Shown one piece after another: positions 1 to 64,000 of a DNA stretch of 64,000 nt (its first letter is position 1; every line of letters starts with the position of its first letter). Origin of the DNA: Flavobacteriaceae bacterium YJPT1-3. Its GTDB lineage: Bacteria; Bacteroidota; Bacteroidia; Flavobacteriales; Flavobacteriaceae. Location: the NCBI GenBank assembly GCA_029866965.1, contig CP123444.1, positions 1,033,501 to 1,097,500 on the forward strand. Direction: 5' to 3'. Both the position numbers and the translations under genes were made by a program. Under the pieces are notes generated by a model. The model searched no databases. It was not told the DNA's origin and saw nothing but the letters and a program-made list of their open reading frames with translations.

Positions 1-74
1 TGTCGAGTAATCGGATTTTGCGCAAAAAGAGCTGTAGTTAGGGTCAGAATAAAAAGGGTACAGATAGTTTTCAT
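1..74 (-). CDS. N-terminus of a secreted protein (partial)
   Basis: The minus strand has an ATG at 72-74 followed by a classic signal peptide (MKTICTLFILTLTTALFAQN): Lys after Met, a hydrophobic core, and an AxA-like site ending in FAQ. The frame is open to the window edge, so only about 24 residues are visible. It lies just downstream of rnr on the same strand, with 39 bp between them. Export is well supported; the function cannot be told. Confidence 0.6.
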   Translation of the reverse strand, partial: MKTICTLFILTLTTALFAQNPITR

Positions 75-113
75 GATGTGGTTTTTATCAAAGACCTCCT
101 GCTGTGACCTTTG

Positions 114-2336
114 TTACGCTTTTGCCCTGGAATGTTTCTTTTTTCGGTCTGCCACGGTCTCAATCAAGGTGAAATCCAAATGCTTTTTCACCAGGTCAGC
201 TTCTTTTACTTTCACATAAACCTCATCGCCTAAGGTGATGGTATGTCCGGTTTTCCGACCCACCACAGCATAACTCTGTTGATCAAAATCATAATGATCT
301 CCTTTCAGATCTCTTAACCGTACCATGCCTTCACATTTATTCTCTACAATCTCTACATAAATACCCCACTCCGTTACACCGGAAATCACGCCCAGAAATT
401 CTTCATCCTTGTGATCCTGCATAAATTTGATCTGCATATACTTGATCGAATCGCGTTCGGCGCTGGTAGCCAGTTGTTCCATTTGACTGCTGTGCCCACA
501 TTTCGCTTCGTATTCAGATTCACTGGCCGATTTACCCTGATCCAAATAATGCTGAAGCAAACGGTGAACCATCACGTCAGGATAGCGACGGATGGGTGAG
601 GTAAAATGCGTATAGTAGTCGAAAGCCAATCCGTAGTGACCAATATTTTCAGTCGTGTAAACTGCTTTACTCATGGTGCGTATCGCTAGCGTATCGACCA
701 GATTTTGTTCTTTTTTTCCGTTGACATCCGCCAAAAGCTTATTTAACGATTGAGTGGTACTTCTTCGGTCCTTTAAGTTCAGTTGATAGCCAAACTTGTT
801 GATTACCGTCTGTAAGGAAGCTAATTTCTCATCGTCCGGCTCGTCGTGTACCCGATAGACAAAGGTATGCTTGGGATCTCTCTTGCCGATAAACTCGGCT
901 ACTTTGCGATTGGCTAATAGCATGAATTCCTCAATGAGCTTATTGGCATCCTGAGAGGTTTTAAAAAAGACCCCGGTAGGTTCATTATCCTCGTCCAAAT
1001 GAAATTTTACCTCCACCTTATCAAAGGAAATAGCTCCATCTTTCATGCGCTGTCTCCGCATGATCTTGGCCATGCGATTCAATTCCACTATAGCTTCGAC
1101 AATCTGATCATCAGCCTTGTATGCTTTTTCCCTGATGGAGACTTGCTCCGGAATTTGACCTTGTCGAGACTCAATGATATGTTGGGCTTCTTCATATGCA
1201 AAACGAGCATCACTATAAGTCACCGTTCGACCAAACCATTGTTTTTCCACTTTAGTGGTTTCCGGATTGATCTCAAAGACTGCGGAGAAGGTATATTTTT
1301 CTTCCTCTGGCCGTAGGGAACAGGCGTTGTTGGATAATACTTCTGGAAGCATCGGGACGACCCTATCCACCAGGTATACTGAAGTAGCGCGCTCATAAGC
1401 CTCCTCATCCAAAATGGTGTTGGGTTGCACGTAATGGGATACGTCAGCAATATGAATACCTACTTCATAGCGGCCATTGTCTAGTTTTTGAAAACTTAAG
1501 GCATCGTCAAAGTCTTTGGCATCCTTGGGATCGATCGTGAAGGTGAGAATATCGCGCATGTCTCTACGCTTTTTGATCTCTTTTTCCTGGATATCGGTAT
1601 TCAACTGATTGGCAAACTCTTCCACCTCTTTTGGGAATTCATGAGGGAGTCCATATTGAGCCAGAATAGAGTGGATTTCTGTATGATGTTCTCCCGGCTT
1701 TCCAAGCACACGGATTACCTCCCCGACAGGGGAATCGGCCTTGTTGGGCCACTCGATAATTTTCACCACTACTTTATCACCTTGTTGGGCTTTACCGTAG
1801 TTACTTCTGGGAACAAAAATGTCAGTGTACATTTTTCCTCCGGGAATGGTGACAAAGGCGAAATTATCCTGAATATTAATGATCCCTACAAATTCATCGG
1901 TCTTTTGGGTAATGACTTTGGTGATCTCTCCTTCGTGCTTTTGGCTACGGCGCTTTTTATAGATATAGACTTCTACCTCATCGCCATGAAAAGCTCCATT
2001 TAAGGCATTTTTGGGAACGAAAATGTCACTTTCTAAACTAGGTACAACTACATAGCCACCCCCTCGGGAAGAGATGTCCAAAATTCCTTGATGGTAGTGG
2101 TCGTCTTTAACCAAACTAAATTTACCCCGTTCCTCTTCAGTAATCTGCTCTTTAGCCTTTAGTTGGGTTAATTTTTTAACGATTTGGTTGCGACTACTGG
2201 GATCATCTACGCCTAATTTCTGAGCGATACGCTTGTGATCAAATGTCTTATCAGGTTCCGCTTGCATCACTTGTAAGATGCGTTGGGTGAGATTTTCAAT
2301 TTTTGGAGAAGATCTTCGTCTTTTCTTTCTTGTCAT
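114..2336 (-). CDS. rnr: Ribonuclease R (RNase II/RNB family 3'-5' exoribonuclease)
   Basis: Processive hydrolytic 3'-5' exoribonuclease that degrades structured RNA in the cytoplasm and takes part in rRNA and mRNA turnover. At 740 aa it has the usual length. Order: a basic N-terminus with a winged-helix-like segment (about 15-75), two cold-shock-type OB folds (about 80-215), the RNB catalytic domain with the metal-binding Asp cluster DPKDAKDFDDA (269-279), and a C-terminal S1 domain (about 645-725). The start MTRKKRR is the only good ATG and is preceded by a -7-like box (TACTTTTG). Nothing appears truncated. Several long antisense ORFs here are shadows. Confidence 0.95.
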   Translation of the reverse strand: MTRKKRRRSSPKIENLTQRILQVMQAEPDKTFDHKRIAQKLGVDDPSSRNQIVKKLTQLKAKEQITEEERGKFSLVKDDHYHQGILDISSRGGGYVVVPSLESDIFVPKNALNGAFHGDEVEVYIYKKRRSQKHEGEITKVITQKTDEFVGIINIQDNFAFVTIPGGKMYTDIFVPRSNYGKAQQGDKVVVKIIEWPNKADSPVGEVIRVLGKPGEHHTEIHSILAQYGLPHEFPKEVEEFANQLNTDIQEKEIKKRRDMRDILTFTIDPKDAKDFDDALSFQKLDNGRYEVGIHIADVSHYVQPNTILDEEAYERATSVYLVDRVVPMLPEVLSNNACSLRPEEEKYTFSAVFEINPETTKVEKQWFGRTVTYSDARFAYEEAQHIIESRQGQIPEQVSIREKAYKADDQIVEAIVELNRMAKIMRRQRMKDGAISFDKVEVKFHLDEDNEPTGVFFKTSQDANKLIEEFMLLANRKVAEFIGKRDPKHTFVYRVHDEPDDEKLASLQTVINKFGYQLNLKDRRSTTQSLNKLLADVNGKKEQNLVDTLAIRTMSKAVYTTENIGHYGLAFDYYTHFTSPIRRYPDVMVHRLLQHYLDQGKSASESEYEAKCGHSSQMEQLATSAERDSIKYMQIKFMQDHKDEEFLGVISGVTEWGIYVEIVENKCEGMVRLRDLKGDHYDFDQQSYAVVGRKTGHTITLGDEVYVKVKEADLVKKHLDFTLIETVADRKKKHSRAKA

Positions 2337-2358
2337 TCTAAGGTTATTCTTTTCGTTT

Positions 2359-2366
2359 CAAAAGTA
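2359..2366 (-). promoter_or_regulatory. Likely -7 box of the rnr promoter
   Basis: On the minus strand TACTTTTG matches the Bacteroidota -7 consensus TAnnTTTG about 22 nt before the rnr ATG. No convincing TTTG at the usual 19-nt spacing was found, so only the -7 element is claimed. Confidence 0.4.
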
Positions 2367-2537
2367 CACTTCTACAGGGCAAGAAGTGGCTCTATAACGA
2401 AGTTTTAACCCTCTCGCTCCAAGATTATTACGCTATAGGCTGAGCGATAGAATAAAAATGAACTTTAATCGTTAAAAAATTAACATTATACATCGATTAT
2501 CTTAATATTTTCTTAATTTTATATATCCCTTTTTGAA

Positions 2538-2669
2538 ATGAACCTGCTTAACACCAAATTCAGATCTTTCTATAGCCCTACTTCTTGGGTCATTTGGTTA
2601 TTCATTTCTATTTTCACCTTAGGTACACTAGGCTTCATAATGTATATCAACAGTAGTTTTCTGTTGTAG
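2538..2669 (+). CDS. Possible 43-aa single-pass membrane protein
   Basis: An ATG-started frame of 43 codons in AT-rich DNA after rnr. It encodes MNLLNTKFRSFYSPTSWVIW, then a hydrophobic, Gly- and aromatic-rich helix, ending NSSFLL. A short polar N-terminus, one transmembrane segment and almost no tail is a typical bacterial small membrane protein. No clear ribosome-binding site is visible and I recognise no family. It could be chance, since AT-rich DNA readily encodes hydrophobic residues, but the SPTSW turn before the helix and a clean start and stop make it worth listing. Confidence 0.35.
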   Translation: MNLLNTKFRSFYSPTSWVIWLFISIFTLGTLGFIMYINSSFLL

Positions 2670-3251
2670 TCTTCGTTTAGCTGTATTCTTTTCGACGCAG
2701 TGGTCCTACCACCAACTTGGTCTCCAATTCATTTTATTTCAATCCGTATTTATTCACTATTAACACCCTTATTAATAACTCAATTTTTTCTTTTAAAATT
2801 TTAAATAAAAATGATGTTTATGATGGGTTGTTGATAGGTGGTATAACTTTTCATCTCCCTACCTGTGGATGTGATTTTTTAAATTTAATTGACAAGCTAT
2901 TAGCATTTTGATTTGCATTAAAATCTTGTAAATGAGCGCTTTAATTATTTTTGTCAACAATGGTTAATTACTCCAGTTGACAACTAATCTTTGATAAATT
3001 TACGGAGCAACTTATCAAATTCAACCTATAATTTTGCTGATAAATGGGCTATAAAAAACGGACTTATAGTTTCCATTTTTCGTTGAAATGTTCATATGGT
3101 TCTTTGCTTACTATTTTGCAACTTTTGTTTTTAAAGTTTATAAGCAATTATGAACAGTTTATAAGTCACTTAAGGATTGAAAAAGTGAACTCTCCTATCC
3201 ATGGAAACCGCACCCTCGAAATCCTTATCTTTATCCCTAATAATTATTCAA
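2670..3251. other. AT-rich intergenic region
   Basis: About 580 bp, markedly more AT-rich than the flanking genes, between the 43-codon ORF and rpiB. Two short open frames (2717-2911 and 3044-3271) have Phe/Leu/Ile/Asn-rich translations with no recognisable domain and look like chance. No clear RNA gene or repeat was seen. A TATCTTTA at 3226-3233 could be the -7 element for rpiB. Confidence 0.5.
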
Positions 3252-3683
3252 ATGAAAATAGCTATTGGTAACGACCATGCAGGTACTGCATACAAGCAGG
3301 CAATCGCTGCGTATTTAAAACAAGAAGGGCACCAGATCGTGAATCACGGAACCGATCAGGAGGATAGTGTGGACTACCCAGATTTTATTCATCCGGTCGC
3401 CTCTGCGGTAGAGAACAAAGAAGTCGATTTTGGCATCATTATTTGCGGTAGTGGAAACGGTGCTGCTATGACCGCCAATAAACACCAGGGGGTTCGTGCA
3501 GCTTTATGTTGGACTAAAGAAATTACCGCTTTAGCCCGTCAGCATAATAATGCCAATGTCCTTAGTATACCTGCACGATTTACGGCTGAACCTCAAGCGG
3601 TTGATATGGTTAAAACTTTTCTCGAAACGGAATTTGAAGGGGGAAGGCATCAGCGACGCGTGGACAAGATTGCCTGTAGTTAG
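3252..3683 (+). CDS. rpiB: Ribose-5-phosphate isomerase B
   Basis: Interconverts ribose-5-phosphate and ribulose-5-phosphate in the non-oxidative pentose phosphate pathway. With the start at MKIAIGNDHAG the protein has 143 aa, normal for RpiB. Visible family motifs are GNDHAG at the N-terminus, DYPDF (about 43-47), the catalytic-Cys region IICGSGNGAAMTANK (about 64-78) and RQHNNANVL. The open frame extends 17 codons upstream, but that segment (METAPSKSLSLS) has no family resemblance, so the internal ATG at 3252 is chosen. An ElaA-like gene follows 33 bp later on the same strand. Confidence 0.92.
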   Translation: MKIAIGNDHAGTAYKQAIAAYLKQEGHQIVNHGTDQEDSVDYPDFIHPVASAVENKEVDFGIIICGSGNGAAMTANKHQGVRAALCWTKEITALARQHNNANVLSIPARFTAEPQAVDMVKTFLETEFEGGRHQRRVDKIACS

Positions 3684-3716
3684 CTATTTACTCAAGAGTA
3701 GTTCTTACGAAGCGCT

Positions 3717-4169
3717 ATGGACCAATCCGTTACCTTTTATACACTTTCTTTTGATGCATTGACTACAGATCAACTCTATGCCCTGTTGGCTTTGCGCTCG
3801 GAAGTGTTCGTGGTGGAGCAGAATTGTGTTTATCAGGATATTGACTATAAAGACCAGCAGGCCTTACATGTTTTAGCCTACAAGGAAGGAGACTTGATCG
3901 GATACACACGCGTTTTTCCTCCACAGACCTATTTTAAGGAAGCCAGTATTGGACGGGTGATCATAAAAAAATCAGCCCGTGGCCGTAACTTGGGTCACCA
4001 GCTGATGCAAGAATCTATTCAATTGATTGAGAACCAATATAAGACAACACAGATCAAAATCTCTGCGCAAACCTATTTGCTCGAATTTTACAATCGATTA
4101 GGATTTCAACAAAGAGGGGAAGAATACCTTGAAGATGGTATTCCGCATGTAGCGATGTTTAAATCTTAA
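3717..4169 (+). CDS. ElaA-like GNAT N-acetyltransferase
   Basis: A 150-aa GNAT-fold protein of the ElaA type, which transfers acetyl from acetyl-CoA to an unknown amine. ElaA hallmarks visible are the opening LTTDQLYALLALRSEVFVVEQ followed by CVYQDID, then GYTRVFPP and the acetyl-CoA loop region IGRVIIKKSARGRNLGHQLM (about 82-101), and a C-terminal FYNRLGFQQRGEEYLEDGIPH. Length matches the family. It follows rpiB by 33 bp, possibly co-transcribed, and its last 11 bp overlap the convergent gene at 4159-4536. The substrate cannot be inferred. Confidence 0.88.
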   Translation: MDQSVTFYTLSFDALTTDQLYALLALRSEVFVVEQNCVYQDIDYKDQQALHVLAYKEGDLIGYTRVFPPQTYFKEASIGRVIIKKSARGRNLGHQLMQESIQLIENQYKTTQIKISAQTYLLEFYNRLGFQQRGEEYLEDGIPHVAMFKS

Positions 4170-4536
4170 TAAACTTCTTGTCTTCCAGATCGATGTCACT
4201 TAGGGTTTCTCTGGTAAATTTATAGTGACCGCGTGTGGTCATGATCTTGAAGCGCTTGGCCTTCATCTTACTCAACACATCGAGAAACATCCACTTCGAT
4301 TTTAACAAGCGAGGCTTCTTTGATTTTAAGCTCAATTCAAAAATGTGCTGTTGACCATCGCGCTCTGCTACGATGTCTGGCGTGATCTTAATTTCGTTCT
4401 TACCCCGCTTTGTGTACGATTTTGGGGTCTCGTATCCCGGAATATCGGCTTTGATATTCTCGTATCCTTTTCCTTCTAAGTACGTTACTGCTTCATTGAC
4501 AAAGTCAATGTTTTCTTTTTTATCTATTGTTACCAT
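4159..4536 (-). CDS. Conserved hypothetical protein, possible PD-(D/E)XK-like fold
   Basis: A 125-aa soluble, lysine-rich protein starting at MVTIDKKENIDF; the upstream in-frame MRIIPV is less likely. The centre reads ITPDIVAERDGQQHIFELSLK, which resembles the spacing of a PD...(D/E)xK nuclease core: an Asp after Pro, then a beta strand ending in Glu. The final Lys/Ser position is not a clean match, so this is only a fold suggestion. It is convergent with the acetyltransferase, overlapping by 11 bp. I do not recognise a named family, and the function is unknown. Confidence 0.65.
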   Translation of the reverse strand: MVTIDKKENIDFVNEAVTYLEGKGYENIKADIPGYETPKSYTKRGKNEIKITPDIVAERDGQQHIFELSLKSKKPRLLKSKWMFLDVLSKMKAKRFKIMTTRGHYKFTRETLSDIDLEDKKFIKI

Positions 4537-4621
4537 AACTGGTATAATACGCAAAAAAAGGATAAAAAATAGCTAAAACAGCGTTAAAACAGCAAGATTT
4601 GGAGAAAAATTCTTAAAAAAT

Positions 4622-5440
4622 CTAGCTTTTATATTTGATTTGTCTGTCGAAAGGGAGTCTTAATTGATACCCTAAATCTTCATCGCGAGAAGCATCAGTT
4701 AAGTCAAGGCCATAGACGATTTTAGCCGGATCTTCATAGACAAAGGTGCCGAACAGGCGATCCCATATGGAGAACATATTTCCAAAATTACTATCGGTCC
4801 ACGGCATTTCGTGATGGTGATGAAATTTGTGCATGACCGGGGTTACAAATACATAAGAAATGGCTTTGTCCAGCTTTCGCGGAAGCTTTAAGTTGGCATG
4901 GGTGAAATAGGTAAAGAACACAGTAACGATGCGGTACAACAAATAAAATGCCAGCGGCATTCCGGTGATCAGGACCGCAAGCAGCGCAAAACTCTCGCGA
5001 ATCAAGAAATCAAAGGGATGATGTCGGGTTCCAGTGGTCGCATCCACTTTGGTGTCGCTGTGATGCACCAGATGTAAGCGCCACATCCATTTAACCTTAT
5101 GAAGTAAATAATGTACGCCGTATTGAGCCACAAAATCAAGCACCAACAATGCGATTAGTAGTTCTGCCCAGATAGGCCAGTCTACGAGATACAATAAGCC
5201 CCATTGCTGCTCCGGCATCCATTCAAAGATCCCGGCGGTCAGTATCCCGAAAGCGGTATTGATGATCATGACAAACGCAAGCAATAATAAATTCACCTTA
5301 GCGTGACGCCACTTTTTATACTTTAAATGGGCGAATGCGTAATGCCCTTCTAGAATCCAAAAGAAACCAAGAACACCCACAAGCCAGGCAGCCTTTTGCC
5401 ATACAGGCATGGCCTCAAAAAAAGCTAAAATCGGCTCCAT
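4622..5440 (-). CDS. Sterol desaturase / fatty acid hydroxylase family protein
   Basis: An integral-membrane di-iron oxygenase of the ERG3/fatty-acid-hydroxylase superfamily; the substrate is unknown but is likely a lipid. 272 aa with four or more hydrophobic helices (about 15-35, 50-70, 90-108, 152-180). The histidine boxes that bind iron are visible: HYLLH (110-114), HLVHH (123-127), RHH (139-141) and HKFHHHHE (204-211). The start overlaps the stop of the S41 protease gene by one base (TGATG), indicating translational coupling and one transcript. Length and motifs are complete. Confidence 0.88.
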   Translation of the reverse strand: MEPILAFFEAMPVWQKAAWLVGVLGFFWILEGHYAFAHLKYKKWRHAKVNLLLLAFVMIINTAFGILTAGIFEWMPEQQWGLLYLVDWPIWAELLIALLVLDFVAQYGVHYLLHKVKWMWRLHLVHHSDTKVDATTGTRHHPFDFLIRESFALLAVLITGMPLAFYLLYRIVTVFFTYFTHANLKLPRKLDKAISYVFVTPVMHKFHHHHEMPWTDSNFGNMFSIWDRLFGTFVYEDPAKIVYGLDLTDASRDEDLGYQLRLPFDRQIKYKS

Positions 5441-7062
5441 CAGTTCAGAATGTTATTATACCGTCCGGGATCATTCAGTATTTTTTGAGCTTCTGCGATC
5501 ACGGCATTGGTCCCTATTTGATAGGTATATAAACCTTCTCGGTAAAAATAGCGTTTCACCAGCTCATCTTCCAGTAACTTTTGGATTTCATTGCGTTTTT
5601 GGTCGATCTCGGCTCTTTTTGCGGCTTTTAAGCTTGTTTTTAAGGCTGAGGTGGCTGTTGAAATATCAGCAGATAAGCCTTCTTTTTCTGCATCTTCCAG
5701 CAACTGATTCAACTCTTTATCGGTTTGGGTTTCAAAAGTAAATCCGGTGCTGTCTAAATACGACTTAAAGGCTTTATAGTCCTGATCGGTGAACTCAAAT
5801 TGGGCGAGATTTGCAAAGTCATTTTCATAATAATATTCGGTGGCAAAATCGAATAACGCATTGTCTTTAAGTAAGGCTTCGGTTACACTGCTCATCTGCG
5901 CAGCGGCTATGGATACGTCAGGCAGTATTCCGCCTCCATCAAAGACAGAGCGCCCATTTTTAGTCTTAAATTCATTGTACTCATCAACAGCGGTTCGAAT
6001 GGCATTACCTTCTGCGTCACGCTTGCGATAGTCCAGCGCCTGAATACATCTTCCGCTTGGGGTGTAGTATCTGGAAATCGTGATCTTCACCTGAGTCCCG
6101 TAGGTGAGGGGTTTGGGGCGCTGTACCAGGCCTTTTCCAAAACTTCTTGCCCCTACAATGACCGCACGGTCATAATCTTGTAGCGACCCGGCTAGGATCT
6201 CACTGGCTGAGGCACTACGTCCGTTGACCAAAACCACCAGCGGGATCTCTGTGTCCAGCGGATCTTTTTGGGTTACGTAAGTCTTGTTGTATTTTTCAAT
6301 CGCTGATTTGGTCGTTGTTACCAATTGATCTTTTGGGATAAACAGATTGGTCACGTTTATTGCTTCAGAAAGCAGTCCGCCGGGATTACCGCGTAGATCC
6401 AAAATCAGCTTTTTCGCGCCTTGTGCTTTTAACTTTCGAATGGCGTTGGCTGTCTCTGCAGAGGCTTTTCGGTTGAATTTAGAAAGCACCACGTATCCCG
6501 TATCTCCATTGATCAACTGGTAAAAGGGTACTGCACTCACCTCCACTTCATCCCGGGCAATTTGCGTAGTGTATTCCTTGCCTTGCCTGCGGTAAGTAAT
6601 CGCCACTTGCGTACCCGGAGCTCCTTTGATCAGATCTCCGGCATTATCGTCAAAATCGGCGATCAGCACCTCCCCGATCTTTATAATCTCATCTCCGGCT
6701 TTCAGTCCGGCAAGATCAGCCGGATAGCCTTTGGCCGGCTCTACAATCACGATACGGTCCTTGTAACTACGTACAGTAGCACCAATACCAGTGTATTCTC
6801 CGCTTTGGGTGATCTTGGCATCTTCAATTTCCTGTTCGGTCCAAAAAGTGGTGTAGGGATCGAGCTCTTTCATCATGCCTTCAATTGCCTTATCCATCAA
6901 GGCCGCCGGATTGGTCTCGTCTACATAATTCATATTCACCTCTTTGAATAAGGTGGTGAAGATCTCGATCTGCTTGGCAATTTCAAAGAAGTCGCTTTTA
7001 AACGAAACGGTAGTCACCAAAAACGCTAGAGCGACAACGGGAAGGATTATTTTCTTTTTCAT
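5440..7062 (-). CDS. C-terminal processing peptidase, S41 family (CtpA/Prc type)
   Basis: Periplasmic serine protease that trims or degrades proteins from their C-terminus. 540 aa: signal or anchor segment (1-21), N-terminal helical part, PDZ domain (about 87-170), and S41 catalytic core with the LILDLRGNPGG substrate strand (219-229), the nucleophile in NGRSASASE (about Ser285) and the general-base Lys310 in FGKG. The long helical C-terminal region (about 440-530) is typical of the Bacteroidota form. It is coupled to the downstream hydroxylase gene by a TGATG overlap. A GCTTTCGCGAAAGC palindrome lies just upstream of its start. Confidence 0.93.
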   Translation of the reverse strand: MKKKIILPVVALAFLVTTVSFKSDFFEIAKQIEIFTTLFKEVNMNYVDETNPAALMDKAIEGMMKELDPYTTFWTEQEIEDAKITQSGEYTGIGATVRSYKDRIVIVEPAKGYPADLAGLKAGDEIIKIGEVLIADFDDNAGDLIKGAPGTQVAITYRRQGKEYTTQIARDEVEVSAVPFYQLINGDTGYVVLSKFNRKASAETANAIRKLKAQGAKKLILDLRGNPGGLLSEAINVTNLFIPKDQLVTTTKSAIEKYNKTYVTQKDPLDTEIPLVVLVNGRSASASEILAGSLQDYDRAVIVGARSFGKGLVQRPKPLTYGTQVKITISRYYTPSGRCIQALDYRKRDAEGNAIRTAVDEYNEFKTKNGRSVFDGGGILPDVSIAAAQMSSVTEALLKDNALFDFATEYYYENDFANLAQFEFTDQDYKAFKSYLDSTGFTFETQTDKELNQLLEDAEKEGLSADISTATSALKTSLKAAKRAEIDQKRNEIQKLLEDELVKRYFYREGLYTYQIGTNAVIAEAQKILNDPGRYNNILN

Positions 7063-7080
7063 GAGGTGTACTTATGATTC

Positions 7081-7094
7081 GCTTTCGCGAAAGC
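7081..7094. repeat. GCTTTCGCGAAAGC palindrome, intergenic
   Basis: Perfect 14-bp palindrome, 19 bp upstream of the S41 protease ATG. One of two intergenic perfect copies in the window. Confidence 0.9.
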
Positions 7095-7186
7095 TAACGC
7101 CTTCTGCATACTATTATCAAATCTAGACGTGATACCTGGGAGTCATGACCAAACTGAGCCTAGTGCGAGAAGAAAACGTATAGCAA

Positions 7187-8029
7187 TTAATTTTTTGACG
7201 GTTTTTGATCCCTTCGACGGGCCCAACGGACCAGCCAATAAATAAATCCACCCCCTAAGATAAGGAATGGCCATGCATAAAGCAAAAGCAGGAAAAATTT
7301 AGAAATACCTTGCCAGCCCCCCTGAAGCGCATTGATCACTTTACGGCCATAAGAAGTGGTCACCGTGTTCTCACTGACCGTTTTGTAAAAGTAAATGTGA
7401 AGGGTGCTCAGTGCAACCTGATTCTGTAAATACTCCAAACGCCCCTGTCGGGACTCTATCTCTTCGCGAATGTTGGCCAGCTCCCGTTCGATTTTTAGTA
7501 TGTCTTCTACAGTGTTTGCCTTTTTGAGTAGATCCATGTAGCGTGTTTCCAAGGCGCGTTTGGCGTTGAGTCGGGCTTCCAGGTCAACAAATTCTTCAGT
7601 CACGTCTCTTCTAGACACGGTTTTTTCCTCAAAAAGCGCAACCTCTTTAGCAATATGATCAATGGTTTCTTGAAAATGCGTGGTGGGGATCCGAACCGTC
7701 ATATTGTAGTACTGTCGGTTGTAGTCTTTGCCGCTGTTATCCGTTTGCACGAATCCCCTGTATTTTTCAACAAAGGACAAAATCGAAGCGTGAGTTTCGG
7801 TCAAATCCTGAGTTTCAAACCTTAGATTCCCGGTTTTGATGATCTGTTGCTCGGGCTGGGCTACATCGACCACAACCTTGGGCGCAGACTGTCTTTCCAT
7901 GGCCTCCATCTCAAAGGCCGCATCTTCAATAGCTACAGCAGATTCATTGTACGACGCTGAAGAAGAATTATTACCCTGCCCACAGGCCAGTATGAGGGTA
8001 AATAAGAACCAACTAAGTGTTTTCATCAT
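7187..8029 (-). CDS. DUF4349 domain lipoprotein
   Basis: 280 aa. An N-terminal lipoprotein signal ends in LILAC|GQ, so it is probably lipidated at Cys16. It continues with a low-complexity linker, a DUF4349 body (about 60-245) containing TGNLRFETQDL, a strongly predicted coiled coil around LEARLNAKRALETRYMDLLKK and IERELANIREEIESRQGRLE, and a C-terminal transmembrane helix (about 248-270) followed by basic residues. The architecture suggests an envelope protein anchored at both ends. Its start overlaps the 3' end of rnpA by 17 bp, so the two are probably one transcript. The molecular role of DUF4349 is not known to me. Confidence 0.85.
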   Translation of the reverse strand: MMKTLSWFLFTLILACGQGNNSSSASYNESAVAIEDAAFEMEAMERQSAPKVVVDVAQPEQQIIKTGNLRFETQDLTETHASILSFVEKYRGFVQTDNSGKDYNRQYYNMTVRIPTTHFQETIDHIAKEVALFEEKTVSRRDVTEEFVDLEARLNAKRALETRYMDLLKKANTVEDILKIERELANIREEIESRQGRLEYLQNQVALSTLHIYFYKTVSENTVTTSYGRKVINALQGGWQGISKFFLLLLYAWPFLILGGGFIYWLVRWARRRDQKPSKN

Positions 8030-8387
8030 TAAACTTTTTAAGAAGCTTAAGCAAAGCCCGTTCCAATTGATGATAGTCCATAGCTTCCGGGCTCATATAA
8101 AGAAACAAAAACGCATAATTCGACTCTTTGGTATGAAAATCAGTACGGTATTTACGATAGACTTCACGCATCAAGCGCTTGAGATGATTGCGTGCGGTGG
8201 CTTTTTTATGTAAGCGCTTAGGTACTGAAAATCCGGTGAACACCGTGGTAGGCAGCTGATCGTTTTCGTTCAGGCGCAGGTATTTTAAACGCAGCGGAAA
8301 GGCCTTGACCGAGCTTCCTTTTTCAAAAAGCTGATCAAAAACAAGGGTGCTCTTCAGGCGCTTGAATTGTTGAGGTTTGGTGTTCAC
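8013..8387 (-). CDS. rnpA: Ribonuclease P protein component
   Basis: Protein subunit of RNase P, which removes 5' leaders from pre-tRNA together with the RnpB RNA. 124 aa, basic, with the family landmarks FDQLFEKGSSVKAFPLRL, FSVPKRLHKKATARNHLKRLMRE (about 58-80, the RNR-type motif, here RNHLKR) and the conserved tail helix. Length is normal. rpmH, its usual upstream partner in many bacteria, is absent, which is common in Bacteroidota. The DUF4349 gene follows with overlap. A rho-independent terminator separates it from the upstream M1 peptidase gene. Confidence 0.93.
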   Translation of the reverse strand: MNTKPQQFKRLKSTLVFDQLFEKGSSVKAFPLRLKYLRLNENDQLPTTVFTGFSVPKRLHKKATARNHLKRLMREVYRKYRTDFHTKESNYAFLFLYMSPEAMDYHQLERALLKLLKKFNDENT

Positions 8388-8429
8388 GGACTAAAAATAG
8401 CACTATGTTACGGTCTTTCTCAACCGATT

Positions 8430-8454
8430 AAAAAAAACCCGCCTGAGGGCGGGT
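8430..8454 (-). terminator. Rho-independent terminator after the M1 peptidase gene
   Basis: A 7-bp perfect stem (8437-8443 with 8448-8454, ACCCGCC/GGCGGGT), TGAG loop, followed on the minus strand by a run of T (8430-8436). Correctly placed to end the M1 peptidase transcript and to insulate rnpA. Confidence 0.85.
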
Positions 8455-8476
8455 CTGCTTTTTACCATGTTTTGAA

Positions 8477-10318
8477 CTATTCTCGGGTGTAAACGTTGTT
8501 TTCCCGATTCAGATCAGCCATACGCTGACTGGGGTCCAACTCGATCTTGGCAATGCTGGAGAGCGGCTTGTCAATGATCAACTCGTAGGTAGGCATGGCC
8601 CAGGGCCAGTCTGCTACTTGAGTACGTTTGATCTCCGGAGTGGGGTTCGGTTTCTCAGCGCGCATCATGCGAAGCGGCGCGTAAAAGGCCTCTTGGGTTC
8701 CGTCTGTATAGGTCACATAAATATCCTGTGGCATGGGCATCAGACCAATACGCTCCAGAATCACTCTGGTTTTACCTTCAGCTGCTGAAACCTCCTTAAT
8801 GCCGTAATCAATAGTATTGGTGGTTTGTGTCCAATCGGTGAGGTACCAGTCCAATTCCATTCCGGATACTTTTTCTGCACTGCGCTTGATATCGTTAGGC
8901 GTTGGATGCTTGAACTTAAAATCGGCGAAGTATTTTTTGATGGTTTCCGCCAGGGCTTCTTCCCCAATCACGTAGCCCAGTTGCGCCAGGAACACAGCGC
9001 CTTTGGAATAGGCCGAAATCCCGTAGGCTCGATTGGTTGCATAACGATCCGCATGGGTGGTTTGCGGTTGCTCATTGCCGCTTTTGGCCAGATTGTAATA
9101 GCCCCGGTAGGACCCCTGAGTGGGAAATTCCCGAGGACTTTCTGCTAGGGAATTCATGGCCAGAGCAGAAATGTATGAGGTAAACCCTTCATCCATCCAC
9201 TCGTGCTTGGCCTCATTGGTTGCCAGCAGGAATTGGAACCAGGTGTGCGCCATTTCGTGGGCGGTCACACCTACCAGGCTTTGTAGGCTGCGTTCCCCGG
9301 TAATTAGGGTACACATGGCGTATTCCATTCCGCCGTCCCCACCCTGTATCACGGAGTATTGTTTGTAGGGATAAGGGCCAATATTTTCATTAAAATAGTC
9401 CAGCAGTTTTGCGGTCAGGGGCTGTAATTGTTTCCAATTCTCTTTAATCTCAGGATTGTCTTTATACAAAAAGTGCAAGGTCACCCCATTAGCCGCCTCC
9501 AAAGTGTCGTGAATGTATTCCGGATCTGCTGCCCAGGTAAAGTCATGGACTTGGGGCGCTACAAAATGCCAGGTGTGTTTGCCTCGCTTACCCTTGGGAT
9601 CACCGGGAGCATAGCCGTGACCAATTTTCTCCGGATTCTGTAAATAGCCAGTTCCACCCACAGTGTACGCTTCATCAATAGTGATCTTGACGTCAAAATC
9701 ACCCCATACTCCGTGAAACTCACGACCGATGTAAGGATCTGCATGCCAGCCTTCAAAGTCATATTCTGCCAGTTTAGGATACCACTGGGTCATCGAAAGG
9801 GCTACCCCTTCAGCATTATTGCGACCGCTTCGGCGGATTTGTACCGGCACCTGACCGTCAAACTTCATCTTAAAGGTGGTCGATTTTCCGGGCAATAGAG
9901 GTTTGTCCAAAGAGACCTCAAGCACGGTACCTGCCACCTCATAATCCAGTTTTTTACCGTCCTGTTTTAAAGAACTTACCTTGATGTAGCCGATCTCCTC
10001 TGGAGAGAGCAGGCTGATACGATCTCTGACACGTCCATCCGGATCGGCGATGGTTCGCGAACGAACATCCATTTCGCTTCCCGGCTGAAAGGCATTGAAG
10101 TACAAATGGTAATACACCCTATTTAAGGTATCGGGGGAGTTGTTGGTATACACCAGGGTTTGATCTCCCTGATATTGATAGGATTCAACATCCATGTCGA
10201 TCTCCATTTCATAGTCCACGTGTTGTTGCCAGTAGGCTGTGTTGTTCTGCGCTTGTGCTTTCGCGAAAGCAAAAACCAGAAGGAGTACGGAACAAAATCT
10301 TAGTTCTTTAATCATCAT
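8477..10318 (-). CDS. M1 family metallopeptidase (gluzincin aminopeptidase)
   Basis: Zinc aminopeptidase, exported. 613 aa: signal peptide (about 1-24, ending AQAQ), N-terminal beta domain, and catalytic domain with an exopeptidase motif GGMEY (329-333, the GAMEN equivalent) and the zinc site HEMAH (354-358) with Glu377 at the expected HExxHx18E spacing. It lacks the long C-terminal ARM region, as usual for this Bacteroidota subgroup. The palindrome GCTTTCGCGAAAGC at 10257-10270 encodes AFAKA inside the signal peptide. It lies 3 bp downstream of the S8 peptidase gene, so both are probably one secreted-protease transcript ended by the terminator at 8430-8454. Confidence 0.93.
   Translation of the reverse strand: MMIKELRFCSVLLLVFAFAKAQAQNNTAYWQQHVDYEMEIDMDVESYQYQGDQTLVYTNNSPDTLNRVYYHLYFNAFQPGSEMDVRSRTIADPDGRVRDRISLLSPEEIGYIKVSSLKQDGKKLDYEVAGTVLEVSLDKPLLPGKSTTFKMKFDGQVPVQIRRSGRNNAEGVALSMTQWYPKLAEYDFEGWHADPYIGREFHGVWGDFDVKITIDEAYTVGGTGYLQNPEKIGHGYAPGDPKGKRGKHTWHFVAPQVHDFTWAADPEYIHDTLEAANGVTLHFLYKDNPEIKENWKQLQPLTAKLLDYFNENIGPYPYKQYSVIQGGDGGMEYAMCTLITGERSLQSLVGVTAHEMAHTWFQFLLATNEAKHEWMDEGFTSYISALAMNSLAESPREFPTQGSYRGYYNLAKSGNEQPQTTHADRYATNRAYGISAYSKGAVFLAQLGYVIGEEALAETIKKYFADFKFKHPTPNDIKRSAEKVSGMELDWYLTDWTQTTNTIDYGIKEVSAAEGKTRVILERIGLMPMPQDIYVTYTDGTQEAFYAPLRMMRAEKPNPTPEIKRTQVADWPWAMPTYELIIDKPLSSIAKIELDPSQRMADLNRENNVYTRE
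10257..10270. repeat. GCTTTCGCGAAAGC palindrome, in M1 peptidase gene
   Basis: Perfect copy, read as Ala-Phe-Ala-Lys-Ala in the signal peptide. Confidence 0.9.
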
Positions 10319-10321
10319 AGT

Positions 10322-11983
10322 CTATTGTGCTGAGAGTTGCGCTTGTTTAAAAGCGTTATACATATTCACGATACTTCCAGAGCTGGAAATTTCTGAAAAT
10401 TTAGCCGTTTTGGTAGGATCACCCTCCAGGATCACCGAGGTGGTCGAGGTCAGTCCGCTGTCCATGATGATCTTTTTGATCTGAGCAGCGCTGTACTGCG
10501 GGTAATACGAGCGCAAAGCGGCTGCTACTCCGGCCACTGCGGGAGCAGCCATAGAAGTACCTTGTTGAAATTTGTATTCACTGTTCGGGATGGTAGACCA
10601 GATCTGCATGCCGGGAGCGAACACATCTACATTGGCCCGTCCGTAATTGCTGAACGGGGCCACCATTTCTCCTCCGTAATCCGGACCGATCGCGCCAACA
10701 GTCAAAACATTGTCTGTAAATTCTTTGTTGTCGGCTAATTGATCGTTAGGAAATACGGTATTGTCCAGATCCAAATTCTGACTGTTATTTCCGGCAGCGA
10801 TTACCACCAAAACATCCTTGGATCCTGCATATTTTAAGGCATCGTACACCCATTGCGGATTTTGAGAAAAGTACTTTCCAAAAGAACAGTTGATGACCTG
10901 AGCACCATTATCAACGGCATAGCGAATAGCTAAGGCCACATCCTTATCGTACTCATCCCCATCCGGTACTGTGCGAATAGGCATGATCTTCACATTGGAG
11001 GCCACACCATCCATTCCAATACCGTTGTTGCGCTGAGCTGCAATGATCCCGGAAACGTGAGTACCGTGTTCCGCTTCGGCTACGTCAGGGCCCATCACTT
11101 GATTGTTCCCGTAGTTCTGAGCGCTGTAATCGTAAGGGTCGTCGCCCAGTACGCTGCGGTAATCACCGTTTATATTTAGGTTGTGGTTTAATTTGTCTGT
11201 AAAGTATTCGATCCCTTCCGTCAGCTGCTCCAGAAAATCAGGAATAGTATCGGCATACTGAAGCATTTGGGTAACAATACTCTTAGCCCGTTGCATAGAT
11301 TCAGTATCCGCTTTGATCGCGCTTACTTCTTCAAGGGTATAATTTTCTTTTCCCAGTTTGGCGCTGATGGTTGCGTGAGCGTCTTTCACCGGAGAAACCA
11401 TCTGTTCGTACTGTGATTTTAGCGCTAAGGTTTCGTTGTACTCCTTGTCGTATTCCGCTTTGGCTTTTTGATACATATCATAGAGCGGTCGCTGACTTGT
11501 AGGAAGATCAGACGGCACTTTCCCTTTAAATTGATCCTGGTAGCGTTGGACAATTCTTGTGTACTCCAATTGAGCATGGGTCATATCGCCCAGAAAATTC
11601 CAGCCATGCACATCGTCTACGTAGCCATTTTTATCATCGTCTTTGTTGTTGTTAGGAATCTCATCGGTGTTGGTCCAGATCACATTTTTGAGGTCTTCAT
11701 GCAGTATATCCACACCGCTGTCAATCACGGCAACGATCACGGTTTGTCCTGAGCCTTTGATTAATTCGGCATAAGTGCGTTCTACACTCATCCCAGGAAT
11801 GGTATCCTGCGCCAGATCCTGAAAACCCCAGGATTTGAGTTGATCATCGGAAAGCGACGCCACTTTGACGGGCGTTTTGTCTACATTTTCAGGTTGGACT
11901 TCAATTAAAGGAGCTGCGGCATCACAGCCGATCAGCAAAAAACCGGTCAGCACCGGAAGCCATAGGGATTTCAAAATATTCAT
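10322..11983 (-). CDS. S8 family (subtilisin-like) serine peptidase, lipoprotein
   Basis: Secreted subtilase of 553 aa. The N-terminus MNILKSLWLPVLTGFLLIGC has a lipobox with Cys20. The catalytic triad is complete: Asp88 in AVIDSGVD, His306 in EHGTHVSG, Ser477 in GTSMAAPA; the oxyanion region AAGNN is at about 396-400. More than 200 residues separate Asp and His, most of it a charged helical insert (about 140-290) with coiled-coil character, a feature of this Bacteroidota subgroup. It overlaps no neighbour; the M1 peptidase starts 3 bp after its stop, and the MBL-fold gene lies 10 bp upstream, so the three are likely an operon. Confidence 0.92.
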   Translation of the reverse strand: MNILKSLWLPVLTGFLLIGCDAAAPLIEVQPENVDKTPVKVASLSDDQLKSWGFQDLAQDTIPGMSVERTYAELIKGSGQTVIVAVIDSGVDILHEDLKNVIWTNTDEIPNNNKDDDKNGYVDDVHGWNFLGDMTHAQLEYTRIVQRYQDQFKGKVPSDLPTSQRPLYDMYQKAKAEYDKEYNETLALKSQYEQMVSPVKDAHATISAKLGKENYTLEEVSAIKADTESMQRAKSIVTQMLQYADTIPDFLEQLTEGIEYFTDKLNHNLNINGDYRSVLGDDPYDYSAQNYGNNQVMGPDVAEAEHGTHVSGIIAAQRNNGIGMDGVASNVKIMPIRTVPDGDEYDKDVALAIRYAVDNGAQVINCSFGKYFSQNPQWVYDALKYAGSKDVLVVIAAGNNSQNLDLDNTVFPNDQLADNKEFTDNVLTVGAIGPDYGGEMVAPFSNYGRANVDVFAPGMQIWSTIPNSEYKFQQGTSMAAPAVAGVAAALRSYYPQYSAAQIKKIIMDSGLTSTTSVILEGDPTKTAKFSEISSSGSIVNMYNAFKQAQLSAQ

Positions 11984-11993
11984 GCAATTCAGT

Positions 11994-12854
11994 TTAAGGT
12001 AAAAATTCTTCTAAGGGTATTCTTTGGTCCAGTCGCGGACCTTTCTCAGTTTCTTTTAATGTAATGATCGGGTTGTGGGCATCGTGCTCTAACCAGAGAT
12101 AAAAATTTTCTTGCGCCGCTCGATTTAAAAATTTTTGTTTCTCATCCAGAGTAAGCAGAGGCCGGGTGTCGTATCCCATTACGTAGGGCAGTGGAATATG
12201 ACCCGCTGTGGGCAACAGGTCGGCCATAAAGGCTATTTTCTTATTCTGATACTCCAGAACGGGGATCATCTGTTTGTCGGTATGCCCATTCGCAAAAAAG
12301 ATGCCGAATCCTAACGGACTTTCCGTTGCGTAATCACCATCGGGCAGGTCAACAAATTTCAATTGGCCGCTGGCCTCGATGGGCAGGATATTTTCTTTCA
12401 GGAAGGAAGCCTTCTCCCGCGCATTGGGTTGCGTAGCCCATTCCCAGTGATCTTTGTTGCTCCAGTAGTTCGCTTTCGCGAAAGCGCACTCATAGCCGGT
12501 ACGATCTGCATTCCATTGGACCGCCCCACCCACATGGTCAAAATGCAAATGGGTCAGGAACACATCGGTAATATCGTCCGGATGAAAACCGTGTTTCTCA
12601 AGGGAGTCTTTAAGATCGTAGGGTCCCCAGGGGGAGTAGTAGCCAAAAAATTTGTCCGATTGCTTGTTTCCCATGCCGGTATCGATCAGAATGAGCTGGT
12701 CACCCTCTTCGATCAACAAGCAACGAGCAGCGATATCGATCTGATTATTTTCATCAGCCGGGTTGGTGCGTGACCATAAGGTCTTGGGCACCACGCCAAA
12801 CATGGCGCCGCCGTCTAACTTAAAATTTCCTGCTTCAATGGGATATAGGGTCAT
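11994..12854 (-). CDS. MBL-fold metallo-hydrolase
   Basis: 286-aa metallo-beta-lactamase-fold hydrolase of the lactonase/glyoxalase-like branch. The zinc motif THLHFDHVGG (101-110) is complete, with DTGMGNK (58-64) before it, and later metal ligands plausibly at GHTDKQ (about 195) and the C-terminal EHDAH (about 255). No signal peptide, so probably cytoplasmic. First gene of the minus-strand run MBL, S8 peptidase, M1 peptidase. The palindrome at 12472-12485 encodes AFAKA here too. The substrate is not determinable; an acyl-homoserine lactonase-like role is one possibility but unsupported. Confidence 0.85.
   Translation of the reverse strand: MTLYPIEAGNFKLDGGAMFGVVPKTLWSRTNPADENNQIDIAARCLLIEEGDQLILIDTGMGNKQSDKFFGYYSPWGPYDLKDSLEKHGFHPDDITDVFLTHLHFDHVGGAVQWNADRTGYECAFAKANYWSNKDHWEWATQPNAREKASFLKENILPIEASGQLKFVDLPDGDYATESPLGFGIFFANGHTDKQMIPVLEYQNKKIAFMADLLPTAGHIPLPYVMGYDTRPLLTLDEKQKFLNRAAQENFYLWLEHDAHNPIITLKETEKGPRLDQRIPLEEFLP
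12472..12485. repeat. GCTTTCGCGAAAGC palindrome, in MBL-fold gene
   Basis: Perfect copy, encoding Ala-Phe-Ala-Lys-Ala in the reading frame. Confidence 0.9.
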
Positions 12855-13015
12855 GGATTAAAAAACTGGGGCGTAAAATAGCAAAATCGCGAGGTTTGTC
12901 GGTTGCCGTTAGCTAGTTTTTAACACCTTCGGCCGGGCTGGTTTGAGCGGTAATTTTTCCTAAAAGGTATGGGAAGTCTGTACGAAAGGTTATAATTTAA
13001 CGCCAAAACAAGCAC

Positions 13016-14911
13016 ATGGTAGAATTAGCCGGTATAATCATCCTGGGAATTTTAGCGCAATGGGTCGCCTGGAAATTTAAAATTCCGGCCATTCTTCCCC
13101 TCATACTGATAGGCCTACTCGTTGGACCGTTAAGCACGCTTTTCACGGAAGATGGAGCCAAATTATTGGAACCGCGTTACGATGGAGAAGTCGGGATTTT
13201 CCCGGGAGATCGATTGTTCAATTTTGTTTCTCTGGCCATTGGAGTCATCCTTTTTGAAGGTGGACTTACCCTGCGTCGTAGCGAGGTCTTGACCATTGGT
13301 CCGGTCATTCTAAAGTTGATCACCCTGGCTGTTGTGGTGACCTTTTTTGGCGCCGGCTTGGCGGCTCATTATTTGTTTGGATTGAGTTGGAGTATTTCCT
13401 TTCTTTTTTCTGCTTTGATCATCGTAACCGGACCCACTGTGATCACGCCTATCCTAAGGAACATTCCTTTAAAGAAAGACGTCTCAGCCATCCTAAAATG
13501 GGAGGGCATACTGATCGATCCCATCGGTGCTTTGGTGGCGGTCTTGGTTTTTGAGTTTATCAGTGCAGGCCGTGGAGGTGAATTCACTCGAACCGCACTG
13601 GAAGAATTCGGGAAGATCGTCTTGTTCGGATTTACCTTTGGTTTCACCTTCGCTCACGCTCTGGCATTTGCGATCAAGAAAAATGTAATCCCCCACTACC
13701 TGCTCAACGTGTTTACGCTGGCAACGGTGCTAGCCGTATTTGTTCTGGCGGATATTTTCGCTCACGAGAGCGGACTTTTGGCCGTAGTGGTGATGGGAAT
13801 GGTGTTGGGGAATATCAATCTACCCAATCTAAAAGAATTACTCTATTTCAAAGAGTCGCTCAGCGTGCTTTTGATATCCATCTTATTCATTTTGTTGGCC
13901 GCCAACATCAATATGGAAGACCTGTATCTCATCTATGTCTGGGAAGCGGCTGGGTTATTTGCCATTGTGGTTTTTGTGGTGCGGCCCATAGGCGTTTTTT
14001 TAAGCTCCATGGGATCAGGACTTAAAATCAATGAAAAACTATTCATCAGTTGGGTTGGACCACGTGGTATCGTGGCCGCGGGTATCGCCTCGCTTTTTGG
14101 AATTAAATTAGCACAAGAAGGCGTGCCGGGGGCCGAGTACATAACGCCCTTAGTATTTATGATCGTGCTGGGTACGGTCTTGTTGAACGCCACAACGGCT
14201 CGTTTCTTCGCCAAGCTTGTGGGCGTATTCTTAACCCAAAGCGAGGGAATTCTGATCATAGGCGCTTCCAAAGTGAATCGTTTGATCGCCTCCTACCTCA
14301 AAAAGAACGGCCGCCATGTGGTCCTGGTAGACAACAACCGCAACAACATTGAAAAAGCGAGACAACTGGGGATCGATGCCATCGAAGGCAGCGTCTATTC
14401 AGACGATCTCACCGATAATATTGAATTGAGTGACGTGGGTTACCTGATGGCCATGACCGGCAACAGTGACATTAATAATTATGCGATCAATCGTTTTAAA
14501 GCGCAGTTTGGAGAACATGGTTCCTATCGCCTGATCACTCCGGAAGAAATGAATAATCCGGAGAAAAACCCGGAAGAGGGCTTATTCTCTCACACCGATG
14601 ATTTCATCAAACTTGCTGAAGTTGCCCGAAGCTACCCCGGCTTACAAGAAATAGACGTGAATTCACGGGAAGAATTCAACGGATTGATCGAGATCACCAA
14701 AACAGATCCGGATGTGATACCGCTCTTTTTCAAAACCAAAGACGGCACCCTAGAGATCCTGTCCTCGTTCAGTCAGGATATTGAGCAAGAGGTCTTTGAA
14801 GGCTGCAAATTGGTCTATCTGGGCAAACCCATCGATGTAGAGACCAACATGGTGGACGAAGACGAAGAGGAACTGGAAGAGCTGGAGACTGACAATAATC
14901 ACGAAGAGTAG
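13016..14911 (+). CDS. CPA-family cation:proton antiporter with TrkA-N domain
   Basis: Inner-membrane Na+(or K+)/H+ antiporter, 631 aa. About twelve hydrophobic helices fill residues 1-400, with family signatures ILPLILIGLLVGP near the start, ALIIVTGPTVITPILR (about 139-154) and EGILIDPIGALVAVLVFEF (about 163-181, carrying the ion-binding Asp). A Rossmann-like TrkA-N/RCK domain follows (about 412-530; GILIIGASKVNRLIASYLKK), probably binding a nucleotide and gating transport. The tail is strongly acidic. It is divergent from the MBL gene and convergent with lepA. Exact ion preference cannot be told. Confidence 0.88.
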   Translation: MVELAGIIILGILAQWVAWKFKIPAILPLILIGLLVGPLSTLFTEDGAKLLEPRYDGEVGIFPGDRLFNFVSLAIGVILFEGGLTLRRSEVLTIGPVILKLITLAVVVTFFGAGLAAHYLFGLSWSISFLFSALIIVTGPTVITPILRNIPLKKDVSAILKWEGILIDPIGALVAVLVFEFISAGRGGEFTRTALEEFGKIVLFGFTFGFTFAHALAFAIKKNVIPHYLLNVFTLATVLAVFVLADIFAHESGLLAVVVMGMVLGNINLPNLKELLYFKESLSVLLISILFILLAANINMEDLYLIYVWEAAGLFAIVVFVVRPIGVFLSSMGSGLKINEKLFISWVGPRGIVAAGIASLFGIKLAQEGVPGAEYITPLVFMIVLGTVLLNATTARFFAKLVGVFLTQSEGILIIGASKVNRLIASYLKKNGRHVVLVDNNRNNIEKARQLGIDAIEGSVYSDDLTDNIELSDVGYLMAMTGNSDINNYAINRFKAQFGEHGSYRLITPEEMNNPEKNPEEGLFSHTDDFIKLAEVARSYPGLQEIDVNSREEFNGLIEITKTDPDVIPLFFKTKDGTLEILSSFSQDIEQEVFEGCKLVYLGKPIDVETNMVDEDEEELEELETDNNHEE

Positions 14912-14921
14912 TCTAAGCTAC

Positions 14922-16718
14922 CTAATCGTTTAATTTGAGCACGGCCATGAATGCCTCTTGCGGAATTTCTACATTCCCTACCTGGCGCATCCGTTTTTTT
15001 CCTTTTTTCTGCTTTTCCAGGAGTTTACGCTTTCGCGAAATATCCCCTCCATAACACTTAGCGGTTACATCCTTACGAAGTGCCTTAACGGTCTCTCTGG
15101 CGATGATCTTAGCGCCGATAGCGGCTTGAATAGGAATGTCAAACTGCTGTCGTGGGATCAGTTCTTTCAGCTTCTCACACATTTTCTTACCCACATCGTA
15201 GGCATTGTCTACGTGCAATAAGGCGGATAGCGCATCTACGGTATTCCCGTTGAGTAGCACATCCACTTTAACCAATTTAGACTCGCGCATCCCGATGGGG
15301 GAATAGTCGAAAGAAGCATAACCCCGAGATACAGTCTTCAATCGGTCGTAAAAGTCAAAAACGATTTCTGCCAGCGGCATATCAAAGGTCAGCTCTACCC
15401 GCTCCGTAGTCAGGTAGGTCTGATTGGTTATTTCTCCCCGTTTCTCGATGCACAAGGACATGACATTCCCCACAAAATCCGATTTGGTAATGATGGAGGC
15501 CTTGATGTAGGGCTCTTCCACGCGGTTTAATACAGAGGGTTCCGGAAGATCGGATGGGTTGTTGACCAGGACGATCTCGTCCGGCTCTTTGTTGGTATAG
15601 GCGTGGTAAGACACGTTAGGAACCGTGGTGATGACCGTCATGTCGAATTCCCGTTCCAGACGCTCCTGTATGATCTCCAGATGCAACATGCCCAGGAACC
15701 CACAACGGAAACCAAAGCCTAAAGCTGCAGAACTTTCCGGCACGAACACCAGGGAGGCATCATTCAACTGAAGCTTTTCCATGGAAGTCCGCAATTCTTC
15801 GTAGTCTTCCGTATCGACCGGATAAATACCGGCGAATACCATGGGCTTGACATCTTCAAAACCTTCAATGGCCTTTTTGGTCGGGTCCTGACTATCCGTA
15901 AGGGTGTCGCCCACTTTTACTTCACGGGCATCTTTGATACCGGTGATGAGGTAGCCCACATCTCCGGTCTTTATTTCTTTCTTCGGACTTTGTTTAAGAT
16001 TCAGGGTACCTACTTCGTCGGCAAAATAAGATTTACCGGTAGCCATGAATTTGATCTTCTGTCCTTTTGTAATGGTTCCGTCAATCACACGGAAATAAGT
16101 TTCAACGCCTCGGAAGGGATTATACACCGAGTCGAAGATCAAGGCTTGTAATGGAGCATCCTCCTCACCCTGAGGGGCAGGAACTCGCTCGATAATAGCC
16201 GTAAGGATCTCTTCAATGCCCAGTCCGGTTTTCGCGGAAGCGGGAATCACTTCCTCCGGGTCACATCCTAAAAGATCGACAATATCATCAGTCACTTCCT
16301 CCGGATTGGCGCTGGGAAGATCGACTTTATTTAATACCGGTATGATTTCCAGATCATTTTCTAAGGCCAGATAGAGGTTGGAGATGGTTTGAGCCTGAAT
16401 GCTTTGTGCTGCATCCACCACGAGTAAGGCGCCTTCGCAGGCGGCGATGGAGCGAGACACTTCGTAAGAGAAATCAACGTGTCCGGGCGTATCGATGAGG
16501 TTGAGCACATAATCAGTACCCTGGTGATTATAGTTCATCTGGATGGCGTGCGATTTGATCGTGATGCCGCGTTCCCGTTCCAGATCCATATTATCTAATA
16601 GTTGATCCTGCTTTTCGCGATCGGTGATCGAACCGGTGAACTCCAGTAGGCGGTCTGCCAGGGTACTTTTACCGTGATCGATATGAGCAATAATGCAAAA
16701 ATTTCGAATGTTCTTCAT
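14922..16718 (-). CDS. lepA: Elongation factor 4 (LepA), ribosome back-translocating GTPase
   Basis: Translational GTPase that acts on stalled or misassembled ribosomes. 598 aa, family length. G1 [14 protein letters not shown] (11-24), G2 RGITIK, G3 DTPGHVDF, G4 NKVD, followed by the EF-G-like domains II, III and V and the LepA-specific C-terminal domain ([26 protein letters not shown]). A 12-nt partial copy of the palindrome (15029-15040) lies in the CTD, read as ISRK. A well-spaced promoter is visible upstream (16759-16792). Confidence 0.97.
15029..15040. repeat. Partial palindrome GCTTTCGCGAAA, in lepA
   Basis: 12 of 14 positions of GCTTTCGCGAAAGC, right arm ending early; lies in the LepA C-terminal domain codons. 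Confidence 0.7.
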
Positions 16719-16758
16719 GTTCTTTTCATAGCTGCGGAAATGGATCCGCCAGAGATTG

Positions 16759-16792
16759 CAAATATAACGCTTGCCGGTACGATATCCGCAAA
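16759..16792 (-). promoter_or_regulatory. Bacteroidota-type promoter for lepA
   Basis: On the minus strand: TTTG (16789-16792), 22 nt, then TATATTTG (16759-16766), matching TTTG-N19-23-TAnnTTTG. Start codon about 40 nt downstream. Confidence 0.55.
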
Positions 16793-16870
16793 GCGGGAAA
16801 GGGAACTCGCACTTTAGAAAGCAATTGGCTAAAATTTGCTTGAAAACTCCCGTTAAAGGCTAACAAACTG

Positions 16871-16878
16871 TAATTTTG
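16871..16878 (+). promoter_or_regulatory. -7 box directly before the receptor gene
   Basis: TAATTTTG matches TAnnTTTG and ends 6 nt before the ATG at 16885, which would give an almost leaderless transcript. No clear -33 element at the right spacing. Confidence 0.4.
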
Positions 16879-16884
16879 TGTTCG

Positions 16885-19305
16885 ATGCAACCAAGCCTGT
16901 CCCATTTCCTACTCCTGCTGTTGTTTCCTTGTGCCTTATGGGCTCAAGAGATCACCTTGTCCGGTTCCGTGCAAAGCACTGACGGCGAGCCCATCGCCTA
17001 TGCCAATGTCCTCTTGTTACGTGCACAAGACTCAGTATTGGTGCAAGGGAATTTTAGTGAAGAGAACGGGCGTTTTCGAATGGATAAGCTCGATGCCGGA
17101 TCCTATCTGATACAGGCCAGTTACGTGGGCTATCTTCTCGGGTATAGTGATGTGTTTACCCTTGCTGACCAGGACTATTCAATTCCTCCAGTGCTGTTAA
17201 AAGAGGACCGCGCGCTTTTGGAAGAGGTTTTAATCACATCACGAAAACCCACCGTAGAGCGGAAAGCAGACCGTTTGGTCTTCAATGTGGAGAACAGCAT
17301 TGTTTCTTCAGGGAGCAGCTGGGAGATTCTTAAAAGAACGCCCGGAGTTATAGTCAACCAAGGGCAATTGCAGGTGCGCGGTCAAGGGGTGACCATTTAC
17401 ATTAATGATAGACGGGTACAGCTTTCCCAACAGGAGTTGACCACTTTACTCGAGAATTATTCCGGTAGCAACGTCCAATCTATAGAAGTTATCACCAATC
17501 CGCCGGCCCGCTATGAAGCAGAGGGAGGACCGATCCTAAATATCATCACCAGCCGTAATCTGGCCATCGGCTATAAGGGAAATTTGGAGGCCAAATCGAC
17601 CTATGCGGTATTTCCTAAATATCAGTTGGGAACGTCCCATTATTTCAAAACGAATACCCTGAATCTCTACGCCAGTTATAGTTTCAATTCCGGCAAGTTC
17701 AACAAGGAGGACAACAGCAACATCAACTTTATACGTAGTAACCGTGTTTTTTCTCGCTGGGAAACAGATTTTCGACGTATTACCCAGACCGATGCTCATA
17801 ATGCCAATTTGATCCTGGACTATGCCTGGAATGATCGCAACACCCTCAGCCTGACCAGTACAGCCACCTTCGTACCCGGAGAGACCTATGATAATACCAG
17901 CTTTACTGAAATAAGAAGCGCAGCCAATGTGCTCGATTCAACCTTTAGAACACGTAGCGATCTAAATAATGACACCCGTAATTTGGCTGCAGATCTGCAA
18001 TACGTGCACAAATTCAAAAAAGAGGGAGCGCAATTAAGTCTAGGGGGGCACTATACCGATTATACCTTTGACCGACTTCAGAACGCCAGAACTCGCTATC
18101 GAAATGCGGATGGAGCTTTGCTGCAGCAAATACAGTTCAGTACCGATGCCCGTCAAGCTATCGAAATCTATACCGGTCAGTTGGACCTCGTTCTGCCTTT
18201 CGGAAGTACAACCATAGAGGCAGGGGCTAAGGCTTCATTCATTGATTCACGCAGCAAGATTGATTTCTTTGATGTAGAAAATCCAAATTCGGCGCTGGAA
18301 GCGGCTAATTCTGATGACTTCTTATACGATGAAGAGGTCTATGCCGGCTATGTGAGCTTTGCCGGCGATTGGGACAAATGGTCTGTAAAGACCGGAGTAC
18401 GGGCAGAGCAGACAGAATCGGTTGGGAACTCTCTGGTACTAAATGAGGTCAACGCCTTAGATTATTTGGAGTGGTTTCCTACGGCTTATGTGCAGTATCA
18501 GGCTCATGAAAATCACAGTTTTGCCATCGACTACGGTCGTCGTATTGACCGGCCACGCTACCAAGACCTAAATCCTTTTGCCTATTTTTTGAATGAGAAT
18601 AATTTTGATATTGGAAACCCTGGCCTACAACCCGCATTCAGCCACAATTTCAATTTCAACTATACGCTGAATGGCAGTTACTTTTTTGATCTGTACTATC
18701 GGGACAATGGCCGCTACATATCCCGTCTGCCTTTTCAGGACAACAACAACTTGACGCTTCGAACGGTCAAACAAAACGTTTTGGAAAGCACCTCCTACGG
18801 CCTTGATTTTTCCCACGGAAGGTATGTTACCAGTGGCTGGTACTCGTATGTGTATGCGTCTCTGTTTCATGAAGATGAGACCTTTATAGCAGTAGAAAGC
18901 GGTGGCGCGCCCTTTACTAATGAAATCGACGCTGTTTTCGCCCAGTGGTACAATGCACTAAGTTTTAAGAGCCTCCCCAATTTTTCAGCGGAATTTACGC
19001 TGACTTACATCAGTCAATTCTTAAGCGGTTCCTATGTTCATGAATCAACCACCAATGTCACGGTTGGTTTACGTCAGACACTTTGGAACGAACGTGCCGT
19101 CCTGACGCTGGCGAGTGAAGATCTCTTGGGCCAGGCCAACGGTCGATTGACCTCAAACTACCTCAATCAGGATAATTCGTTTATCGCTATTCCTGAGACT
19201 CAATTTATCCGTTTTGGCTTTCAGTATAACTTCGGGAACTTCCGTTTGAGCGACAACCAGAGAGCCATTGAACGGCAGGAGCGGGAGCGGCTTCAATCGC
19301 AGTAG
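16885..19305 (+). CDS. Outer-membrane beta-barrel receptor (TonB-dependent-like, OMP_b-brl_3 type)
   Basis: 806 aa from the ATG at 16885; the frame also opens at an upstream TTG (16876), rejected because MQPSLSHFLLLLLFPCALWAQ is a complete signal peptide. Order: signal (1-21), carboxypeptidase-regulatory-like Ig fold (about 24-105: ITLSGSVQSTDGEPIAYANV), plug-like domain (about 115-225: RKADRLVFNVENS...GVTIYINDRRV, ITNPPARYEAEGG), and a long beta-barrel rich in alternating aromatic strands. It resembles the barrel-3 group rather than SusC. Ligand unknown. A 12-bp tandem duplication covers the stop codon. Confidence 0.85.
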   Translation: MQPSLSHFLLLLLFPCALWAQEITLSGSVQSTDGEPIAYANVLLLRAQDSVLVQGNFSEENGRFRMDKLDAGSYLIQASYVGYLLGYSDVFTLADQDYSIPPVLLKEDRALLEEVLITSRKPTVERKADRLVFNVENSIVSSGSSWEILKRTPGVIVNQGQLQVRGQGVTIYINDRRVQLSQQELTTLLENYSGSNVQSIEVITNPPARYEAEGGPILNIITSRNLAIGYKGNLEAKSTYAVFPKYQLGTSHYFKTNTLNLYASYSFNSGKFNKEDNSNINFIRSNRVFSRWETDFRRITQTDAHNANLILDYAWNDRNTLSLTSTATFVPGETYDNTSFTEIRSAANVLDSTFRTRSDLNNDTRNLAADLQYVHKFKKEGAQLSLGGHYTDYTFDRLQNARTRYRNADGALLQQIQFSTDARQAIEIYTGQLDLVLPFGSTTIEAGAKASFIDSRSKIDFFDVENPNSALEAANSDDFLYDEEVYAGYVSFAGDWDKWSVKTGVRAEQTESVGNSLVLNEVNALDYLEWFPTAYVQYQAHENHSFAIDYGRRIDRPRYQDLNPFAYFLNENNFDIGNPGLQPAFSHNFNFNYTLNGSYFFDLYYRDNGRYISRLPFQDNNNLTLRTVKQNVLESTSYGLDFSHGRYVTSGWYSYVYASLFHEDETFIAVESGGAPFTNEIDAVFAQWYNALSFKSLPNFSAEFTLTYISQFLSGSYVHESTTNVTVGLRQTLWNERAVLTLASEDLLGQANGRLTSNYLNQDNSFIAIPETQFIRFGFQYNFGNFRLSDNQRAIERQERERLQSQ

Positions 19306-19322
19306 GTCAAGCAGTAGGTCAA
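19299..19322 (+). repeat. 12-bp tandem duplication over a stop codon
   Basis: GCAGTAGGTCAA occurs twice in direct succession; the first copy contains the TAG stop of the receptor gene (19303-19305). Looks like a recent slippage event with no coding effect. Confidence 0.85.
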
Positions 19323-19368
19323 GAGGCTTCTTCCAGGCTTAATTCCATTCAATTTCAAAGAATTACCC

Positions 19369-19376
19369 TAATTTTG
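19369..19376 (+). promoter_or_regulatory. -7 box directly before dusB
   Basis: TAATTTTG, ending 6 nt before the dusB ATG, the same geometry as at 16871-16878. -33 element not identified. Confidence 0.4.
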
Positions 19377-19382
19377 CAGCCT

Positions 19383-20375
19383 ATGGCAAAAATTGGAGAT
19401 ATTGATGTCGGGGAATTCCCTCTGCTATTAGCCCCCATGGAAGACGTGAGCGATCCGCCTTTCCGCGCCTTGTGTAAAGAACAGGGAGCCGATGTGGTGT
19501 ACACCGAATTCATCTCTTCAGAAGGCTTGATTCGCGACGCCGCTAAAAGCGTCATGAAGCTGGACATTTATGAAAAAGAGCGCCCCGTAGGGATTCAAAT
19601 CTTTGGCGCCAATCTCGACTCTATGCTGAAAAGTGTAGAAATCGTTGAGGCCTCCGGCCCGGATATTATTGATATTAACTTTGGTTGTCCGGTGAAGAAG
19701 GTGGTGAGTAAGGGTGCCGGTGCCGGGATTTTAAAAGACATCGACCTTATGGTCAAATTGACCGAAGCCATGGTCAAGCATACCCACTTGCCGGTCACGG
19801 TCAAGACCCGTTTAGGCTGGGATCACGACTCCATCAAAATTGTAGAAGTGGCTGAACGGCTTCAGGATGTCGGCTGTAAAGCCATTGCGATTCATGGGCG
19901 TACCCGGGCCCAAATGTACAAGGGAGACGCCGACTGGGGCCCCATTGCTGAGGTCAAGAACAACCCTAGAATGCATATTCCGGTTTTTGGGAATGGGGAC
20001 GTTAATAGTCCGGAGCGGGCTGTGGAAATGCGCGATCAATACGGTTTGGACGGAGCGATGATTGGCCGTGCCAGCATTGGCTACCCCTGGTTTTTCAATG
20101 AGGTGAAGCATTACTTCAAGACCGGAGAACACGCCAGTCCGCCTACGCTTGAAGAGCGGGTGAAGGTAGCCAAAAGGCACCTGGAGATGTCCATTGCCTG
20201 GAAAGGCGAGAAGCTCGGTATTTACGAAACCCGACGTCACTACACCAATTACTTCAAAGGCATTCCTCACTTTAAGGAATACCGAACTAAAATGGTGACC
20301 AGCGAAGATATAGAGGCCCTTTACAGCACTTTTGACGAAGTATTGGAGCAGTTTGCGGGCTTTGAGTTTGCCTGA
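19383..20375 (+). CDS. dusB: tRNA-dihydrouridine synthase
   Basis: FMN-dependent enzyme that reduces uridine to dihydrouridine in the D-loop of tRNA with NADPH. 330 aa from MAKIGDIDVG (the open frame starts 9 nt earlier at a TTG). Motifs: LAPMEDVSDPPFR (16-28), DINFGCPVKKVVSKGAGA (97-114) with the catalytic Cys102, VTVKTRLGW, IHGRTRAQMYKG and the FMN-phosphate site GNGDVNSPE...GAMIGRASIG. Best fit is the DusB-type group that Bacteroidota carry. It is convergent with, and 1 bp from, the FtsX-family gene, with no terminator between them. Confidence 0.93.
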   Translation: MAKIGDIDVGEFPLLLAPMEDVSDPPFRALCKEQGADVVYTEFISSEGLIRDAAKSVMKLDIYEKERPVGIQIFGANLDSMLKSVEIVEASGPDIIDINFGCPVKKVVSKGAGAGILKDIDLMVKLTEAMVKHTHLPVTVKTRLGWDHDSIKIVEVAERLQDVGCKAIAIHGRTRAQMYKGDADWGPIAEVKNNPRMHIPVFGNGDVNSPERAVEMRDQYGLDGAMIGRASIGYPWFFNEVKHYFKTGEHASPPTLEERVKVAKRHLEMSIAWKGEKLGIYETRRHYTNYFKGIPHFKEYRTKMVTSEDIEALYSTFDEVLEQFAGFEFA

Positions 20376-20376
20376 G

Positions 20377-21576
20377 TTAGGCGATCATACTTTTGGTCAC
20401 ACGAGTCGACGCTAAGCGAGCGGCCAATAATCCCAATAAACTAATAGTGATAAAGACAGTAATGAAGTTTATAGCCTCCAACCTGACCGGATAAGGCAAG
20501 GTTGAGGTGATCATGACCAAACCCAATTGGCGTTGTGCGAGTACAATCAAAAAACCGATGAAGAGTCCGACAAAGCCTCCTATAATCGTCATTAGGCTTC
20601 CCTGAATAAAGAAAATACGCCGAATATCTTTTAATGTTGCCCCCAGGCTATAAAGCGTTTTGATGTTCTTTTGCTTATCTAAAATGATCATGATGACACT
20701 GCCCACAAGGTTGAATAAGGCAATGATCAGCACCAGCGTAAAAATGAAGTAGACCGCTAAATTCTCCGCATTCAACATCTTATACAGCGCGTCATTCAGC
20801 TGCACTCGACTCTTGATGTTCACCTCAGGACCTAATAGTGCGGCCAGCTCTTCTTGTACCGTTTCAGCTTCAGTTTCAGGCCTCAGCTTGATCTCTATGG
20901 CACTGATCTGACCCCGCTCCAACGATAATAATTCCTGAGCAAACTCCAGCGAGGAGACTACGTACTTACCGTCCAATTCTTCATTGACCTGATAAATTCC
21001 TGATACTACTGCACCACTACTGCTGAAGGCCTGAGACGGATCAGTGATCTGGCCTGTTCCCGGTTTAGGGACCATGATCTGTAGCAAATTCGTATAGACA
21101 TTGGGACTGAGCGTAAGCAGGCGGGAAATCTCAGAACCAATGACCACCGTAGGACTGTCCGGACGCAGATAAGTTCCGTAAAAAATGGTGCTGTCGATGG
21201 GATTAACGTCAGTGTACCGTTGATCGACCCCTTTGATGTAGGCGATGTGATTTTTTCCTCGAAACTCCAGGAAGGCCCGTTCTTCTACCACTTCAGAAAA
21301 TGCAACGACTTCTGGATGTTGTTCAATTTGTTTCGCTTTCGCGAAAGCGTTCTCCAGATACTTTCCCTGGGCAGGAAGGACTTTCAGATCGGGGTCAAAA
21401 ATGGAGGAGAATGACAAGCTGAATTCCCGCAGACCCGAAAAGCCGGAGAGCACGACAAAGAGTGCGGCCGCCCCTACAACGATACTGATGGCAGAGATCA
21501 GTGTAATTAGATTAATGGCGTTGTTACTCGTTTTAGAAACGAGATAGCGTTGAGCCATATAGAGCGGAAATTTCAA
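20377..21576 (-). CDS. FtsX/LolC-E-family ABC transporter permease
   Basis: 399 aa with the MacB/FtsX plan: one N-terminal helix (about 20-45: NLITLISAISIVVGAAALFV), a periplasmic domain (about 50-265), and three C-terminal helices (about 272-298, 318-345, 360-385). Resembles LolC/LolE, the lipoprotein-releasing permease that works with a LolD ATPase, but the partner is not in the window. The rbfA stop lies 2 bp upstream, so the two are co-transcribed, a conserved Bacteroidota pairing. The GCTTTCGCGAAAGC copy at 21335-21348 encodes AFAKA in the periplasmic domain. Confidence 0.88.
   Translation of the reverse strand: MKFPLYMAQRYLVSKTSNNAINLITLISAISIVVGAAALFVVLSGFSGLREFSLSFSSIFDPDLKVLPAQGKYLENAFAKAKQIEQHPEVVAFSEVVEERAFLEFRGKNHIAYIKGVDQRYTDVNPIDSTIFYGTYLRPDSPTVVIGSEISRLLTLSPNVYTNLLQIMVPKPGTGQITDPSQAFSSSGAVVSGIYQVNEELDGKYVVSSLEFAQELLSLERGQISAIEIKLRPETEAETVQEELAALLGPEVNIKSRVQLNDALYKMLNAENLAVYFIFTLVLIIALFNLVGSVIMIILDKQKNIKTLYSLGATLKDIRRIFFIQGSLMTIIGGFVGLFIGFLIVLAQRQLGLVMITSTLPYPVRLEAINFITVFITISLLGLLAARLASTRVTKSMIA
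21335..21348. repeat. GCTTTCGCGAAAGC palindrome, in FtsX-family permease gene
   Basis: Perfect copy, read as Ala-Phe-Ala-Lys-Ala. Confidence 0.9.
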
Positions 21577-21578
21577 GC

Positions 21579-21971
21579 TTAAGATTTTTTACGGCGATCC
21601 AAAAGATCCGGGTTTTCGAGAGGGTTTTGGCCTTCCTTTAAAGAACGCTCGATCTTATCGATGTACTCTAAAGAGTCATCTACGTGATAATGCAGCTCGG
21701 GCATGCGTCGCAATTGATTTTTCGTACGCTGCGCAATTTCGTGTTTGATGGAAGCACTGACTTTTTGGATTTCCTGAAGCACAGGCTGAGCCTTATCATT
21801 AGGAAAAACGCTCAAATACGCTTGCCCCTGAGAGAGATCGGTAGTGACGGTCACCTTGGTGACGGAGATGATAATTCCGGTTACTCCTCCTTCTTTCAAT
21901 GCTTTCAGAAGCACATCAGCCAGATCCCTTTGTATGACTCCGGCTACTTTTTTCTGTCTGTTTGTTTCCAT
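21579..21971 (-). CDS. rbfA: 30S ribosome-binding factor A
   Basis: Assembly factor for the 30S subunit acting on 16S rRNA helix 1. 130 aa from METNRQKKVAGVIQRDLADVL; the frame extends 24 codons upstream but that stretch is not RbfA-like. KH-type core visible: ITVTKVTVTTDLSQGQAYLSVFP, HEIAQRTKNQLRRMPELHYHVDDSLEYIDKIERSL. Length fits. It is followed 2 bp later by the FtsX-family gene and is divergent from mce, with about 79 bp between the starts. Confidence 0.92.
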   Translation of the reverse strand: METNRQKKVAGVIQRDLADVLLKALKEGGVTGIIISVTKVTVTTDLSQGQAYLSVFPNDKAQPVLQEIQKVSASIKHEIAQRTKNQLRRMPELHYHVDDSLEYIDKIERSLKEGQNPLENPDLLDRRKKS

Positions 21972-22050
21972 GGGACAAAGATACCACTTTAGCCCCTGCA
22001 TTAGGAAGCGCTCAGAGGAAGTGGTATTTTTGAAAAAAGTCAAATGAAGT

Positions 22051-22461
22051 ATGAATAAGATCGAACATATTGGGATTGCTGTCGAAAATTTGGAAGACGC
22101 TAATGCGTTGTATACACAATTGCTGGGAGCGGAACCTTATAAAGAAGAAGAGGTGGCTTCAGAGCGGGTTAGGACTTCTTTTTTTCGCTCTGGACCCAAT
22201 AAAATCGAATTGCTGCAAGCCACCCATCAAGAAAGCGCCATCGCGAAATACATCAGTAAATACGGGCCCGGCGTACACCACGTCGCGTTTTCGGTAGGTG
22301 ATATAAAAGCCGAGATGAAGCGGTTGGCAGAGGCGGGTTTTCGTTTGCTCAATGAAGAACCCAAACGGGGCGCCGACAATAAGTGGGTTGCTTTCGTGCA
22401 TCCTAAATCGGCCGGCGGTGTGCTGGTTGAGCTCTGTCAAGAGATTGCGGAAACGAAGTAA
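22051..22461 (+). CDS. mce: Methylmalonyl-CoA epimerase
   Basis: Converts (S)- to (R)-methylmalonyl-CoA, linking propionyl-CoA metabolism and succinyl-CoA. 136 aa VOC-fold protein, usual length. Motifs: KIEHIGIAVENLEDA (3-17, metal His6), KIELLQA with a metal Glu (about 48-54), PGVHHVAFSVGDI with His (about 72-84), and the C-terminal GVLVELCQE with a metal Glu. It is divergent from rbfA. Only a few nt after the stop lies the TTTG of a promoter that appears to drive the tRNA region. Confidence 0.93.
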   Translation: MNKIEHIGIAVENLEDANALYTQLLGAEPYKEEEVASERVRTSFFRSGPNKIELLQATHQESAIAKYISKYGPGVHHVAFSVGDIKAEMKRLAEAGFRLLNEEPKRGADNKWVAFVHPKSAGGVLVELCQEIAETK

Positions 22462-22463
22462 AG

Positions 22464-22496
22464 TTTGGTGCACTACCGGGAAAAGCGTTAAATTTG
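22464..22496 (+). promoter_or_regulatory. Strong Bacteroidota promoter, probably for the tRNA locus
   Basis: TTTG (22464-22467), 21 nt, TAAATTTG (22489-22496). It lies 45-50 nt before the first tRNA-like segment at 22545, a normal leader length, but about 730 bp before the intact tRNA. It is the only good promoter seen between mce and the tRNA. Confidence 0.6.
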
Positions 22497-22540
22497 CGCA
22501 CTTATTTGAATGGAGATGCTCCAGCGGTGTCGCTTTCGTT

Positions 22541-22881
22541 CAACGGTCCTATACCTGCCCACCTAGCGGTAGGTAGGCGGGGCTCAGTTGGTTACCTGCC
22601 TACCTGATGTTAGTCAGGCAGGGAGCACCTAATTGATACGAGAAGGAGTATGTTTGTATACGTAATTCGAAGCGATCAAGATCAGCGCCTTTACGTTGGG
22701 ATGACGGGTGATGTAGAGCGGAGTTTGATGGAGCATAATGCTGGAAGAACTCGAAGCACTAAGGGATATCGTCCCTGGAGGATGCTTCACATAGAGGAAT
22801 ATCCTGACCGAGAATCTGCCAGGAAAAGAGAAAAGTATCTCAAGAGTGGATTTGGCAAGTATTGGTTGAATAAAAAATATC
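22541..22881 (+). repeat. 341-bp direct repeat, unit 1 (GIY-YIG element)
   Basis: First of two adjacent 341-bp units that differ by only four substitutions by eye. Each begins CAACGGTCCTATA, the same bases that open the intact tRNA at 23223, then carries a tRNA 5' fragment interrupted by two 28-bp palindromes, then a GIY-YIG ORF. Period is exact: CAACGG starts at 22541, 22882 and 23223. Confidence 0.95.
22545..22630 (+). pseudogene. tRNA(CAT) 5' fragment interrupted by two palindromes (unit 1)
   Basis: Three blocks match the first 30 nt of the tRNA at 23227: GGTCCTATA (22545-22553, nt 1-9), GCTCAGTTGGTTA (22582-22594, nt 10-22) and GAGCACCT (22623-22630, nt 23-30). Between them sit two 28-nt hairpins, 22554-22581 (arms CCTGCCCACCT / AGGTAGGCGGG, one mismatch and a G:T pair) and 22595-22622 (arms CCTGCCT / AGGCAGG). 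The match stops inside the anticodon stem. It cannot fold as a tRNA. Confidence 0.85.
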
Positions 22882-22907
22882 CAACGGTCCTATACCTGCC
22901 CACCTAG
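22650..22907 (+). CDS. Small GIY-YIG nuclease, copy 1
   Basis: 85-aa single-domain GIY-YIG protein: VYVIRS (3-8) and LYVGMT (14-19) are the two motif strands, followed by MEHNAGRTRSTKGYRPW with the catalytic Arg region and ESARKREKYLKSG with the conserved Glu, i.e. the UvrC-N/YhbQ-like type. The ORF ends TVLYLPT because it reads through the CGGTCCTATA of the next tRNA-like start into the palindrome. It differs from copy 2 at ERS versus KRR and ESA versus EFA. Purine-rich AGAAGGAG precedes the ATG, unusual for this genome but perhaps too close to act. Such ORFs are known to sit against tRNA genes in Bacteroidota; their role is unproven. Confidence 0.75.
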   Translation: MFVYVIRSDQDQRLYVGMTGDVERSLMEHNAGRTRSTKGYRPWRMLHIEEYPDRESARKREKYLKSGFGKYWLNKKYPTVLYLPT

Positions 22908-23222
22908 CGGTAGGTAGGCGGGGCTCAGTTGGTTACCTGCCTAACTGATGTTAGTCAGGCAGGGAGCACCTAATTGATACGAGAAGGAGTATGTTTGTAT
23001 ACGTAATTCGAAGCGATCAAGATCAGCGCCTTTACGTTGGGATGACGGGTGATGTAAAGCGGCGTTTGATGGAGCATAATGCTGGAAGAACTCGAAGCAC
23101 TAAGGGATATCGTCCCTGGAGGATGCTTCACATAGAGGAATATCCTGACCGAGAATTTGCCAGGAAAAGAGAAAAGTATCTCAAGAGTGGATTTGGCAAG
23201 TATTGGTTGAATAAAAAATATC
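22882..23222 (+). repeat. 341-bp direct repeat, unit 2 (GIY-YIG element)
   Basis: Second unit, abutting unit 1 on the left and the intact tRNA on the right. Substitutions seen relative to unit 1: one in the second palindrome (C to A), two in the codons for ERS/KRR and one giving Ser/Phe. Confidence 0.95.
22886..22971 (+). pseudogene. tRNA(CAT) 5' fragment interrupted by two palindromes (unit 2)
   Basis: Same structure as at 22545: tRNA blocks at 22886-22894, 22923-22935 and 22964-22971, with 28-nt hairpins at 22895-22922 and 22936-22963. In this copy the second hairpin has extra pairing (CCTGCCTaACT / AGTcAGGCAGG). Confidence 0.85.
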
Positions 23223-23236
23223 CAACGGTCCTATAG
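22991..23236 (+). CDS. Small GIY-YIG nuclease, copy 2
   Basis: 81 aa, nearly identical to copy 1 (VYVIRS, LYVGMT, RKREKYLKSG all present). Its stop codon TAG (23234-23236) lies inside the first ten nucleotides of the intact tRNA, so the ORF and the tRNA overlap by 10 bp and the last residues VL are encoded by tRNA sequence. The version KRRLMEHN restores the basic residue usual in this family, where copy 1 has ERSLMEHN, so copy 2 is the better candidate for an active enzyme. Confidence 0.78.
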   Translation: MFVYVIRSDQDQRLYVGMTGDVKRRLMEHNAGRTRSTKGYRPWRMLHIEEYPDREFARKREKYLKSGFGKYWLNKKYPTVL

Positions 23237-23300
23237 CTCAGTTGGTTAGAGCACCTGACTCATAATCAGGTGGTCCCTGGTTCGAGCCCAGGTGGGACCA
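23227..23300 (+). tRNA. tRNA with CAT anticodon (elongator Met or Ile2)
   Basis: 74 nt with a complete cloverleaf: acceptor GGTCCTA / TGGGACC, D arm GCTC-loop-GAGC, anticodon stem CCTGA / TCAGG around loop CTCATAA, T arm CCTGG-TTCGAGC-CCAGG, discriminator A. CCA is not encoded. The CAT anticodon fits elongator Met or lysidine-modified Ile2; the acceptor differs from initiator tRNA. A terminator follows at once. Its normal promoter appears displaced by two 341-bp elements. Confidence 0.93.
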
Positions 23301-23311
23301 CATCACTCAGA

Positions 23312-23339
23312 AAACCCAGGCTGCAAAGCCTGGGTTTTT
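23312..23339 (+). terminator. Rho-independent terminator of the tRNA
   Basis: AAACCCAGGCT (23312-23322), GCAA loop, AGCCTGGGTTT (23327-23337), then T. Starts 11 nt after the tRNA end. Confidence 0.88.
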
Positions 23340-23410
23340 CATTTTCGGAAAAAAGTCAGATTCATCTGAGCTTATTACTACTAATGGCCAGCGCACCGTC
23401 TGGCTCCTCA

Positions 23411-23439
23411 CTACACTAAATCCACTGGATTTAGTGTAG
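23411..23439. repeat. 13-bp perfect inverted repeat
   Basis: CTACACTAAATCC (23411-23423), 3-nt spacer, GGATTTAGTGTAG (23427-23439). No T-run follows, so it is not a typical terminator. It lies in the 190-bp stretch between the two copies of the tRNA 3' flank. Confidence 0.85.
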
Positions 23440-23535
23440 ACGCTCGGCCCTTATTTGCAGCCGAGGTCATTCTCTGGTCGCTTCCGACCTAGGAGGAAGC
23501 AACCCAGGGTTATGTTTTTAAATTTTGAATCTTAA

Positions 23536-23582
23536 ACCACATCACTCAGAAAACCCAGGTTGTAGAGCCTGGGTTTTTCATT
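23536..23582 (+). repeat. Second copy of the tRNA 3' end plus terminator
   Basis: 47 nt matching 23297-23343 with three substitutions: ACCA of the tRNA 3' end, CATCACTCAG, then a hairpin AAACCCAGG / CCTGGGTTT with a T-run (terminator 23551-23578). The tRNA body before it is missing. A relic of a second tRNA copy or of a past duplication. Confidence 0.8.
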
Positions 23583-24024
23583 GGCAGGAAGGCATCACCA
23601 AAAGCCCGGTGAGTAATGCAGTGAAAGACAGGACGATTTTATACTTGGGGTCTAAGACTTAAAGGGCTCACTTAAAAAGGACCCCGATTGCTAGGGTATG
23701 CTCAAGCCTCCAAGGACCTTCTGTTGCTGCACTCTGCGCTTTTATTCTGGTCTTATCGTAGCCATTTACGTATAACCATGTCGGCCAACATACTTACCAA
23801 AGGCTGTTTTTAGGCTGCTATAAGCCAAATCGAGAAAAACATCCTACCGCATCTATAATTATTCTAAATTGGAACCTATTTAAATAGCTCAAATAGAATG
23901 GGTTAATAACTGAAAAGAAAGCCGATGAGGAATTAGTTAAAAATCCTAGTACTACCAGAGTGTATCACTGAAAAAAGAAATAGAAGTAAATAGAATTAAC
24001 AACCAACCAACTTAAAATTCCAAC
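23583..24024. other. Intergenic region with nothing recognised
   Basis: About 440 bp between the relic terminator and the cupin gene. No ORF over 50 codons with protein character, no RNA gene and no clear promoter. The DUF6090 cluster promoter is expected in its last 100 bp but could not be picked out. Confidence 0.5.
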
Positions 24025-24876
24025 ATGAGAAAACATCTTATTCTTATTGCCATAGCGTTGTGCTTGACTGCGCCGGCCACAGCACAAGAATCTACGCAAA
24101 AGTTAGATTACAGAACAGGGAATCCTGCCGATTGGCCCGAAGAACTAGATGCTGTAAATGGGGCACCAGATAATCACAAGATCTTATTGGAAAATGATCA
24201 GGTACGCGTCTTGGATGTGACTCTCGCGCCCAATGAGGTAGAGAACCTACATCACCATCGTTGGCCAAGCGTGCTTTATATCATGCAAGCCGGGGAATTT
24301 ACAGACCAGGATGCCGAAGGAAATTTTATTATGGATTCCAGGGAATTACCCGAACCGTTACAATTTCCCTTAACCATGTGGAAAAAACCAGAAGCACCAC
24401 ATACTGTAACCAATCTGAGCGATACAAAATCCATACATCTGGTTAGAGTTGAATTAAAACAAAATGAAGGCTATTCAGGCGCTTCAAACCTGAAGATTGT
24501 CAACTCGGTGTATGAATCCTTTGGGAAAGGAGATATCCCTGCAGCTTTGGCTGTTATGGACAAGGATGTTGTCTGGAACGAAGCGGAAAGTAACTCACTT
24601 GCAGTTGGCAACCCATACATTGGGCCCGATGCCGTCTTAAAAGGTGTTTTTATGAAACTTGGCGAAATGTACCAATCTTTTAGTTTAAAGGATATCAAGT
24701 TGCACGAGATGAGCGACAACCAAGTGCTGGCCACCTTGCGCTACGCTATAACCTCAAAAAAGGGAATGGACTATGAAGTGCAAGCCGCACACCATTGGAC
24801 ATTGAAGGAGGGCAAAATAGTGCAATTTCAACAGTACGCAGATACCAAGAAATTAGCGGATACTGAAGCCAACTAG
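24025..24876 (+). CDS. Exported cupin plus SnoaL-like domain protein
   Basis: 283 aa. Signal peptide 1-20 (MRKHLILIAIALCLTAPATA|QE). Cupin domain (about 50-145) with the metal-type motif VENLHHHRWPSVLYIMQAGEF and the second motif EAPHTVTNLSD. A SnoaL/NTF2-like domain follows (about 155-275: NSVYESFGKGDIPAALAVMDKDVVWNEAE). A two-domain secreted binding or small-molecule-modifying protein; no substrate can be named. It is 7 bp ahead of another SnoaL-like gene and begins the run that leads into the DUF6090 array. Confidence 0.8.
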   Translation: MRKHLILIAIALCLTAPATAQESTQKLDYRTGNPADWPEELDAVNGAPDNHKILLENDQVRVLDVTLAPNEVENLHHHRWPSVLYIMQAGEFTDQDAEGNFIMDSRELPEPLQFPLTMWKKPEAPHTVTNLSDTKSIHLVRVELKQNEGYSGASNLKIVNSVYESFGKGDIPAALAVMDKDVVWNEAESNSLAVGNPYIGPDAVLKGVFMKLGEMYQSFSLKDIKLHEMSDNQVLATLRYAITSKKGMDYEVQAAHHWTLKEGKIVQFQQYADTKKLADTEAN

Positions 24877-24883
24877 CAAGACG

Positions 24884-25363
24884 ATGAAATGGATGTATGC
24901 AGTAGCTGTTATCGTACTGGTTGTGGGGTATAGTTGTACTACCAATCAAAACCATGACCAGAAGAAGATGAACGCCTTCGGATTGGATTATACCAAGGCT
25001 TGGAACAGCCAAAAACCAGAACAGGTGGCCGCTTTTTTTGAAGAAGGGGGAACTTTAATTGTGAATAAAGGCGAACCCATTAAAAGCAGAAGCGCCATCA
25101 CCGATTTTGCGAAGGGTTTTATGACCGCTTTTCCTGATATGGAACTGACCATGGACAGCCTGATAAAAAAGAATAGTTCATACAATTATTACTGGACCTT
25201 CAGAGGAACTAATAAAGGCCCGGGGGGATTTGGAAGTAAGGTGATTTTTAGCGGGTTTGAGCAATGGACCATGGGTAGTGGCGGACTGATTCAAATGTCG
25301 TTGGGCACTTTTGATGTAGACGATTATAACCGTCAGGTAAAAGGAAATAGCAGGAATGAATAA
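24884..25363 (+). CDS. SnoaL/NTF2-like lipoprotein
   Basis: 159 aa with a lipoprotein signal ending GYSC|TT (Cys18) and an NTF2-like body: FGLDYTKAWNSQKPEQVAAFFEEGGTL, then AITDFAKGFMTAFPDMELTMDSL and a C-terminal beta sheet. This is the polyketide-cyclase-like SnoaL layout, here on the periplasmic or outer-membrane face. It is 7 bp after the cupin gene, and the first DUF6090 gene starts 16 bp later. Function unknown. Confidence 0.8.
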   Translation: MKWMYAVAVIVLVVGYSCTTNQNHDQKKMNAFGLDYTKAWNSQKPEQVAAFFEEGGTLIVNKGEPIKSRSAITDFAKGFMTAFPDMELTMDSLIKKNSSYNYYWTFRGTNKGPGGFGSKVIFSGFEQWTMGSGGLIQMSLGTFDVDDYNRQVKGNSRNE

Positions 25364-25379
25364 TTAACCTGAAAGACGC

Positions 25380-26147
25380 ATGCTCAAATTCTTCCGGAAT
25401 ATCCGCAAAAAGCTCATCGAACAGGAACATGTTCGGAAGTATATCTTATATGCCGTTGGGGAAATCCTGCTCGTCGTAATTGGAATTTTAATTGCGTTGC
25501 AGATCAATAATTGGAACCAAGAACGTCAAGAACAGCAGCAATTAGAAGCATCCCTTTTGTTGATGCAATTGAACCTGAAAGAGGACATTAAAAAATTAGA
25601 GGATCAGATTGCGTACAACGAATCTATTCAAAAACACATTGACACCTTTTTCAAAATGGTAGCAAATCCTGAAGGAACGAAGCACATACCTTTAAATGAT
25701 ATAGGCGATGTTGCGCGCGAAAAATCCTTCTACTCAGTCACTACAGCCTTAAGATCAATGGAATCGGGAGGGCATTTCAAATGGATCACGGATGATACAC
25801 TGCTAGAAGCCATCTATACCTATTATGCGGATACGGAACGGTTCTCAAAAATGGTTGAGGACCATAATCAATTTGCAAGAGATTACGTAGAAGCTTTTGC
25901 CTATAAGAACTGGGACTTGGCGGACTACGTATCAGGCATCAATCCTTATCTGGAAAAAAGGACCGCCAGGATAGACAACAGAAAAGTGGTTTTAGAGAAT
26001 GTCGAGTTTGAAAGCATCGTGGTCGGTAGAAAGCTCAAAACAAACGAAGAAATAGGCTGGGCAAAAGAGGCTAAAGAAAGAGCAAAGACTTTACACGAAA
26101 CAATTGAAAGCTATTTGAATCATATGAATAAAGCACAACATCAATAA
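25380..26147 (+). CDS. DUF6090 membrane protein 1
   Basis: 255 aa. N-terminal module MLKFFRNIRKKLIEQEHVRK, one helix beginning YAVGEILLVVIGILIALQ (about 25-45), then NNWNQER. The rest is a helical, charged domain with coiled-coil heptads (about 45-90), probably periplasmic. It is the most divergent of the ten at the N-terminus (EHVRKYI). DUF6090 has no known function that I can name. First in the tandem array, same strand as the SnoaL genes. Confidence 0.82.
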   Translation: MLKFFRNIRKKLIEQEHVRKYILYAVGEILLVVIGILIALQINNWNQERQEQQQLEASLLLMQLNLKEDIKKLEDQIAYNESIQKHIDTFFKMVANPEGTKHIPLNDIGDVAREKSFYSVTTALRSMESGGHFKWITDDTLLEAIYTYYADTERFSKMVEDHNQFARDYVEAFAYKNWDLADYVSGINPYLEKRTARIDNRKVVLENVEFESIVVGRKLKTNEEIGWAKEAKERAKTLHETIESYLNHMNKAQHQ

Positions 26148-26148
26148 A

Positions 26149-26913
26149 GTGATAATATTCTTCAGGAAATTTCGGCAAAAACTGCTCTCTGAAAACAAAT
26201 TCTCCAAGTACCTGCTTTATGCCATCGGCGAAATCATTCTCGTGGTTATTGGGATTTTGATTGCCTTACAAATTAATAACTGGAATGAACATCAAAATGA
26301 TTTGAAAGTAGAGCGGACAAACATGATAAATCTTCTTGAGGATTTAAAGGACGACATTAAACTCTACGATGAATATCGTCAACGTAATGCAAAAATATAT
26401 GACCGAATAGATTCTATTGTACCCAATATAAAGAGTGCAGATCGAAAGGCACATGTTGGTAAACTGGTGTACTGGTCACGTTTAGTCACCTTAGAATGGA
26501 TGGTAATAGAGCCAATAAACAGAACCTATTCTGAAATGAAAAGTTCTGGACAGTTAAGGCTCATTAACGATATGGAAATAAGCAAACAACTCTCAAAATA
26601 CTATAACTCATTTTCAAAATTCGAAATTCTAAATAATGCTGGACTATCTTGGGCAGAACAATATGTAGAATCCTTAGGTAAAATTTTTGATGCCGAAGCA
26701 TCAATGAAAGTAATGCTTACTCAGCAGATGGGAGAGGCCCAACCCAACCAAATGTTAACCGAAGACCCAATCACTATTAATCAATTTTTAAATGCGTTAA
26801 ACTTTTTTCAAGGCGCCATAAGTCGAGGCGACAAGCAAAGTTTAGAGAATGAGCAAAATGCGTTAATGATCATTGAGCTAATTGAAATCAAATACAATCT
26901 TAGCCGTGATTAA
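26149..26913 (+). CDS. DUF6090 membrane protein 2
   Basis: 254 aa, GTG start 1 bp after the previous stop (translation MIIFFRKFRQKLLSENKFSK). Belongs to the LLS-E/K-N-K/R-FS subtype of the N-terminal module, followed by the shared transmembrane helix with the Gly-Glu pair. The C-terminal domain (about 50-254) has little resemblance to copy 1. Its last 8 bp overlap copy 3. Confidence 0.82.
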   Translation: MIIFFRKFRQKLLSENKFSKYLLYAIGEIILVVIGILIALQINNWNEHQNDLKVERTNMINLLEDLKDDIKLYDEYRQRNAKIYDRIDSIVPNIKSADRKAHVGKLVYWSRLVTLEWMVIEPINRTYSEMKSSGQLRLINDMEISKQLSKYYNSFSKFEILNNAGLSWAEQYVESLGKIFDAEASMKVMLTQQMGEAQPNQMLTEDPITINQFLNALNFFQGAISRGDKQSLENEQNALMIIELIEIKYNLSRD

Positions 26914-27676
26914 ATTCTTCCGCCATATTCGACAAAATATGATTACCCAAAACAGAACCAAGAAGTATCTGCTCTACGCTATTGGCGAAATTATCCTAGT
27001 GGTTATTGGGATTTTGATTGCTTTGCAGATAAATAATTCTAATGAATTAAAGAAACAAAGGGTTAAGGAGGTCCAATTCTTAAAAAATCTTCAGAGCGAT
27101 TTAATTTTTGAACAAGATGAACATGAACGCTACATAGCAATTCGGGAAAACATAGTGAACTCTGCTCAAATGGCTCTTGAACACTTTAATGGAAAGCCAG
27201 TAGACAATATTCAGATGTTTAATTACCTCACTTTTAATGTAGGTATCTGGCAAGAACTTCAGCGAAACAACAACACTTTTATTGAATTATTAAACTCTGG
27301 AAGCTTCACTATAATTTCGAACGACTCGAGAAAAAACGGATTGTTAAATTTAGATTTAATCCATAAAGAAATTATTTCAAACCGGGAACACTTAAGAAAT
27401 GATTTAGAACAATATTTCTATGATCCCTGGTTTAGGACGGTAGATTTGGATCCATTAGCCCGAAGCTTTGTGTTCTATGCCAATAAAGGAGAGTTTGACA
27501 AAAATATAGAGCTTTCAAGGGATGAATTGGATGATCTTTTAATGGATAAAGTATTCAAGAACGGATTTGTTTTGTCCGTCTTTACCAATACACTGATAAT
27601 AGAGGACTACAAGAGAATGAAAGAGCTAAACAAAAGTGTCGTTGAATTGATCGGTAACGAAATAAAGAATGACTAA
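26906..27676 (+). CDS. DUF6090 membrane protein 3
   Basis: 256 aa, GTG start inside the end of copy 2. The frame is open further upstream (TTG at 26882), but the shared MIKFFRHIRQ fixes the start. Subtype MI-T-QNRTKKY. The post-helix motif is NNSNE where others have NNWNE. C-terminal domain is helical and acidic, unlike its neighbours. Confidence 0.82.
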   Translation: MIKFFRHIRQNMITQNRTKKYLLYAIGEIILVVIGILIALQINNSNELKKQRVKEVQFLKNLQSDLIFEQDEHERYIAIRENIVNSAQMALEHFNGKPVDNIQMFNYLTFNVGIWQELQRNNNTFIELLNSGSFTIISNDSRKNGLLNLDLIHKEIISNREHLRNDLEQYFYDPWFRTVDLDPLARSFVFYANKGEFDKNIELSRDELDDLLMDKVFKNGFVLSVFTNTLIIEDYKRMKELNKSVVELIGNEIKND

Positions 27677-27679
27677 GCC

Positions 27680-28441
27680 GTGATTAAATTCTTCCGCCAT
27701 ATTCGACAAAACATGATTAATGAAAACAGAACGAAGAAGTATCTGCTCTACGCTATTGGTGAAATCATCCTCGTGGTCATTGGGATTTTGATTGCGTTGC
27801 AAATCAATAACTGGAATGAAAATCGAAAATTAGCAGAAAATCAAAGAAAATTATATTCCAATTTAAAAATTGATTTTAAGTCAAGGCTAATTGAACTCAA
27901 TGAAATATATGCCGGCAAACAAGAAAGTATTGAGGCTATTATCGAATTAAATAAGATCATAGCCAATAAAGCCGATCGCCCTAATGATAGCATAATGGAT
28001 TACTTTTTATCAAGAACGGTCAATGGATTTAAGTTCAACGAAGATTTTAAAATGCTGGATGTGGTGTTCAATACAGGCTTGATCAATGATGTAAAGAACG
28101 AAAACTTAAAAAGACAGCTTATAGAATACCCTCAAAAAGTCGAAGAGATGCTGGAAGAGCAGCGTATGCACAACATCTTAATTGACTACAGATTGGTACC
28201 ATTTTATTCCAATTACCTTGCCATGCGAGATATTTATAGGAAGTTTGACTTTAGGCAATATAATCTTCCAGGAAGAAATCAAGTGACGATGGAGAAAAAT
28301 TATGACGGTCTATTATCAAGTCCCTTGTTTGAAAATTTTTTAGCAGAATCAGAAATGCTTATTCGAGTAACCTTGATAGATATTAAAAAACTTATGGATT
28401 CGGTCGAGGTTATTGTTACTCTTATAGAGGCCAAGACATGA
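27680..28441 (+). CDS. DUF6090 membrane protein 4
   Basis: 253 aa, GTG start 3 bp after copy 3. The first about 40 nt are almost identical to copy 3 (GTGATTAAATTCTTCCGCCA in both), while the C-terminal domains differ. Subtype MIN-ENRTKKY. Its TGA overlaps the ATG of copy 5 (ATGA). Confidence 0.82.
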   Translation: MIKFFRHIRQNMINENRTKKYLLYAIGEIILVVIGILIALQINNWNENRKLAENQRKLYSNLKIDFKSRLIELNEIYAGKQESIEAIIELNKIIANKADRPNDSIMDYFLSRTVNGFKFNEDFKMLDVVFNTGLINDVKNENLKRQLIEYPQKVEEMLEEQRMHNILIDYRLVPFYSNYLAMRDIYRKFDFRQYNLPGRNQVTMEKNYDGLLSSPLFENFLAESEMLIRVTLIDIKKLMDSVEVIVTLIEAKT

Positions 28442-29199
28442 TCAAGTTCTTCCGACATATCCGTCAACGTTTGCTTTCCAAAAATAAATTTTCAAGGTAT
28501 CTGCTCTACGCCATCGGCGAAATCATCCTTGTTGTCATTGGTATTTTGATAGCGCTTCAAATTAATAATTGGAATCAAAGTCGAATTCGAACCAAAGAAG
28601 AGCTGAGCATCCTCAAGGTGTTAAAAACGGGTCTTGATACAGATTTAAGAGACTTAAGGTTTAATGTAATTAGTATCCAAAAGAGTATAAGGTTTGCAGA
28701 TGAGGTCATTAGGAGTATAGAGCGTGATGAGGCTTACCATGATTCCATACCCGATCAAATAGGGATCGCTATGTTTCCGGTAAAATTTGTGTATTCAACC
28801 AGCGCTTTTGAAACCTTAAAGGCAAAAGGGATTGACCTAGTTTCAAATACTCAGCTAAGAGACGCCATAGTGGAAGTGTATGATTCAGGATATGTTTTTT
28901 TTATTGAGACGGAGAAAGCCATCACCTTAGATGAAACTGAGCGTGCTCTTACCGAGGTATTCCCAGAGCATTTTGAAGAATCCTACGTATTCGATTTTGA
29001 TAAGCCGGGTTATGAACCAAGACTGGTGCCTTTAGACTTCGAAAAGCTAAAGAAGGACCAGGAATTCATCTATTTTTTTAAGTCCTACAGAAATCGATTA
29101 AATATTTTCTCTAAGTTCCACTATAACTCAAGGATAATACCTCAAGTTGAAAATCTCATAGCACGTTTAGATGAAGAAGTTAATCGTTTAGCACTGTAG
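28438..29199 (+). CDS. DUF6090 membrane protein 5
   Basis: 253 aa, coupled to copy 4 by ATGA. Subtype LLSKNKFSRY. Transmembrane helix and NNWNQ as in the family. The C-terminal half contains FPVKFVYSTSAFETLKAKGIDLVSN, equivalent to a recurring 'S..F..L...G.......L...I' patch seen in most copies. Confidence 0.82.
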   Translation: MIKFFRHIRQRLLSKNKFSRYLLYAIGEIILVVIGILIALQINNWNQSRIRTKEELSILKVLKTGLDTDLRDLRFNVISIQKSIRFADEVIRSIERDEAYHDSIPDQIGIAMFPVKFVYSTSAFETLKAKGIDLVSNTQLRDAIVEVYDSGYVFFIETEKAITLDETERALTEVFPEHFEESYVFDFDKPGYEPRLVPLDFEKLKKDQEFIYFFKSYRNRLNIFSKFHYNSRIIPQVENLIARLDEEVNRLAL

Positions 29200-29213
29200 C
29201 GCAATTTTTAGAT

Positions 29214-29981
29214 ATGATCAAATTCTTCCGCCACATCCGTCAGTCAATGATTGACCAAAACCGAACCAGAAAATATTTGCTCTATGCGGTTGGGGAGATT
29301 ATTCTAGTCGTTATTGGGATATTAATTGCACTACAAATTAATAATTGGAATGAAAACCGAAAATCAAAAATTCAAGGACAGTTATACTTAAATAGACTTT
29401 TGTCTGAAAACAAGGAAGATCTCGCCACCTTTAATAATAACATTAAGGAGCTTGAAAAGGGAATTGAAACGGTAAAAGCGCTATCAGCGGTTCTAAATAG
29501 CAACAGTACATCAGATTCACTTTTAATTGTCGCCGCCAACGACTTTTTTGGCTATGGTAGCATTTACCCTATTTTTTCCTCATCAACATCAACGTTTGAA
29601 GATTTATCGAGCACAGGGAATCTGAAGGACATTCAAAACGCTACTCTTCGCGACCAATTGGTAAAGCATTACGCCCTCCACAACCAAGTAAAGGAACGCA
29701 TTAGAATAGGTACTGATTGGGCTTTACCTATTGATGCGCCTTTTACGTACAGCAATAGTATTATGAGGTTTGAACCTGTAACCAACCATTTATTTGGTGA
29801 ACAATCCAACTTCGAATTGGCAAATCATTTAAGGGTAAAAAAGAACGAGTATATCAATAACGCCGCAATTCACCTTTGGCTCAATAAAGACGCGATTGCT
29901 CAATTGGAAATGCTGATAAAGGAAACCACGAGTATTATTAACGCCATAGAAAAAGAACTGCGAAGTAATTTTAATCCATGA
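29214..29981 (+). CDS. DUF6090 membrane protein 6
   Basis: 255 aa, 14 bp after copy 5. Subtype MIDQNRTRKY. The shared patch reads FSSSTSTFEDLSSTGNLKDIQNATLRDQL, showing the recurrent 'STFEDL.S.G.L..I.N..LR..L' core of the extracytoplasmic domain. Stop overlaps the start of copy 7. Confidence 0.82.
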   Translation: MIKFFRHIRQSMIDQNRTRKYLLYAVGEIILVVIGILIALQINNWNENRKSKIQGQLYLNRLLSENKEDLATFNNNIKELEKGIETVKALSAVLNSNSTSDSLLIVAANDFFGYGSIYPIFSSSTSTFEDLSSTGNLKDIQNATLRDQLVKHYALHNQVKERIRIGTDWALPIDAPFTYSNSIMRFEPVTNHLFGEQSNFELANHLRVKKNEYINNAAIHLWLNKDAIAQLEMLIKETTSIINAIEKELRSNFNP

Positions 29982-30772
29982 TAAAATTCTTTCGATATAT
30001 ACGCCGGTCTATGATTGATCAAAACAGAACCAAAAAGTACCTGCTTTACGCCATAGGTGAAATAATTCTTGTGGTTATAGGGATTTTGATTGCACTTCAA
30101 ATTAATAATTGGAATGAAGATCGAAAAGCACGCGCTATGGAAATTGTGATACTTGAAAATCTAAAAACAGATCTCACCTTAGATACTCTAGATATTAACT
30201 TTAATTTAAAATATTACAAGCAGTTCATAGACGAAGAAAAGAAACTATTAAACTTTCTTACGAGTGACCTAGATACACCAGAAACACCTATAAATTATAA
30301 TGCGGCACTAACCACGCCTTTGATCATTGTTTTACACGAATCTACATTTAATAACCTACAAAACAACAGTATAGGTATTATAACCAATAATAGTTTACAA
30401 AAGGATATTTCACGATTTTACGACTTCTTTAGTAAAGGCATCAAAATTATTGAAAACGAGCTATCATCATATGAAACATATGATGTTAAGCTGCCTTATT
30501 TCTTAAAATACTTTCAACTAGATCCTAACGGTAAACTAATGGTGCTCTCTAATGAAAAAAGAAAAGATTATTATAATCCAAATTTTGAAAAACAAGCTAT
30601 TATTCTCAATAAAGTTAGTGAAGCCAAACAGGATGAGGGTTTTAAAGTTCTGTTGAACGAAAGCATATTTTTTAGACAAGTAACCATCGATTTTTACATC
30701 GATATGATAAGCCGAATCAAAGAACTGGATATTGCCATAACAAATGAATTGGAAATCTTAAGATCAGAATAA
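29978..30772 (+). CDS. DUF6090 membrane protein 7
   Basis: 264 aa, ATGA-coupled to copy 6. Module MIKFFRYIRRSMIDQNRTKKY. The domain contains HESTFNNLQNNSIGIITNNSLQKDISRFY, again the STF..L..N..G.I.N..L..DI pattern. Longest of the set. Confidence 0.82.
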   Translation: MIKFFRYIRRSMIDQNRTKKYLLYAIGEIILVVIGILIALQINNWNEDRKARAMEIVILENLKTDLTLDTLDINFNLKYYKQFIDEEKKLLNFLTSDLDTPETPINYNAALTTPLIIVLHESTFNNLQNNSIGIITNNSLQKDISRFYDFFSKGIKIIENELSSYETYDVKLPYFLKYFQLDPNGKLMVLSNEKRKDYYNPNFEKQAIILNKVSEAKQDEGFKVLLNESIFFRQVTIDFYIDMISRIKELDIAITNELEILRSE

Positions 30773-30785
30773 GACGAGATAACCT

Positions 30786-31505
30786 ATGATTAAATTCTTT
30801 CGTCATATACGCCAAAATATGATTAACCAAAACAGAACCAAAAAGTACCTGCTTTATGCCATAGGGGAAATTGTTCTCGTGGTTATAGGGATTTTGATTG
30901 CTTTGCAGATTAACAACTGGAACGAAAATCAAAAGAATCTTCAAGTCACGAAGGAAATTTATTCCATAATAAAATCAGATTTGGAAGCGGATATCTTAGA
31001 AATTGAAACGTTCTAAGAGCATTACGAATCGGTTAGAAAGCCGCTTTTTATTTCTTTCTTAAAGGCAGAATTAACCCAAGAAAATGTTATAGAAAATCCA
31101 CAATTACTGCTAGGTTTTACTGGATGGCAGGATATTCAGATAAATACCAGGGGCTACGAACTTTTCAAAAATCAACCTAACACGGCCGTTGTGGATCAGG
31201 ATTTGGCTAAAGACATCGCCCATTTTTATAATAAGCACCTTTATGAAATTGAAATAGCACTGACAGAACTGGCCCAGGAGTTTTCAGATAATAATCTACA
31301 TTTTAAAAGAAAGGGGTTCACTTGGAAGTATGTGCTGGGAGTTCAAGACAAAGAGTTTACGGACTATTACCTCAACAATGAGGATGCTAAAAATAGGATG
31401 GCTGCGTATTACCTGTTCTTTAAAATCTACACTAGCGAATTAATTGCCTTTAAAACGAATGCCGAGGCTCTTATACGATCTATAAATACGATAATAGATG
31501 ATTAA
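30786..31505 (+). pseudogene. DUF6090 membrane protein 8, interrupted by one in-frame stop
   Basis: Full-length frame of 240 codons broken only by TAA at 31014-31016 (codon 77, context IETF*EHYES). Everything before (shared module and helix) and after (NTRGYELFKNQPN...AVVDQDLAKDIAHFYNKH) is family-like and in the same frame, ending with a proper stop that overlaps copy 9. A GTG at 31191 could restart a fragment. No suppressor is evident. It could be a recent mutation, a sequencing error or a short membrane-anchor product of 76 aa. Confidence 0.78.
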
Positions 31506-32256
31506 ATTCTTCCGCCACATCCGTCAGTCTATGATCAACCAAAACCGAACCAGAAAATATTTGCTCTATGCTATTGGCGAAATTATCCTTGTAGTCATTG
31601 GGATTCTCATTGCGCTACAAATCAATAATTGGAATGAGGAGCGAAAACAAGAAAACCTGGAGCAGGACTACCTGCAGGCACTAAAAAAGGAATTTGAGAA
31701 CAATCTTAAAGAAGCAGATCGGGTAATAAAACTCAATGCAGATTTATTAAAGAATGCCCAGGAAATGGCCACGTACACAGGCCCTGACATACCTAGAATA
31801 GCAGAGAAAAGATTTGGCGAATTGTTCTTTGGGACCATCAATGCCGAGGTGCAATACCGTCCAGGCTCTGGTGTTACCCATGAGATTTTAAGCTCTGGTA
31901 AGCTGAATATATTTCAGAATAAAGAATTAAAAAACGCCCTGGCCTCTTTAGATGGTCTGTTGCTTAGTATACGATTTCAAGAAAAAGAAGAGCTTTCGTT
32001 ATTTCGTTATGAATTAATGTTTCTGGGCCAAGATAACGTAAGCCTACGTAAAATGGCCCACGATGCCTATGGAGAAAATTTTGGTGTTGATCAAGGCCGT
32101 TTTTTGGACAGCAACCTCCATTTGTTACAGTCCAAAAGGTTTGACAACCGGCTTATGGGATTCATCTATACCTCGGGATATCTCGATGGTAGGTATAGGG
32201 AGCTTAAAAAGCATATTGAAGAAATTATTTCCATAATAGATTCTCAACTAGAATAG
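31498..32256 (+). CDS. DUF6090 membrane protein 9
   Basis: 252 aa. Its ATG overlaps the end of copy 8 by 8 bp. Subtype MINQNRTRKY. The domain has RPGSGVTHEILSSGKLNIFQNKELKNALASL, the same core pattern. Otherwise C-terminal sequence is distinct. Confidence 0.82.
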   Translation: MIKFFRHIRQSMINQNRTRKYLLYAIGEIILVVIGILIALQINNWNEERKQENLEQDYLQALKKEFENNLKEADRVIKLNADLLKNAQEMATYTGPDIPRIAEKRFGELFFGTINAEVQYRPGSGVTHEILSSGKLNIFQNKELKNALASLDGLLLSIRFQEKEELSLFRYELMFLGQDNVSLRKMAHDAYGENFGVDQGRFLDSNLHLLQSKRFDNRLMGFIYTSGYLDGRYRELKKHIEEIISIIDSQLE

Positions 32257-32261
32257 CTGCC

Positions 32262-33011
32262 ATGCTTAAGTTTTTCCGCCATATCCGTCAACGTTTACTT
32301 TCCGAAAACAGATTTTCAAAGTATGCGCTATACGCTATTGGCGAAATTATCCTTGTGGTCATCGGTATTCTCATTGCCCTACAGATTAATGATTGGAACC
32401 AAGAACGCCTGGACGCCCGGGAAAGAAATGTAATCGTAAACGGTCTTCACGCCGAGTTTAAGCAAAACAAAATTCAAGTACAGAACATCGTCAAGACCTA
32501 CCAAGCCTCTAAAAACAATGGAGTAACTCTGATGAACTACATAGGCCAGGAAGAATTTGGCACTCCCGAGAAAGACCGAATAAATAATTTATTGGATGGC
32601 ATTTTCCCCGCCGTAGATTATCTGCCCTCCAATAATGCCATCGAAGAGATCATACAATCAGGGAAACTAAAAAATTTGAAGAATGCTGAGCTTTCTTCAA
32701 AGCTCTCAGCATGGAAAGTTTTAATGTTTACCATAGTCGGAAGAGAGGCAAAATTGGATCAATGGACCTTTTCTGAAGTTATTCCGTATTTAAACAAATA
32801 CATTTCGTGGCGAGATGTTGGTGTTGTTAAAGAGTATGATTGGGCAACAAACGGCCAACTATCAACAAATTACCCAACCATTTTCAAAGACTTAGAGTTT
32901 GAGAATATTCTTGAGAACCAGATTTATTTAGTGAATAGTTGTTTGGTTCGATATGAGGAAGCACTGGTCCTGATAGAGGAGATCATTACGATGACCACCG
33001 CTGAAAAATAA
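32262..33011 (+). CDS. DUF6090 membrane protein 10
   Basis: 249 aa, 5 bp after copy 9. Module MLKFFRHIRQRLLSENRFSKYALY, subtype LLS-ENRFS, and NDWNQ after the helix. The core reads LPSNNAIEEIIQSGKLKNLKNAELSSKLSAWK. Last of the array; no terminator hairpin recognised after it. Confidence 0.82.
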   Translation: MLKFFRHIRQRLLSENRFSKYALYAIGEIILVVIGILIALQINDWNQERLDARERNVIVNGLHAEFKQNKIQVQNIVKTYQASKNNGVTLMNYIGQEEFGTPEKDRINNLLDGIFPAVDYLPSNNAIEEIIQSGKLKNLKNAELSSKLSAWKVLMFTIVGREAKLDQWTFSEVIPYLNKYISWRDVGVVKEYDWATNGQLSTNYPTIFKDLEFENILENQIYLVNSCLVRYEEALVLIEEIITMTTAEK

Positions 33012-33446
33012 GATCCGTTCCTATCGAGAGAAAATCAAGGATATAAGTTAAAGCAGGCATCGATCAAAGGGAAAGCAGACAGCTTGTTTGTAGGCCGTTA
33101 AACGATCAAAAGGAATCCATTTTTCGTTCTTTTCTTACATTTTATAAAAGGGTAGGATTTTCATTTTCAAATGCATACTTTTCTTTTTTTCTTTGCGTTT
33201 GAACTGATAATCAGGAGAACAATTTCTGGAAGTAGAACCGTGGTTCTCTGCGCAATTGGTCGTAAAAAATAGACAATTAGTCTATGGCTATATTTCGAGC
33301 TTCCAAAAGACTCGTATCCATCAGTTTGCAATTGATATTCCAGTAGAGTGTCTGGTTATCAGCAGAGTGCAAAAACAAATTGTGGATAAATTTTTCAAAA
33401 CTTTGACTTGAGGCTGTCATAACGAAGTACGAATACTCTTACTTTT
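33012..33446. other. Intergenic region after the DUF6090 array
   Basis: AT-rich stretch of about 435 bp. No protein-like ORF, no clear terminator and no repeat. A promoter follows at 33447. Confidence 0.5.
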
Positions 33447-33477
33447 TTTGTGCGGGAGTTAAATATCACTACTTTAG
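33447..33477 (+). promoter_or_regulatory. Bacteroidota promoter for the small Pro-rich gene
   Basis: TTTG (33447-33450), exactly 19 nt, then TACTTTAG (33470-33477), one mismatch from TAnnTTTG. ATG follows at 33510. Confidence 0.6.
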
Positions 33478-33509
33478 CAGCCGTTAGGAGCCCCAAACTC
33501 AACGCCTAA

Positions 33510-33719
33510 ATGCTAGAAATGCTAAATATCGGACGGTTTTACTGTCTGTTTGCACTGCAAACGGGTGGCCCTGCGCCTCCAGCACCTAAAATGGGGCCGC
33601 CTCCACCGGTACAGCTGCCTCTTGATCAGAGTGCGTGGATCTTGGTTATCATTGGCCTTCTGCTTGGCTTTTATTTAAATTTAAAACGGTATAAAGATCA
33701 ATCAAGCAAGCGTATATAG
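33510..33719 (+). CDS. Small Pro-rich single-pass membrane protein
   Basis: 69 aa (or 66 from MLNIGRFYC at 33519). A short N-terminus, a Gly/Pro-rich stretch GGPAPPAPKMGPPPPVQLPLDQ, a helix SAWILVIIGLLLGFYLNLKR, and a basic tail. It resembles the tiny 'PPPxPxPID' plus helix plus basic-tail proteins common in Flavobacteriia, whose shape recalls protein-sorting tails. It has its own promoter and overlaps the 3' end of ribE, convergent, by 22 bp. Function unknown. Confidence 0.65.
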   Translation: MLEMLNIGRFYCLFALQTGGPAPPAPKMGPPPPVQLPLDQSAWILVIIGLLLGFYLNLKRYKDQSSKRI

Positions 33720-34288
33720 CGTTGAACGTACTTCCCAATTACATCAAACTCTAAATTGACTTGGTCCCCTACTTTCAACTGCTGGAAGGTGGTATGCTGA
33801 TAAGTGTACGGAATAATAGCCACACTAAATTGGCCGTGAGACGAGTTGACCGCAGTCAGACTGACGCCATTCACCGTGATCGATCCTTTTTCAATGGTTT
33901 GATTACCAGTTGAAGCGTCATATTCGAATCGAAATAACCAACTTCCCTCTTGTTCTTGACGGGCAATACATCTGCCCGTTTGATCCACATGTCCCTGTAC
34001 GAGATGGCCATCCAATCGCGCCCCCAGCACCATGGCCCGTTCTAAATTGACCAGTTGCCCCGGTTCCCAGTCGCCGAGATTGGTTTTTTCTAGGGTCTCA
34101 GCAATAGCGGTCACCTGATACTGCTTGGCATTCACATCAACTACCGTAAGGCACACCCCATTATGAGCGACACTCTGATCTACTTTAAGTTCGCGAGCGA
34201 GATCGCAATCAATATAGAAATGCAGATTGTCTTCTTCTTGCTCTATACGGGCTATTTGACCTAAGGTCTCAATGATTCCTGTGAACAT
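33698..34288 (-). CDS. ribE: Riboflavin synthase alpha subunit
   Basis: Dismutates two 6,7-dimethyl-8-ribityllumazines into riboflavin and the pyrimidinedione. 196 aa from MFTGIIETLGQI; the open frame extends 23 codons upstream, but MFTGI is the invariant family start. Two lumazine-binding repeats: first with HNGVCLTVVD and GHLVQGHVD at its end, second with GSITVNGVSLTAV and the C-terminal FDVIGKYVQR. Divergent from pdxA with about 30 bp between starts, so their promoters must overlap. Confidence 0.93.
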   Translation of the reverse strand: MFTGIIETLGQIARIEQEEDNLHFYIDCDLARELKVDQSVAHNGVCLTVVDVNAKQYQVTAIAETLEKTNLGDWEPGQLVNLERAMVLGARLDGHLVQGHVDQTGRCIARQEQEGSWLFRFEYDASTGNQTIEKGSITVNGVSLTAVNSSHGQFSVAIIPYTYQHTTFQQLKVGDQVNLEFDVIGKYVQRYIRLLD

Positions 34289-34315
34289 ATTATAATGGTT
34301 ACCTTTGTTTGACAA

Positions 34316-35443
34316 ATGTATAAAAAGGACAGCGCCCAACAGATGAAGGATGCACAAAGTATACGCGTAGGTATTTCCATAGGTGACCTGAACGGAATTG
34401 GCAGCGAAATCATACTCAAGACCTTTGCGGATACACGCATGCTTGAATTTTGTACTCCGGTAGTTTTTGCCTCTACAAAAACCCTTTCACTGGCTAAAAA
34501 GCAAATGCAATTGAGCACGACCTTCCACGGGGTTCAACAGGCCAGTGACGCAGTGACGGGCAAATTGAATGTGGTGAATGTTTGGAAAGAGGTACCCAGC
34601 TTACAATTTGGAGAAGAGACCAAAGAAGCCGGAAGCTACGCTTTGAAGTCGTTGAGAGCCGCTACTGAATCGCTAAAAGAAGGCACGGTAGATGTTTTGG
34701 TCACAGCGCCCATCAATAAATCCAATATTCAAGAAGAAGGGTTCCAATTTCCCGGCCATACCGATTATTTGGCTCAGGAGCTGGGTGGGAAAAGCCTCAT
34801 GTTTATGGTAACCGATACCCTAAAGGTGGGCTTGCTTACGGATCATGTACCCGTTTCTGAAGTCAGTAATCACATTACAACCAAGCTTGTTCGAGATAAG
34901 GTGGAGACCATCATCCATACCCTAAAACAGGATTTCGCCCATCGAAAACCCAAGGTGGCTGTGCTAGGCATCAATCCTCATGTGGGCGATAAGGGAGTGA
35001 TTGGAAAAGAAGATGATGAGGTTTTGATCCCCACTCTCGATCAGCTTCGCGCGGAAGGTAGATTGGTTTACGGCCCCTATGCTGCAGACAGTTTTTTTGG
35101 ATCGCAGAATTATAAAAATTTTGACGCAATTGTGGCGGCCTATCACGATCAGGGACTGATTCCCTTTAAAACCCTGTCTTTTGGAAAGGGGGTCAATTTT
35201 ACCGCCGGACTCGCTAAAGTACGCACCTCACCTGACCACGGGACAGCCTATGAAATAGCGGGAAAAGGCCTGGCAGACGCGGGTTCCTTCCAGCAAGCGG
35301 TCTTTACTGCATTAAGCATTTACAAGAACCGATCCCAATACCAACGCCTGTCTAAGGATCCCCTGGAGCCGCTTTCGCGAAAGCTTAAAGCCTCCAGAAA
35401 TAAAGGGGGTAGGTCTCGTGACCGGAACCCCAACAAAAAGTAG
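34316..35443 (+). CDS. pdxA: 4-hydroxythreonine-4-phosphate dehydrogenase
   Basis: NAD-dependent step of DXP-dependent pyridoxal-5'-phosphate synthesis. 375 aa from ATG 34316, or 366 aa from MKDAQSIRVGISIGDLNGIG (34343), which is the better family start because a -7-like TACCTTTG (34300-34307) would put the transcription start near 34316. Motifs: TAPINKSNIQ, FPGHTDYLAQE, VAVLGINPHVGD, YHDQGLIPFKTLSFGKGVNFTAGL and RTSPDHGTAYEIAGKG. The tail (about 345-375, SRKLKASRNKGGRSRDRNPNKK) is basic and lineage-specific, and the palindrome at 35371-35384 encodes LSRKL in it. Confidence 0.94.
   Translation: MYKKDSAQQMKDAQSIRVGISIGDLNGIGSEIILKTFADTRMLEFCTPVVFASTKTLSLAKKQMQLSTTFHGVQQASDAVTGKLNVVNVWKEVPSLQFGEETKEAGSYALKSLRAATESLKEGTVDVLVTAPINKSNIQEEGFQFPGHTDYLAQELGGKSLMFMVTDTLKVGLLTDHVPVSEVSNHITTKLVRDKVETIIHTLKQDFAHRKPKVAVLGINPHVGDKGVIGKEDDEVLIPTLDQLRAEGRLVYGPYAADSFFGSQNYKNFDAIVAAYHDQGLIPFKTLSFGKGVNFTAGLAKVRTSPDHGTAYEIAGKGLADAGSFQQAVFTALSIYKNRSQYQRLSKDPLEPLSRKLKASRNKGGRSRDRNPNKK
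35371..35384. repeat. GCTTTCGCGAAAGC palindrome, in pdxA
   Basis: Perfect copy, in a different frame from the others: read as Leu-Ser-Arg-Lys-Leu in the extended C-terminus. Confidence 0.9.
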
Positions 35444-35474
35444 TTGAAGATGAAGGCTGTGCAAAAAAAATTAT

Positions 35475-35482
35475 TATCTTTG
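35475..35482 (+). promoter_or_regulatory. -7 box for the DUF177-rpmF unit
   Basis: TATCTTTG matches TAnnTTTG, 22 nt before the DUF177 ATG. -33 element not clear. Confidence 0.5.
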
Positions 35483-35504
35483 CACGCTCGAAAATGATGA
35501 TGGC

Positions 35505-36044
35505 ATGAAGGATTTGAAGATATTCACAATTCCATTCGTGGGATTGAAAGAGGGGAGCCACGCCTTCGAGTTTGATTTAGGCGACTCGTTCTTTGCGCAT
35601 TTTGATTATGACGATTTCAATCATATGGATTTGGCTGGTGCTTTAACACTGGTTAAAAAGTCCACCATGCTTGAATTACGATTCGCGGTAAATGGCCAGG
35701 CAGAGGTTAATTGTGATCTGACCAATGAGCCTTACGACCAGCCAATGAGCGGCACTTATGATCTGGTGATCAAATTTGGCCCTGAGTTCAATGACGAGCA
35801 CGAAGATATTTTGATCTTGCCGCATGGCGAATTTGAGATCAATGTAGCTCATTATTTTTATGAGTTGGCTGTACTATCCATGCCCAACAAACGGGTTCAT
35901 CCCGGAGTGGCGGACGGTAGTTTAGATTCAGAGGTGCTCAAGAAATTAGAAGAATTGAGTATCGATAATCGTCAAATAGCATCCAAAGAACAAGAAATAG
36001 ATCCCCGTTGGGACGAATTGAAAAAACTTTTAACAGACAAATAA
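35505..36044 (+). CDS. DUF177 (YceD-like) protein
   Basis: 179 aa, soluble. DUF177/YceD is the standing partner of rpmF across bacteria and has been linked to 23S rRNA or ribosome maturation. Visible: IPFVGLKEGSHAFEFDLGDSFF, the central LRFAVNGQAEVNCDLTNEPYDQP, and a C-terminal helical end DPRWDELKKLL. It lacks the Cys pair of the E. coli type. rpmF starts 9 bp after its stop, so the two form one transcript ended by the terminator at 36279. Confidence 0.9.
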   Translation: MKDLKIFTIPFVGLKEGSHAFEFDLGDSFFAHFDYDDFNHMDLAGALTLVKKSTMLELRFAVNGQAEVNCDLTNEPYDQPMSGTYDLVIKFGPEFNDEHEDILILPHGEFEINVAHYFYELAVLSMPNKRVHPGVADGSLDSEVLKKLEELSIDNRQIASKEQEIDPRWDELKKLLTDK

Positions 36045-36053
36045 TAGCGCGTT

Positions 36054-36254
36054 ATGGCACATCCAAAACGAAAAATCTCGAAAACGAGAAGAGATAAAAG
36101 AAGAACGCATTACAAAGCTGCAGTTCCTACGATCGGTACAGACCCGACTACTGGAGAGGCACATTTGTATCACAGAGCACACTGGCATGAAGGGAAATTA
36201 TATTACCGGGGCCAGGTTGTTATTGATGCTACAGAAGACGCTGAGGTCGCCTAA
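36054..36254 (+). CDS. rpmF: 50S ribosomal protein L32
   Basis: 66 aa, basic: [22 protein letters not shown] then a [20 protein letters not shown] core. The zinc-binding Cys pairs of other L32 are absent, so this is the Cys-less form usual in Bacteroidota. 9 bp after DUF177; followed by a strong terminator and then fabH. Confidence 0.95.
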
Positions 36255-36278
36255 GTGACCTAAGCCAGAAAGACTTAG

Positions 36279-36305
36279 AAAAACTCCTATTTTTTAGGGG
36301 TTTTT
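36279..36305 (+). terminator. Rho-independent terminator after rpmF
   Basis: AAAAACTCCTA (36279-36289), TTTTT loop, TAGGGGTTTTT (36295-36305); the trailing Ts form the U-tract. Confidence 0.85.
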
Positions 36306-36421
36306 CTTGTTTTCAAGAGATGTGAAAAAAGTTAATAAACGGTCGTTTCTGATCAATTTTTATTAATTTTCCCTCCATTTTGAACTTTTTTTGCTCTTTT
36401 TCACGATCCTAAGTCACTCCT

Positions 36422-37417
36422 ATGAGTAAAATGACCGCAGCCATAACGGCGGTTGGTGCTTATGTGCCAGATTATGTCCTCTCAAATTCCATTCTGGAAA
36501 CCATGGTCGATACCAACGATGATTGGATCACCACCCGTACCGGCATTAAAGAACGTCGTATTCTGAAGGATAAGGATAAAGGAACTTCTTTCCTGGCCAT
36601 TAAGGCGGCTGAGGACTTAATGCAAAAAAAGAATTTAGACCCGAAAACCATTGACCTCGTGCTCGTGGCTAGTGCCACACCCGATATGCCCGTGGCGGCT
36701 ACCGCCGCTTATGTGGCTTCTCAAATAGGGGCAACCAATGCCTTTTCCTACGACATCCAGGCAGCCTGTTCCAGTTTTCTTTACGGCATGTCTACCGCGG
36801 CCAGTTACATTGAATCTGGGCGATACAAAAAAATACTTCTTATTGGTGCGGATAAAATGTCGAGCATCATTGATTATACCGATCGCACCACCTGCATCAT
36901 CTTTGGTGATGGAGGCGGAGCGGTACTTTTTGAACCTAATGAGGAAGGTCTGGGACTACACGACGAGTATTTACGTACGGACGGGATTGGACGGGAATTT
37001 CTGAAGATTGACGCAGGGGGCTCTTTACTTCCGGCCTCTCACGAGACAGTAGATAATAAACAGCACTACGTATTTCAAGACGGTAAAACGGTATTTAAAT
37101 TTGCCGTCTCCAATATGGCCGATGTCAGTGAAAAGATCATGCAGCGTAATGACCTCAGCCACGATGATGTGGACTGGTTGATCGCGCATCAGGCCAATAA
37201 ACGAATCATAGATGCAACGGCTCGTCGAATGGGCGTAAAAGACGAGAAGGTCTTGATGAATATTCAGCGCTATGGCAATACCACTTCAGCAACTTTACCC
37301 TTGCTGATGAGTGATTATGAAAAACAATTAAAAAAAGGAGATTCGATCATTTTTGCCGCTTTTGGCGGTGGATTCACCTGGGGTTCCATATATTTAAAAT
37401 GGGCCTACAATTCGTAA
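36422..37417 (+). CDS. fabH: 3-oxoacyl-ACP synthase III (FabH)
   Basis: Condenses acyl-CoA with malonyl-ACP to start fatty-acid synthesis. 331 aa (alternative start MTAAITAVG, 36431). Triad complete: Cys116 in QAACSSFLYG, His256 in AHQANKR, Asn286 in YGNTTSA. Also GDGGGAVLF. Members of this branch often prefer branched starters, but this cannot be read here. It leads an apparent fabH-accB-accC run. Confidence 0.95.
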   Translation: MSKMTAAITAVGAYVPDYVLSNSILETMVDTNDDWITTRTGIKERRILKDKDKGTSFLAIKAAEDLMQKKNLDPKTIDLVLVASATPDMPVAATAAYVASQIGATNAFSYDIQAACSSFLYGMSTAASYIESGRYKKILLIGADKMSSIIDYTDRTTCIIFGDGGGAVLFEPNEEGLGLHDEYLRTDGIGREFLKIDAGGSLLPASHETVDNKQHYVFQDGKTVFKFAVSNMADVSEKIMQRNDLSHDDVDWLIAHQANKRIIDATARRMGVKDEKVLMNIQRYGNTTSATLPLLMSDYEKQLKKGDSIIFAAFGGGFTWGSIYLKWAYNS

Positions 37418-37446
37418 CTAGAACCAACTAAACAAACGAGAAACCA

Positions 37447-37941
37447 ATGGACATTAAAGAAATTCAAAACCTAATTAAGTTCGTGGCTAAGTCCGGAGCC
37501 AGCGAGGTCAAACTCGAGATGGACGATGTAAAAATCACCATCAGAACAGGATCCGGAGATGATCGCGAACCGACCATTATTCACCAAATGCCGATGAGTG
37601 CGCCTCAAGCCGCTCCGGCAGCCCCTGCGCCCGCCGCTCCAGTTGCGCCCGCAGAACAAGCGCCCGCCGCGCCCGCTAAAGAACAAAAGGAAGACGACAA
37701 ATACATTACGGTGAAGTCTCCCATCATTGGAACCTTTTACCGTAAGCCTTCTCCTGACAAGCCCGTGTTTGTCGAAGTTGGCGATACCGTTTCAGAAGGC
37801 GACGTGCTTTGTGTTATCGAAGCCATGAAGCTCTTCAACGAAATTGAAAGTGAACTTTCCGGAAAAATCGTAAAAGTTCTTGTAGACGACGCTTCTCCCG
37901 TAGAGTTCGATCAGCCGTTATTTTTGGTTGACCCTTCTTAA
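37447..37941 (+). CDS. accB: Biotin carboxyl carrier protein of acetyl-CoA carboxylase
   Basis: 164 aa. N-terminal helix (MDIKEIQNLIKFVAKSG), an Ala/Pro-rich swinging linker (about 50-80), and a biotinyl domain (85-164) with Lys128 in IEAMKLFNE; the PxxGTFYRKPSP thumb region is present. 29 bp after fabH and 77 bp before accC. Carries biotin for the carboxylase AccC. Confidence 0.96.
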   Translation: MDIKEIQNLIKFVAKSGASEVKLEMDDVKITIRTGSGDDREPTIIHQMPMSAPQAAPAAPAPAAPVAPAEQAPAAPAKEQKEDDKYITVKSPIIGTFYRKPSPDKPVFVEVGDTVSEGDVLCVIEAMKLFNEIESELSGKIVKVLVDDASPVEFDQPLFLVDPS

Positions 37942-38018
37942 GCAGCAGCTCATTTCTATCTCATTGGTGTTTGATGCTGGCCATAGCCACTTCAAAACAC
38001 CCTTAAACGCAAACGAAT

Positions 38019-39359
38019 ATGTTTAAAAAAATATTGATTGCAAATCGAGGGGAGATCGCTTTACGGGTCATCCGAACCTGTAAGGAAATGGGGATCAAAA
38101 CCGTGGCGGTATATTCTACCGCAGATGCGGAAAGTCTTCATGTCCGATTTGCGGACGAAGCGGTATGTATCGGTCCTCCGCCCAGCAGTGAATCTTACCT
38201 CAAAATGTCCAACATCATTGCGGCTGCCGAAATTACCAATGCAGACGCGATTCATCCCGGCTACGGATTCCTTTCAGAAAATGCCAAATTCAGTAAAATT
38301 TGTGAGGAGCATAAAATCAAATTCATAGGGGCTTCCCCAGAAATGATCTCGAAAATGGGAGATAAGGCCACGGCCAAAGCGACCATGAAAGAGGCGGGAG
38401 TGCCCTGTGTTCCCGGAAGCGAAGGGATACTCAAAGATTTTGAGGACTGTAAGAAAGTAGCTAAAAAAGTAGGCTATCCGGTCATGCTTAAAGCTACTGC
38501 CGGAGGTGGCGGAAAGGGTATGCGCGCCGTGTGGAAAGAAGAAAATTTGCAAGCGGCCTGGGACTCAGCGCGACAGGAGTCAAAAGCAGCCTTCGGAAAC
38601 AATGACATGTATATGGAGAAGCTCATTGAAGAGCCTCGTCATATCGAGATCCAGATCGTTGGAGATAGTCGCGGAAAAGCCTGTCACCTGAGTGAGCGCG
38701 ATTGTTCTGTACAGCGTCGCCATCAAAAATTAACGGAAGAAACGCCTAGTCCGTTTATGACCGACAAACTTCGTAAGGATATGGGGGCCGCTGCAGTGCG
38801 TGCCGCCGAGTTTATCAAATACGAAGGTGCCGGTACGGTGGAATTCCTCGTGGACAAACACCGTAATTTCTACTTTATGGAAATGAATACCCGGATCCAG
38901 GTAGAACATCCAATTACAGAACAGGTCATTGATTTTGACCTCATAAGAGAGCAGATCTTAGTGGCTGCTGGCGTGCCGATCTCCGGAAAGAATTACACGC
39001 CCAACTTGCACAGTATAGAATGCCGTATTAATGCGGAGGACCCACACAATGGATTCCGACCGTCTCCTGGGAAGATCACGGTATTGCATGCGCCAGGGGG
39101 TCACGGAGTGCGTTTGGACACCCATGTGTACGCCGGTTATAGCATTCCGCCAAACTACGATTCTATGATCGCTAAGTTGATCACCACCGCTCAAACACGA
39201 GAGGAAGCGATCAGCAAAATGAAGCGTGCACTCGATGAATTTGTCATTGAAGGCATCAAAACAACCATACCTTTCCATAGACAACTGATGGACCACCCTG
39301 ACTACGTTAGCGGGAATTATACCACCAAGTTTATGGAGGATTTCAAAATGAAACCGTAA
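38019..39359 (+). CDS. accC: Biotin carboxylase of acetyl-CoA carboxylase
   Basis: Carboxylates the biotin of AccB with ATP and bicarbonate; 446 aa. Motifs: [38 protein letters not shown], the ATP-grasp glycine loop [10 protein letters not shown] (about 164-173), [37 protein letters not shown], and the bicarbonate/biotin-binding RINAEDP. Followed directly by a terminator. Confidence 0.97.
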
Positions 39360-39364
39360 TTCTA

Positions 39365-39393
39365 AAAATCCGGCCCCCAGGCCGGATTTTTTT
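39365..39393 (+). terminator. Rho-independent terminator after accC
   Basis: AAAATCCGGCC (39365-39375), CCCA loop, GGCCGGATTTT (39380-39390) continuing into Ts. Confidence 0.9.
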
Positions 39394-39428
39394 ATTCGAG
39401 CAGTTCTATAAATCGTAATTTCGAAGGT

Positions 39429-40547
39429 ATGGAACGATCGTATTGGGAAACACAATCCTGGTTCAGTGGCATTGACTTTACCATAGTCGGGAGCGGACTT
39501 GTGGGACTCTTTTGTGCTTTAGAATTGAAGACCTTGCACCCTAAGGCCAACGTCCTGGTCATCGAACGAGGCGTATTGCCCTCAGGCGCGAGCACTAAGA
39601 ATGCCGGCTTTGCCTGCTACGGAAGCGCTTCTGAGCTTCTTGACGATCTTAAGCACCATAGCGAAGAAGAAGTACAGCAACTGGTGGCTCAGCGCTATCA
39701 GGGACTGAAAACATTACGAGAGACTCTGGGAGATCAGGTCATTGGTTATGAACAGCGGGGAGGATTTGAAGTGTTTGAGGAAACGCAGACGGAGCTGTTG
39801 GAAGATTGCCTGCAAGCATTACCCCGTCTAAACGCCTTGTTGAAGCCCGTATTTGGCCGCTCCGTGTTCAAAAAAACAAGCAATCAACAGGGATTTGCCC
39901 GGGTCAGCTCCCAATTACTGCTACATATGGAAGAAGGTCAGCTGCACACCGGTAAAATGATGCAAGCTTTAGTTCAGCAATGCGCTCAGCGTGGCGTACG
40001 TCTACTTCATGGCATAGAGCTGCTCAGCTATGACGAAGACTCCTCGGCAGTACACCTACGCACCAGTGAAGGAGATTTCAAAACCAATCGATTGTTGATC
40101 GCGACCAATGGCTTTGCCAGAACACTTGGAATTACAGAGGTCCAACCAGCCCGGGCTCAAGTGTTGATTACCAAGCCACTTGCTCAGCTTCCCTTTCGGG
40201 GAACCTATCATTGGGACCGCGGCTACTATTATTTTCGAGATATCGATCAGCGTATTCTTCTGGGTGGAGGCCGTAATTTGGATTTTGAAGGTGAAGAAAC
40301 CGATCAGATGGAAGTAACCCAGCGTATTCAGCAGCGTCTGGAATCACTTTTACATGAAGTCATACTTCCCGGAACCCCATTTGAAATAGAACAACGATGG
40401 AGCGGAATTATGGGTGTTGGAGCTCAAAAAAAGCCCATCATAAAATGCCTCTCCTCCCGCGTATATTGTGGAGTTCGCCTGGGCGGCATGGGAGTAGCCC
40501 TAGGCAGTCGGGTGGGCCAGGAATTGGCCTCATTAGCCACCAATTAG
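39429..40547 (+). CDS. FAD-dependent oxidoreductase (DadA/glycine-oxidase family)
   Basis: 372 aa. N-terminal Rossmann FTIVGSGLVGLFCALEL (17-33) with the FAD ribose Glu in VLVIERG, then GASTKNAGFACYGS, typical of amine or D-amino-acid oxidases. The C-terminal FAD segment reads GVRLGGMGVALGSRVGQELA. Substrate unknown. Starts 35 bp after the accC terminator and 11 bp before the GreA/B-like gene. Confidence 0.87.
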   Translation: MERSYWETQSWFSGIDFTIVGSGLVGLFCALELKTLHPKANVLVIERGVLPSGASTKNAGFACYGSASELLDDLKHHSEEEVQQLVAQRYQGLKTLRETLGDQVIGYEQRGGFEVFEETQTELLEDCLQALPRLNALLKPVFGRSVFKKTSNQQGFARVSSQLLLHMEEGQLHTGKMMQALVQQCAQRGVRLLHGIELLSYDEDSSAVHLRTSEGDFKTNRLLIATNGFARTLGITEVQPARAQVLITKPLAQLPFRGTYHWDRGYYYFRDIDQRILLGGGRNLDFEGEETDQMEVTQRIQQRLESLLHEVILPGTPFEIEQRWSGIMGVGAQKKPIIKCLSSRVYCGVRLGGMGVALGSRVGQELASLATN

Positions 40548-40558
40548 CACATGAAGTC

Positions 40559-41017
40559 ATGAAAAAAACAGAACTAAAACAAGGTCTTTTTGACCACTGT
40601 ACAGCCGCCATCGCCAGGCGCCGTGCAAAAATAGAAACCGTCATTCAGGACATCGAGGAATCACTGGCAGAAGAAACGAAAGGTACTGCCGGAGATAAAC
40701 ATGAGACCGGCCGGGCCATGTTGCACATCGATCGGGAGCAGGCCGGAACCCAATTGATGGAAATAGAACGGATTGAGGCTGTATTGAAGAAAATTGACCT
40801 GAAGCAAAAGTCGGATTATGCGCGATTAGGCAGCCTTGTTTATACCAGTATGGGGACCTACTTTCTAAGCACTTCGGTGGGCGAGATCAAATGGGGCGGG
40901 AAGTCCTATTACGCCATCGCCATGGATGCCCCATTGGGGAAATTACTGCTGGGTAAAAAAGGAGGAGATACCATACCATTTCGCGACCAACAAGTAAAAA
41001 TCACCTCCATTTATTAG
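40559..41017 (+). CDS. GreA/GreB-like protein (unassigned)
   Basis: 152 aa from MKKTELKQGLFDHC. An N-terminal coiled-coil-prone helix pair (about 1-85: AIARRRAKIETVIQDIEESLAEE, REQAGTQLMEIERIEAVLKKID), then a small beta domain (about 95-152) with SLVYTSMGTYFLSTSVG and the C-terminal PLGKLLLGKKGGDTIPFRDQ, which matches the GreA/B C-terminal 'SPLGxALLGKxxGD' pattern. Automatic annotation sometimes calls such genes 3-oxoacyl-ACP synthase, which is not supported here. Possibly an RNA-polymerase secondary-channel protein. Confidence 0.7.
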   Translation: MKKTELKQGLFDHCTAAIARRRAKIETVIQDIEESLAEETKGTAGDKHETGRAMLHIDREQAGTQLMEIERIEAVLKKIDLKQKSDYARLGSLVYTSMGTYFLSTSVGEIKWGGKSYYAIAMDAPLGKLLLGKKGGDTIPFRDQQVKITSIY

Positions 41018-41034
41018 CGACTCAAAATCGTAAG

Positions 41035-41979
41035 TTATCGACCAATTTTGACGACTTTTCCTTCAGAAACGGCCTTTTTGGACTCAAAAAGTACGATTCT
41101 TTGCTCTTTTTGAGCTTTTACTAAATAGTGGGTCCCTTGAAAGTAAGTGGCCAGGACTTCCACTTCAAAACCGGCTTTACGCACTATTCTCAGCTCGTGG
41201 GGTCGGACTAAAATAGCCTTCGAAGAGGCCTTCGGATCCAGCCAGTTTTCTGGAATTTCATTGATCTCCCCGAGTAAGGAAGCCTGGTAAGCAGTGCCTG
41301 GATTGGCATAAAGCTCTTGGGTTGGCTTCAAAGCCACTTTTCTGCCAGATTTCAACACCAGGACACGGTCGGCGAAAGGCAGCACATCCTCGCGATCGTG
41401 GGAGGCGGTAAGCACCGTGATGTTTTGTTTCTTCAAATAGGCAAATAGACTTCGTCTTAGGCTGCTTTTTTGAAAATGATCAATGTGACTGAAGGGCTCG
41501 TCCAAAAGCAATAACTGCGGTTCCTTGGCAAGCACTCGTGCTAAGGCGATGCGTTGTTTTTGCCCTCCGCTCAAGGTGGATGTTTTTGCTTTCGCGAAAG
41601 CAGACATTTGAACTACCTCCAGCAATTCCTCAATACGCTGTTGGCGAGCCTCCATGTCCATGCGAGACAGAAATTTTCCCAGGTTCTCTGCGGCCGAAAT
41701 GGAGGGCATCAAATCGAAATCCTGAGCCAAATACTTCATAAAAGGAGCGCCTGGCAGGATTTGATCTTTAGGACCCAACAGGCGCTGTCCTTTCCAAAGA
41801 ATCTCCCCCTGATCCAGATCGTAAATGCCATAAATCAATTTGAGTAGGGTGGTTTTGGCACACCCGCTTTCGCCCACGATGGCGAGATGCTCCCCCTGTG
41901 CAATAGTCATAGATAGCGGCCCCACTGCGGGTGAGGAGCGCTCTGGATATTGGAAAGAGATGTCCCGGAATTCGAGCAT
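41035..41979 (-). CDS. ABC transporter ATP-binding protein with TOBE-like end
   Basis: 314 aa. Walker A reads GESGCAKTT (36-44), with Ala where the conserved Gly before Lys is expected; signature LSGGQKQR, Walker B LLLLDEP, and switch-His in TASHDRED are intact. C-terminal domain (about 240-314) is TOBE-like (ILVRPHELRIVRKAGFEVEVL). Before the signature the palindrome encodes SAFAKAK (41588-41601). Permease partner not in the window. Import function is likely from the TOBE tail, substrate unknown. Confidence 0.82.
   Translation of the reverse strand: MLEFRDISFQYPERSSPAVGPLSMTIAQGEHLAIVGESGCAKTTLLKLIYGIYDLDQGEILWKGQRLLGPKDQILPGAPFMKYLAQDFDLMPSISAAENLGKFLSRMDMEARQQRIEELLEVVQMSAFAKAKTSTLSGGQKQRIALARVLAKEPQLLLLDEPFSHIDHFQKSSLRRSLFAYLKKQNITVLTASHDREDVLPFADRVLVLKSGRKVALKPTQELYANPGTAYQASLLGEINEIPENWLDPKASSKAILVRPHELRIVRKAGFEVEVLATYFQGTHYLVKAQKEQRIVLFESKKAVSEGKVVKIGR
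41588..41601. repeat. GCTTTCGCGAAAGC palindrome, in ABC ATPase gene
   Basis: Perfect copy, Ala-Phe-Ala-Lys-Ala, a few residues before the LSGGQ signature. Confidence 0.9.
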
Positions 41980-41990
41980 ACACTAAAGAT

Positions 41991-42020
41991 AAAGCCTGAG
42001 TAATGGACTGCTCAGGCTTT
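41991..42020 (-). terminator. Hairpin after the prolyl oligopeptidase gene
   Basis: 10-bp perfect stem (AAAGCCTGAG 41991-42000 with CTCAGGCTTT 42011-42020), 10-nt loop. The T-tract on the minus strand is short and mixed, so termination is likely but not strong. Confidence 0.6.
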
Positions 42021-42040
42021 AGAAGAGGTTTATTTTGATT

Positions 42041-44206
42041 TTATCCTTTGACCGGACTATTCACTTTTTCCGGGAGGACATCATAGCCCATGTTGTAGAA
42101 GGTAAAGCCAAAGATGTCAGCATATTGCTCGATGGTTTTACTCACTGGCGTTCCCGCACCATGCCCGGCATCAGTCTCAATGCGTATTAAAACCGGAGCG
42201 TTCCCGGCTTGTTTTTCCTGCAATTCTGCGGCGAATTTAAAACTGTGGGCCGGTACCACGCGGTCGTCGTGATCGCCTGTGGTCACCAGGGTAGCCGGAT
42301 AAGCTACTCCCTCTTTCACATTGTGCACCGGAGAGTACCCTTTCAAATACTGGAACATTTCTTCACTGTCTTCTGCGGTTCCATAGTCATAGGCCCAGCC
42401 GGCCCCAGCGGTAAAGGTGTGGTAGCGCAACATATCCATAACACCTACGGCGGGCAGTGCCACTTTCATCAGGTCAGGACGTTGGGTCATGGTCGCTCCC
42501 ACCAGAAGACCGCCATTAGACCCTCCGCGAATAGCCAGGTAATCTGGAGAGGTATAATTCTCAGCGATCAAATACTCAGCGGCCGCGATAAAATCGTCAA
42601 ATACATTTTGCTTTTGCATTTTGGTGCCGGCGATATGCCATTCTTTCCCATATTCCCCTCCGCCCCGTAAATTAGGAACGGCGTATACTCCGCCTTGCTC
42701 CATCCACACGGCATTAGTTATGCTAAAACTTGGGGTAAGGCTAACATTAAATCCTCCATAGCCATAAAGCATAGTCGGATTTTTTCCGTCCAGCCTTAGG
42801 CCTTTCTTATGGGTGATGATCATGGGGATTTTGGTACCATCCTTTGAGGTGTAGAACACTTGTTTGCTCACGTATTGTTCCGGGTCAAAATCGATCTGCG
42901 GTTTGCGGTAGAGCGTACTTTCCCCACTTTCATAGTCAAATTTGTAAATGCTACCGGGAGTCTTGTAATTGGTGAAGGAGTAGTAAGATTCAGTATCGTC
43001 TTTCTTCCCACCAAAGCCCCCAACGCTTCCTACTCCGGGCAATTCGATCTCACGTACTAATTCGCCTTCATAGTCGTATTGATAAACTTTAGAGATCGCA
43101 TCGATCATGTACTCGGCAAAGAGATAGCCTCCACCGCGGGAAGGACTTAATACATTTTCGGTCTCAGGAATAACATCCACCCAATGTTCAGGACCGGGAT
43201 TTGCTGCATCCACTTTGACAATGCGCTTGTTCGGCGCGTCTTTATCGGTGACCAGAAATAAGGTGGTTCCTTGGTTATCGATCATGTACGTATTGGAGTC
43301 GAAGTCTCCCTGTACGGTTTTCATGCCCGTATCCGGATTCTCCAGATCAATTAAGAATACTTTATTCCCGTCAGTGGATGTGCTTGCACTGATTTGGAGA
43401 TAACGGTTATCCTCCGATACAGAGCCGCCTACATAGCGGTGTTTTTGTTCGGGAGTGCCTCCGTAAATAAGCTGATCTTCAGATTGAGAAGTACCTAATT
43501 TATGATAATACAGTTTGTGCTGATCGGTCTTTGCTGACAACTCGCTGCCTTTAGGCTTGTCGTAGCTGCTGTAAAAAAAACCGTCGTTACCTTTCCAGGA
43601 AACTCCGCTAAATTTGATGTCGACGAGGGTGTCTTCTACGATGTCCTTGGTTTCCGCATCCATGACCAATACCTTACGCCAGTCACTTCCGCCCTCAGAA
43701 ATACTGTAAGCCGCCATTTTTCCATTATCGGAAAAGGCGAGGCCGCCCAACGAGGTGGTGCCGTCTTCAGAGAAGGTATTGGGATCCAAAAATACCGTAG
43801 CTGTAGCGGGGTCTTCGCCGGTCTTGTAGCGATAGATCACATACTGGTTTTGTAAACCGTCGTTTTTGTAGAAGTAGGTATAGTCCCCTTCCTCAAAAGG
43901 AGCGCCTACCTTTTCGTAATTCCATATTTTTTCCAGGCGCTGCTTGAGCTCGTCCCGATAAGGGATGGTATCCAAATAACCAAATGTGGTTTCGTTTTGA
44001 CGTTTTACCCAATCTTCAGTTTCGGCACTGCGATCGTCCTCCAACCAACGGTAGGGATCCGGTACTTCATTGCCAAAATAAATATCGAGGGTATCTGTTT
44101 TTTGCGTGTCGGGATAATTCACTGCAATATTTCTTTCTGTAGTTGATTCTTGCTTGCAGGCGATTAAAGCCATCGTCATGCAGGACAGGAGGATTAATTT
44201 TTTCAT
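42041..44206 (-). CDS. Prolyl oligopeptidase (S9A family), lipoprotein
   Basis: 721 aa. Lipoprotein signal [19 protein letters not shown] (Cys17). N-terminal seven-bladed propeller region (about 60-430) followed by the alpha/beta hydrolase domain with Ser563 in GGSNGG, the acid in TGDHDDRV and His682 in AGHGAG. Cleaves after Pro in short peptides at the cell envelope. First part [17 protein letters not shown] is the S9A hallmark. Same strand as asd, with about 95 bp between the genes holding a palindrome. Confidence 0.94.
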
Positions 44207-44259
44207 AATTCGTGTTGATTGTGGTCCAAATGTATGAAACCATCATTCATTTTAATTGC

Positions 44260-44273
44260 GCTTTCGCGAAAGC
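44260..44273. repeat. GCTTTCGCGAAAGC palindrome, intergenic
   Basis: Perfect copy between asd and the prolyl oligopeptidase gene. Confidence 0.9.
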
Positions 44274-44300
44274 TTAACACCCGCCTTGATCCCGGAGAAC

Positions 44301-45290
44301 TTATACTAAGTTATTCTCCACCAGATATTCCGCTATTTGAACGGCATTCGTTGCCGCTCCTTTGCGAAGGTTATCAGAAACCACCCATAAGTTTAAGGAA
44401 TTGGGCTGGGAGTGGTCTCTGCGAATACGCCCCACAAAGACATCATTCTTTCCCGCTGCATAGATTGGCATCGGATAGGTGTTGGTCTCCGGATTGTCCT
44501 GCAAGGTCACTCCAGGGGCTTCGTGCAGTAATTTTTTTAGTTCGCTAAGCTCAAAATCATGCTCAAATTCCACATTGATTGATTCGCTATGACCGCCAAC
44601 CACTGGTATGCGCACCGCTGTAGCGGTCACCGCGATGGTGTGATCATCGAGGATCTTTTGCGTCTCACGCACCAATTTCATCTCTTCTTTGGTATAGTCA
44701 TTCTCTTCAAAAATATCACAGGCCGGAATTGCATTGCGGTGGATGGGGTAATGATAGGCCATTTCGCCAGACTCGCCTGCATACTCCTGCTCCAGCTGTT
44801 TCACGGCTCTGACGCCGGTGCCGGTGATGGATTGGTACGTAGAAATGACCAATCTTTTGATTTTATATTTGCGGTGAAGTGGTGCCAGGGCCACTACAAG
44901 CTGAATCGTAGAGCAATTGGGATTGGCAATGATCTTATCGTCGGCAGCGAGTTGGCTAGCATTGATCTCCGGAACCACTAATTTTTTGGTGCGATCCATA
45001 CGCCAGGCTGAAGAATTATCGATCACTGTAGTGCCCACCGCTGCAAATTGCGGCGCAAATTCTGTAGAGGTCGTCCCACCGGCTGAAAAAAGAGCCAGAT
45101 CGGGACGTTTGCTGATCGCCTCTTCCATGCTGTGAATACGATAGCTTTTTCCCTTGAATTCAACTTCTTTTCCCACAGACCGGGCTGAGGCGACAGGGAT
45201 CAATTCGCTGATGGGTAGATTTCGCTCTTCAAGCACTTGAAGCATCACTCCGCCTACCAGGCCGGTGGCTCCTACTACGGCAACTTTCAT
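44301..45290 (-). CDS. asd: Aspartate-semialdehyde dehydrogenase
   Basis: NADPH-dependent reduction of aspartyl phosphate in lysine, threonine and methionine synthesis. 329 aa from MKVAVVGATGLVGG; the open frame begins 12 codons earlier. Catalytic Cys126 in NPNCSTIQ, GGTTSTEFAP, and the VGGHSESINVEF motif with the catalytic His region. Length normal. Lies downstream of the mscL terminator. Confidence 0.95.
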   Translation of the reverse strand: MKVAVVGATGLVGGVMLQVLEERNLPISELIPVASARSVGKEVEFKGKSYRIHSMEEAISKRPDLALFSAGGTTSTEFAPQFAAVGTTVIDNSSAWRMDRTKKLVVPEINASQLAADDKIIANPNCSTIQLVVALAPLHRKYKIKRLVISTYQSITGTGVRAVKQLEQEYAGESGEMAYHYPIHRNAIPACDIFEENDYTKEEMKLVRETQKILDDHTIAVTATAVRIPVVGGHSESINVEFEHDFELSELKKLLHEAPGVTLQDNPETNTYPMPIYAAGKNDVFVGRIRRDHSQPNSLNLWVVSDNLRKGAATNAVQIAEYLVENNLV

Positions 45291-45387
45291 ATCGAGTACA
45301 TTTAAAGGGCCAAATTTAGACTCCAAATTCGGATAAGTCGTTAAGGATACGCTAAAAAGAGCCCCTCTTTGTAGGGGATAACAAAAA

Positions 45388-45420
45388 AATACCGCCGTCT
45401 GCAGATCGACAGACGGCGGT
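45388..45420 (-). terminator. Rho-independent terminator after mscL
   Basis: 11-bp perfect stem, 45391-45401 with 45410-45420 (ACCGCCGTCTG / CAGACGGCGGT), followed on the minus strand by ATTTTTTTG. Confidence 0.9.
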
Positions 45421-45479
45421 TTTGGATGAATACTAAGTGTAGCGGCTTTGCTCTGAAGCGAGCAACTACGAGTTCAATT

Positions 45480-45905
45480 TTATTTATTTTGCTTTTTCAA
45501 TTCATCGCGAATTTGGATCAGTAATTCTTCCTGGGTAGGTCCGGCTGGTTTGGCTGGCGCCTCTTCTTCTTTTTTCTTGGTTTTTTCATAGGCTTTCAAC
45601 AACAAATAGATCACAAAGCCAATAATGATGAAGTCGATGACCGCCTGGAGAAAGTTTCCGTAGGTCATGATTGCACCGCCGGCTTCTTTAGCGGCTTCCA
45701 CGGTTTCGTATGTTCCTCCGTCCAGCGAAAAGAACAAATTATTGACATTTTGACCGCCCAGCAATAGACCAATGACGGGCATAATGACGTCAGCCACTAA
45801 AGAGCCTACAATTTTGTTGAAAGCACCACCCACGATAACCGCAGTGGCCAAAGCAACAATATCTCCCTTCAATAAGAAAGATTTGAAATCTTTAAAAAAT
45901 CCCAT
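45480..45905 (-). CDS. mscL: Large-conductance mechanosensitive channel
   Basis: Emergency osmotic release channel of the inner membrane. 141 aa: N-terminal [41 protein letters not shown] with TM1, a periplasmic loop, TM2 (about 85-107: [21 protein letters not shown]), and a charged cytoplasmic bundle. All positions typical. Downstream of alr and tdk on the same strand, followed by a strong terminator. Confidence 0.96.
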
Positions 45906-45984
45906 AGTTTGATGTGTTAGTTGTTAGTTGGAAAAGGTATAAAAAAAACTATTTATTTGTACCCCCTTTAGTAGAATTGGCTGA

Positions 45985-47103
45985 TCAGGAGAGAATTAGG
46001 CGTTCGACCCGTTGAGAGACAGCGGTCAGCAATTCGTAAGGAATGGTTCCTAAGGCCTCGGCAAGTGCTGCAGTAGATGCACCTTCACCAAAAACAACCA
46101 CCTCATCACCCTCCTGGCAATCAATGCCGCTGATGTTAACCATGAGCATGTCCATGCATACATTGCCGATGATGGGTGCCTTTTGCCCGTGTATCGTTAC
46201 GTATCCTTTACCCTGGCCCCAGGTGCGCGAGATGCCATCGGCATGGCCCAGCGGTAAGGTGGCCGTACGTTCGTAAGCTTTGGCAAAATAAGCGCGATTG
46301 TAGCCTACGCTTTCCCCGGGTTCGATTTGATGAATCTGAGAAATGATGGTCTTTAGCGTAGCCACTGGTTGAAGCTGCCTGGTGATACTAGGGTCATTGC
46401 CATATCCATAAAGTCCAATGCCAATGCGGACCATGTCAAACTGCGCCTCCGGATAATTGATCACCGCTGAGGTATTGCTTTGGTGTAAAAGAGGGGTGTA
46501 ATGCAGGCCTTTCATAAGGTCTTGAGCAGAATTACGAAAACTAGCGATTTGTTGTTGGGTAAAGTCATGTTCTGCCGGGTCTTCACTAGCGACCAAATGG
46601 GAAAAAATAGATTTTACCCGTAGCGTTTCCCTTCCTTGCTTTCCGGTAGGCATTTCGCGAAAGCGATCCAAGATCCAATTGACGTCATTTTCCCAAAAAC
46701 CCAGGCGGTTCAGCCCCGTATTGAACTTGAGGTGTACCGGATAATGCACTTGTTCTTTTTCCTGAGCTACGTTGAGAAATGCTTTAAAAATTCGAGCACT
46801 GTACAGGCTGGGCTCCAAACAACGATCGATAAGCTGCTCCAGATTTTCTGCCTGTGGATGCAACACCAGGATAGGGGTGGTAATGCCAGCATCTCGGAGG
46901 GCCACCCCTTCAGAAACATAGGCCACCGCAAAATAGTCAATGGCCAAATTTTCCAAATGTCGGGCTACCGCAGCGGCATCACTTCCATAGCCAAAGGCCT
47001 TAACCACAGCCAACGTTTTAGTTTCTGGGCTCAGCTTAGATTTTAAAAATTCAAAATTGTGGGTGAGTGCGTTCAAATTGATTTCCAAGCGGGTAGCAGC
47101 CAT
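45985..47103 (-). CDS. alr: Alanine racemase
   Basis: PLP enzyme making D-alanine for peptidoglycan. 372 aa, a stand-alone Alr rather than a MurF-Alr fusion. PLP Lys35 in VVKAFGYG, substrate-site and fold motifs FDMVRIGIGLYGYG, VGYNRAY and VCMDMLMVNI. A partial palindrome at 46653-46664 sits in its codons. 24 bp downstream of tdk. Confidence 0.94.
   Translation of the reverse strand: MAATRLEINLNALTHNFEFLKSKLSPETKTLAVVKAFGYGSDAAAVARHLENLAIDYFAVAYVSEGVALRDAGITTPILVLHPQAENLEQLIDRCLEPSLYSARIFKAFLNVAQEKEQVHYPVHLKFNTGLNRLGFWENDVNWILDRFREMPTGKQGRETLRVKSIFSHLVASEDPAEHDFTQQQIASFRNSAQDLMKGLHYTPLLHQSNTSAVINYPEAQFDMVRIGIGLYGYGNDPSITRQLQPVATLKTIISQIHQIEPGESVGYNRAYFAKAYERTATLPLGHADGISRTWGQGKGYVTIHGQKAPIIGNVCMDMLMVNISGIDCQEGDEVVVFGEGASTAALAEALGTIPYELLTAVSQRVERLILS
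46653..46664. repeat. Partial palindrome TTTCGCGAAAGC, in alr
   Basis: 12 of 14 positions; left arm CA instead of GC. Confidence 0.7.
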
Positions 47104-47126
47104 AAGATTCAGATCGGGCGGAGGTA

Positions 47127-47774
47127 TTATTGGTCTAGTTTCTTACGAACAGGAGTCACTTCTTCCGGAGCATTGACATCCATGCTGCGTAGGCGTTCTC
47201 GGAGCATGGCCTTATAGTAGGCCGCCCTACTCAAGGGTTCATACTCTTCTTTTTCTCCCAAAAGAACGAGATTGTCGCTTGAACTTTTTCGATAACTGTA
47301 CTGCGCCAGGTTTCCGGTCCTGGTGCAGACGGCGTGTACCTTGGTCACATATTCTGCCGTGGCCATCAACGCCGGCATGGGGCCGAAGGGGTTGCCTTTA
47401 AAATCCATGTCTAAGCCGGCAACGATTACACGCACTCCGCGATTGGCCAGGTCATTACATACCTTAACAATTTCATCGTCAAAGAATTGGGCTTCATCAA
47501 TTCCCACTACATCACAATCATCGGCAAGTATGGGGATGTTCGCTGCAGCGGGCACAGGGGTAGAGCGGATTTCGTTGGCGTCATGAGAGACCACCATATC
47601 TTCATCATAGCGACGATCAATGGCGGGTTTAAAGATCTCTACCTGCTGGCGGGCAAACTTGGCTCTTTTGAGTCGGCGGATCAATTCTTCTGTTTTTCCC
47701 GAGAACATCGAGCCACAGATGACCTCAATCCATCCAAACTGCTCTTTGTGATTAACGGTGTTTTCGAGAAACAT
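47127..47774 (-). CDS. tdk: Thymidine kinase (type II, TK1-like)
   Basis: Phosphorylates thymidine in nucleotide salvage. 215 aa; P-loop [41 protein letters not shown] and the lasso region with [12 protein letters not shown]. The second Cys pair of the zinc site is reduced compared with the E. coli type. Short charged tail. First gene of the tdk-alr-mscL run; a -7 box lies about 55 nt upstream. Confidence 0.93.
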
Positions 47775-47828
47775 TTTGTAATTTTCTAAACGAAAAGTCG
47801 TAGTTGACCGTTCTAGTTAAAGATGTGG

Positions 47829-47836
47829 CAAATTTA
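47829..47836 (-). promoter_or_regulatory. -7 box for tdk
   Basis: TAAATTTG on the minus strand fits TAnnTTTG; a T-rich block lies about 19 nt upstream but is not a clean TTTG. Confidence 0.4.
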
Positions 47837-47916
47837 TCAAATCGCCAAGCTAAAACGGACGGAGCCTTTAAAAATATGTCGACCCTCGCTGATTCGTACC
47901 ACAAGTTTATTAAATC

Positions 47917-48663
47917 ATGAAAGATAAGATCAAAGCCCAGCTGGTTCAGCTGGCATTGCAAATTCTGAAGCAGCAAGATGAGGACGAGAGCCTGCCGGCA
48001 CTGAAGCGACAAGTACTGGAGCTTTATGAACAGCTGATCTTATTGGAGCAGTTACCCAAAGAGAATACGGCAAAAGCTTCAGAAACTTTGGCTGAGCCTA
48101 CCCTGTCTTCAGCAACAGCGATAGCACGCAAAAATGAAGAACATTACGAGCGGGTGAAATTTGGTAAAAGCAATGAGGCTGCGCCAGCGACTTCTCAGTC
48201 TGAACACGATTCTTATCGTTTATTGCACGAGCCGGCCATTGAGACGATTAAAGATATGGTGGCCCAGATGAGTCCTGAGTCTGATGAGATCGATCAGGTG
48301 ATCAACGCGATCAACCCGGATCAACGATTCATGAAAAATGATATGGAGGAAATTGGGGAATACGGAAAAATGCCTGAATTTGAAAAACCGGAACCCGAGG
48401 AGACTATACGACCTAGATCGTTGAATGAGCGGGTCAATAAAGGTTTGAAAATTGGCTTGAATGACCGTCTGGCCTTCGTAAAGCATCTTTTTGATGGCAG
48501 TACCGCAGACTACAATCGGGTGCTCTCTCAGCTTTCCACCTTTACGACTCACGAGCAAGCAGTGAATTTTATTGAGGAGCGCGTACGCCCCGATTACGAT
48601 TGGGAAGGAAAGGAAGCCTACGAAGAGCGTTTCTTTCAACTGCTGGCCAACACTTACAACTAA
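47917..48663 (+). CDS. Conserved Bacteroidota hypothetical protein
   Basis: 248 aa, soluble and acidic. N-terminal helix pair (about 1-50), a disordered Ala/Ser/Glu middle (about 55-140), and a conserved C-terminal domain (about 165-248) with RSLNERVNKGLKIGLNDRLAF, VKHLFDGSTADYNRVLSQLST and EAVRPDYDWEGKE-like ending (here EERVRPDYDWEGKEAYEERF). Such proteins recur next to tdk/rsmI in Flavobacteriaceae. Function unknown. Divergent from tdk. Confidence 0.8.
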   Translation: MKDKIKAQLVQLALQILKQQDEDESLPALKRQVLELYEQLILLEQLPKENTAKASETLAEPTLSSATAIARKNEEHYERVKFGKSNEAAPATSQSEHDSYRLLHEPAIETIKDMVAQMSPESDEIDQVINAINPDQRFMKNDMEEIGEYGKMPEFEKPEPEETIRPRSLNERVNKGLKIGLNDRLAFVKHLFDGSTADYNRVLSQLSTFTTHEQAVNFIEERVRPDYDWEGKEAYEERFFQLLANTYN

Positions 48664-48682
48664 CCCCTAGCGTATAGAGCTT

Positions 48683-49045
48683 ATGAAGATCAACCGCATC
48701 ATTTATTGGACAGCAACCCTCTTATTCTGCGGTCTGATGCTGTATTCTGCCTCTTTTTATTTGATGGACACCCCAACCGTAGAAAATCTTTTCGAAGAAT
48801 ACGGATATCCGGGATACCTGGTGCTGCCGTTAGCCCTAGCCAAGATTCAGGGCGTACTCATGCTTTTGTTGCGCAAACCGGCCTGGCTCACCGAATGGGC
48901 CTATGCAGGATTTGCTTTTGATATTGTGCTGGCGTTTTTCGTGCATTTTCAAGCTGATGAAGACACCACCACCACGCTAGTCGCTTTAATACTGTTGTTA
49001 ATTTCCTATTTCTTCGGAAAAAGTGTTCGCCCGCTCTATGGCTAA
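48683..49045 (+). CDS. DoxX-like integral membrane protein
   Basis: 120 aa with four hydrophobic helices (about 8-28, 45-63, 73-93, 97-115), the DoxX-like four-helix layout; FEEYGYPGYLVLPLALAKIQG is the family's loop. Probably an inner-membrane redox or quinone-linked protein, role unknown. Its end overlaps rsmI by 8 bp. Confidence 0.82.
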   Translation: MKINRIIYWTATLLFCGLMLYSASFYLMDTPTVENLFEEYGYPGYLVLPLALAKIQGVLMLLLRKPAWLTEWAYAGFAFDIVLAFFVHFQADEDTTTTLVALILLLISYFFGKSVRPLYG

Positions 49046-49706
49046 ATTGTACGTAGTGCCCACGCCTATCGGAAATTTGAGCGATATGACCTATCGAGCG
49101 GTGGAGGTGTTGAAAACGGTCGATGTGATACTGGCTGAAGATACCAGAACCAGCGGAAAGTTACTCAAGCACTTTGATGTGAAGACACCCATGCAGTCGT
49201 ACCACATGCATAATGAGCATCAGGTGGTCGATAAATGGGTTGACCGTATGGAGCAAGGGCAGATTTTAGCGTTGATAAGCGATGCCGGAACCCCGGCCAT
49301 AAGCGATCCGGGCTTTCTGCTCGTACGTGCTTGTGTAGAACGAAATCTGGCGGTCGATTGTCTTCCGGGTGCTACGGCTTTCGTCCCCGCCCTGGTCAAT
49401 AGCGGAATTCCTTGTGATCGTTTTATTTTTGAAGGCTTTTTGCCTGTAAAGAAAGGCCGTCAAACGCGATTACTGGCACTGGCAGAAGAGTCCAGAACGA
49501 TCGTGCTCTACGAGTCTCCTCACAAACTATTAAAGACTCTGGGTCAGCTCATTACCTATTTTGGAGCGGATCGAACAGCCTCTATTTCTCGAGAGATTTC
49601 AAAAATGCATGAGGAAACCAGACGAGGCAGCCTACACGAACTGCTGCAATATTTTGAAAAACAACCTCCTAAAGGTGAATTTGTACTGGTAATTAAGGGC
49701 CAGTAA
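49038..49706 (+). CDS. rsmI: 16S rRNA (cytidine-1402-2'-O)-methyltransferase
   Basis: SAM-dependent methylation of C1402 in the ribosomal P site. 222 aa from MAKLYVVPTPIGNLSDMTYRA; an upstream ATG at 49023 would overlap DoxX more. Tetrapyrrole-methylase fold: EDTRTSGKLLKHF, ALISDAGTPAISDPGF, LPGATAFVPALVNSGIP, FEGFLPVKKGRQ and YESPHKL. The C-terminal half is the short form. Confidence 0.95.
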   Translation: MAKLYVVPTPIGNLSDMTYRAVEVLKTVDVILAEDTRTSGKLLKHFDVKTPMQSYHMHNEHQVVDKWVDRMEQGQILALISDAGTPAISDPGFLLVRACVERNLAVDCLPGATAFVPALVNSGIPCDRFIFEGFLPVKKGRQTRLLALAEESRTIVLYESPHKLLKTLGQLITYFGADRTASISREISKMHEETRRGSLHELLQYFEKQPPKGEFVLVIKGQ

Positions 49707-49947
49707 AGTAGGAAAAAAGCTTCAATTCCTACAATAAGTCGTACAAGTCAAGTAAAATTTGTAGGAATTAACGCTCTCAAATGTTAAAAATTCGATGAAA
49801 TGCGTATTTTTACTGCTAAACGTTTCTTTTTTAGTCAAATGTTACTCATCTTTGAGTTCTGTTAATAACATTTTGATAAAATAGTAAGATAGCCCCAACT
49901 CTATCAAACCTGTTTTTCTGGATGATTACTAATTAAACGTAATCGAT

Positions 49948-52197
49948 ATGAGAAAAAGTTACCTACTTATGCTTTTCATATCGGTGTTAATGACTGGAGT
50001 TACGCATAGTAATGCCCAAACCATCAATGCACCGATTTTGAACGTGCCTTACGCGTGTGCGTCTCCGGTATTTAATAGTTATATCGTAACGACTTCCTAT
50101 ACGGCGCCAGGGTTTGGCCCGGGCAATACTTTTTATTTAGAATTATCCGACGCTTCCGGCGATTTTGGCAATCCCACGATTTTGGCGAGCACGACTACCC
50201 AGAATTATCCGGCGGTGTGGTCTTTTGCCTTTAACAGTGTGTCTTTTCCCACTAGCGTTGTGGGGAATAATCTCCGAATGCGTGTCCGATCTACTCAACC
50301 TGCAAAAACAAGTACCCCTTCGGCACCGTTCAGTTTTTTTTACTACGACAATCAAAATTTAACCTTAAATAACTTCCAGCCGGTCGTTCTTTGTGAGGGT
50401 TCTTCAGCAACTATAACGACGAGTCCGGATACCTACTCCCAATACACCTGGTACCGCAACGGAGTAAAGATTAGCGGAGAGACGGGTCCTTCACTTACGG
50501 TTAGTGAGGCCGGAAATTATTTTGCAGAGGTCTATCTCGGGCCGTGTAATATTAATTTGCCTACTTCCATCTCTAATAATGTTAAGGTATCCATTGCCAA
50601 TGATTTTGATGTGAGCATCACCAATGGAACGGATGTAGATATCTGTCCAAATGAAGAGTATCGACTCAAACTGGACGTAGATGATAACACCTATACGTAT
50701 CAATGGTTTAAAGATGGGCAACCTATCAGCAACCGTGGCTACTACCCGGAATGGGTGCTTGCAGCTGCTGATGATAAAAAAGGCGTTTATTATGCCGAAG
50801 TCGGGATCAGCAGTGTGGGATGTACCACCCGCTCCGGAGATCTCAAAGTTCGTTATAAGAAAGAGTTTAATGTGAATTCCGGAGGACCGGAAAAAGTGAC
50901 ATTATTGCCAGGTCAGTCTAAGACTATAAGTATTGAAACCGACGCTACCAATCCTACCATAGTCTGGTACAAAGATGGCGTAATGTACGCCGAAAATAAC
51001 GACAAGACCTTACTTATAAATGAGGAAGGAGACTTTGAGGCTTTAGTGACGTCTGAAGCCGATTGTGGATTGAGCAAGCGATCGCCGAAAATCGTGGTTA
51101 AGCATCCCACCAGTTATACGGTGCAAATCAATACCAAAAGTGATTACCAGACTTGTGAAAGTAAGGAAACGACCTTACAAATTGCCAGTCTAGAGGCAAG
51201 ATACCCCTTTGGAGTGACCGAAAAGGTGGCAGAAGCAGACTATGAGCTTTTCAATTTTCAGTGGGTAAAAGACGGAATGCCTATAGAAGCAGAAAGCTCT
51301 TCCAATGGTGAAGGTTCTGGAGAAGGCTCAGGGGAGGAGAATCCCTATTATGATAATATAAATAAGAGCTTTATTGTGATTCCTGATTTTAGTTTTAATG
51401 GAGACTATCAACTTCAGGTGCAGCTTGATACCAATACCTCTTTATCAAACATTCAAGTTGTTCAACTGGGTTTTGAAGTTCCCGAAATTAGTGCTCCTAC
51501 CACGAGTATTTGCCGAGATGAACTGGTAGAACTAGCAATTCTGCCTATGGGAGACGACTTTAGCTATCAATGGCTTTTGGATACCCTTCCAATATCAGGC
51601 GCCACTCAACCTCAATTGCAAACCAACAAAGTAGGATTCTACTCCTTACAGGTGGTAGGAAATGGATGTACGGTAGTCAGCGAAACTATTGAGATCAAAC
51701 CGATCAATAAAGACGCAGTAAGCCTGTCTCCTGGAGATGCCATTACGATTACGGAAGGCGGAAGTCAGGAGGTTAGTGCCAGTGGAGCAGATACTTACCA
51801 GTGGTTTGATGCCAACAACCAATTGCTATCTACCACAGACCGCTATCTGGCAGATACGGAAGGGAGCTTCTACGTCAAAGCACGCCTAGGTGATTGTGAG
51901 GTGGTTCGCAATTTTACGGTAGAGTACCGTTTGTCCGGACGTATACCTAACGTGATCACGGTCAATGGCGACGGCATCAACGAACGCTGGAATATCCCTC
52001 GCGTGTATCGTAAAGACAACGTTGAAGTCACCATGTACCGTGCTGATGGCAAACTAGAATTTAGCAAAACCAACTATCAAGGTGATTGGCCACAGAATAT
52101 TGCCTTTAATACCCAACAACAAGCCCCAGTTTATTATTACATCATTAAGCAAGATGGATCCATAATTAAACGGGGAAGTGTGACGGTGATCCACTGA
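49948..52197 (+). CDS. Secreted Ig-like repeat protein with T9SS type B sorting domain
   Basis: 749 aa. Signal peptide ending SNAQ (about 24); several Ig/PKD-like beta domains with repeated 'YTWYRNG', 'YQWFKDG', 'FQWVKDG' and 'YQWLLD' segments (about 160, 255, 435, 545); a Gly/Ser/Glu-rich linker (about 450-462); and a C-terminal gliding-motility-type sorting domain (about 665-749) starting IPNVITVNGDGINERWNIP and ending in YYYIIKQDGSIIKRGSVTV. It is therefore a T9SS cargo, exported and attached at the surface. First of the adhesin cluster, 7 bp ahead of the PorP/SprF-like gene. Confidence 0.87.
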   Translation: MRKSYLLMLFISVLMTGVTHSNAQTINAPILNVPYACASPVFNSYIVTTSYTAPGFGPGNTFYLELSDASGDFGNPTILASTTTQNYPAVWSFAFNSVSFPTSVVGNNLRMRVRSTQPAKTSTPSAPFSFFYYDNQNLTLNNFQPVVLCEGSSATITTSPDTYSQYTWYRNGVKISGETGPSLTVSEAGNYFAEVYLGPCNINLPTSISNNVKVSIANDFDVSITNGTDVDICPNEEYRLKLDVDDNTYTYQWFKDGQPISNRGYYPEWVLAAADDKKGVYYAEVGISSVGCTTRSGDLKVRYKKEFNVNSGGPEKVTLLPGQSKTISIETDATNPTIVWYKDGVMYAENNDKTLLINEEGDFEALVTSEADCGLSKRSPKIVVKHPTSYTVQINTKSDYQTCESKETTLQIASLEARYPFGVTEKVAEADYELFNFQWVKDGMPIEAESSSNGEGSGEGSGEENPYYDNINKSFIVIPDFSFNGDYQLQVQLDTNTSLSNIQVVQLGFEVPEISAPTTSICRDELVELAILPMGDDFSYQWLLDTLPISGATQPQLQTNKVGFYSLQVVGNGCTVVSETIEIKPINKDAVSLSPGDAITITEGGSQEVSASGADTYQWFDANNQLLSTTDRYLADTEGSFYVKARLGDCEVVRNFTVEYRLSGRIPNVITVNGDGINERWNIPRVYRKDNVEVTMYRADGKLEFSKTNYQGDWPQNIAFNTQQQAPVYYYIIKQDGSIIKRGSVTVIH

Positions 52198-52204
52198 CCC
52201 TACC

Positions 52205-54040
52205 ATGAAACAGCTCACCCAACTTTTTCTCATAGCAACCTTAACCATTACCTCTTGGGTGATGGGACAGGAGTCTGTGCGGGTGCCTGCGCAAGGAATA
52301 CCTAGCCAAAATTTATTGCAGTATAATCGTTTTTTAGTGAACCCTACGTTTTCCAGAGTTGGACAAGAATACAGCTACGTCTCTTTATACGGACGGAATC
52401 AATGGGTGTCCTTTGAAGATTCCCCTCAGTTGTATATGATCAATTATGGTTCTCGGGTAAGCGCAACCACAGGAGTAGCCGCTGGCTTGTACCAGCAGTC
52501 GAACGGTATTCTGAATTATTTTGGGGTCAATGCCAATTACGCTTACGGGATTCGCATGGGGAGAAAGAGCTGGTTAACGCTGGGTACGAACTTCGCCTAT
52601 ATGCAAAGCGGACTTAAAGGTTCCCTTAATCCAGAGCAGCAAGACGATCCCTTCTTATTGAACTACGAAGAGACCTCTCAACTCAATTTATTACCCGGAC
52701 TCAATTTGACTCTGGGAAAATTTGATTTTGGAGTATATGCTAATAATTTAATTGTCTACGACTTAAAAGAAAGCGAACTGCTCACGGATGTGGATCAATT
52801 TATAGGACACATCGCCTTCACCAGCAATTTTGGCAGCGAAAGTCAAAACCGGATACGAACCATGGTGCGCGGGCGCTTAGACCAAAACAGTGAGATCAAT
52901 CTGTCAGGAAATATTCTGGCGGATTTTAGCCGTTTTGGATGGGTTCAGGCCGGATATGATGATTATTTCGGGATTTCCGGCGGACTTGGAGTGAATTTGA
53001 CGCCTAATGTTTCCTTGGGGTACACCATTGAGAAAGGGCTCAGTAACGAGTTGTCCAATCTTGGGGCCACCCATGAGATCGCGCTGACCTACCGTTTCCG
53101 TAATGTCTCCGAAGAGATCGCTATGGAAGAAGTGGAGGATCAAATTGAAAATCAACGTGTGGTGGACAGTTTAAAAGTGTTGCTCACGGAAAAAGAAGTA
53201 CAGATCGACTCCCTGAAGGCAGAAATGAGTCAACAGCAAGCAACAACCAGCCAGGAATCGCTTAGCCAACAACAGCCAAGCACAAAAGCTGGTGAGGAGG
53301 GCCAGGCCCAGCAAGAACAGCGAACTCGATCAAACCAGGTTCGTCAAACCCAACAACAGTCCACTAGAAAAGAGAATGATCCTCAGCCTGATCCACTGGA
53401 TACCCTTACTCCGGAGGAAATTGAAGAGGCGCAGCAAAAACAACTGATCGCCCTGCAGAAGACTCGTGACTATTATGCTCGGAAGATTGAGCGTAGGGAG
53501 GTTGATCCTAAGCAGTGCCAAACGCCTAAGTTCGCCGTGAAATACCTGGAGCAGTATGAAGAAGGATTTTATCTGATTGCTAACGTATATAAACCACTAC
53601 CGCCGGCAGAGCGATTCCGCACCAGCTTGAAAAACAAAGGATATGACTCTAAAGTCATTCAAAATCCGCAAAATGGCTATAAATACGTAAGTATTAAACG
53701 CTATGACAGTCGTTCTGAAGCAGAACAAGGCTATTGCGATCATGTAGACGGTAATTATAAGGCACCCATGTGGTTGTTGGAGGTGAGACATACGCGTGCA
53801 CAGCGCAAAGCCTACTCGCTTCGTACCGCTGCTGCTGGAGAATCTCAAGGGTCCGCTTTCGCGAAAGCAAATGAAAAATCCAGACAACCGGCAGTTTTGA
53901 AGACCAGTCCGGTGACGAAGACCAGCGCTAATGAGGAGCAAGAAGAAACCAGAAAACGAATTAAAGGAAGTGCCAGCTTTGGTTCTAAGAATAATCGTGA
54001 TGAATCACGGGCCCGCACAGACGCCCCCCCTATGCTGTAA
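52205..54040 (+). CDS. PorP/SprF-like membrane protein with SPOR-like domain, frame ends at a C7 tract
   Basis: 611 aa up to the first stop. Signal peptide ends VMGQ (about 21); the PorP/SprF domain (about 30-300) begins SQNLLQYNRFLVNPTFSRVG, and its strands carry YINYGSR-type and YAYGIRMGRK motifs; it then has a helical, Gln-rich linker (about 305-410) and one SPOR-like repeat (about 435-520). SprF-type proteins assist secretion of a matching SprB adhesin by T9SS. The frame ends ARTDAPPML-stop right after C7; in the next frame the protein clearly continues (see 54041-54624). The gene should be read as 52205-54624. Confidence 0.8.
   Translation: MKQLTQLFLIATLTITSWVMGQESVRVPAQGIPSQNLLQYNRFLVNPTFSRVGQEYSYVSLYGRNQWVSFEDSPQLYMINYGSRVSATTGVAAGLYQQSNGILNYFGVNANYAYGIRMGRKSWLTLGTNFAYMQSGLKGSLNPEQQDDPFLLNYEETSQLNLLPGLNLTLGKFDFGVYANNLIVYDLKESELLTDVDQFIGHIAFTSNFGSESQNRIRTMVRGRLDQNSEINLSGNILADFSRFGWVQAGYDDYFGISGGLGVNLTPNVSLGYTIEKGLSNELSNLGATHEIALTYRFRNVSEEIAMEEVEDQIENQRVVDSLKVLLTEKEVQIDSLKAEMSQQQATTSQESLSQQQPSTKAGEEGQAQQEQRTRSNQVRQTQQQSTRKENDPQPDPLDTLTPEEIEEAQQKQLIALQKTRDYYARKIERREVDPKQCQTPKFAVKYLEQYEEGFYLIANVYKPLPPAERFRTSLKNKGYDSKVIQNPQNGYKYVSIKRYDSRSEAEQGYCDHVDGNYKAPMWLLEVRHTRAQRKAYSLRTAAAGESQGSAFAKANEKSRQPAVLKTSPVTKTSANEEQEETRKRIKGSASFGSKNNRDESRARTDAPPML
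53855..53868. repeat. GCTTTCGCGAAAGC palindrome, in PorP/SprF-like gene
   Basis: Perfect copy, Ala-Phe-Ala-Lys-Ala in the linker after the first SPOR-like repeat. Confidence 0.9.
54024..54030 (+). other. C7 homopolymer at the frame break
   Basis: Seven C (54024-54030). With eight C the two frames join: ...DAPPYAVKRILGYTSGYYLIG..., giving a second SPOR-like repeat. Either a phase-variable tract, a recent indel or a sequencing error. Confidence 0.85.
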
Positions 54041-54624
54041 AACGCATTCTTGGCTATACCAGTGGCTATTATCTTATTGGAAACTCATTTAAAGATGCGA
54101 TTAACGCAGAGCGATTTGCTCAGCGTATGGAGCAGCGTGGTCTGCAGGCCACAATTATAAGAAATCCAAGCAACGGGTTTCATTATGTGGCTTTAGCTCG
54201 CTACCCTCAACGAGATGTGGCTACTGCTGCCTACCGCTCTAATCTAGATGGTCGCTTTAACGCACCCATGTGGATATTGAATGTGGTAGATGAATCAGAG
54301 GCTGTAGCTCAGACCACCCCTCCGAGTAATTATGTTCAATCGCGAGCAGTGGTTAGAAAAACGCTGTCAAAAGAAAATTCCTCAGGGCTAAACCCTGGAT
54401 ACTATTTAATCGTAAATGTATTCTCAACAGAGAATTATTACAAAAAGTTCATGGATCAACTAAAGGATCAAGGCTTAAGTCCCAATTCTTTTAAAGATCC
54501 TGAAAATGCAATGAATTACGTCTATTTAAAACAGTACAACACTTTGAATGAGGCTCAAACAGCTGTTGCAACAGATCTGAACGGCGCCTACAAAGAAGAT
54601 AAATGGATTTTAAGAGTGCGATAA
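54041..54624 (+). CDS. Frameshifted continuation of the PorP/SprF-like protein (two more SPOR-like repeats)
   Basis: In the frame one step from the main ORF. Codons from about 54022 read through without a stop: RRPPYAVKRILGYTSGYYLIG, NSFKDAINAERFAQRMEQRG, a second SPOR-like repeat ending APMWILNV, then a third (LNPGYYLIVNVFSTENYYKKF...DKWILRV). An ATG at 54127 lies mid-repeat, so an independent start is unlikely. The repeats match the one before the break (TPKFAVKYLE...GFYLIANVY...APMWLLEV), strong evidence that it is one gene. 14 bp before the adhesin start. Confidence 0.8.
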
Positions 54625-54638
54625 GCATTCGACCCCAA

Positions 54639-57600
54639 ATGATAATGAATATGAAACAGGTCATGAGAACGCTATGGATCATGCTGTGCCTTATGGGCAT
54701 TGGCAGCCAGGCGGTAGCGCAGCAAGTGGTAGGAGAAGTTCCTTTTTCACAACGCATGGAACAAACCATCAAGGGAGATTTAACCATCCTGGCGAACGGA
54801 ATACTTGGACTTTCTTCCAATCCTAATGGAAACTATAATGGTACTGCCAACAATAACGGTAACAACATGGTCTATATCGATATTGATAGCGACCCAACCA
54901 CCTTTAGTTCCAGTTCTTCTACCTTCGACGGTATAGATTCTTGTGCGCGTATCACCTACGCCGGACTCTATTGGGCAGCGACCTATCCCATTGTTAGTGC
55001 CGAAATACCGGATAATGATTTGGACAGCTACCCTGCGGTTGATCCCAGACCTGATTTTAGAGAGATCAAGTTCGGTATGCCGGGTCAACCTTACGTTGAT
55101 ATTACGCCTACCAGTGGCTCCTATGCTACCCAGGTCATTTTCAACGGATACCCAAACACCCCTTCCAACCCTATTGATCAGGCGGTAAAGGATGTGCCTT
55201 ATATCGCTTACGCGGATGTGACCGAATTGGTACAGTCACTTCCAGACCCCAGTGGAGAGTATACGGTGGCTAATATTCGTGCGTTTAACGGAAGAAGAAG
55301 AAATGGTACTTGTGGGGGTTGGACGTTGGTACTTGTTTATGAAACTCCCCTGGATACCCGGAAATATATTGCTTCTTTTGATGGATTTTCTCAGATCACC
55401 GGTTCAACCACCCGCGACTACCAGGTGAGCGGATTCCAAACCATTCCCAATGGGCCGGTACGCGCCCGCTTTGGAGTAGGAACTTTAGAAGGGGATGTGA
55501 GTATTCGCAATGACGAATTACAAATGAAGGCCGATCTTATTCCTGCGGTCTTTACGCGTTTGAGTAATGCCGCTAATCCGGTCAACAACTTTTTTAACAG
55601 TTCCGTTACTAGAGATGGAGCTAATGTGACTACACGTACGCCTCGAAGTGTCAATAATTTGGGGTATGACACCGACTTATTTTTGATCAACAACCCCTTG
55701 AACTCGGTCATTCCGAATGGCGAGACCGGAGCTACCTTCCGAGCGCTCACCAATGGGGATAGCTACAGTACCTTTGTCAACACTTTTGCTATTGAAATCA
55801 TCGAGCCCGACCTTTTTGTAACCAAACGGGTGTACGACCTGGCCAATAACGACATTACCGGTGCCGGAGTGAACCTAGGGCAAGAAGTGTTCTACGAACT
55901 TACCATTCAGAATATTGGAAATGACAATGCGGTTAACGCCTATATTATTGATGATTTACCCATAAATGTTGATTTCATCCCGGGCACGGTAACTGCTCCA
56001 CCAGGAGTGACGGTCACCTTTGATCAAGTAGCCCATCAACTTCGTTTTGACTTAGATCCTTCGATCGTTGAGGTGAATGACGCAGAATTTAAAATTCGTT
56101 TTAAGGTTAAAGTTCTAGAAGACTGTAATGGCTTGAGAGACGCGTGTTCTAATCTGATTGAAAATACGGCGACCTCCTATTACCAGGGAGAAATCAATAC
56201 CGATTCTGTAAATCAAGAACCTAGTTATTACGCCCTTGATGGCTGTAATTTTGGGGTGACGGGAAGTACAAACTTTTTATTGGGGCTCGAAGATTGTGAT
56301 TTCATAAGGGATGAGGTGCTTTGTGGCGCTAGTCTGGACTTAACCGCAGGAGACGGTTATACGTCTTACACCTGGACGGATCAGAATGGAAATGTGGTTG
56401 GAACCACCCAGACCATAACGGTCACACAACCGGGTACCTATCGTTGTGATAAGGTTGCTCCTGCACCCTGCGTGGATGATGTGGAGACCGTCAATGTTAC
56501 CTTATTCAGTGCGGTAACCAGTCCGATCTTACCCTTTGGCGACCGTACCGTGACCTGTCCGATCGATGGAACCCAAATGCCGGAAATATACTTGTGTGGA
56601 GCCAACGATAACCGATTGATTCAAACCGGTATCCAAGATGCAGAATCTATGGTGTGGGAGCGCTTAGATCCCACCAGTTGTGCCGCGACGCCTCAACAAG
56701 AATGTCCAAATACAGACGGGGCCTGTACCTGGAACCAGGTGGCTACCGGTCCAAACTACGATGTAACCCTGGCTGGAGAATATCGAGTGACCATCAACTA
56801 TCCAAATGGATGTTTTAGAACCTTTTTCTTTAATGTTTATCAAAACACCCTGGATCCGAATTTAGCCTTGATCGAGCCCATTCAGTGTGGAAACGATGGA
56901 ATCATTGAAGTGCAAAACGTTCCTGCTACAGGATATGAATTCAGCTTGAGTCCGTCAGGACCCTGGCAGACCGATCCCCGATTTACAGTAACTACTGCTG
57001 GAAATTATATTGCCTATATCCGTCAAATTGATCCCTTAGGAACGGCTTGTGTTTTTACGGCTGATGTGGATGTTCCCGAGGTTGGAATCACTATTAACAC
57101 GATCGTTACTGATGTCGCCTGTCAGGGCGATCAGGGAAGCATTACCGTTCAGGTAACCGACGCGATACCAGCCTACCGCTATACTATTTCTGACGGAGGA
57201 TCCTTTACCCAGACCTACAATACCAATCAGTCTACGCATACATTCAACGGACTTAATCCGGGAACGTATACCATAGACGTAACGGCCGGAGATGGAGCCT
57301 GCGCCATCTCGACCACAGAAACGGTGACCTTACTATCTGACCTGGCGCTTACCGCCAACGTACAGCAGGACATTACGTGTGATTCCGGACTCATTCAGGT
57401 GTCGGCTACCGGGGGCATAGCACCCTATAATTTCGCCATCTACAGTTATAACGGGACTGACGTAGATCCGACTGCCTATGTATGGCAAACCGATGAAACC
57501 TTTGTAATTCCAGCGGGTCAGGACGGAACATATTCCTTTATTGTAGCCGATCAAAATAATTGTACGGCGGTGTCTAATCCAGTCACTATTGAGGAAATAC

Positions 57601-60600
57601 AACCCTTGCCGTACGAAGTGAATGCCACGGGCGTAGAATGTAATGGGGACGATTCCGGTTCCATCATATTTACCGTACTGGCCCCTCAGGGAGGTTATAT
57701 GGTAAGGTATAGTATTGACGGAGGAATTACTTTCCAATCCTCCAGAATCTTCAACAATTTGGTTGCCGGCACTTATGATACCGTTTTCAGAACCCTAAGA
57801 GATGGTGTGACCTGTGATTACACCCAGCAAATTATCATTGATGAGCCGGATCCCTTAACCGCAGATTTGACCCTTGTTCAGGATTATACCTGTTTACAAC
57901 GAGCAACCATTCAAGCGACTAATGTTAGCGGGGGAACACCACCCTATGAGTACAGTTTCAATGGCAATACCTATTTCCCTGGAGACACTTTTAGTGGCTT
58001 GACCGATGGGGTATATACGCTTTTCATCCGCGATGCCAATCGATGCGTGGTAGAAACGGCACCCTTGACAATCGATCCATTAAACCCTCCTACTGATATC
58101 ACTTTCTCGGCAACAGCTATTAGCTGTCCGGCTTTAACAAGCGACGTGACCTTGAGTGTGACTGATGGAGACCCGGCATTTAATTACGAAATTATTGCTC
58201 CAGCTGCTGCTGTTACCAATAATGGCTCTAACGCGACTTTTAGCGGCCTACCTATTGGTAGCTATACCTTTAGAGTGACAGACAGTAGGGGATGTACCTA
58301 CGACGAGAATTATACGATTAACGACATCACCTATATTCAAGCAGATCCACAATCGGTGACCAATGTGACCTGTGTAGGCGATACCGATGGAGCGGTAACT
58401 TTCGCGATAAGCGGCTTTACTACTTACGACTATACGATTACAGGACCGGCTTCTTTTACTTCCAGTGGAGCAGGCCAAAGCACTAACACCGTCACCGAGA
58501 CCGGTTTGGCTGCCGGAACCTATCAAATTACGGTAACGGACAATACGACCAATTGTACGGATACCGCTTCTTTGACCGTTGAGGAACCAGCGGCACCCTT
58601 TGCGATTGATGATATTGAAATAAATCCTATCACTTGTGCATCTCCCGGTTTTGATCCTGGTTCTGTGACCATTTCTGTATCAGGAGGTTGGGGAGGTTAC
58701 TCGTATATCTTGACCTACCCAGACGCTTCAACGGCTGGACCACAAAACAACGGGACTTTCAACAATCTAACTCTAGATGGCACCTACACCATTGAGGTAA
58801 CAGATGCCAATGGATGTGTAATTAGCCAGAACTTTGTGATGGATCCGGCTACGCCTCCTGTGTTAGCCTTGGCTGTCAACGACTTCTGTTATGATGCAGC
58901 TACTGGTCTGGAAATAACAGCCTCAATCACTTCTGGTGGTACGGCTCCTTTCCAATACCGTATCCAACAAGGGGCCGGACCTTTCAGTGCCTATCAAACC
59001 AATAACGTATTCTCCGGTTTGGCTGCTGGAACCTATACCGTTGAGGTCATTGATAGCCGAAATTGTACGGCTACACAAACGATTACCGTAGCGCCTACCT
59101 TGACGGCCGCCGCTGCGCTCACTAAAGATTTTGACTGTAGCGCCAGCCCGGATGCGGTAATTGATGTTACGGTATCGGGAGGTTATCCGATCTATACCTA
59201 CGAAGTGTCTGATGATGGAGGAGTAACCTATACTACATACACCCCTCCATTTACCACGACGACCCCGGGAGATTATGAGTTTCGAGTTACGGATAGCCAA
59301 GGATGTGTCGCAACGACTCAAGCCATAACGGTAAGCCCTGCAGTACCTCCTGTGGCTACCCATACCACAACAGATCCTTCCTGTAACGGAGGCAGTGATG
59401 GTCAGGTAATCATCACTGTAGATCCTAATGTGGGACAGGCACCCTACACCATTGATTTTAACGGCGGTAGCCCATCTTCGCAGACTACCTACACCGGTTT
59501 AAGCGCAGGAATCACCTACAATTATATTGTACGAGATGCTAAAGCATGTGAAACACCTTATTCCTTCACGCTATCAGAACCTACAGCAATAACGGCCGAT
59601 GTCTTTTTCGATCCGATTACCTGTGGAATGAGCGGTGATGAACTGGGTACTATTCGTGTTGAAAATGTCGCTGGAGGTTCGGGTACTTATACCTATTATT
59701 TATTAGATGGTGGTGGTAATTTAGATACAACTACTTCAAGCACGAATCCCGAAGGGCCTACTGCTTTGGATAACACTACTTTCGACGACCTTACTTTTGG
59801 AGATTACACTGTGCGAATTGTAGATTCTAACGGTTGCGAATATGTAGAATCGAATAGGATTAATACTACCGTAGACATTGTCGACCCTGTAGTAGATGTT
59901 ACAACTGACTGTATTGATCAAGTCACTCTTAATGTCAACATCAATGGTGGTGTTGGTCCATTTTTGATTAGTATTTTGAACTATGCACCTCACTCAACGT
60001 CTGTTCCGCCGAATATGCTGCCAACCAGCAGCGGTACGCCTCAAGAACGCAATCATCAATACAGCGGACTTCCTTTTGGTGTTGAGTTTTGGATTCAGGT
60101 GGTCGATACAGATACAGGTTGTTCTTCAGTCGAAGTTATCCCGGCTCAAAATCCTCCTAATGGACCAGAAGTCACTATAGTTGATACTATAGATAGCTGC
60201 TTTGGAGCAGATACGGGAGAAATGACTTTTGAAGTTAATGGACATACAGGAACAACCATTGACTGGGATATCGTTGATATCGCAACTGGTTTAACAATAG
60301 CTTCCTTTACGGAGTCTGTCACACCAATGGTAACTTTCACACGAACAGTTACAAGTCTTCCTAATGGAAACTATTACATTGAAGTAACTGACGGAGGGGC
60401 AACTCCCTGTATATCTGGAGCCCAATTTAGAATTGCCGAAAACTCAGAAATTTTCTTAACGGAGGTGAGTAATGTGAACGCTAATTGTAACATTGGAGCT
60501 CAGGTTTCTGTTCGAGCCACAGGAGGAACGGGGCCTTATACCTATTCTTTTGTCCCTGATGGAGCTCCGGCCGGAACCTTTACTTCCAGTAATTTTGCAG

Positions 60601-63600
60601 AATTAGATCCAGCCATTTCTTTAGATTGGGATGTTTATGTGCAAGACGCAATCGGTTGTCCTCAAGGGCCATTGGATATCTCCATTGAAGTTGATCCATT
60701 ACCTGTATTGACGGTACCTGCCTTTGCTGATGATCAGTGTGCGTCTGATGGTACGTCTTACACCTTTACGGTGACCGGATCAAGTCCGAGTACCCCTCCC
60801 ATTACTCCATTATCCTACAGTCTGGATGGTGTTAGTTTTGTAGGCAGCGGCAACTCCCACACCTTTACGGTAAGTGCACCAGGAGTTTACACCGTGAGTC
60901 TACGGGATGGAAACGGTTGTATAGTTACTGATGACATAGAGATCTTCCCCCCTCTTGATGTATTCGCTTTCGCGGAAGCACAGCCAAGCTGTACCACAGG
61001 AGGAACCATTGAAGTATCAGGATCCGGAGGTTCTGGAACTAGCGCCAATTACGACTTTGTGTTACTGGATTCTAGTTTGACCCCAGTCTCTGGATTTCCA
61101 TTGACCGGAAATCAGTTTGTGAATGTGCCTGATGGAGATTATGTGGTACGAATCACAGATACCACTGTAGGAAGTCCTAATTGTACGGCTGATTTCCCGA
61201 TCACTCTAGAGCAACCCGTTCTTCCGGTGCTATTGGCGCCTACGGTGACTGATGTCTCTTGTAACGGAGCGATGGATGGAAGCATCCGGGCCAATTTAGA
61301 TGCCACAACAGCTACTCAGCCTCCGTATACTTATGAATTGTTCGATAACATGACTAATATCTCGATCGCAGGACCACAAGCAAGTCCTTTATTTACCGGA
61401 CTTTCCGGAGGGGAGTATCGTATTGAAGTCATCTCAGGACGCGACTGTCAAGCGGTTCAGGCGCCTATCACCGTTAACGAAGCCTCTCCTTTAGCCTTTA
61501 CGGTAAGCGCTACGGAGTTTGCTTGTGCGGCTAACAATTCGGTGAACACGGTGACCATCACGGCGACCATTACCAATGATACCAGTGGTAATCCTTCTGG
61601 AACGGCGCCTTACTTGTACAGTCTGGATGGAACGAATTTCCAAACCACAAACACTTTTGACATCGTAGATACCGGGGTGACTCAGAATTTCACCGTGTAT
61701 GTGCGGGATGCTGCCGGATGTCAGGAGACACAGACCATCACTGTTGATCCATTACCGGTTCTCACAGCAACGGTAGTTAATCAAGTCACACCTATTTCTT
61801 GCGTTACGGATGAAGTAGTAACAGTAGAGGTGACCGGTGGTTCTGGAAACTATACCTATACTTTATTGCCCAGTGGACCTACTCAGGGACCAACAACGAG
61901 TACTTTGGCTACGTTTACACTTACGGAACCGGGTACCTACGTGTTCCAAGTGACGGATGTGGATACAGGCTGTTATATCAATACGGCGCCTTATACCATA
62001 GCACCCTTTGACACAATGGAGGTGGCCGCTACACGAATTAGAGGGAATGCCTGTTATGGCGATGCAAATGGCGAGCTCTCTGTTGATGTTAGCGGATACA
62101 CAGGAGCGTACACCTATGAAGTATTTGATGATTTGGGAACAAGTGTACAGATAGGCGTTGGAGACACAAGTGCTAATCCATTAATAATAAGCAATTTAGC
62201 CACCAACGTGTATACTGTGGCGATCATGCAAACCAATCAGCCTTTCTGTGCAGAAGTCACTAATGTGGTCCGTATTGAAGGACCCCCTGCCCCCTTAGCA
62301 TTAACAGCGGCAGTGACTGATGACTTGACGTGTGATCCGGGTATGGATGGTACCATTACAGCCACTGCCAGCGGTGGTTGGGGCCAATATACCTATAGCC
62401 TTAATGGAGGCCCATTTGTATCATCTCCAGTCTTTACAGGTCTTGGAGCAGGTACTTATACCATACAGGTAAGAGATCGCGCAACTGATTTTTGTTTAGA
62501 ATCACAGATCGTGACCATTGATGCACCACTGCCCATCGCAGCTTCGGCCACCGGAACGGATGTGGTATGTTACAATGACACGAATGGAACGGTGACGGCG
62601 ACGGCTTCCGGCGGACAAGGACCGGGCACGTATACCTATGTGCTGAACTATCCTTCGGGGAATACTTCAGCGGTACAGACAACGCCGGTATTTACCGATT
62701 TACCACCAGGCACCTACACGGTGACAGTGAATGATGACCTGAATTGTGGGATAACTACCAATCCAGTGATCATCAACAACCCACCAGAAGTCGGGGTCAC
62801 GGTAGCGATTACGCAGGAAACGACCTGTTTGAATGATACCGAGATCACGGTAAACGGGAGTAACGGTACACCGCCTTACTTGTACAGTATGGATGGAGTC
62901 AACTTTAGCGCCAACAATACCTTTAGTGGACTGGGCGCTGGCGACTACACCTTCTATGTTCAAGATGCTATTGGATGTACTTCATCAGCGTCGAATACCA
63001 TTACCGTAGAAGAAATTATGCCTTTGGAGGTACAGCTCAACCTGGATGCCGCTCAGATCAGCTGTTTTGGAATGACCAATGGAGCTGTTGATGCACAAGC
63101 AACGGGAGGACTGGGAGACTATATGTACACCTTGGTATCACCAACGAATACCGTCATTAGTGGTCCACAAACCTCAGGGTATTTCAACAATATCCCTCCA
63201 GGAACGTATCGAATAGCAGTCGACAGTCAGGATTGTGAAGTTACCTCTCAACCTTTTACCATCGTTGAGCCTCCTTTATTGGAAGTGGAAATCGATGTAC
63301 AGCATGTGACTTGCTTTGGTGAACAGGATGGAGTGATTACCATCACTGCTGGCGGCGGATCTCCAGACATACTTTACTCTATCGATCAGCTGCAATACAC
63401 TACCGATAATGTATTGGAAGACTTGGCCGGAGGTACCTACACGGTATTCGTGCAAGACCGACGTGGTTGTTCTCAGGAATTTGAGGTCGAAGTGGAGGAA
63501 GCTCCTGCTCTGGAGGCCAACGGAAGTATCCTAAGTACTGAAGTTTGTCAAGGAGAAGATACCAACAGTATCGAAGTAGTGATCACGGGAGGACGTCAAC

Positions 63601-64000
63601 CTTATGAAGTGAGTACAGACAATGTGAACTTTACCCCAATTGCTGGTGATACCTATGTGATTGACAATCTGCAAGGTGGTCAGGCGTATGCGGTTTTCGT
63701 TCGGGATGCTTTTGGTTGTGATGCGGTTGTAGCCCCTATGACCTTTGATGCACCCATTGTTTTGGCAGCTGAAGCAGCGCCGGAATATTTCTGTGATAGA
63801 GATGCTTCGATTATGGTGACCGGTGTCGATCCACAGTTTGCAGACGATGTACTGTACGCTATGGATGGAGGTCCAGGACAATTGTCAAATGAGTTTACTA
63901 ATGTAGCACCCGGTATGCATAGCATCGAGGTTCAACACACGCTCAGCGGTTGTACCTATACCATACCACCTGTAGAAGTAATGGATGTGGAAGCAGTGAG
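54639..64000 (+). CDS. Giant SprB-like surface adhesin (partial, no end in window)
   Basis: Open for 3,120 codons to the window edge. In-frame ATGs at 54639, 54645, 54651 and 54663; any gives a signal peptide (MRTLWIMLCLMGIGSQAVAQ). N-terminal globular domain (about 60-385), a DUF11-like domain starting DLFVTKRVYDL (about 391-475), a Cys-rich region, then from nt about 57,100 (residue about 825) some 27 SprB-type repeats of about 80-95 aa. Each repeat has 'C..G..G.I......GG..PY.Y...' and ends 'F..L..G.Y...V.D..GC'. Architecture of mobile gliding adhesins carried by T9SS; C-terminus unseen. Confidence 0.88.
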   Translation, partial: MIMNMKQVMRTLWIMLCLMGIGSQAVAQQVVGEVPFSQRMEQTIKGDLTILANGILGLSSNPNGNYNGTANNNGNNMVYIDIDSDPTTFSSSSSTFDGIDSCARITYAGLYWAATYPIVSAEIPDNDLDSYPAVDPRPDFREIKFGMPGQPYVDITPTSGSYATQVIFNGYPNTPSNPIDQAVKDVPYIAYADVTELVQSLPDPSGEYTVANIRAFNGRRRNGTCGGWTLVLVYETPLDTRKYIASFDGFSQITGSTTRDYQVSGFQTIPNGPVRARFGVGTLEGDVSIRNDELQMKADLIPAVFTRLSNAANPVNNFFNSSVTRDGANVTTRTPRSVNNLGYDTDLFLINNPLNSVIPNGETGATFRALTNGDSYSTFVNTFAIEIIEPDLFVTKRVYDLANNDITGAGVNLGQEVFYELTIQNIGNDNAVNAYIIDDLPINVDFIPGTVTAPPGVTVTFDQVAHQLRFDLDPSIVEVNDAEFKIRFKVKVLEDCNGLRDACSNLIENTATSYYQGEINTDSVNQEPSYYALDGCNFGVTGSTNFLLGLEDCDFIRDEVLCGASLDLTAGDGYTSYTWTDQNGNVVGTTQTITVTQPGTYRCDKVAPAPCVDDVETVNVTLFSAVTSPILPFGDRTVTCPIDGTQMPEIYLCGANDNRLIQTGIQDAESMVWERLDPTSCAATPQQECPNTDGACTWNQVATGPNYDVTLAGEYRVTINYPNGCFRTFFFNVYQNTLDPNLALIEPIQCGNDGIIEVQNVPATGYEFSLSPSGPWQTDPRFTVTTAGNYIAYIRQIDPLGTACVFTADVDVPEVGITINTIVTDVACQGDQGSITVQVTDAIPAYRYTISDGGSFTQTYNTNQSTHTFNGLNPGTYTIDVTAGDGACAISTTETVTLLSDLALTANVQQDITCDSGLIQVSATGGIAPYNFAIYSYNGTDVDPTAYVWQTDETFVIPAGQDGTYSFIVADQNNCTAVSNPVTIEEIQPLPYEVNATGVECNGDDSGSIIFTVLAPQGGYMVRYSIDGGITFQSSRIFNNLVAGTYDTVFRTLRDGVTCDYTQQIIIDEPDPLTADLTLVQDYTCLQRATIQATNVSGGTPPYEYSFNGNTYFPGDTFSGLTDGVYTLFIRDANRCVVETAPLTIDPLNPPTDITFSATAISCPALTSDVTLSVTDGDPAFNYEIIAPAAAVTNNGSNATFSGLPIGSYTFRVTDSRGCTYDENYTINDITYIQADPQSVTNVTCVGDTDGAVTFAISGFTTYDYTITGPASFTSSGAGQSTNTVTETGLAAGTYQITVTDNTTNCTDTASLTVEEPAAPFAIDDIEINPITCASPGFDPGSVTISVSGGWGGYSYILTYPDASTAGPQNNGTFNNLTLDGTYTIEVTDANGCVISQNFVMDPATPPVLALAVNDFCYDAATGLEITASITSGGTAPFQYRIQQGAGPFSAYQTNNVFSGLAAGTYTVEVIDSRNCTATQTITVAPTLTAAAALTKDFDCSASPDAVIDVTVSGGYPIYTYEVSDDGGVTYTTYTPPFTTTTPGDYEFRVTDSQGCVATTQAITVSPAVPPVATHTTTDPSCNGGSDGQVIITVDPNVGQAPYTIDFNGGSPSSQTTYTGLSAGITYNYIVRDAKACETPYSFTLSEPTAITADVFFDPITCGMSGDELGTIRVENVAGGSGTYTYYLLDGGGNLDTTTSSTNPEGPTALDNTTFDDLTFGDYTVRIVDSNGCEYVESNRINTTVDIVDPVVDVTTDCIDQVTLNVNINGGVGPFLISILNYAPHSTSVPPNMLPTSSGTPQERNHQYSGLPFGVEFWIQVVDTDTGCSSVEVIPAQNPPNGPEVTIVDTIDSCFGADTGEMTFEVNGHTGTTIDWDIVDIATGLTIASFTESVTPMVTFTRTVTSLPNGNYYIEVTDGGATPCISGAQFRIAENSEIFLTEVSNVNANCNIGAQVSVRATGGTGPYTYSFVPDGAPAGTFTSSNFAELDPAISLDWDVYVQDAIGCPQGPLDISIEVDPLPVLTVPAFADDQCASDGTSYTFTVTGSSPSTPPITPLSYSLDGVSFVGSGNSHTFTVSAPGVYTVSLRDGNGCIVTDDIEIFPPLDVFAFAEAQPSCTTGGTIEVSGSGGSGTSANYDFVLLDSSLTPVSGFPLTGNQFVNVPDGDYVVRITDTTVGSPNCTADFPITLEQPVLPVLLAPTVTDVSCNGAMDGSIRANLDATTATQPPYTYELFDNMTNISIAGPQASPLFTGLSGGEYRIEVISGRDCQAVQAPITVNEASPLAFTVSATEFACAANNSVNTVTITATITNDTSGNPSGTAPYLYSLDGTNFQTTNTFDIVDTGVTQNFTVYVRDAAGCQETQTITVDPLPVLTATVVNQVTPISCVTDEVVTVEVTGGSGNYTYTLLPSGPTQGPTTSTLATFTLTEPGTYVFQVTDVDTGCYINTAPYTIAPFDTMEVAATRIRGNACYGDANGELSVDVSGYTGAYTYEVFDDLGTSVQIGVGDTSANPLIISNLATNVYTVAIMQTNQPFCAEVTNVVRIEGPPAPLALTAAVTDDLTCDPGMDGTITATASGGWGQYTYSLNGGPFVSSPVFTGLGAGTYTIQVRDRATDFCLESQIVTIDAPLPIAASATGTDVVCYNDTNGTVTATASGGQGPGTYTYVLNYPSGNTSAVQTTPVFTDLPPGTYTVTVNDDLNCGITTNPVIINNPPEVGVTVAITQETTCLNDTEITVNGSNGTPPYLYSMDGVNFSANNTFSGLGAGDYTFYVQDAIGCTSSASNTITVEEIMPLEVQLNLDAAQISCFGMTNGAVDAQATGGLGDYMYTLVSPTNTVISGPQTSGYFNNIPPGTYRIAVDSQDCEVTSQPFTIVEPPLLEVEIDVQHVTCFGEQDGVITITAGGGSPDILYSIDQLQYTTDNVLEDLAGGTYTVFVQDRRGCSQEFEVEVEEAPALEANGSILSTEVCQGEDTNSIEVVITGGRQPYEVSTDNVNFTPIAGDTYVIDNLQGGQAYAVFVRDAFGCDAVVAPMTFDAPIVLAAEAAPEYFCDRDASIMVTGVDPQFADDVLYAMDGGPGQLSNEFTNVAPGMHSIEVQHTLSGCTYTIPPVEVMDVEAV
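60966..60979. repeat. Near-palindrome GCTTTCGCGGAAGC, in the adhesin gene
   Basis: One substitution from the perfect 14-mer; read as Ala-Phe-Ala-Glu-Ala, so the variant alters the usual Lys. Confidence 0.7.

Follow-up and report, generated by a model that had tools for sequence, protein, structure and literature searches.

Two tandem 341-bp units, each comprising the broken 5′ part of a tRNA gene and an ORF for a small GIY-YIG nuclease, precede an intact tRNA(CAT) gene in the genome of Flavobacteriaceae bacterium YJPT1-3. From sequence comparison across related bacteria, we consider it probable that these units are selfish elements of the homing type, each rebuilding the gene end that its insertion disrupts. 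The nuclease gene lies within what is one tRNA gene in relatives, the displaced outer part is found as a relic beside the native neighbor gene, and a second copy of the displaced part, joined to the ORF, completes the intact tRNA. In a mirror form of the arrangement it is the 3′ part that is displaced. The host keeps a working tRNA beside a broken, hairpin-studded leftover, and this recurs at many tRNAs in related bacteria. If our reading is correct, bacterial chromosomes harbor homing elements that need no intron to persist in tRNA genes, since they bring the missing half of the gene along.

The tRNA(CAT) locus

The window, by which we mean the whole 64,000-nt stretch of DNA that was analyzed, contains two head-to-tail direct repeats at a spacing of exactly 341 bp (Table 1), which differ at 4 of 341 positions (99% identity over 300 nt of direct repeat). 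Within each unit, nt 1-30 of the tRNA are interrupted by two 28-bp palindromes, one between nt 9 and 10 and the other between nt 22 and 23, and the GIY-YIG ORF comes after nt 30. This layout had been described in an initial annotation made from the sequence alone, and our analysis confirms it: the relic aligned to the tRNA with a score of 41, compared with at most 24 in 100 shuffled versions, and the stop codon of ORF copy 2 corresponds in the sequence to U8-A9-G10 of the intact tRNA. ORF copy 1 continues into the relic of the next unit. The same annotation placed the end of the copied portion in the anticodon stem. This holds for the exact match, which ends at nt 30; however, the alignment extends to nt 38 with three mismatches, so the tRNA copy may have reached the anticodon loop. 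The intact tRNA scored 72.6 bits with Rfam and was labeled Met by ARAGORN; judging by its GACTCATAATC anticodon arm, we take it to resemble tRNA-Ile2. At the gathering threshold, Rfam matched only this tRNA between window positions 20000 and 26000, with no group I intron RNA, and the 341-bp unit holds the GIY-YIG ORF only, with no integrase and no other long ORF on the same strand. A T-arm relic suspected in window positions 23344-23535 scored 15, compared with 25 for shuffled sequences, and was discarded.

Table 1. Features at the tRNA(CAT) gene, in window coordinates.
Feature	Position	Strand	Basis
Neighbor gene used for the bare-site comparison	22051..22461	+	ORF list
Unit 1 (outer): tRNA 5′ relic, two palindromes, GIY-YIG ORF	22541..22881	+	direct repeat
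Unit 1 tRNA relic: nt 1-9, 10-22, 23-30, with two inserts between	22545..22630	+	alignment
Unit 1 palindrome (28 bp), tRNA nt 9/10	22554..22581	+	alignment
Unit 1 palindrome (28 bp), tRNA nt 22/23; interspersed CCTGCC..GGCAGG family	22595..22622	+	alignment, pattern match
GIY-YIG ORF copy 1; Ser at conserved Arg25 position	22650..22907	+	ORF list, PF01541
Unit 2 (inner)	22882..23222	+	direct repeat
Unit 2 tRNA relic, split as in unit 1	22886..22971	+	alignment
Unit 2 palindrome, tRNA nt 9/10	22895..22922	+	alignment
Unit 2 palindrome, tRNA nt 22/23	22936..22963	+	alignment, pattern match
GIY-YIG ORF copy 2; conserved residues kept; stop at tRNA nt 8-10	22991..23236	+	ORF list, PF01541
Intact tRNA(CAT), taken to be the restored gene	23227..23300	+	tRNA detection, Rfam
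Terminator-like hairpin 3′ of the tRNA	23311..23338	+	repeat analysis
47-nt copy: last 5 nt of the tRNA plus terminator	23536..23582	+	repeat, 94% identity

Both ORFs match PF01541 (E-values of 1.5e-15 for copy 1 and 2.2e-17 for copy 2; bit scores of 57.6 and 63.5, compared with a curated cut-off of 22.6), and the nuclease is a single GIY-YIG domain of about 80 residues. The Tyr, Tyr, Arg, and Glu residues whose catalytic roles we take from I-TevI are kept in 75/75, 76/76, 76/76, and 76/76 family rows, respectively, when one unit per array is used and window copy 2 is among the 76. In the outer copy 1, the residue that is Arg in all 76 rows and in the inner copy 2 is Ser instead, and three of the four differences between the window units change the protein. 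The inner copy thus looks active, while the outer copy looks inactivated.

Element-free sites and occurrence at other genes

We compared element-free and occupied tRNA sites between species. We looked in 60 genomes of the family for the gene upstream of the units, which presumably encodes a methylmalonyl-CoA epimerase-like protein; it turned up in 50, and the best 30 loci were compared. A tRNA with anticodon CAT lies downstream of this gene on the same strand in 27 of the 30, including the window. The distance between the two genes is 769 nt in the window genome, compared with 53-95 nt in 22 of 26 others and 130, 157, 166, and 218 nt in the remaining four; the excess over 53-95 nt is explained by two units of 341 bp. 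A GIY-YIG domain is present at 2 of the 27 loci and absent from 25, the second occupied locus being that of genome G010, which has two units of the mirror form downstream of the tRNA. At tRNA-Arg(TCG), whose neighbor gene we take to be YqeY-like, 30 of 59 loci were compared and 29 have the tRNA. Here the distance is 633 nt in the window genome; among the 28 others it is 12-100 nt in 25 and 141 nt in one, and the two genomes with distances of 365 and 357 nt have one nuclease unit each; the domain occurs at 4 of the 29 loci, leaving 25 without. Looking in relatives for the same tRNA with zero, one, or two units, as proposed in the initial annotation, gave bare sites in most, and one-unit genomes were seen at Arg(TCG). 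A few of the nuclease-free orthologous sites carry relics that lack an ORF.

The host genome itself (3.16 Mb, one contig) has nine PF01541 matches and 40 places that match the Rfam tRNA model. The anatomy of the window is repeated at tRNA-Arg(TCG) with two units and at tRNA-Leu(CAA) with one, and tRNA-Asn has the mirror order of tRNA, ORF, and relic. A 47-nt segment comprising the last 5 nt of the window tRNA(CAT) and its terminator recurs further downstream, and is possibly the trace of a 3′-type insertion at the same tRNA gene.

We then assessed the arrangement in a survey of at least 111 places in the family and at least 69 loci in the phylum together with five neighbor-gene loci, which yielded 176 GIY-YIG arrays in 171 loci among the matches listed. 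With two duplicate loci included, 81 of the 176 arrays among the matches listed have a tRNA no more than 160 bp away, and nuclease and tRNA are on one strand in 86 of 86 contacts. Two to four domains are found in 23 of the 81 tRNA-linked arrays. After removal of duplicates there are at least 78 tRNA-linked loci, four of them in the host genome, from 53 genera and 14 families and spanning at least 26 tRNA types by anticodon, so that the search for units at other tRNAs, also suggested in the initial annotation, was positive. Linkage to a tRNA was seen in 57 of 69 phylum loci compared with 20 of 99 family loci (among the matches listed), although 57/69 is not an unbiased rate because the phylum loci are the best matches to the window protein. 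The tRNA-contact detector missed at least one locus, L065, which is of the 5′ type by inspection.

In the 5′ type, where the tRNA follows the ORF, a relic of the same tRNA precedes the ORF in 34 of 37 loci, and in the 3′ type, where the tRNA comes before the ORF, such a relic follows the ORF in 38 of 42; seven of the 79 tRNA contacts have no relic (all among the matches listed). Annotated tRNAs were masked for this test, in which a relic had to score above 200 shuffled versions as well as above a sample of up to 20 tRNAs with other isotypes, and the duplicate loci L154 and L166 were left out of the relic counts and of the trees described below. On the outer side of the tRNA, which served as a control, the shuffle test was positive in 4 of 36 loci of the 5′ type and 13 of 41 of the 3′ type; some tRNAs have relics on both sides or are placed in tRNA clusters. 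Restored tRNA halves and the corresponding relics frequently have the same sequence. At one locus (L057:1759-1835, minus strand; 1729-1805 in nuclease orientation) ARAGORN called a tRNA-SeC; we read the sequence as a Val-tRNA relic with its anticodon arm swapped for another hairpin, indicating that such relics can mislead tRNA annotation.

Related nucleases are also found in genes other than those for tRNAs. In four genera (L030, L032, L056, and L070) the nuclease lies inside sugar-nucleotide epimerase genes at one junction, after the GGAGF codons. The relic still has a start codon and N-terminus of its own, after which come the ORF and then a different N-terminus joined to the remainder of the gene; as the N-termini on the two sides of the element are unlike, these genes look hybrid. 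One of the four, in genome G054, has a stop codon within the nuclease frame. At L216 (1118-1810), the order is tmRNA, a GIY-YIG ORF directly after it, and then the final 38 nt of the tmRNA once more, a 3′ relic split at the T-loop by a 20-nt hairpin-like insert (score of 66, compared with 31 for shuffles). No tmRNA relic was found at L074 and L007, where the ORFs lie a few hundred bp 3′ of the tmRNA (scores of 22 and 20, below the best shuffles). The view with which we started, that insertion restores a tRNA 5′ half, is well supported by the bare sites, the recurrence at other tRNAs, and the isotype-tracking lineages reported below, but it is too narrow: the mirror form restores the 3′ half, and related elements restore a protein-gene start or a tmRNA end. 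Units at sites unrelated to tRNA had been named as evidence against a tRNA-targeting element, and the four epimerase loci are of this kind; in our reading, non-tRNA units may represent other targets of the same strategy.

Nuclease lineages and relic palindromes

On a tree of 74 tRNA-linked nucleases the isotype label changes 24 times, compared with 43-54 times in 300 shuffles. The host-family label gave 35 changes (40-48 in shuffles), so it too has signal on this tree, and the 5′/3′ form label gave 15 (19-31). In this first tree a few 3′-type rows reached 1-2 residues into the tRNA; with domains trimmed to exclude any tRNA-encoded residue, the isotype label changes 23 times (44-54) and the host-family label 35 times (40-48). 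Neither 74-row tree includes the short rows or the two loci at which both types occur; a larger tree took 170 arrays. In the latter, the Leu, Cys, Ala, Ser, and Arg nuclease clusters mix hosts. One isotype may form several clusters, and 5′ and 3′ forms co-occur in one cluster. That the lineages track isotype is the strongest sign that the nuclease itself selects its target.

We propose that the nuclease would recognize its own tRNA isotype and cut the element-free gene, after which repair of the break would copy the ORF and the adjoining gene part from the donor. Because a functional tRNA would be rebuilt by this repair, the host would survive. Tandem units may arise through unequal recombination between the repeats, and palindromes would later settle at fixed sites of the relic, perhaps disrupting the leftover target or limiting clean excision. 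However, an intact tRNA gene, once rebuilt, would be expected to become a target in its turn, which counts against the homing model.

Inserts of at least 12 nt in the relics are self-pairing in 63 of 75 cases, compared with 652 of 1,500 shuffled versions. They fall at D-loop, anticodon-loop, and T-loop sites, with 21 of the 75 at nt 21-24 of 5′-type relics (16 of these 21 being CCYGYC..GG) and 13 at the T-loop TTC/GA. The relic inner end lies 6-30 nt past the insert in 31 5′-type loci and 7-62 nt past it in 19 3′-type loci; inner ends scatter rather than pointing to a single cut site. The earlier suggestion of a cut near the anticodon stays conjectural, the inserts marking all three loops. In the host genome CCTGCC..GGCAGG occurs at 28 separate places (41 partly nested matches; one for the reversed control), seven of which fall in tRNA relics. 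The palindromes perhaps disrupt the target site, protect against clean excision, or act as a working hairpin, and as seemingly mobile sequences they pose a clear puzzle. A double insert recurs in Ser and Leu relics of different hosts (L195, L183, L188, L196, and L204), consisting of hairpin-TAAA, a short tRNA stretch, and then mostly (G)TTTA-hairpin, the second insert of L183 having TTCA. At L185 and L224 the palindrome at the same position differs between units of one array while the flanks are alike, and palindromes therefore seem to be exchanged.

These inserts also bear on an alternative that we regard as unlikely, namely that a nuclease without an added DNA-binding domain recognizes hairpins or cloverleaf-like DNA, the palindromes being part of the recognition or strand-transfer machinery, much as REP hairpins serve REP-associated transposases. 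Structure-targeting of this sort would fit the recurrence of inserts at the same loop positions in unrelated tRNAs, their self-pairing, and the distances between insert and relic inner end, as well as a weak sequence similarity of the nuclease to SLX1 (E-value of 0.0076 or worse). The isotype-specific lineages, however, imply sequence recognition, the epimerase targets are protein genes, and 22 of 72 relics have no insert of at least 12 nt. In addition, UPF0213 proteins match the nuclease better than SLX1 does, the nearest solved sequences being 1zg2 (E-value of 4.5e-5) and 1ywl (5.8e-5).

Other origins and comparison with known systems

It is very unlikely, in our judgment, that we are looking at ordinary tandem tRNA duplications in which one copy decayed with palindromes and a nuclease gene landed between the copies by chance. 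tRNA clusters and repeated relics do occur, as do relics with no ORF. Palindrome-split relics of the latter kind lie beside intact tRNAs in three relatives (G007, G050, and G042), and in G007 (L119) two 5′ relics with different D-loop palindromes stand directly before the intact tRNA(CAT). The host genome has ORF-less palindrome-split relics at Thr(GGT), Gly(GCC), and Leu(TAG) and weaker traces of 12-20 nt at four more tRNAs, and no GIY-YIG domain was found around the ORF-less relics of host and relatives in the stretches examined. The initial annotation had listed such split relics, too, as an argument against a tRNA-targeting element. They indicate that relics can form or persist without an adjoining nuclease gene and are only partly explained by the element model; they may be eroded elements, ORF-less derivatives, or scars of repair after nuclease cutting in trans. 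Against duplication, the relics are one-sided: the 5′ relic starts with nt 1 in 33 of 34 loci, the 3′ relic reaches the last nt in 29 of 38, and no 3′ half lies between the ORF and the intact tRNA in the three fully read 5′-type loci of the host genome. The ORF family, its strand, and its position moreover recur across 14 families and follow isotype.

More improbable still is a shrunken tRNA-targeted integrative element with an integrase-restored tRNA end and a partial attachment copy left behind, since, although integration at tRNA 3′ ends with restoration of the end is standard for integrative elements and resembles the 3′ type, the 341-bp unit has space for the nuclease ORF and little more, 5′-type and 3′-type loci occur in similar numbers, and the catalytic residues of the nuclease are conserved.

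By analogy, the best reading of the tRNA units as homing-type elements is that they would be a bacterial counterpart of the mORFs of fungal mitochondria. The accessible text on mORFs describes the replacement of gene ends in Allomyces atp6 and in Glomus atp6, atp9, cox2, and nad3, one of the four Glomus cases being GIY-YIG and the others LAGLIDADG (PMC3630166). There, as here, a gene interrupted by an endonuclease ORF is made whole by an end that the element brings with it, and the native end is left (PMC3630166). Those cases, as described in that text, concern mitochondrial protein genes and C-terminal replacement, whereas ours concern bacterial chromosomal tRNA genes at either end; by the same comparison, the 80-residue nuclease, the tandem arrays, and the relic palindromes are found only here, and our epimerase cases restore an N-terminus. 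A second parallel is the phage protein SegB, a free-standing GIY-YIG homing endonuclease adjoining tRNA genes that, in the accessible part of its description, has its cleavage sites within tRNA genes and causes segmental amplification (PMC13096335). Its motif as given there, RAWTSGAAC, looks like the tRNA T-loop consensus when reverse-complemented, the site of 13 of our relic inserts. SegB differs in being phage-borne and free-standing and in a reported association with tRNAs that shows no isotype preference, whereas the lineages here follow isotype, and half-gene relics are not mentioned in that part of its description (PMC13096335).

Phages and plasmids gave distant matches only (11 and 1 records, respectively), none of which spans 80% of the query. 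Five loci lie in viral contigs, one of them adjoining a tRNA with a relic alignment of 15, not above the 25 of shuffles, and one scan of genome contigs returned a single weak locus that has no tRNA. The UPF0213 proteins resemble our nuclease in having a single GIY-YIG domain and equal size, and 1zg2 and 1ywl were deposited as hypothetical proteins; to our knowledge, a tRNA-relic arrangement is no part of their description. In the literature searched, which included few subscription papers and no preprints, no prior description of these bacterial elements was found. We can only tentatively suggest a wider reading, in which a phylum-wide class of minimal elements (an 80-residue GIY-YIG nuclease plus half a host gene) comprises isotype-specific lineages invading tRNA and tmRNA genes from either end, with mobile palindromes at fixed loop positions of the relic as an integral working part, be it as target mark, anti-excision lock, or strand-transfer hairpin; the hairpin-coupled gene invasion that forms part of this suggestion had no described bacterial counterpart in that search.

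Homing-type elements of the kind we favor could account for small GIY-YIG ORFs beside tRNAs, for partial tRNAs, and for contig ends at such arrays. The gene beside each element would tell which isotype its small nuclease targets, and this natural set would lend itself to direct tests of site recognition by a lone GIY-YIG domain.

A different association was seen away from tRNAs. For 60 GIY-YIG loci with no ARAGORN tRNA, Rfam at the gathering threshold returned one tmRNA, two Flavo-1, and one trp leader. Many of these 60 ORFs have direct repeats of an interspersed type on both sides (among the matches listed), and the repeat-flanked ORFs sit on other branches of the nuclease tree. L015, L029, L033, L052, and others form a second large group of small GIY-YIG ORFs among interspersed repeats, for example GTCATTCTGAACGAAGTGAAGAATCT, for which a REP-like partnership is possible.
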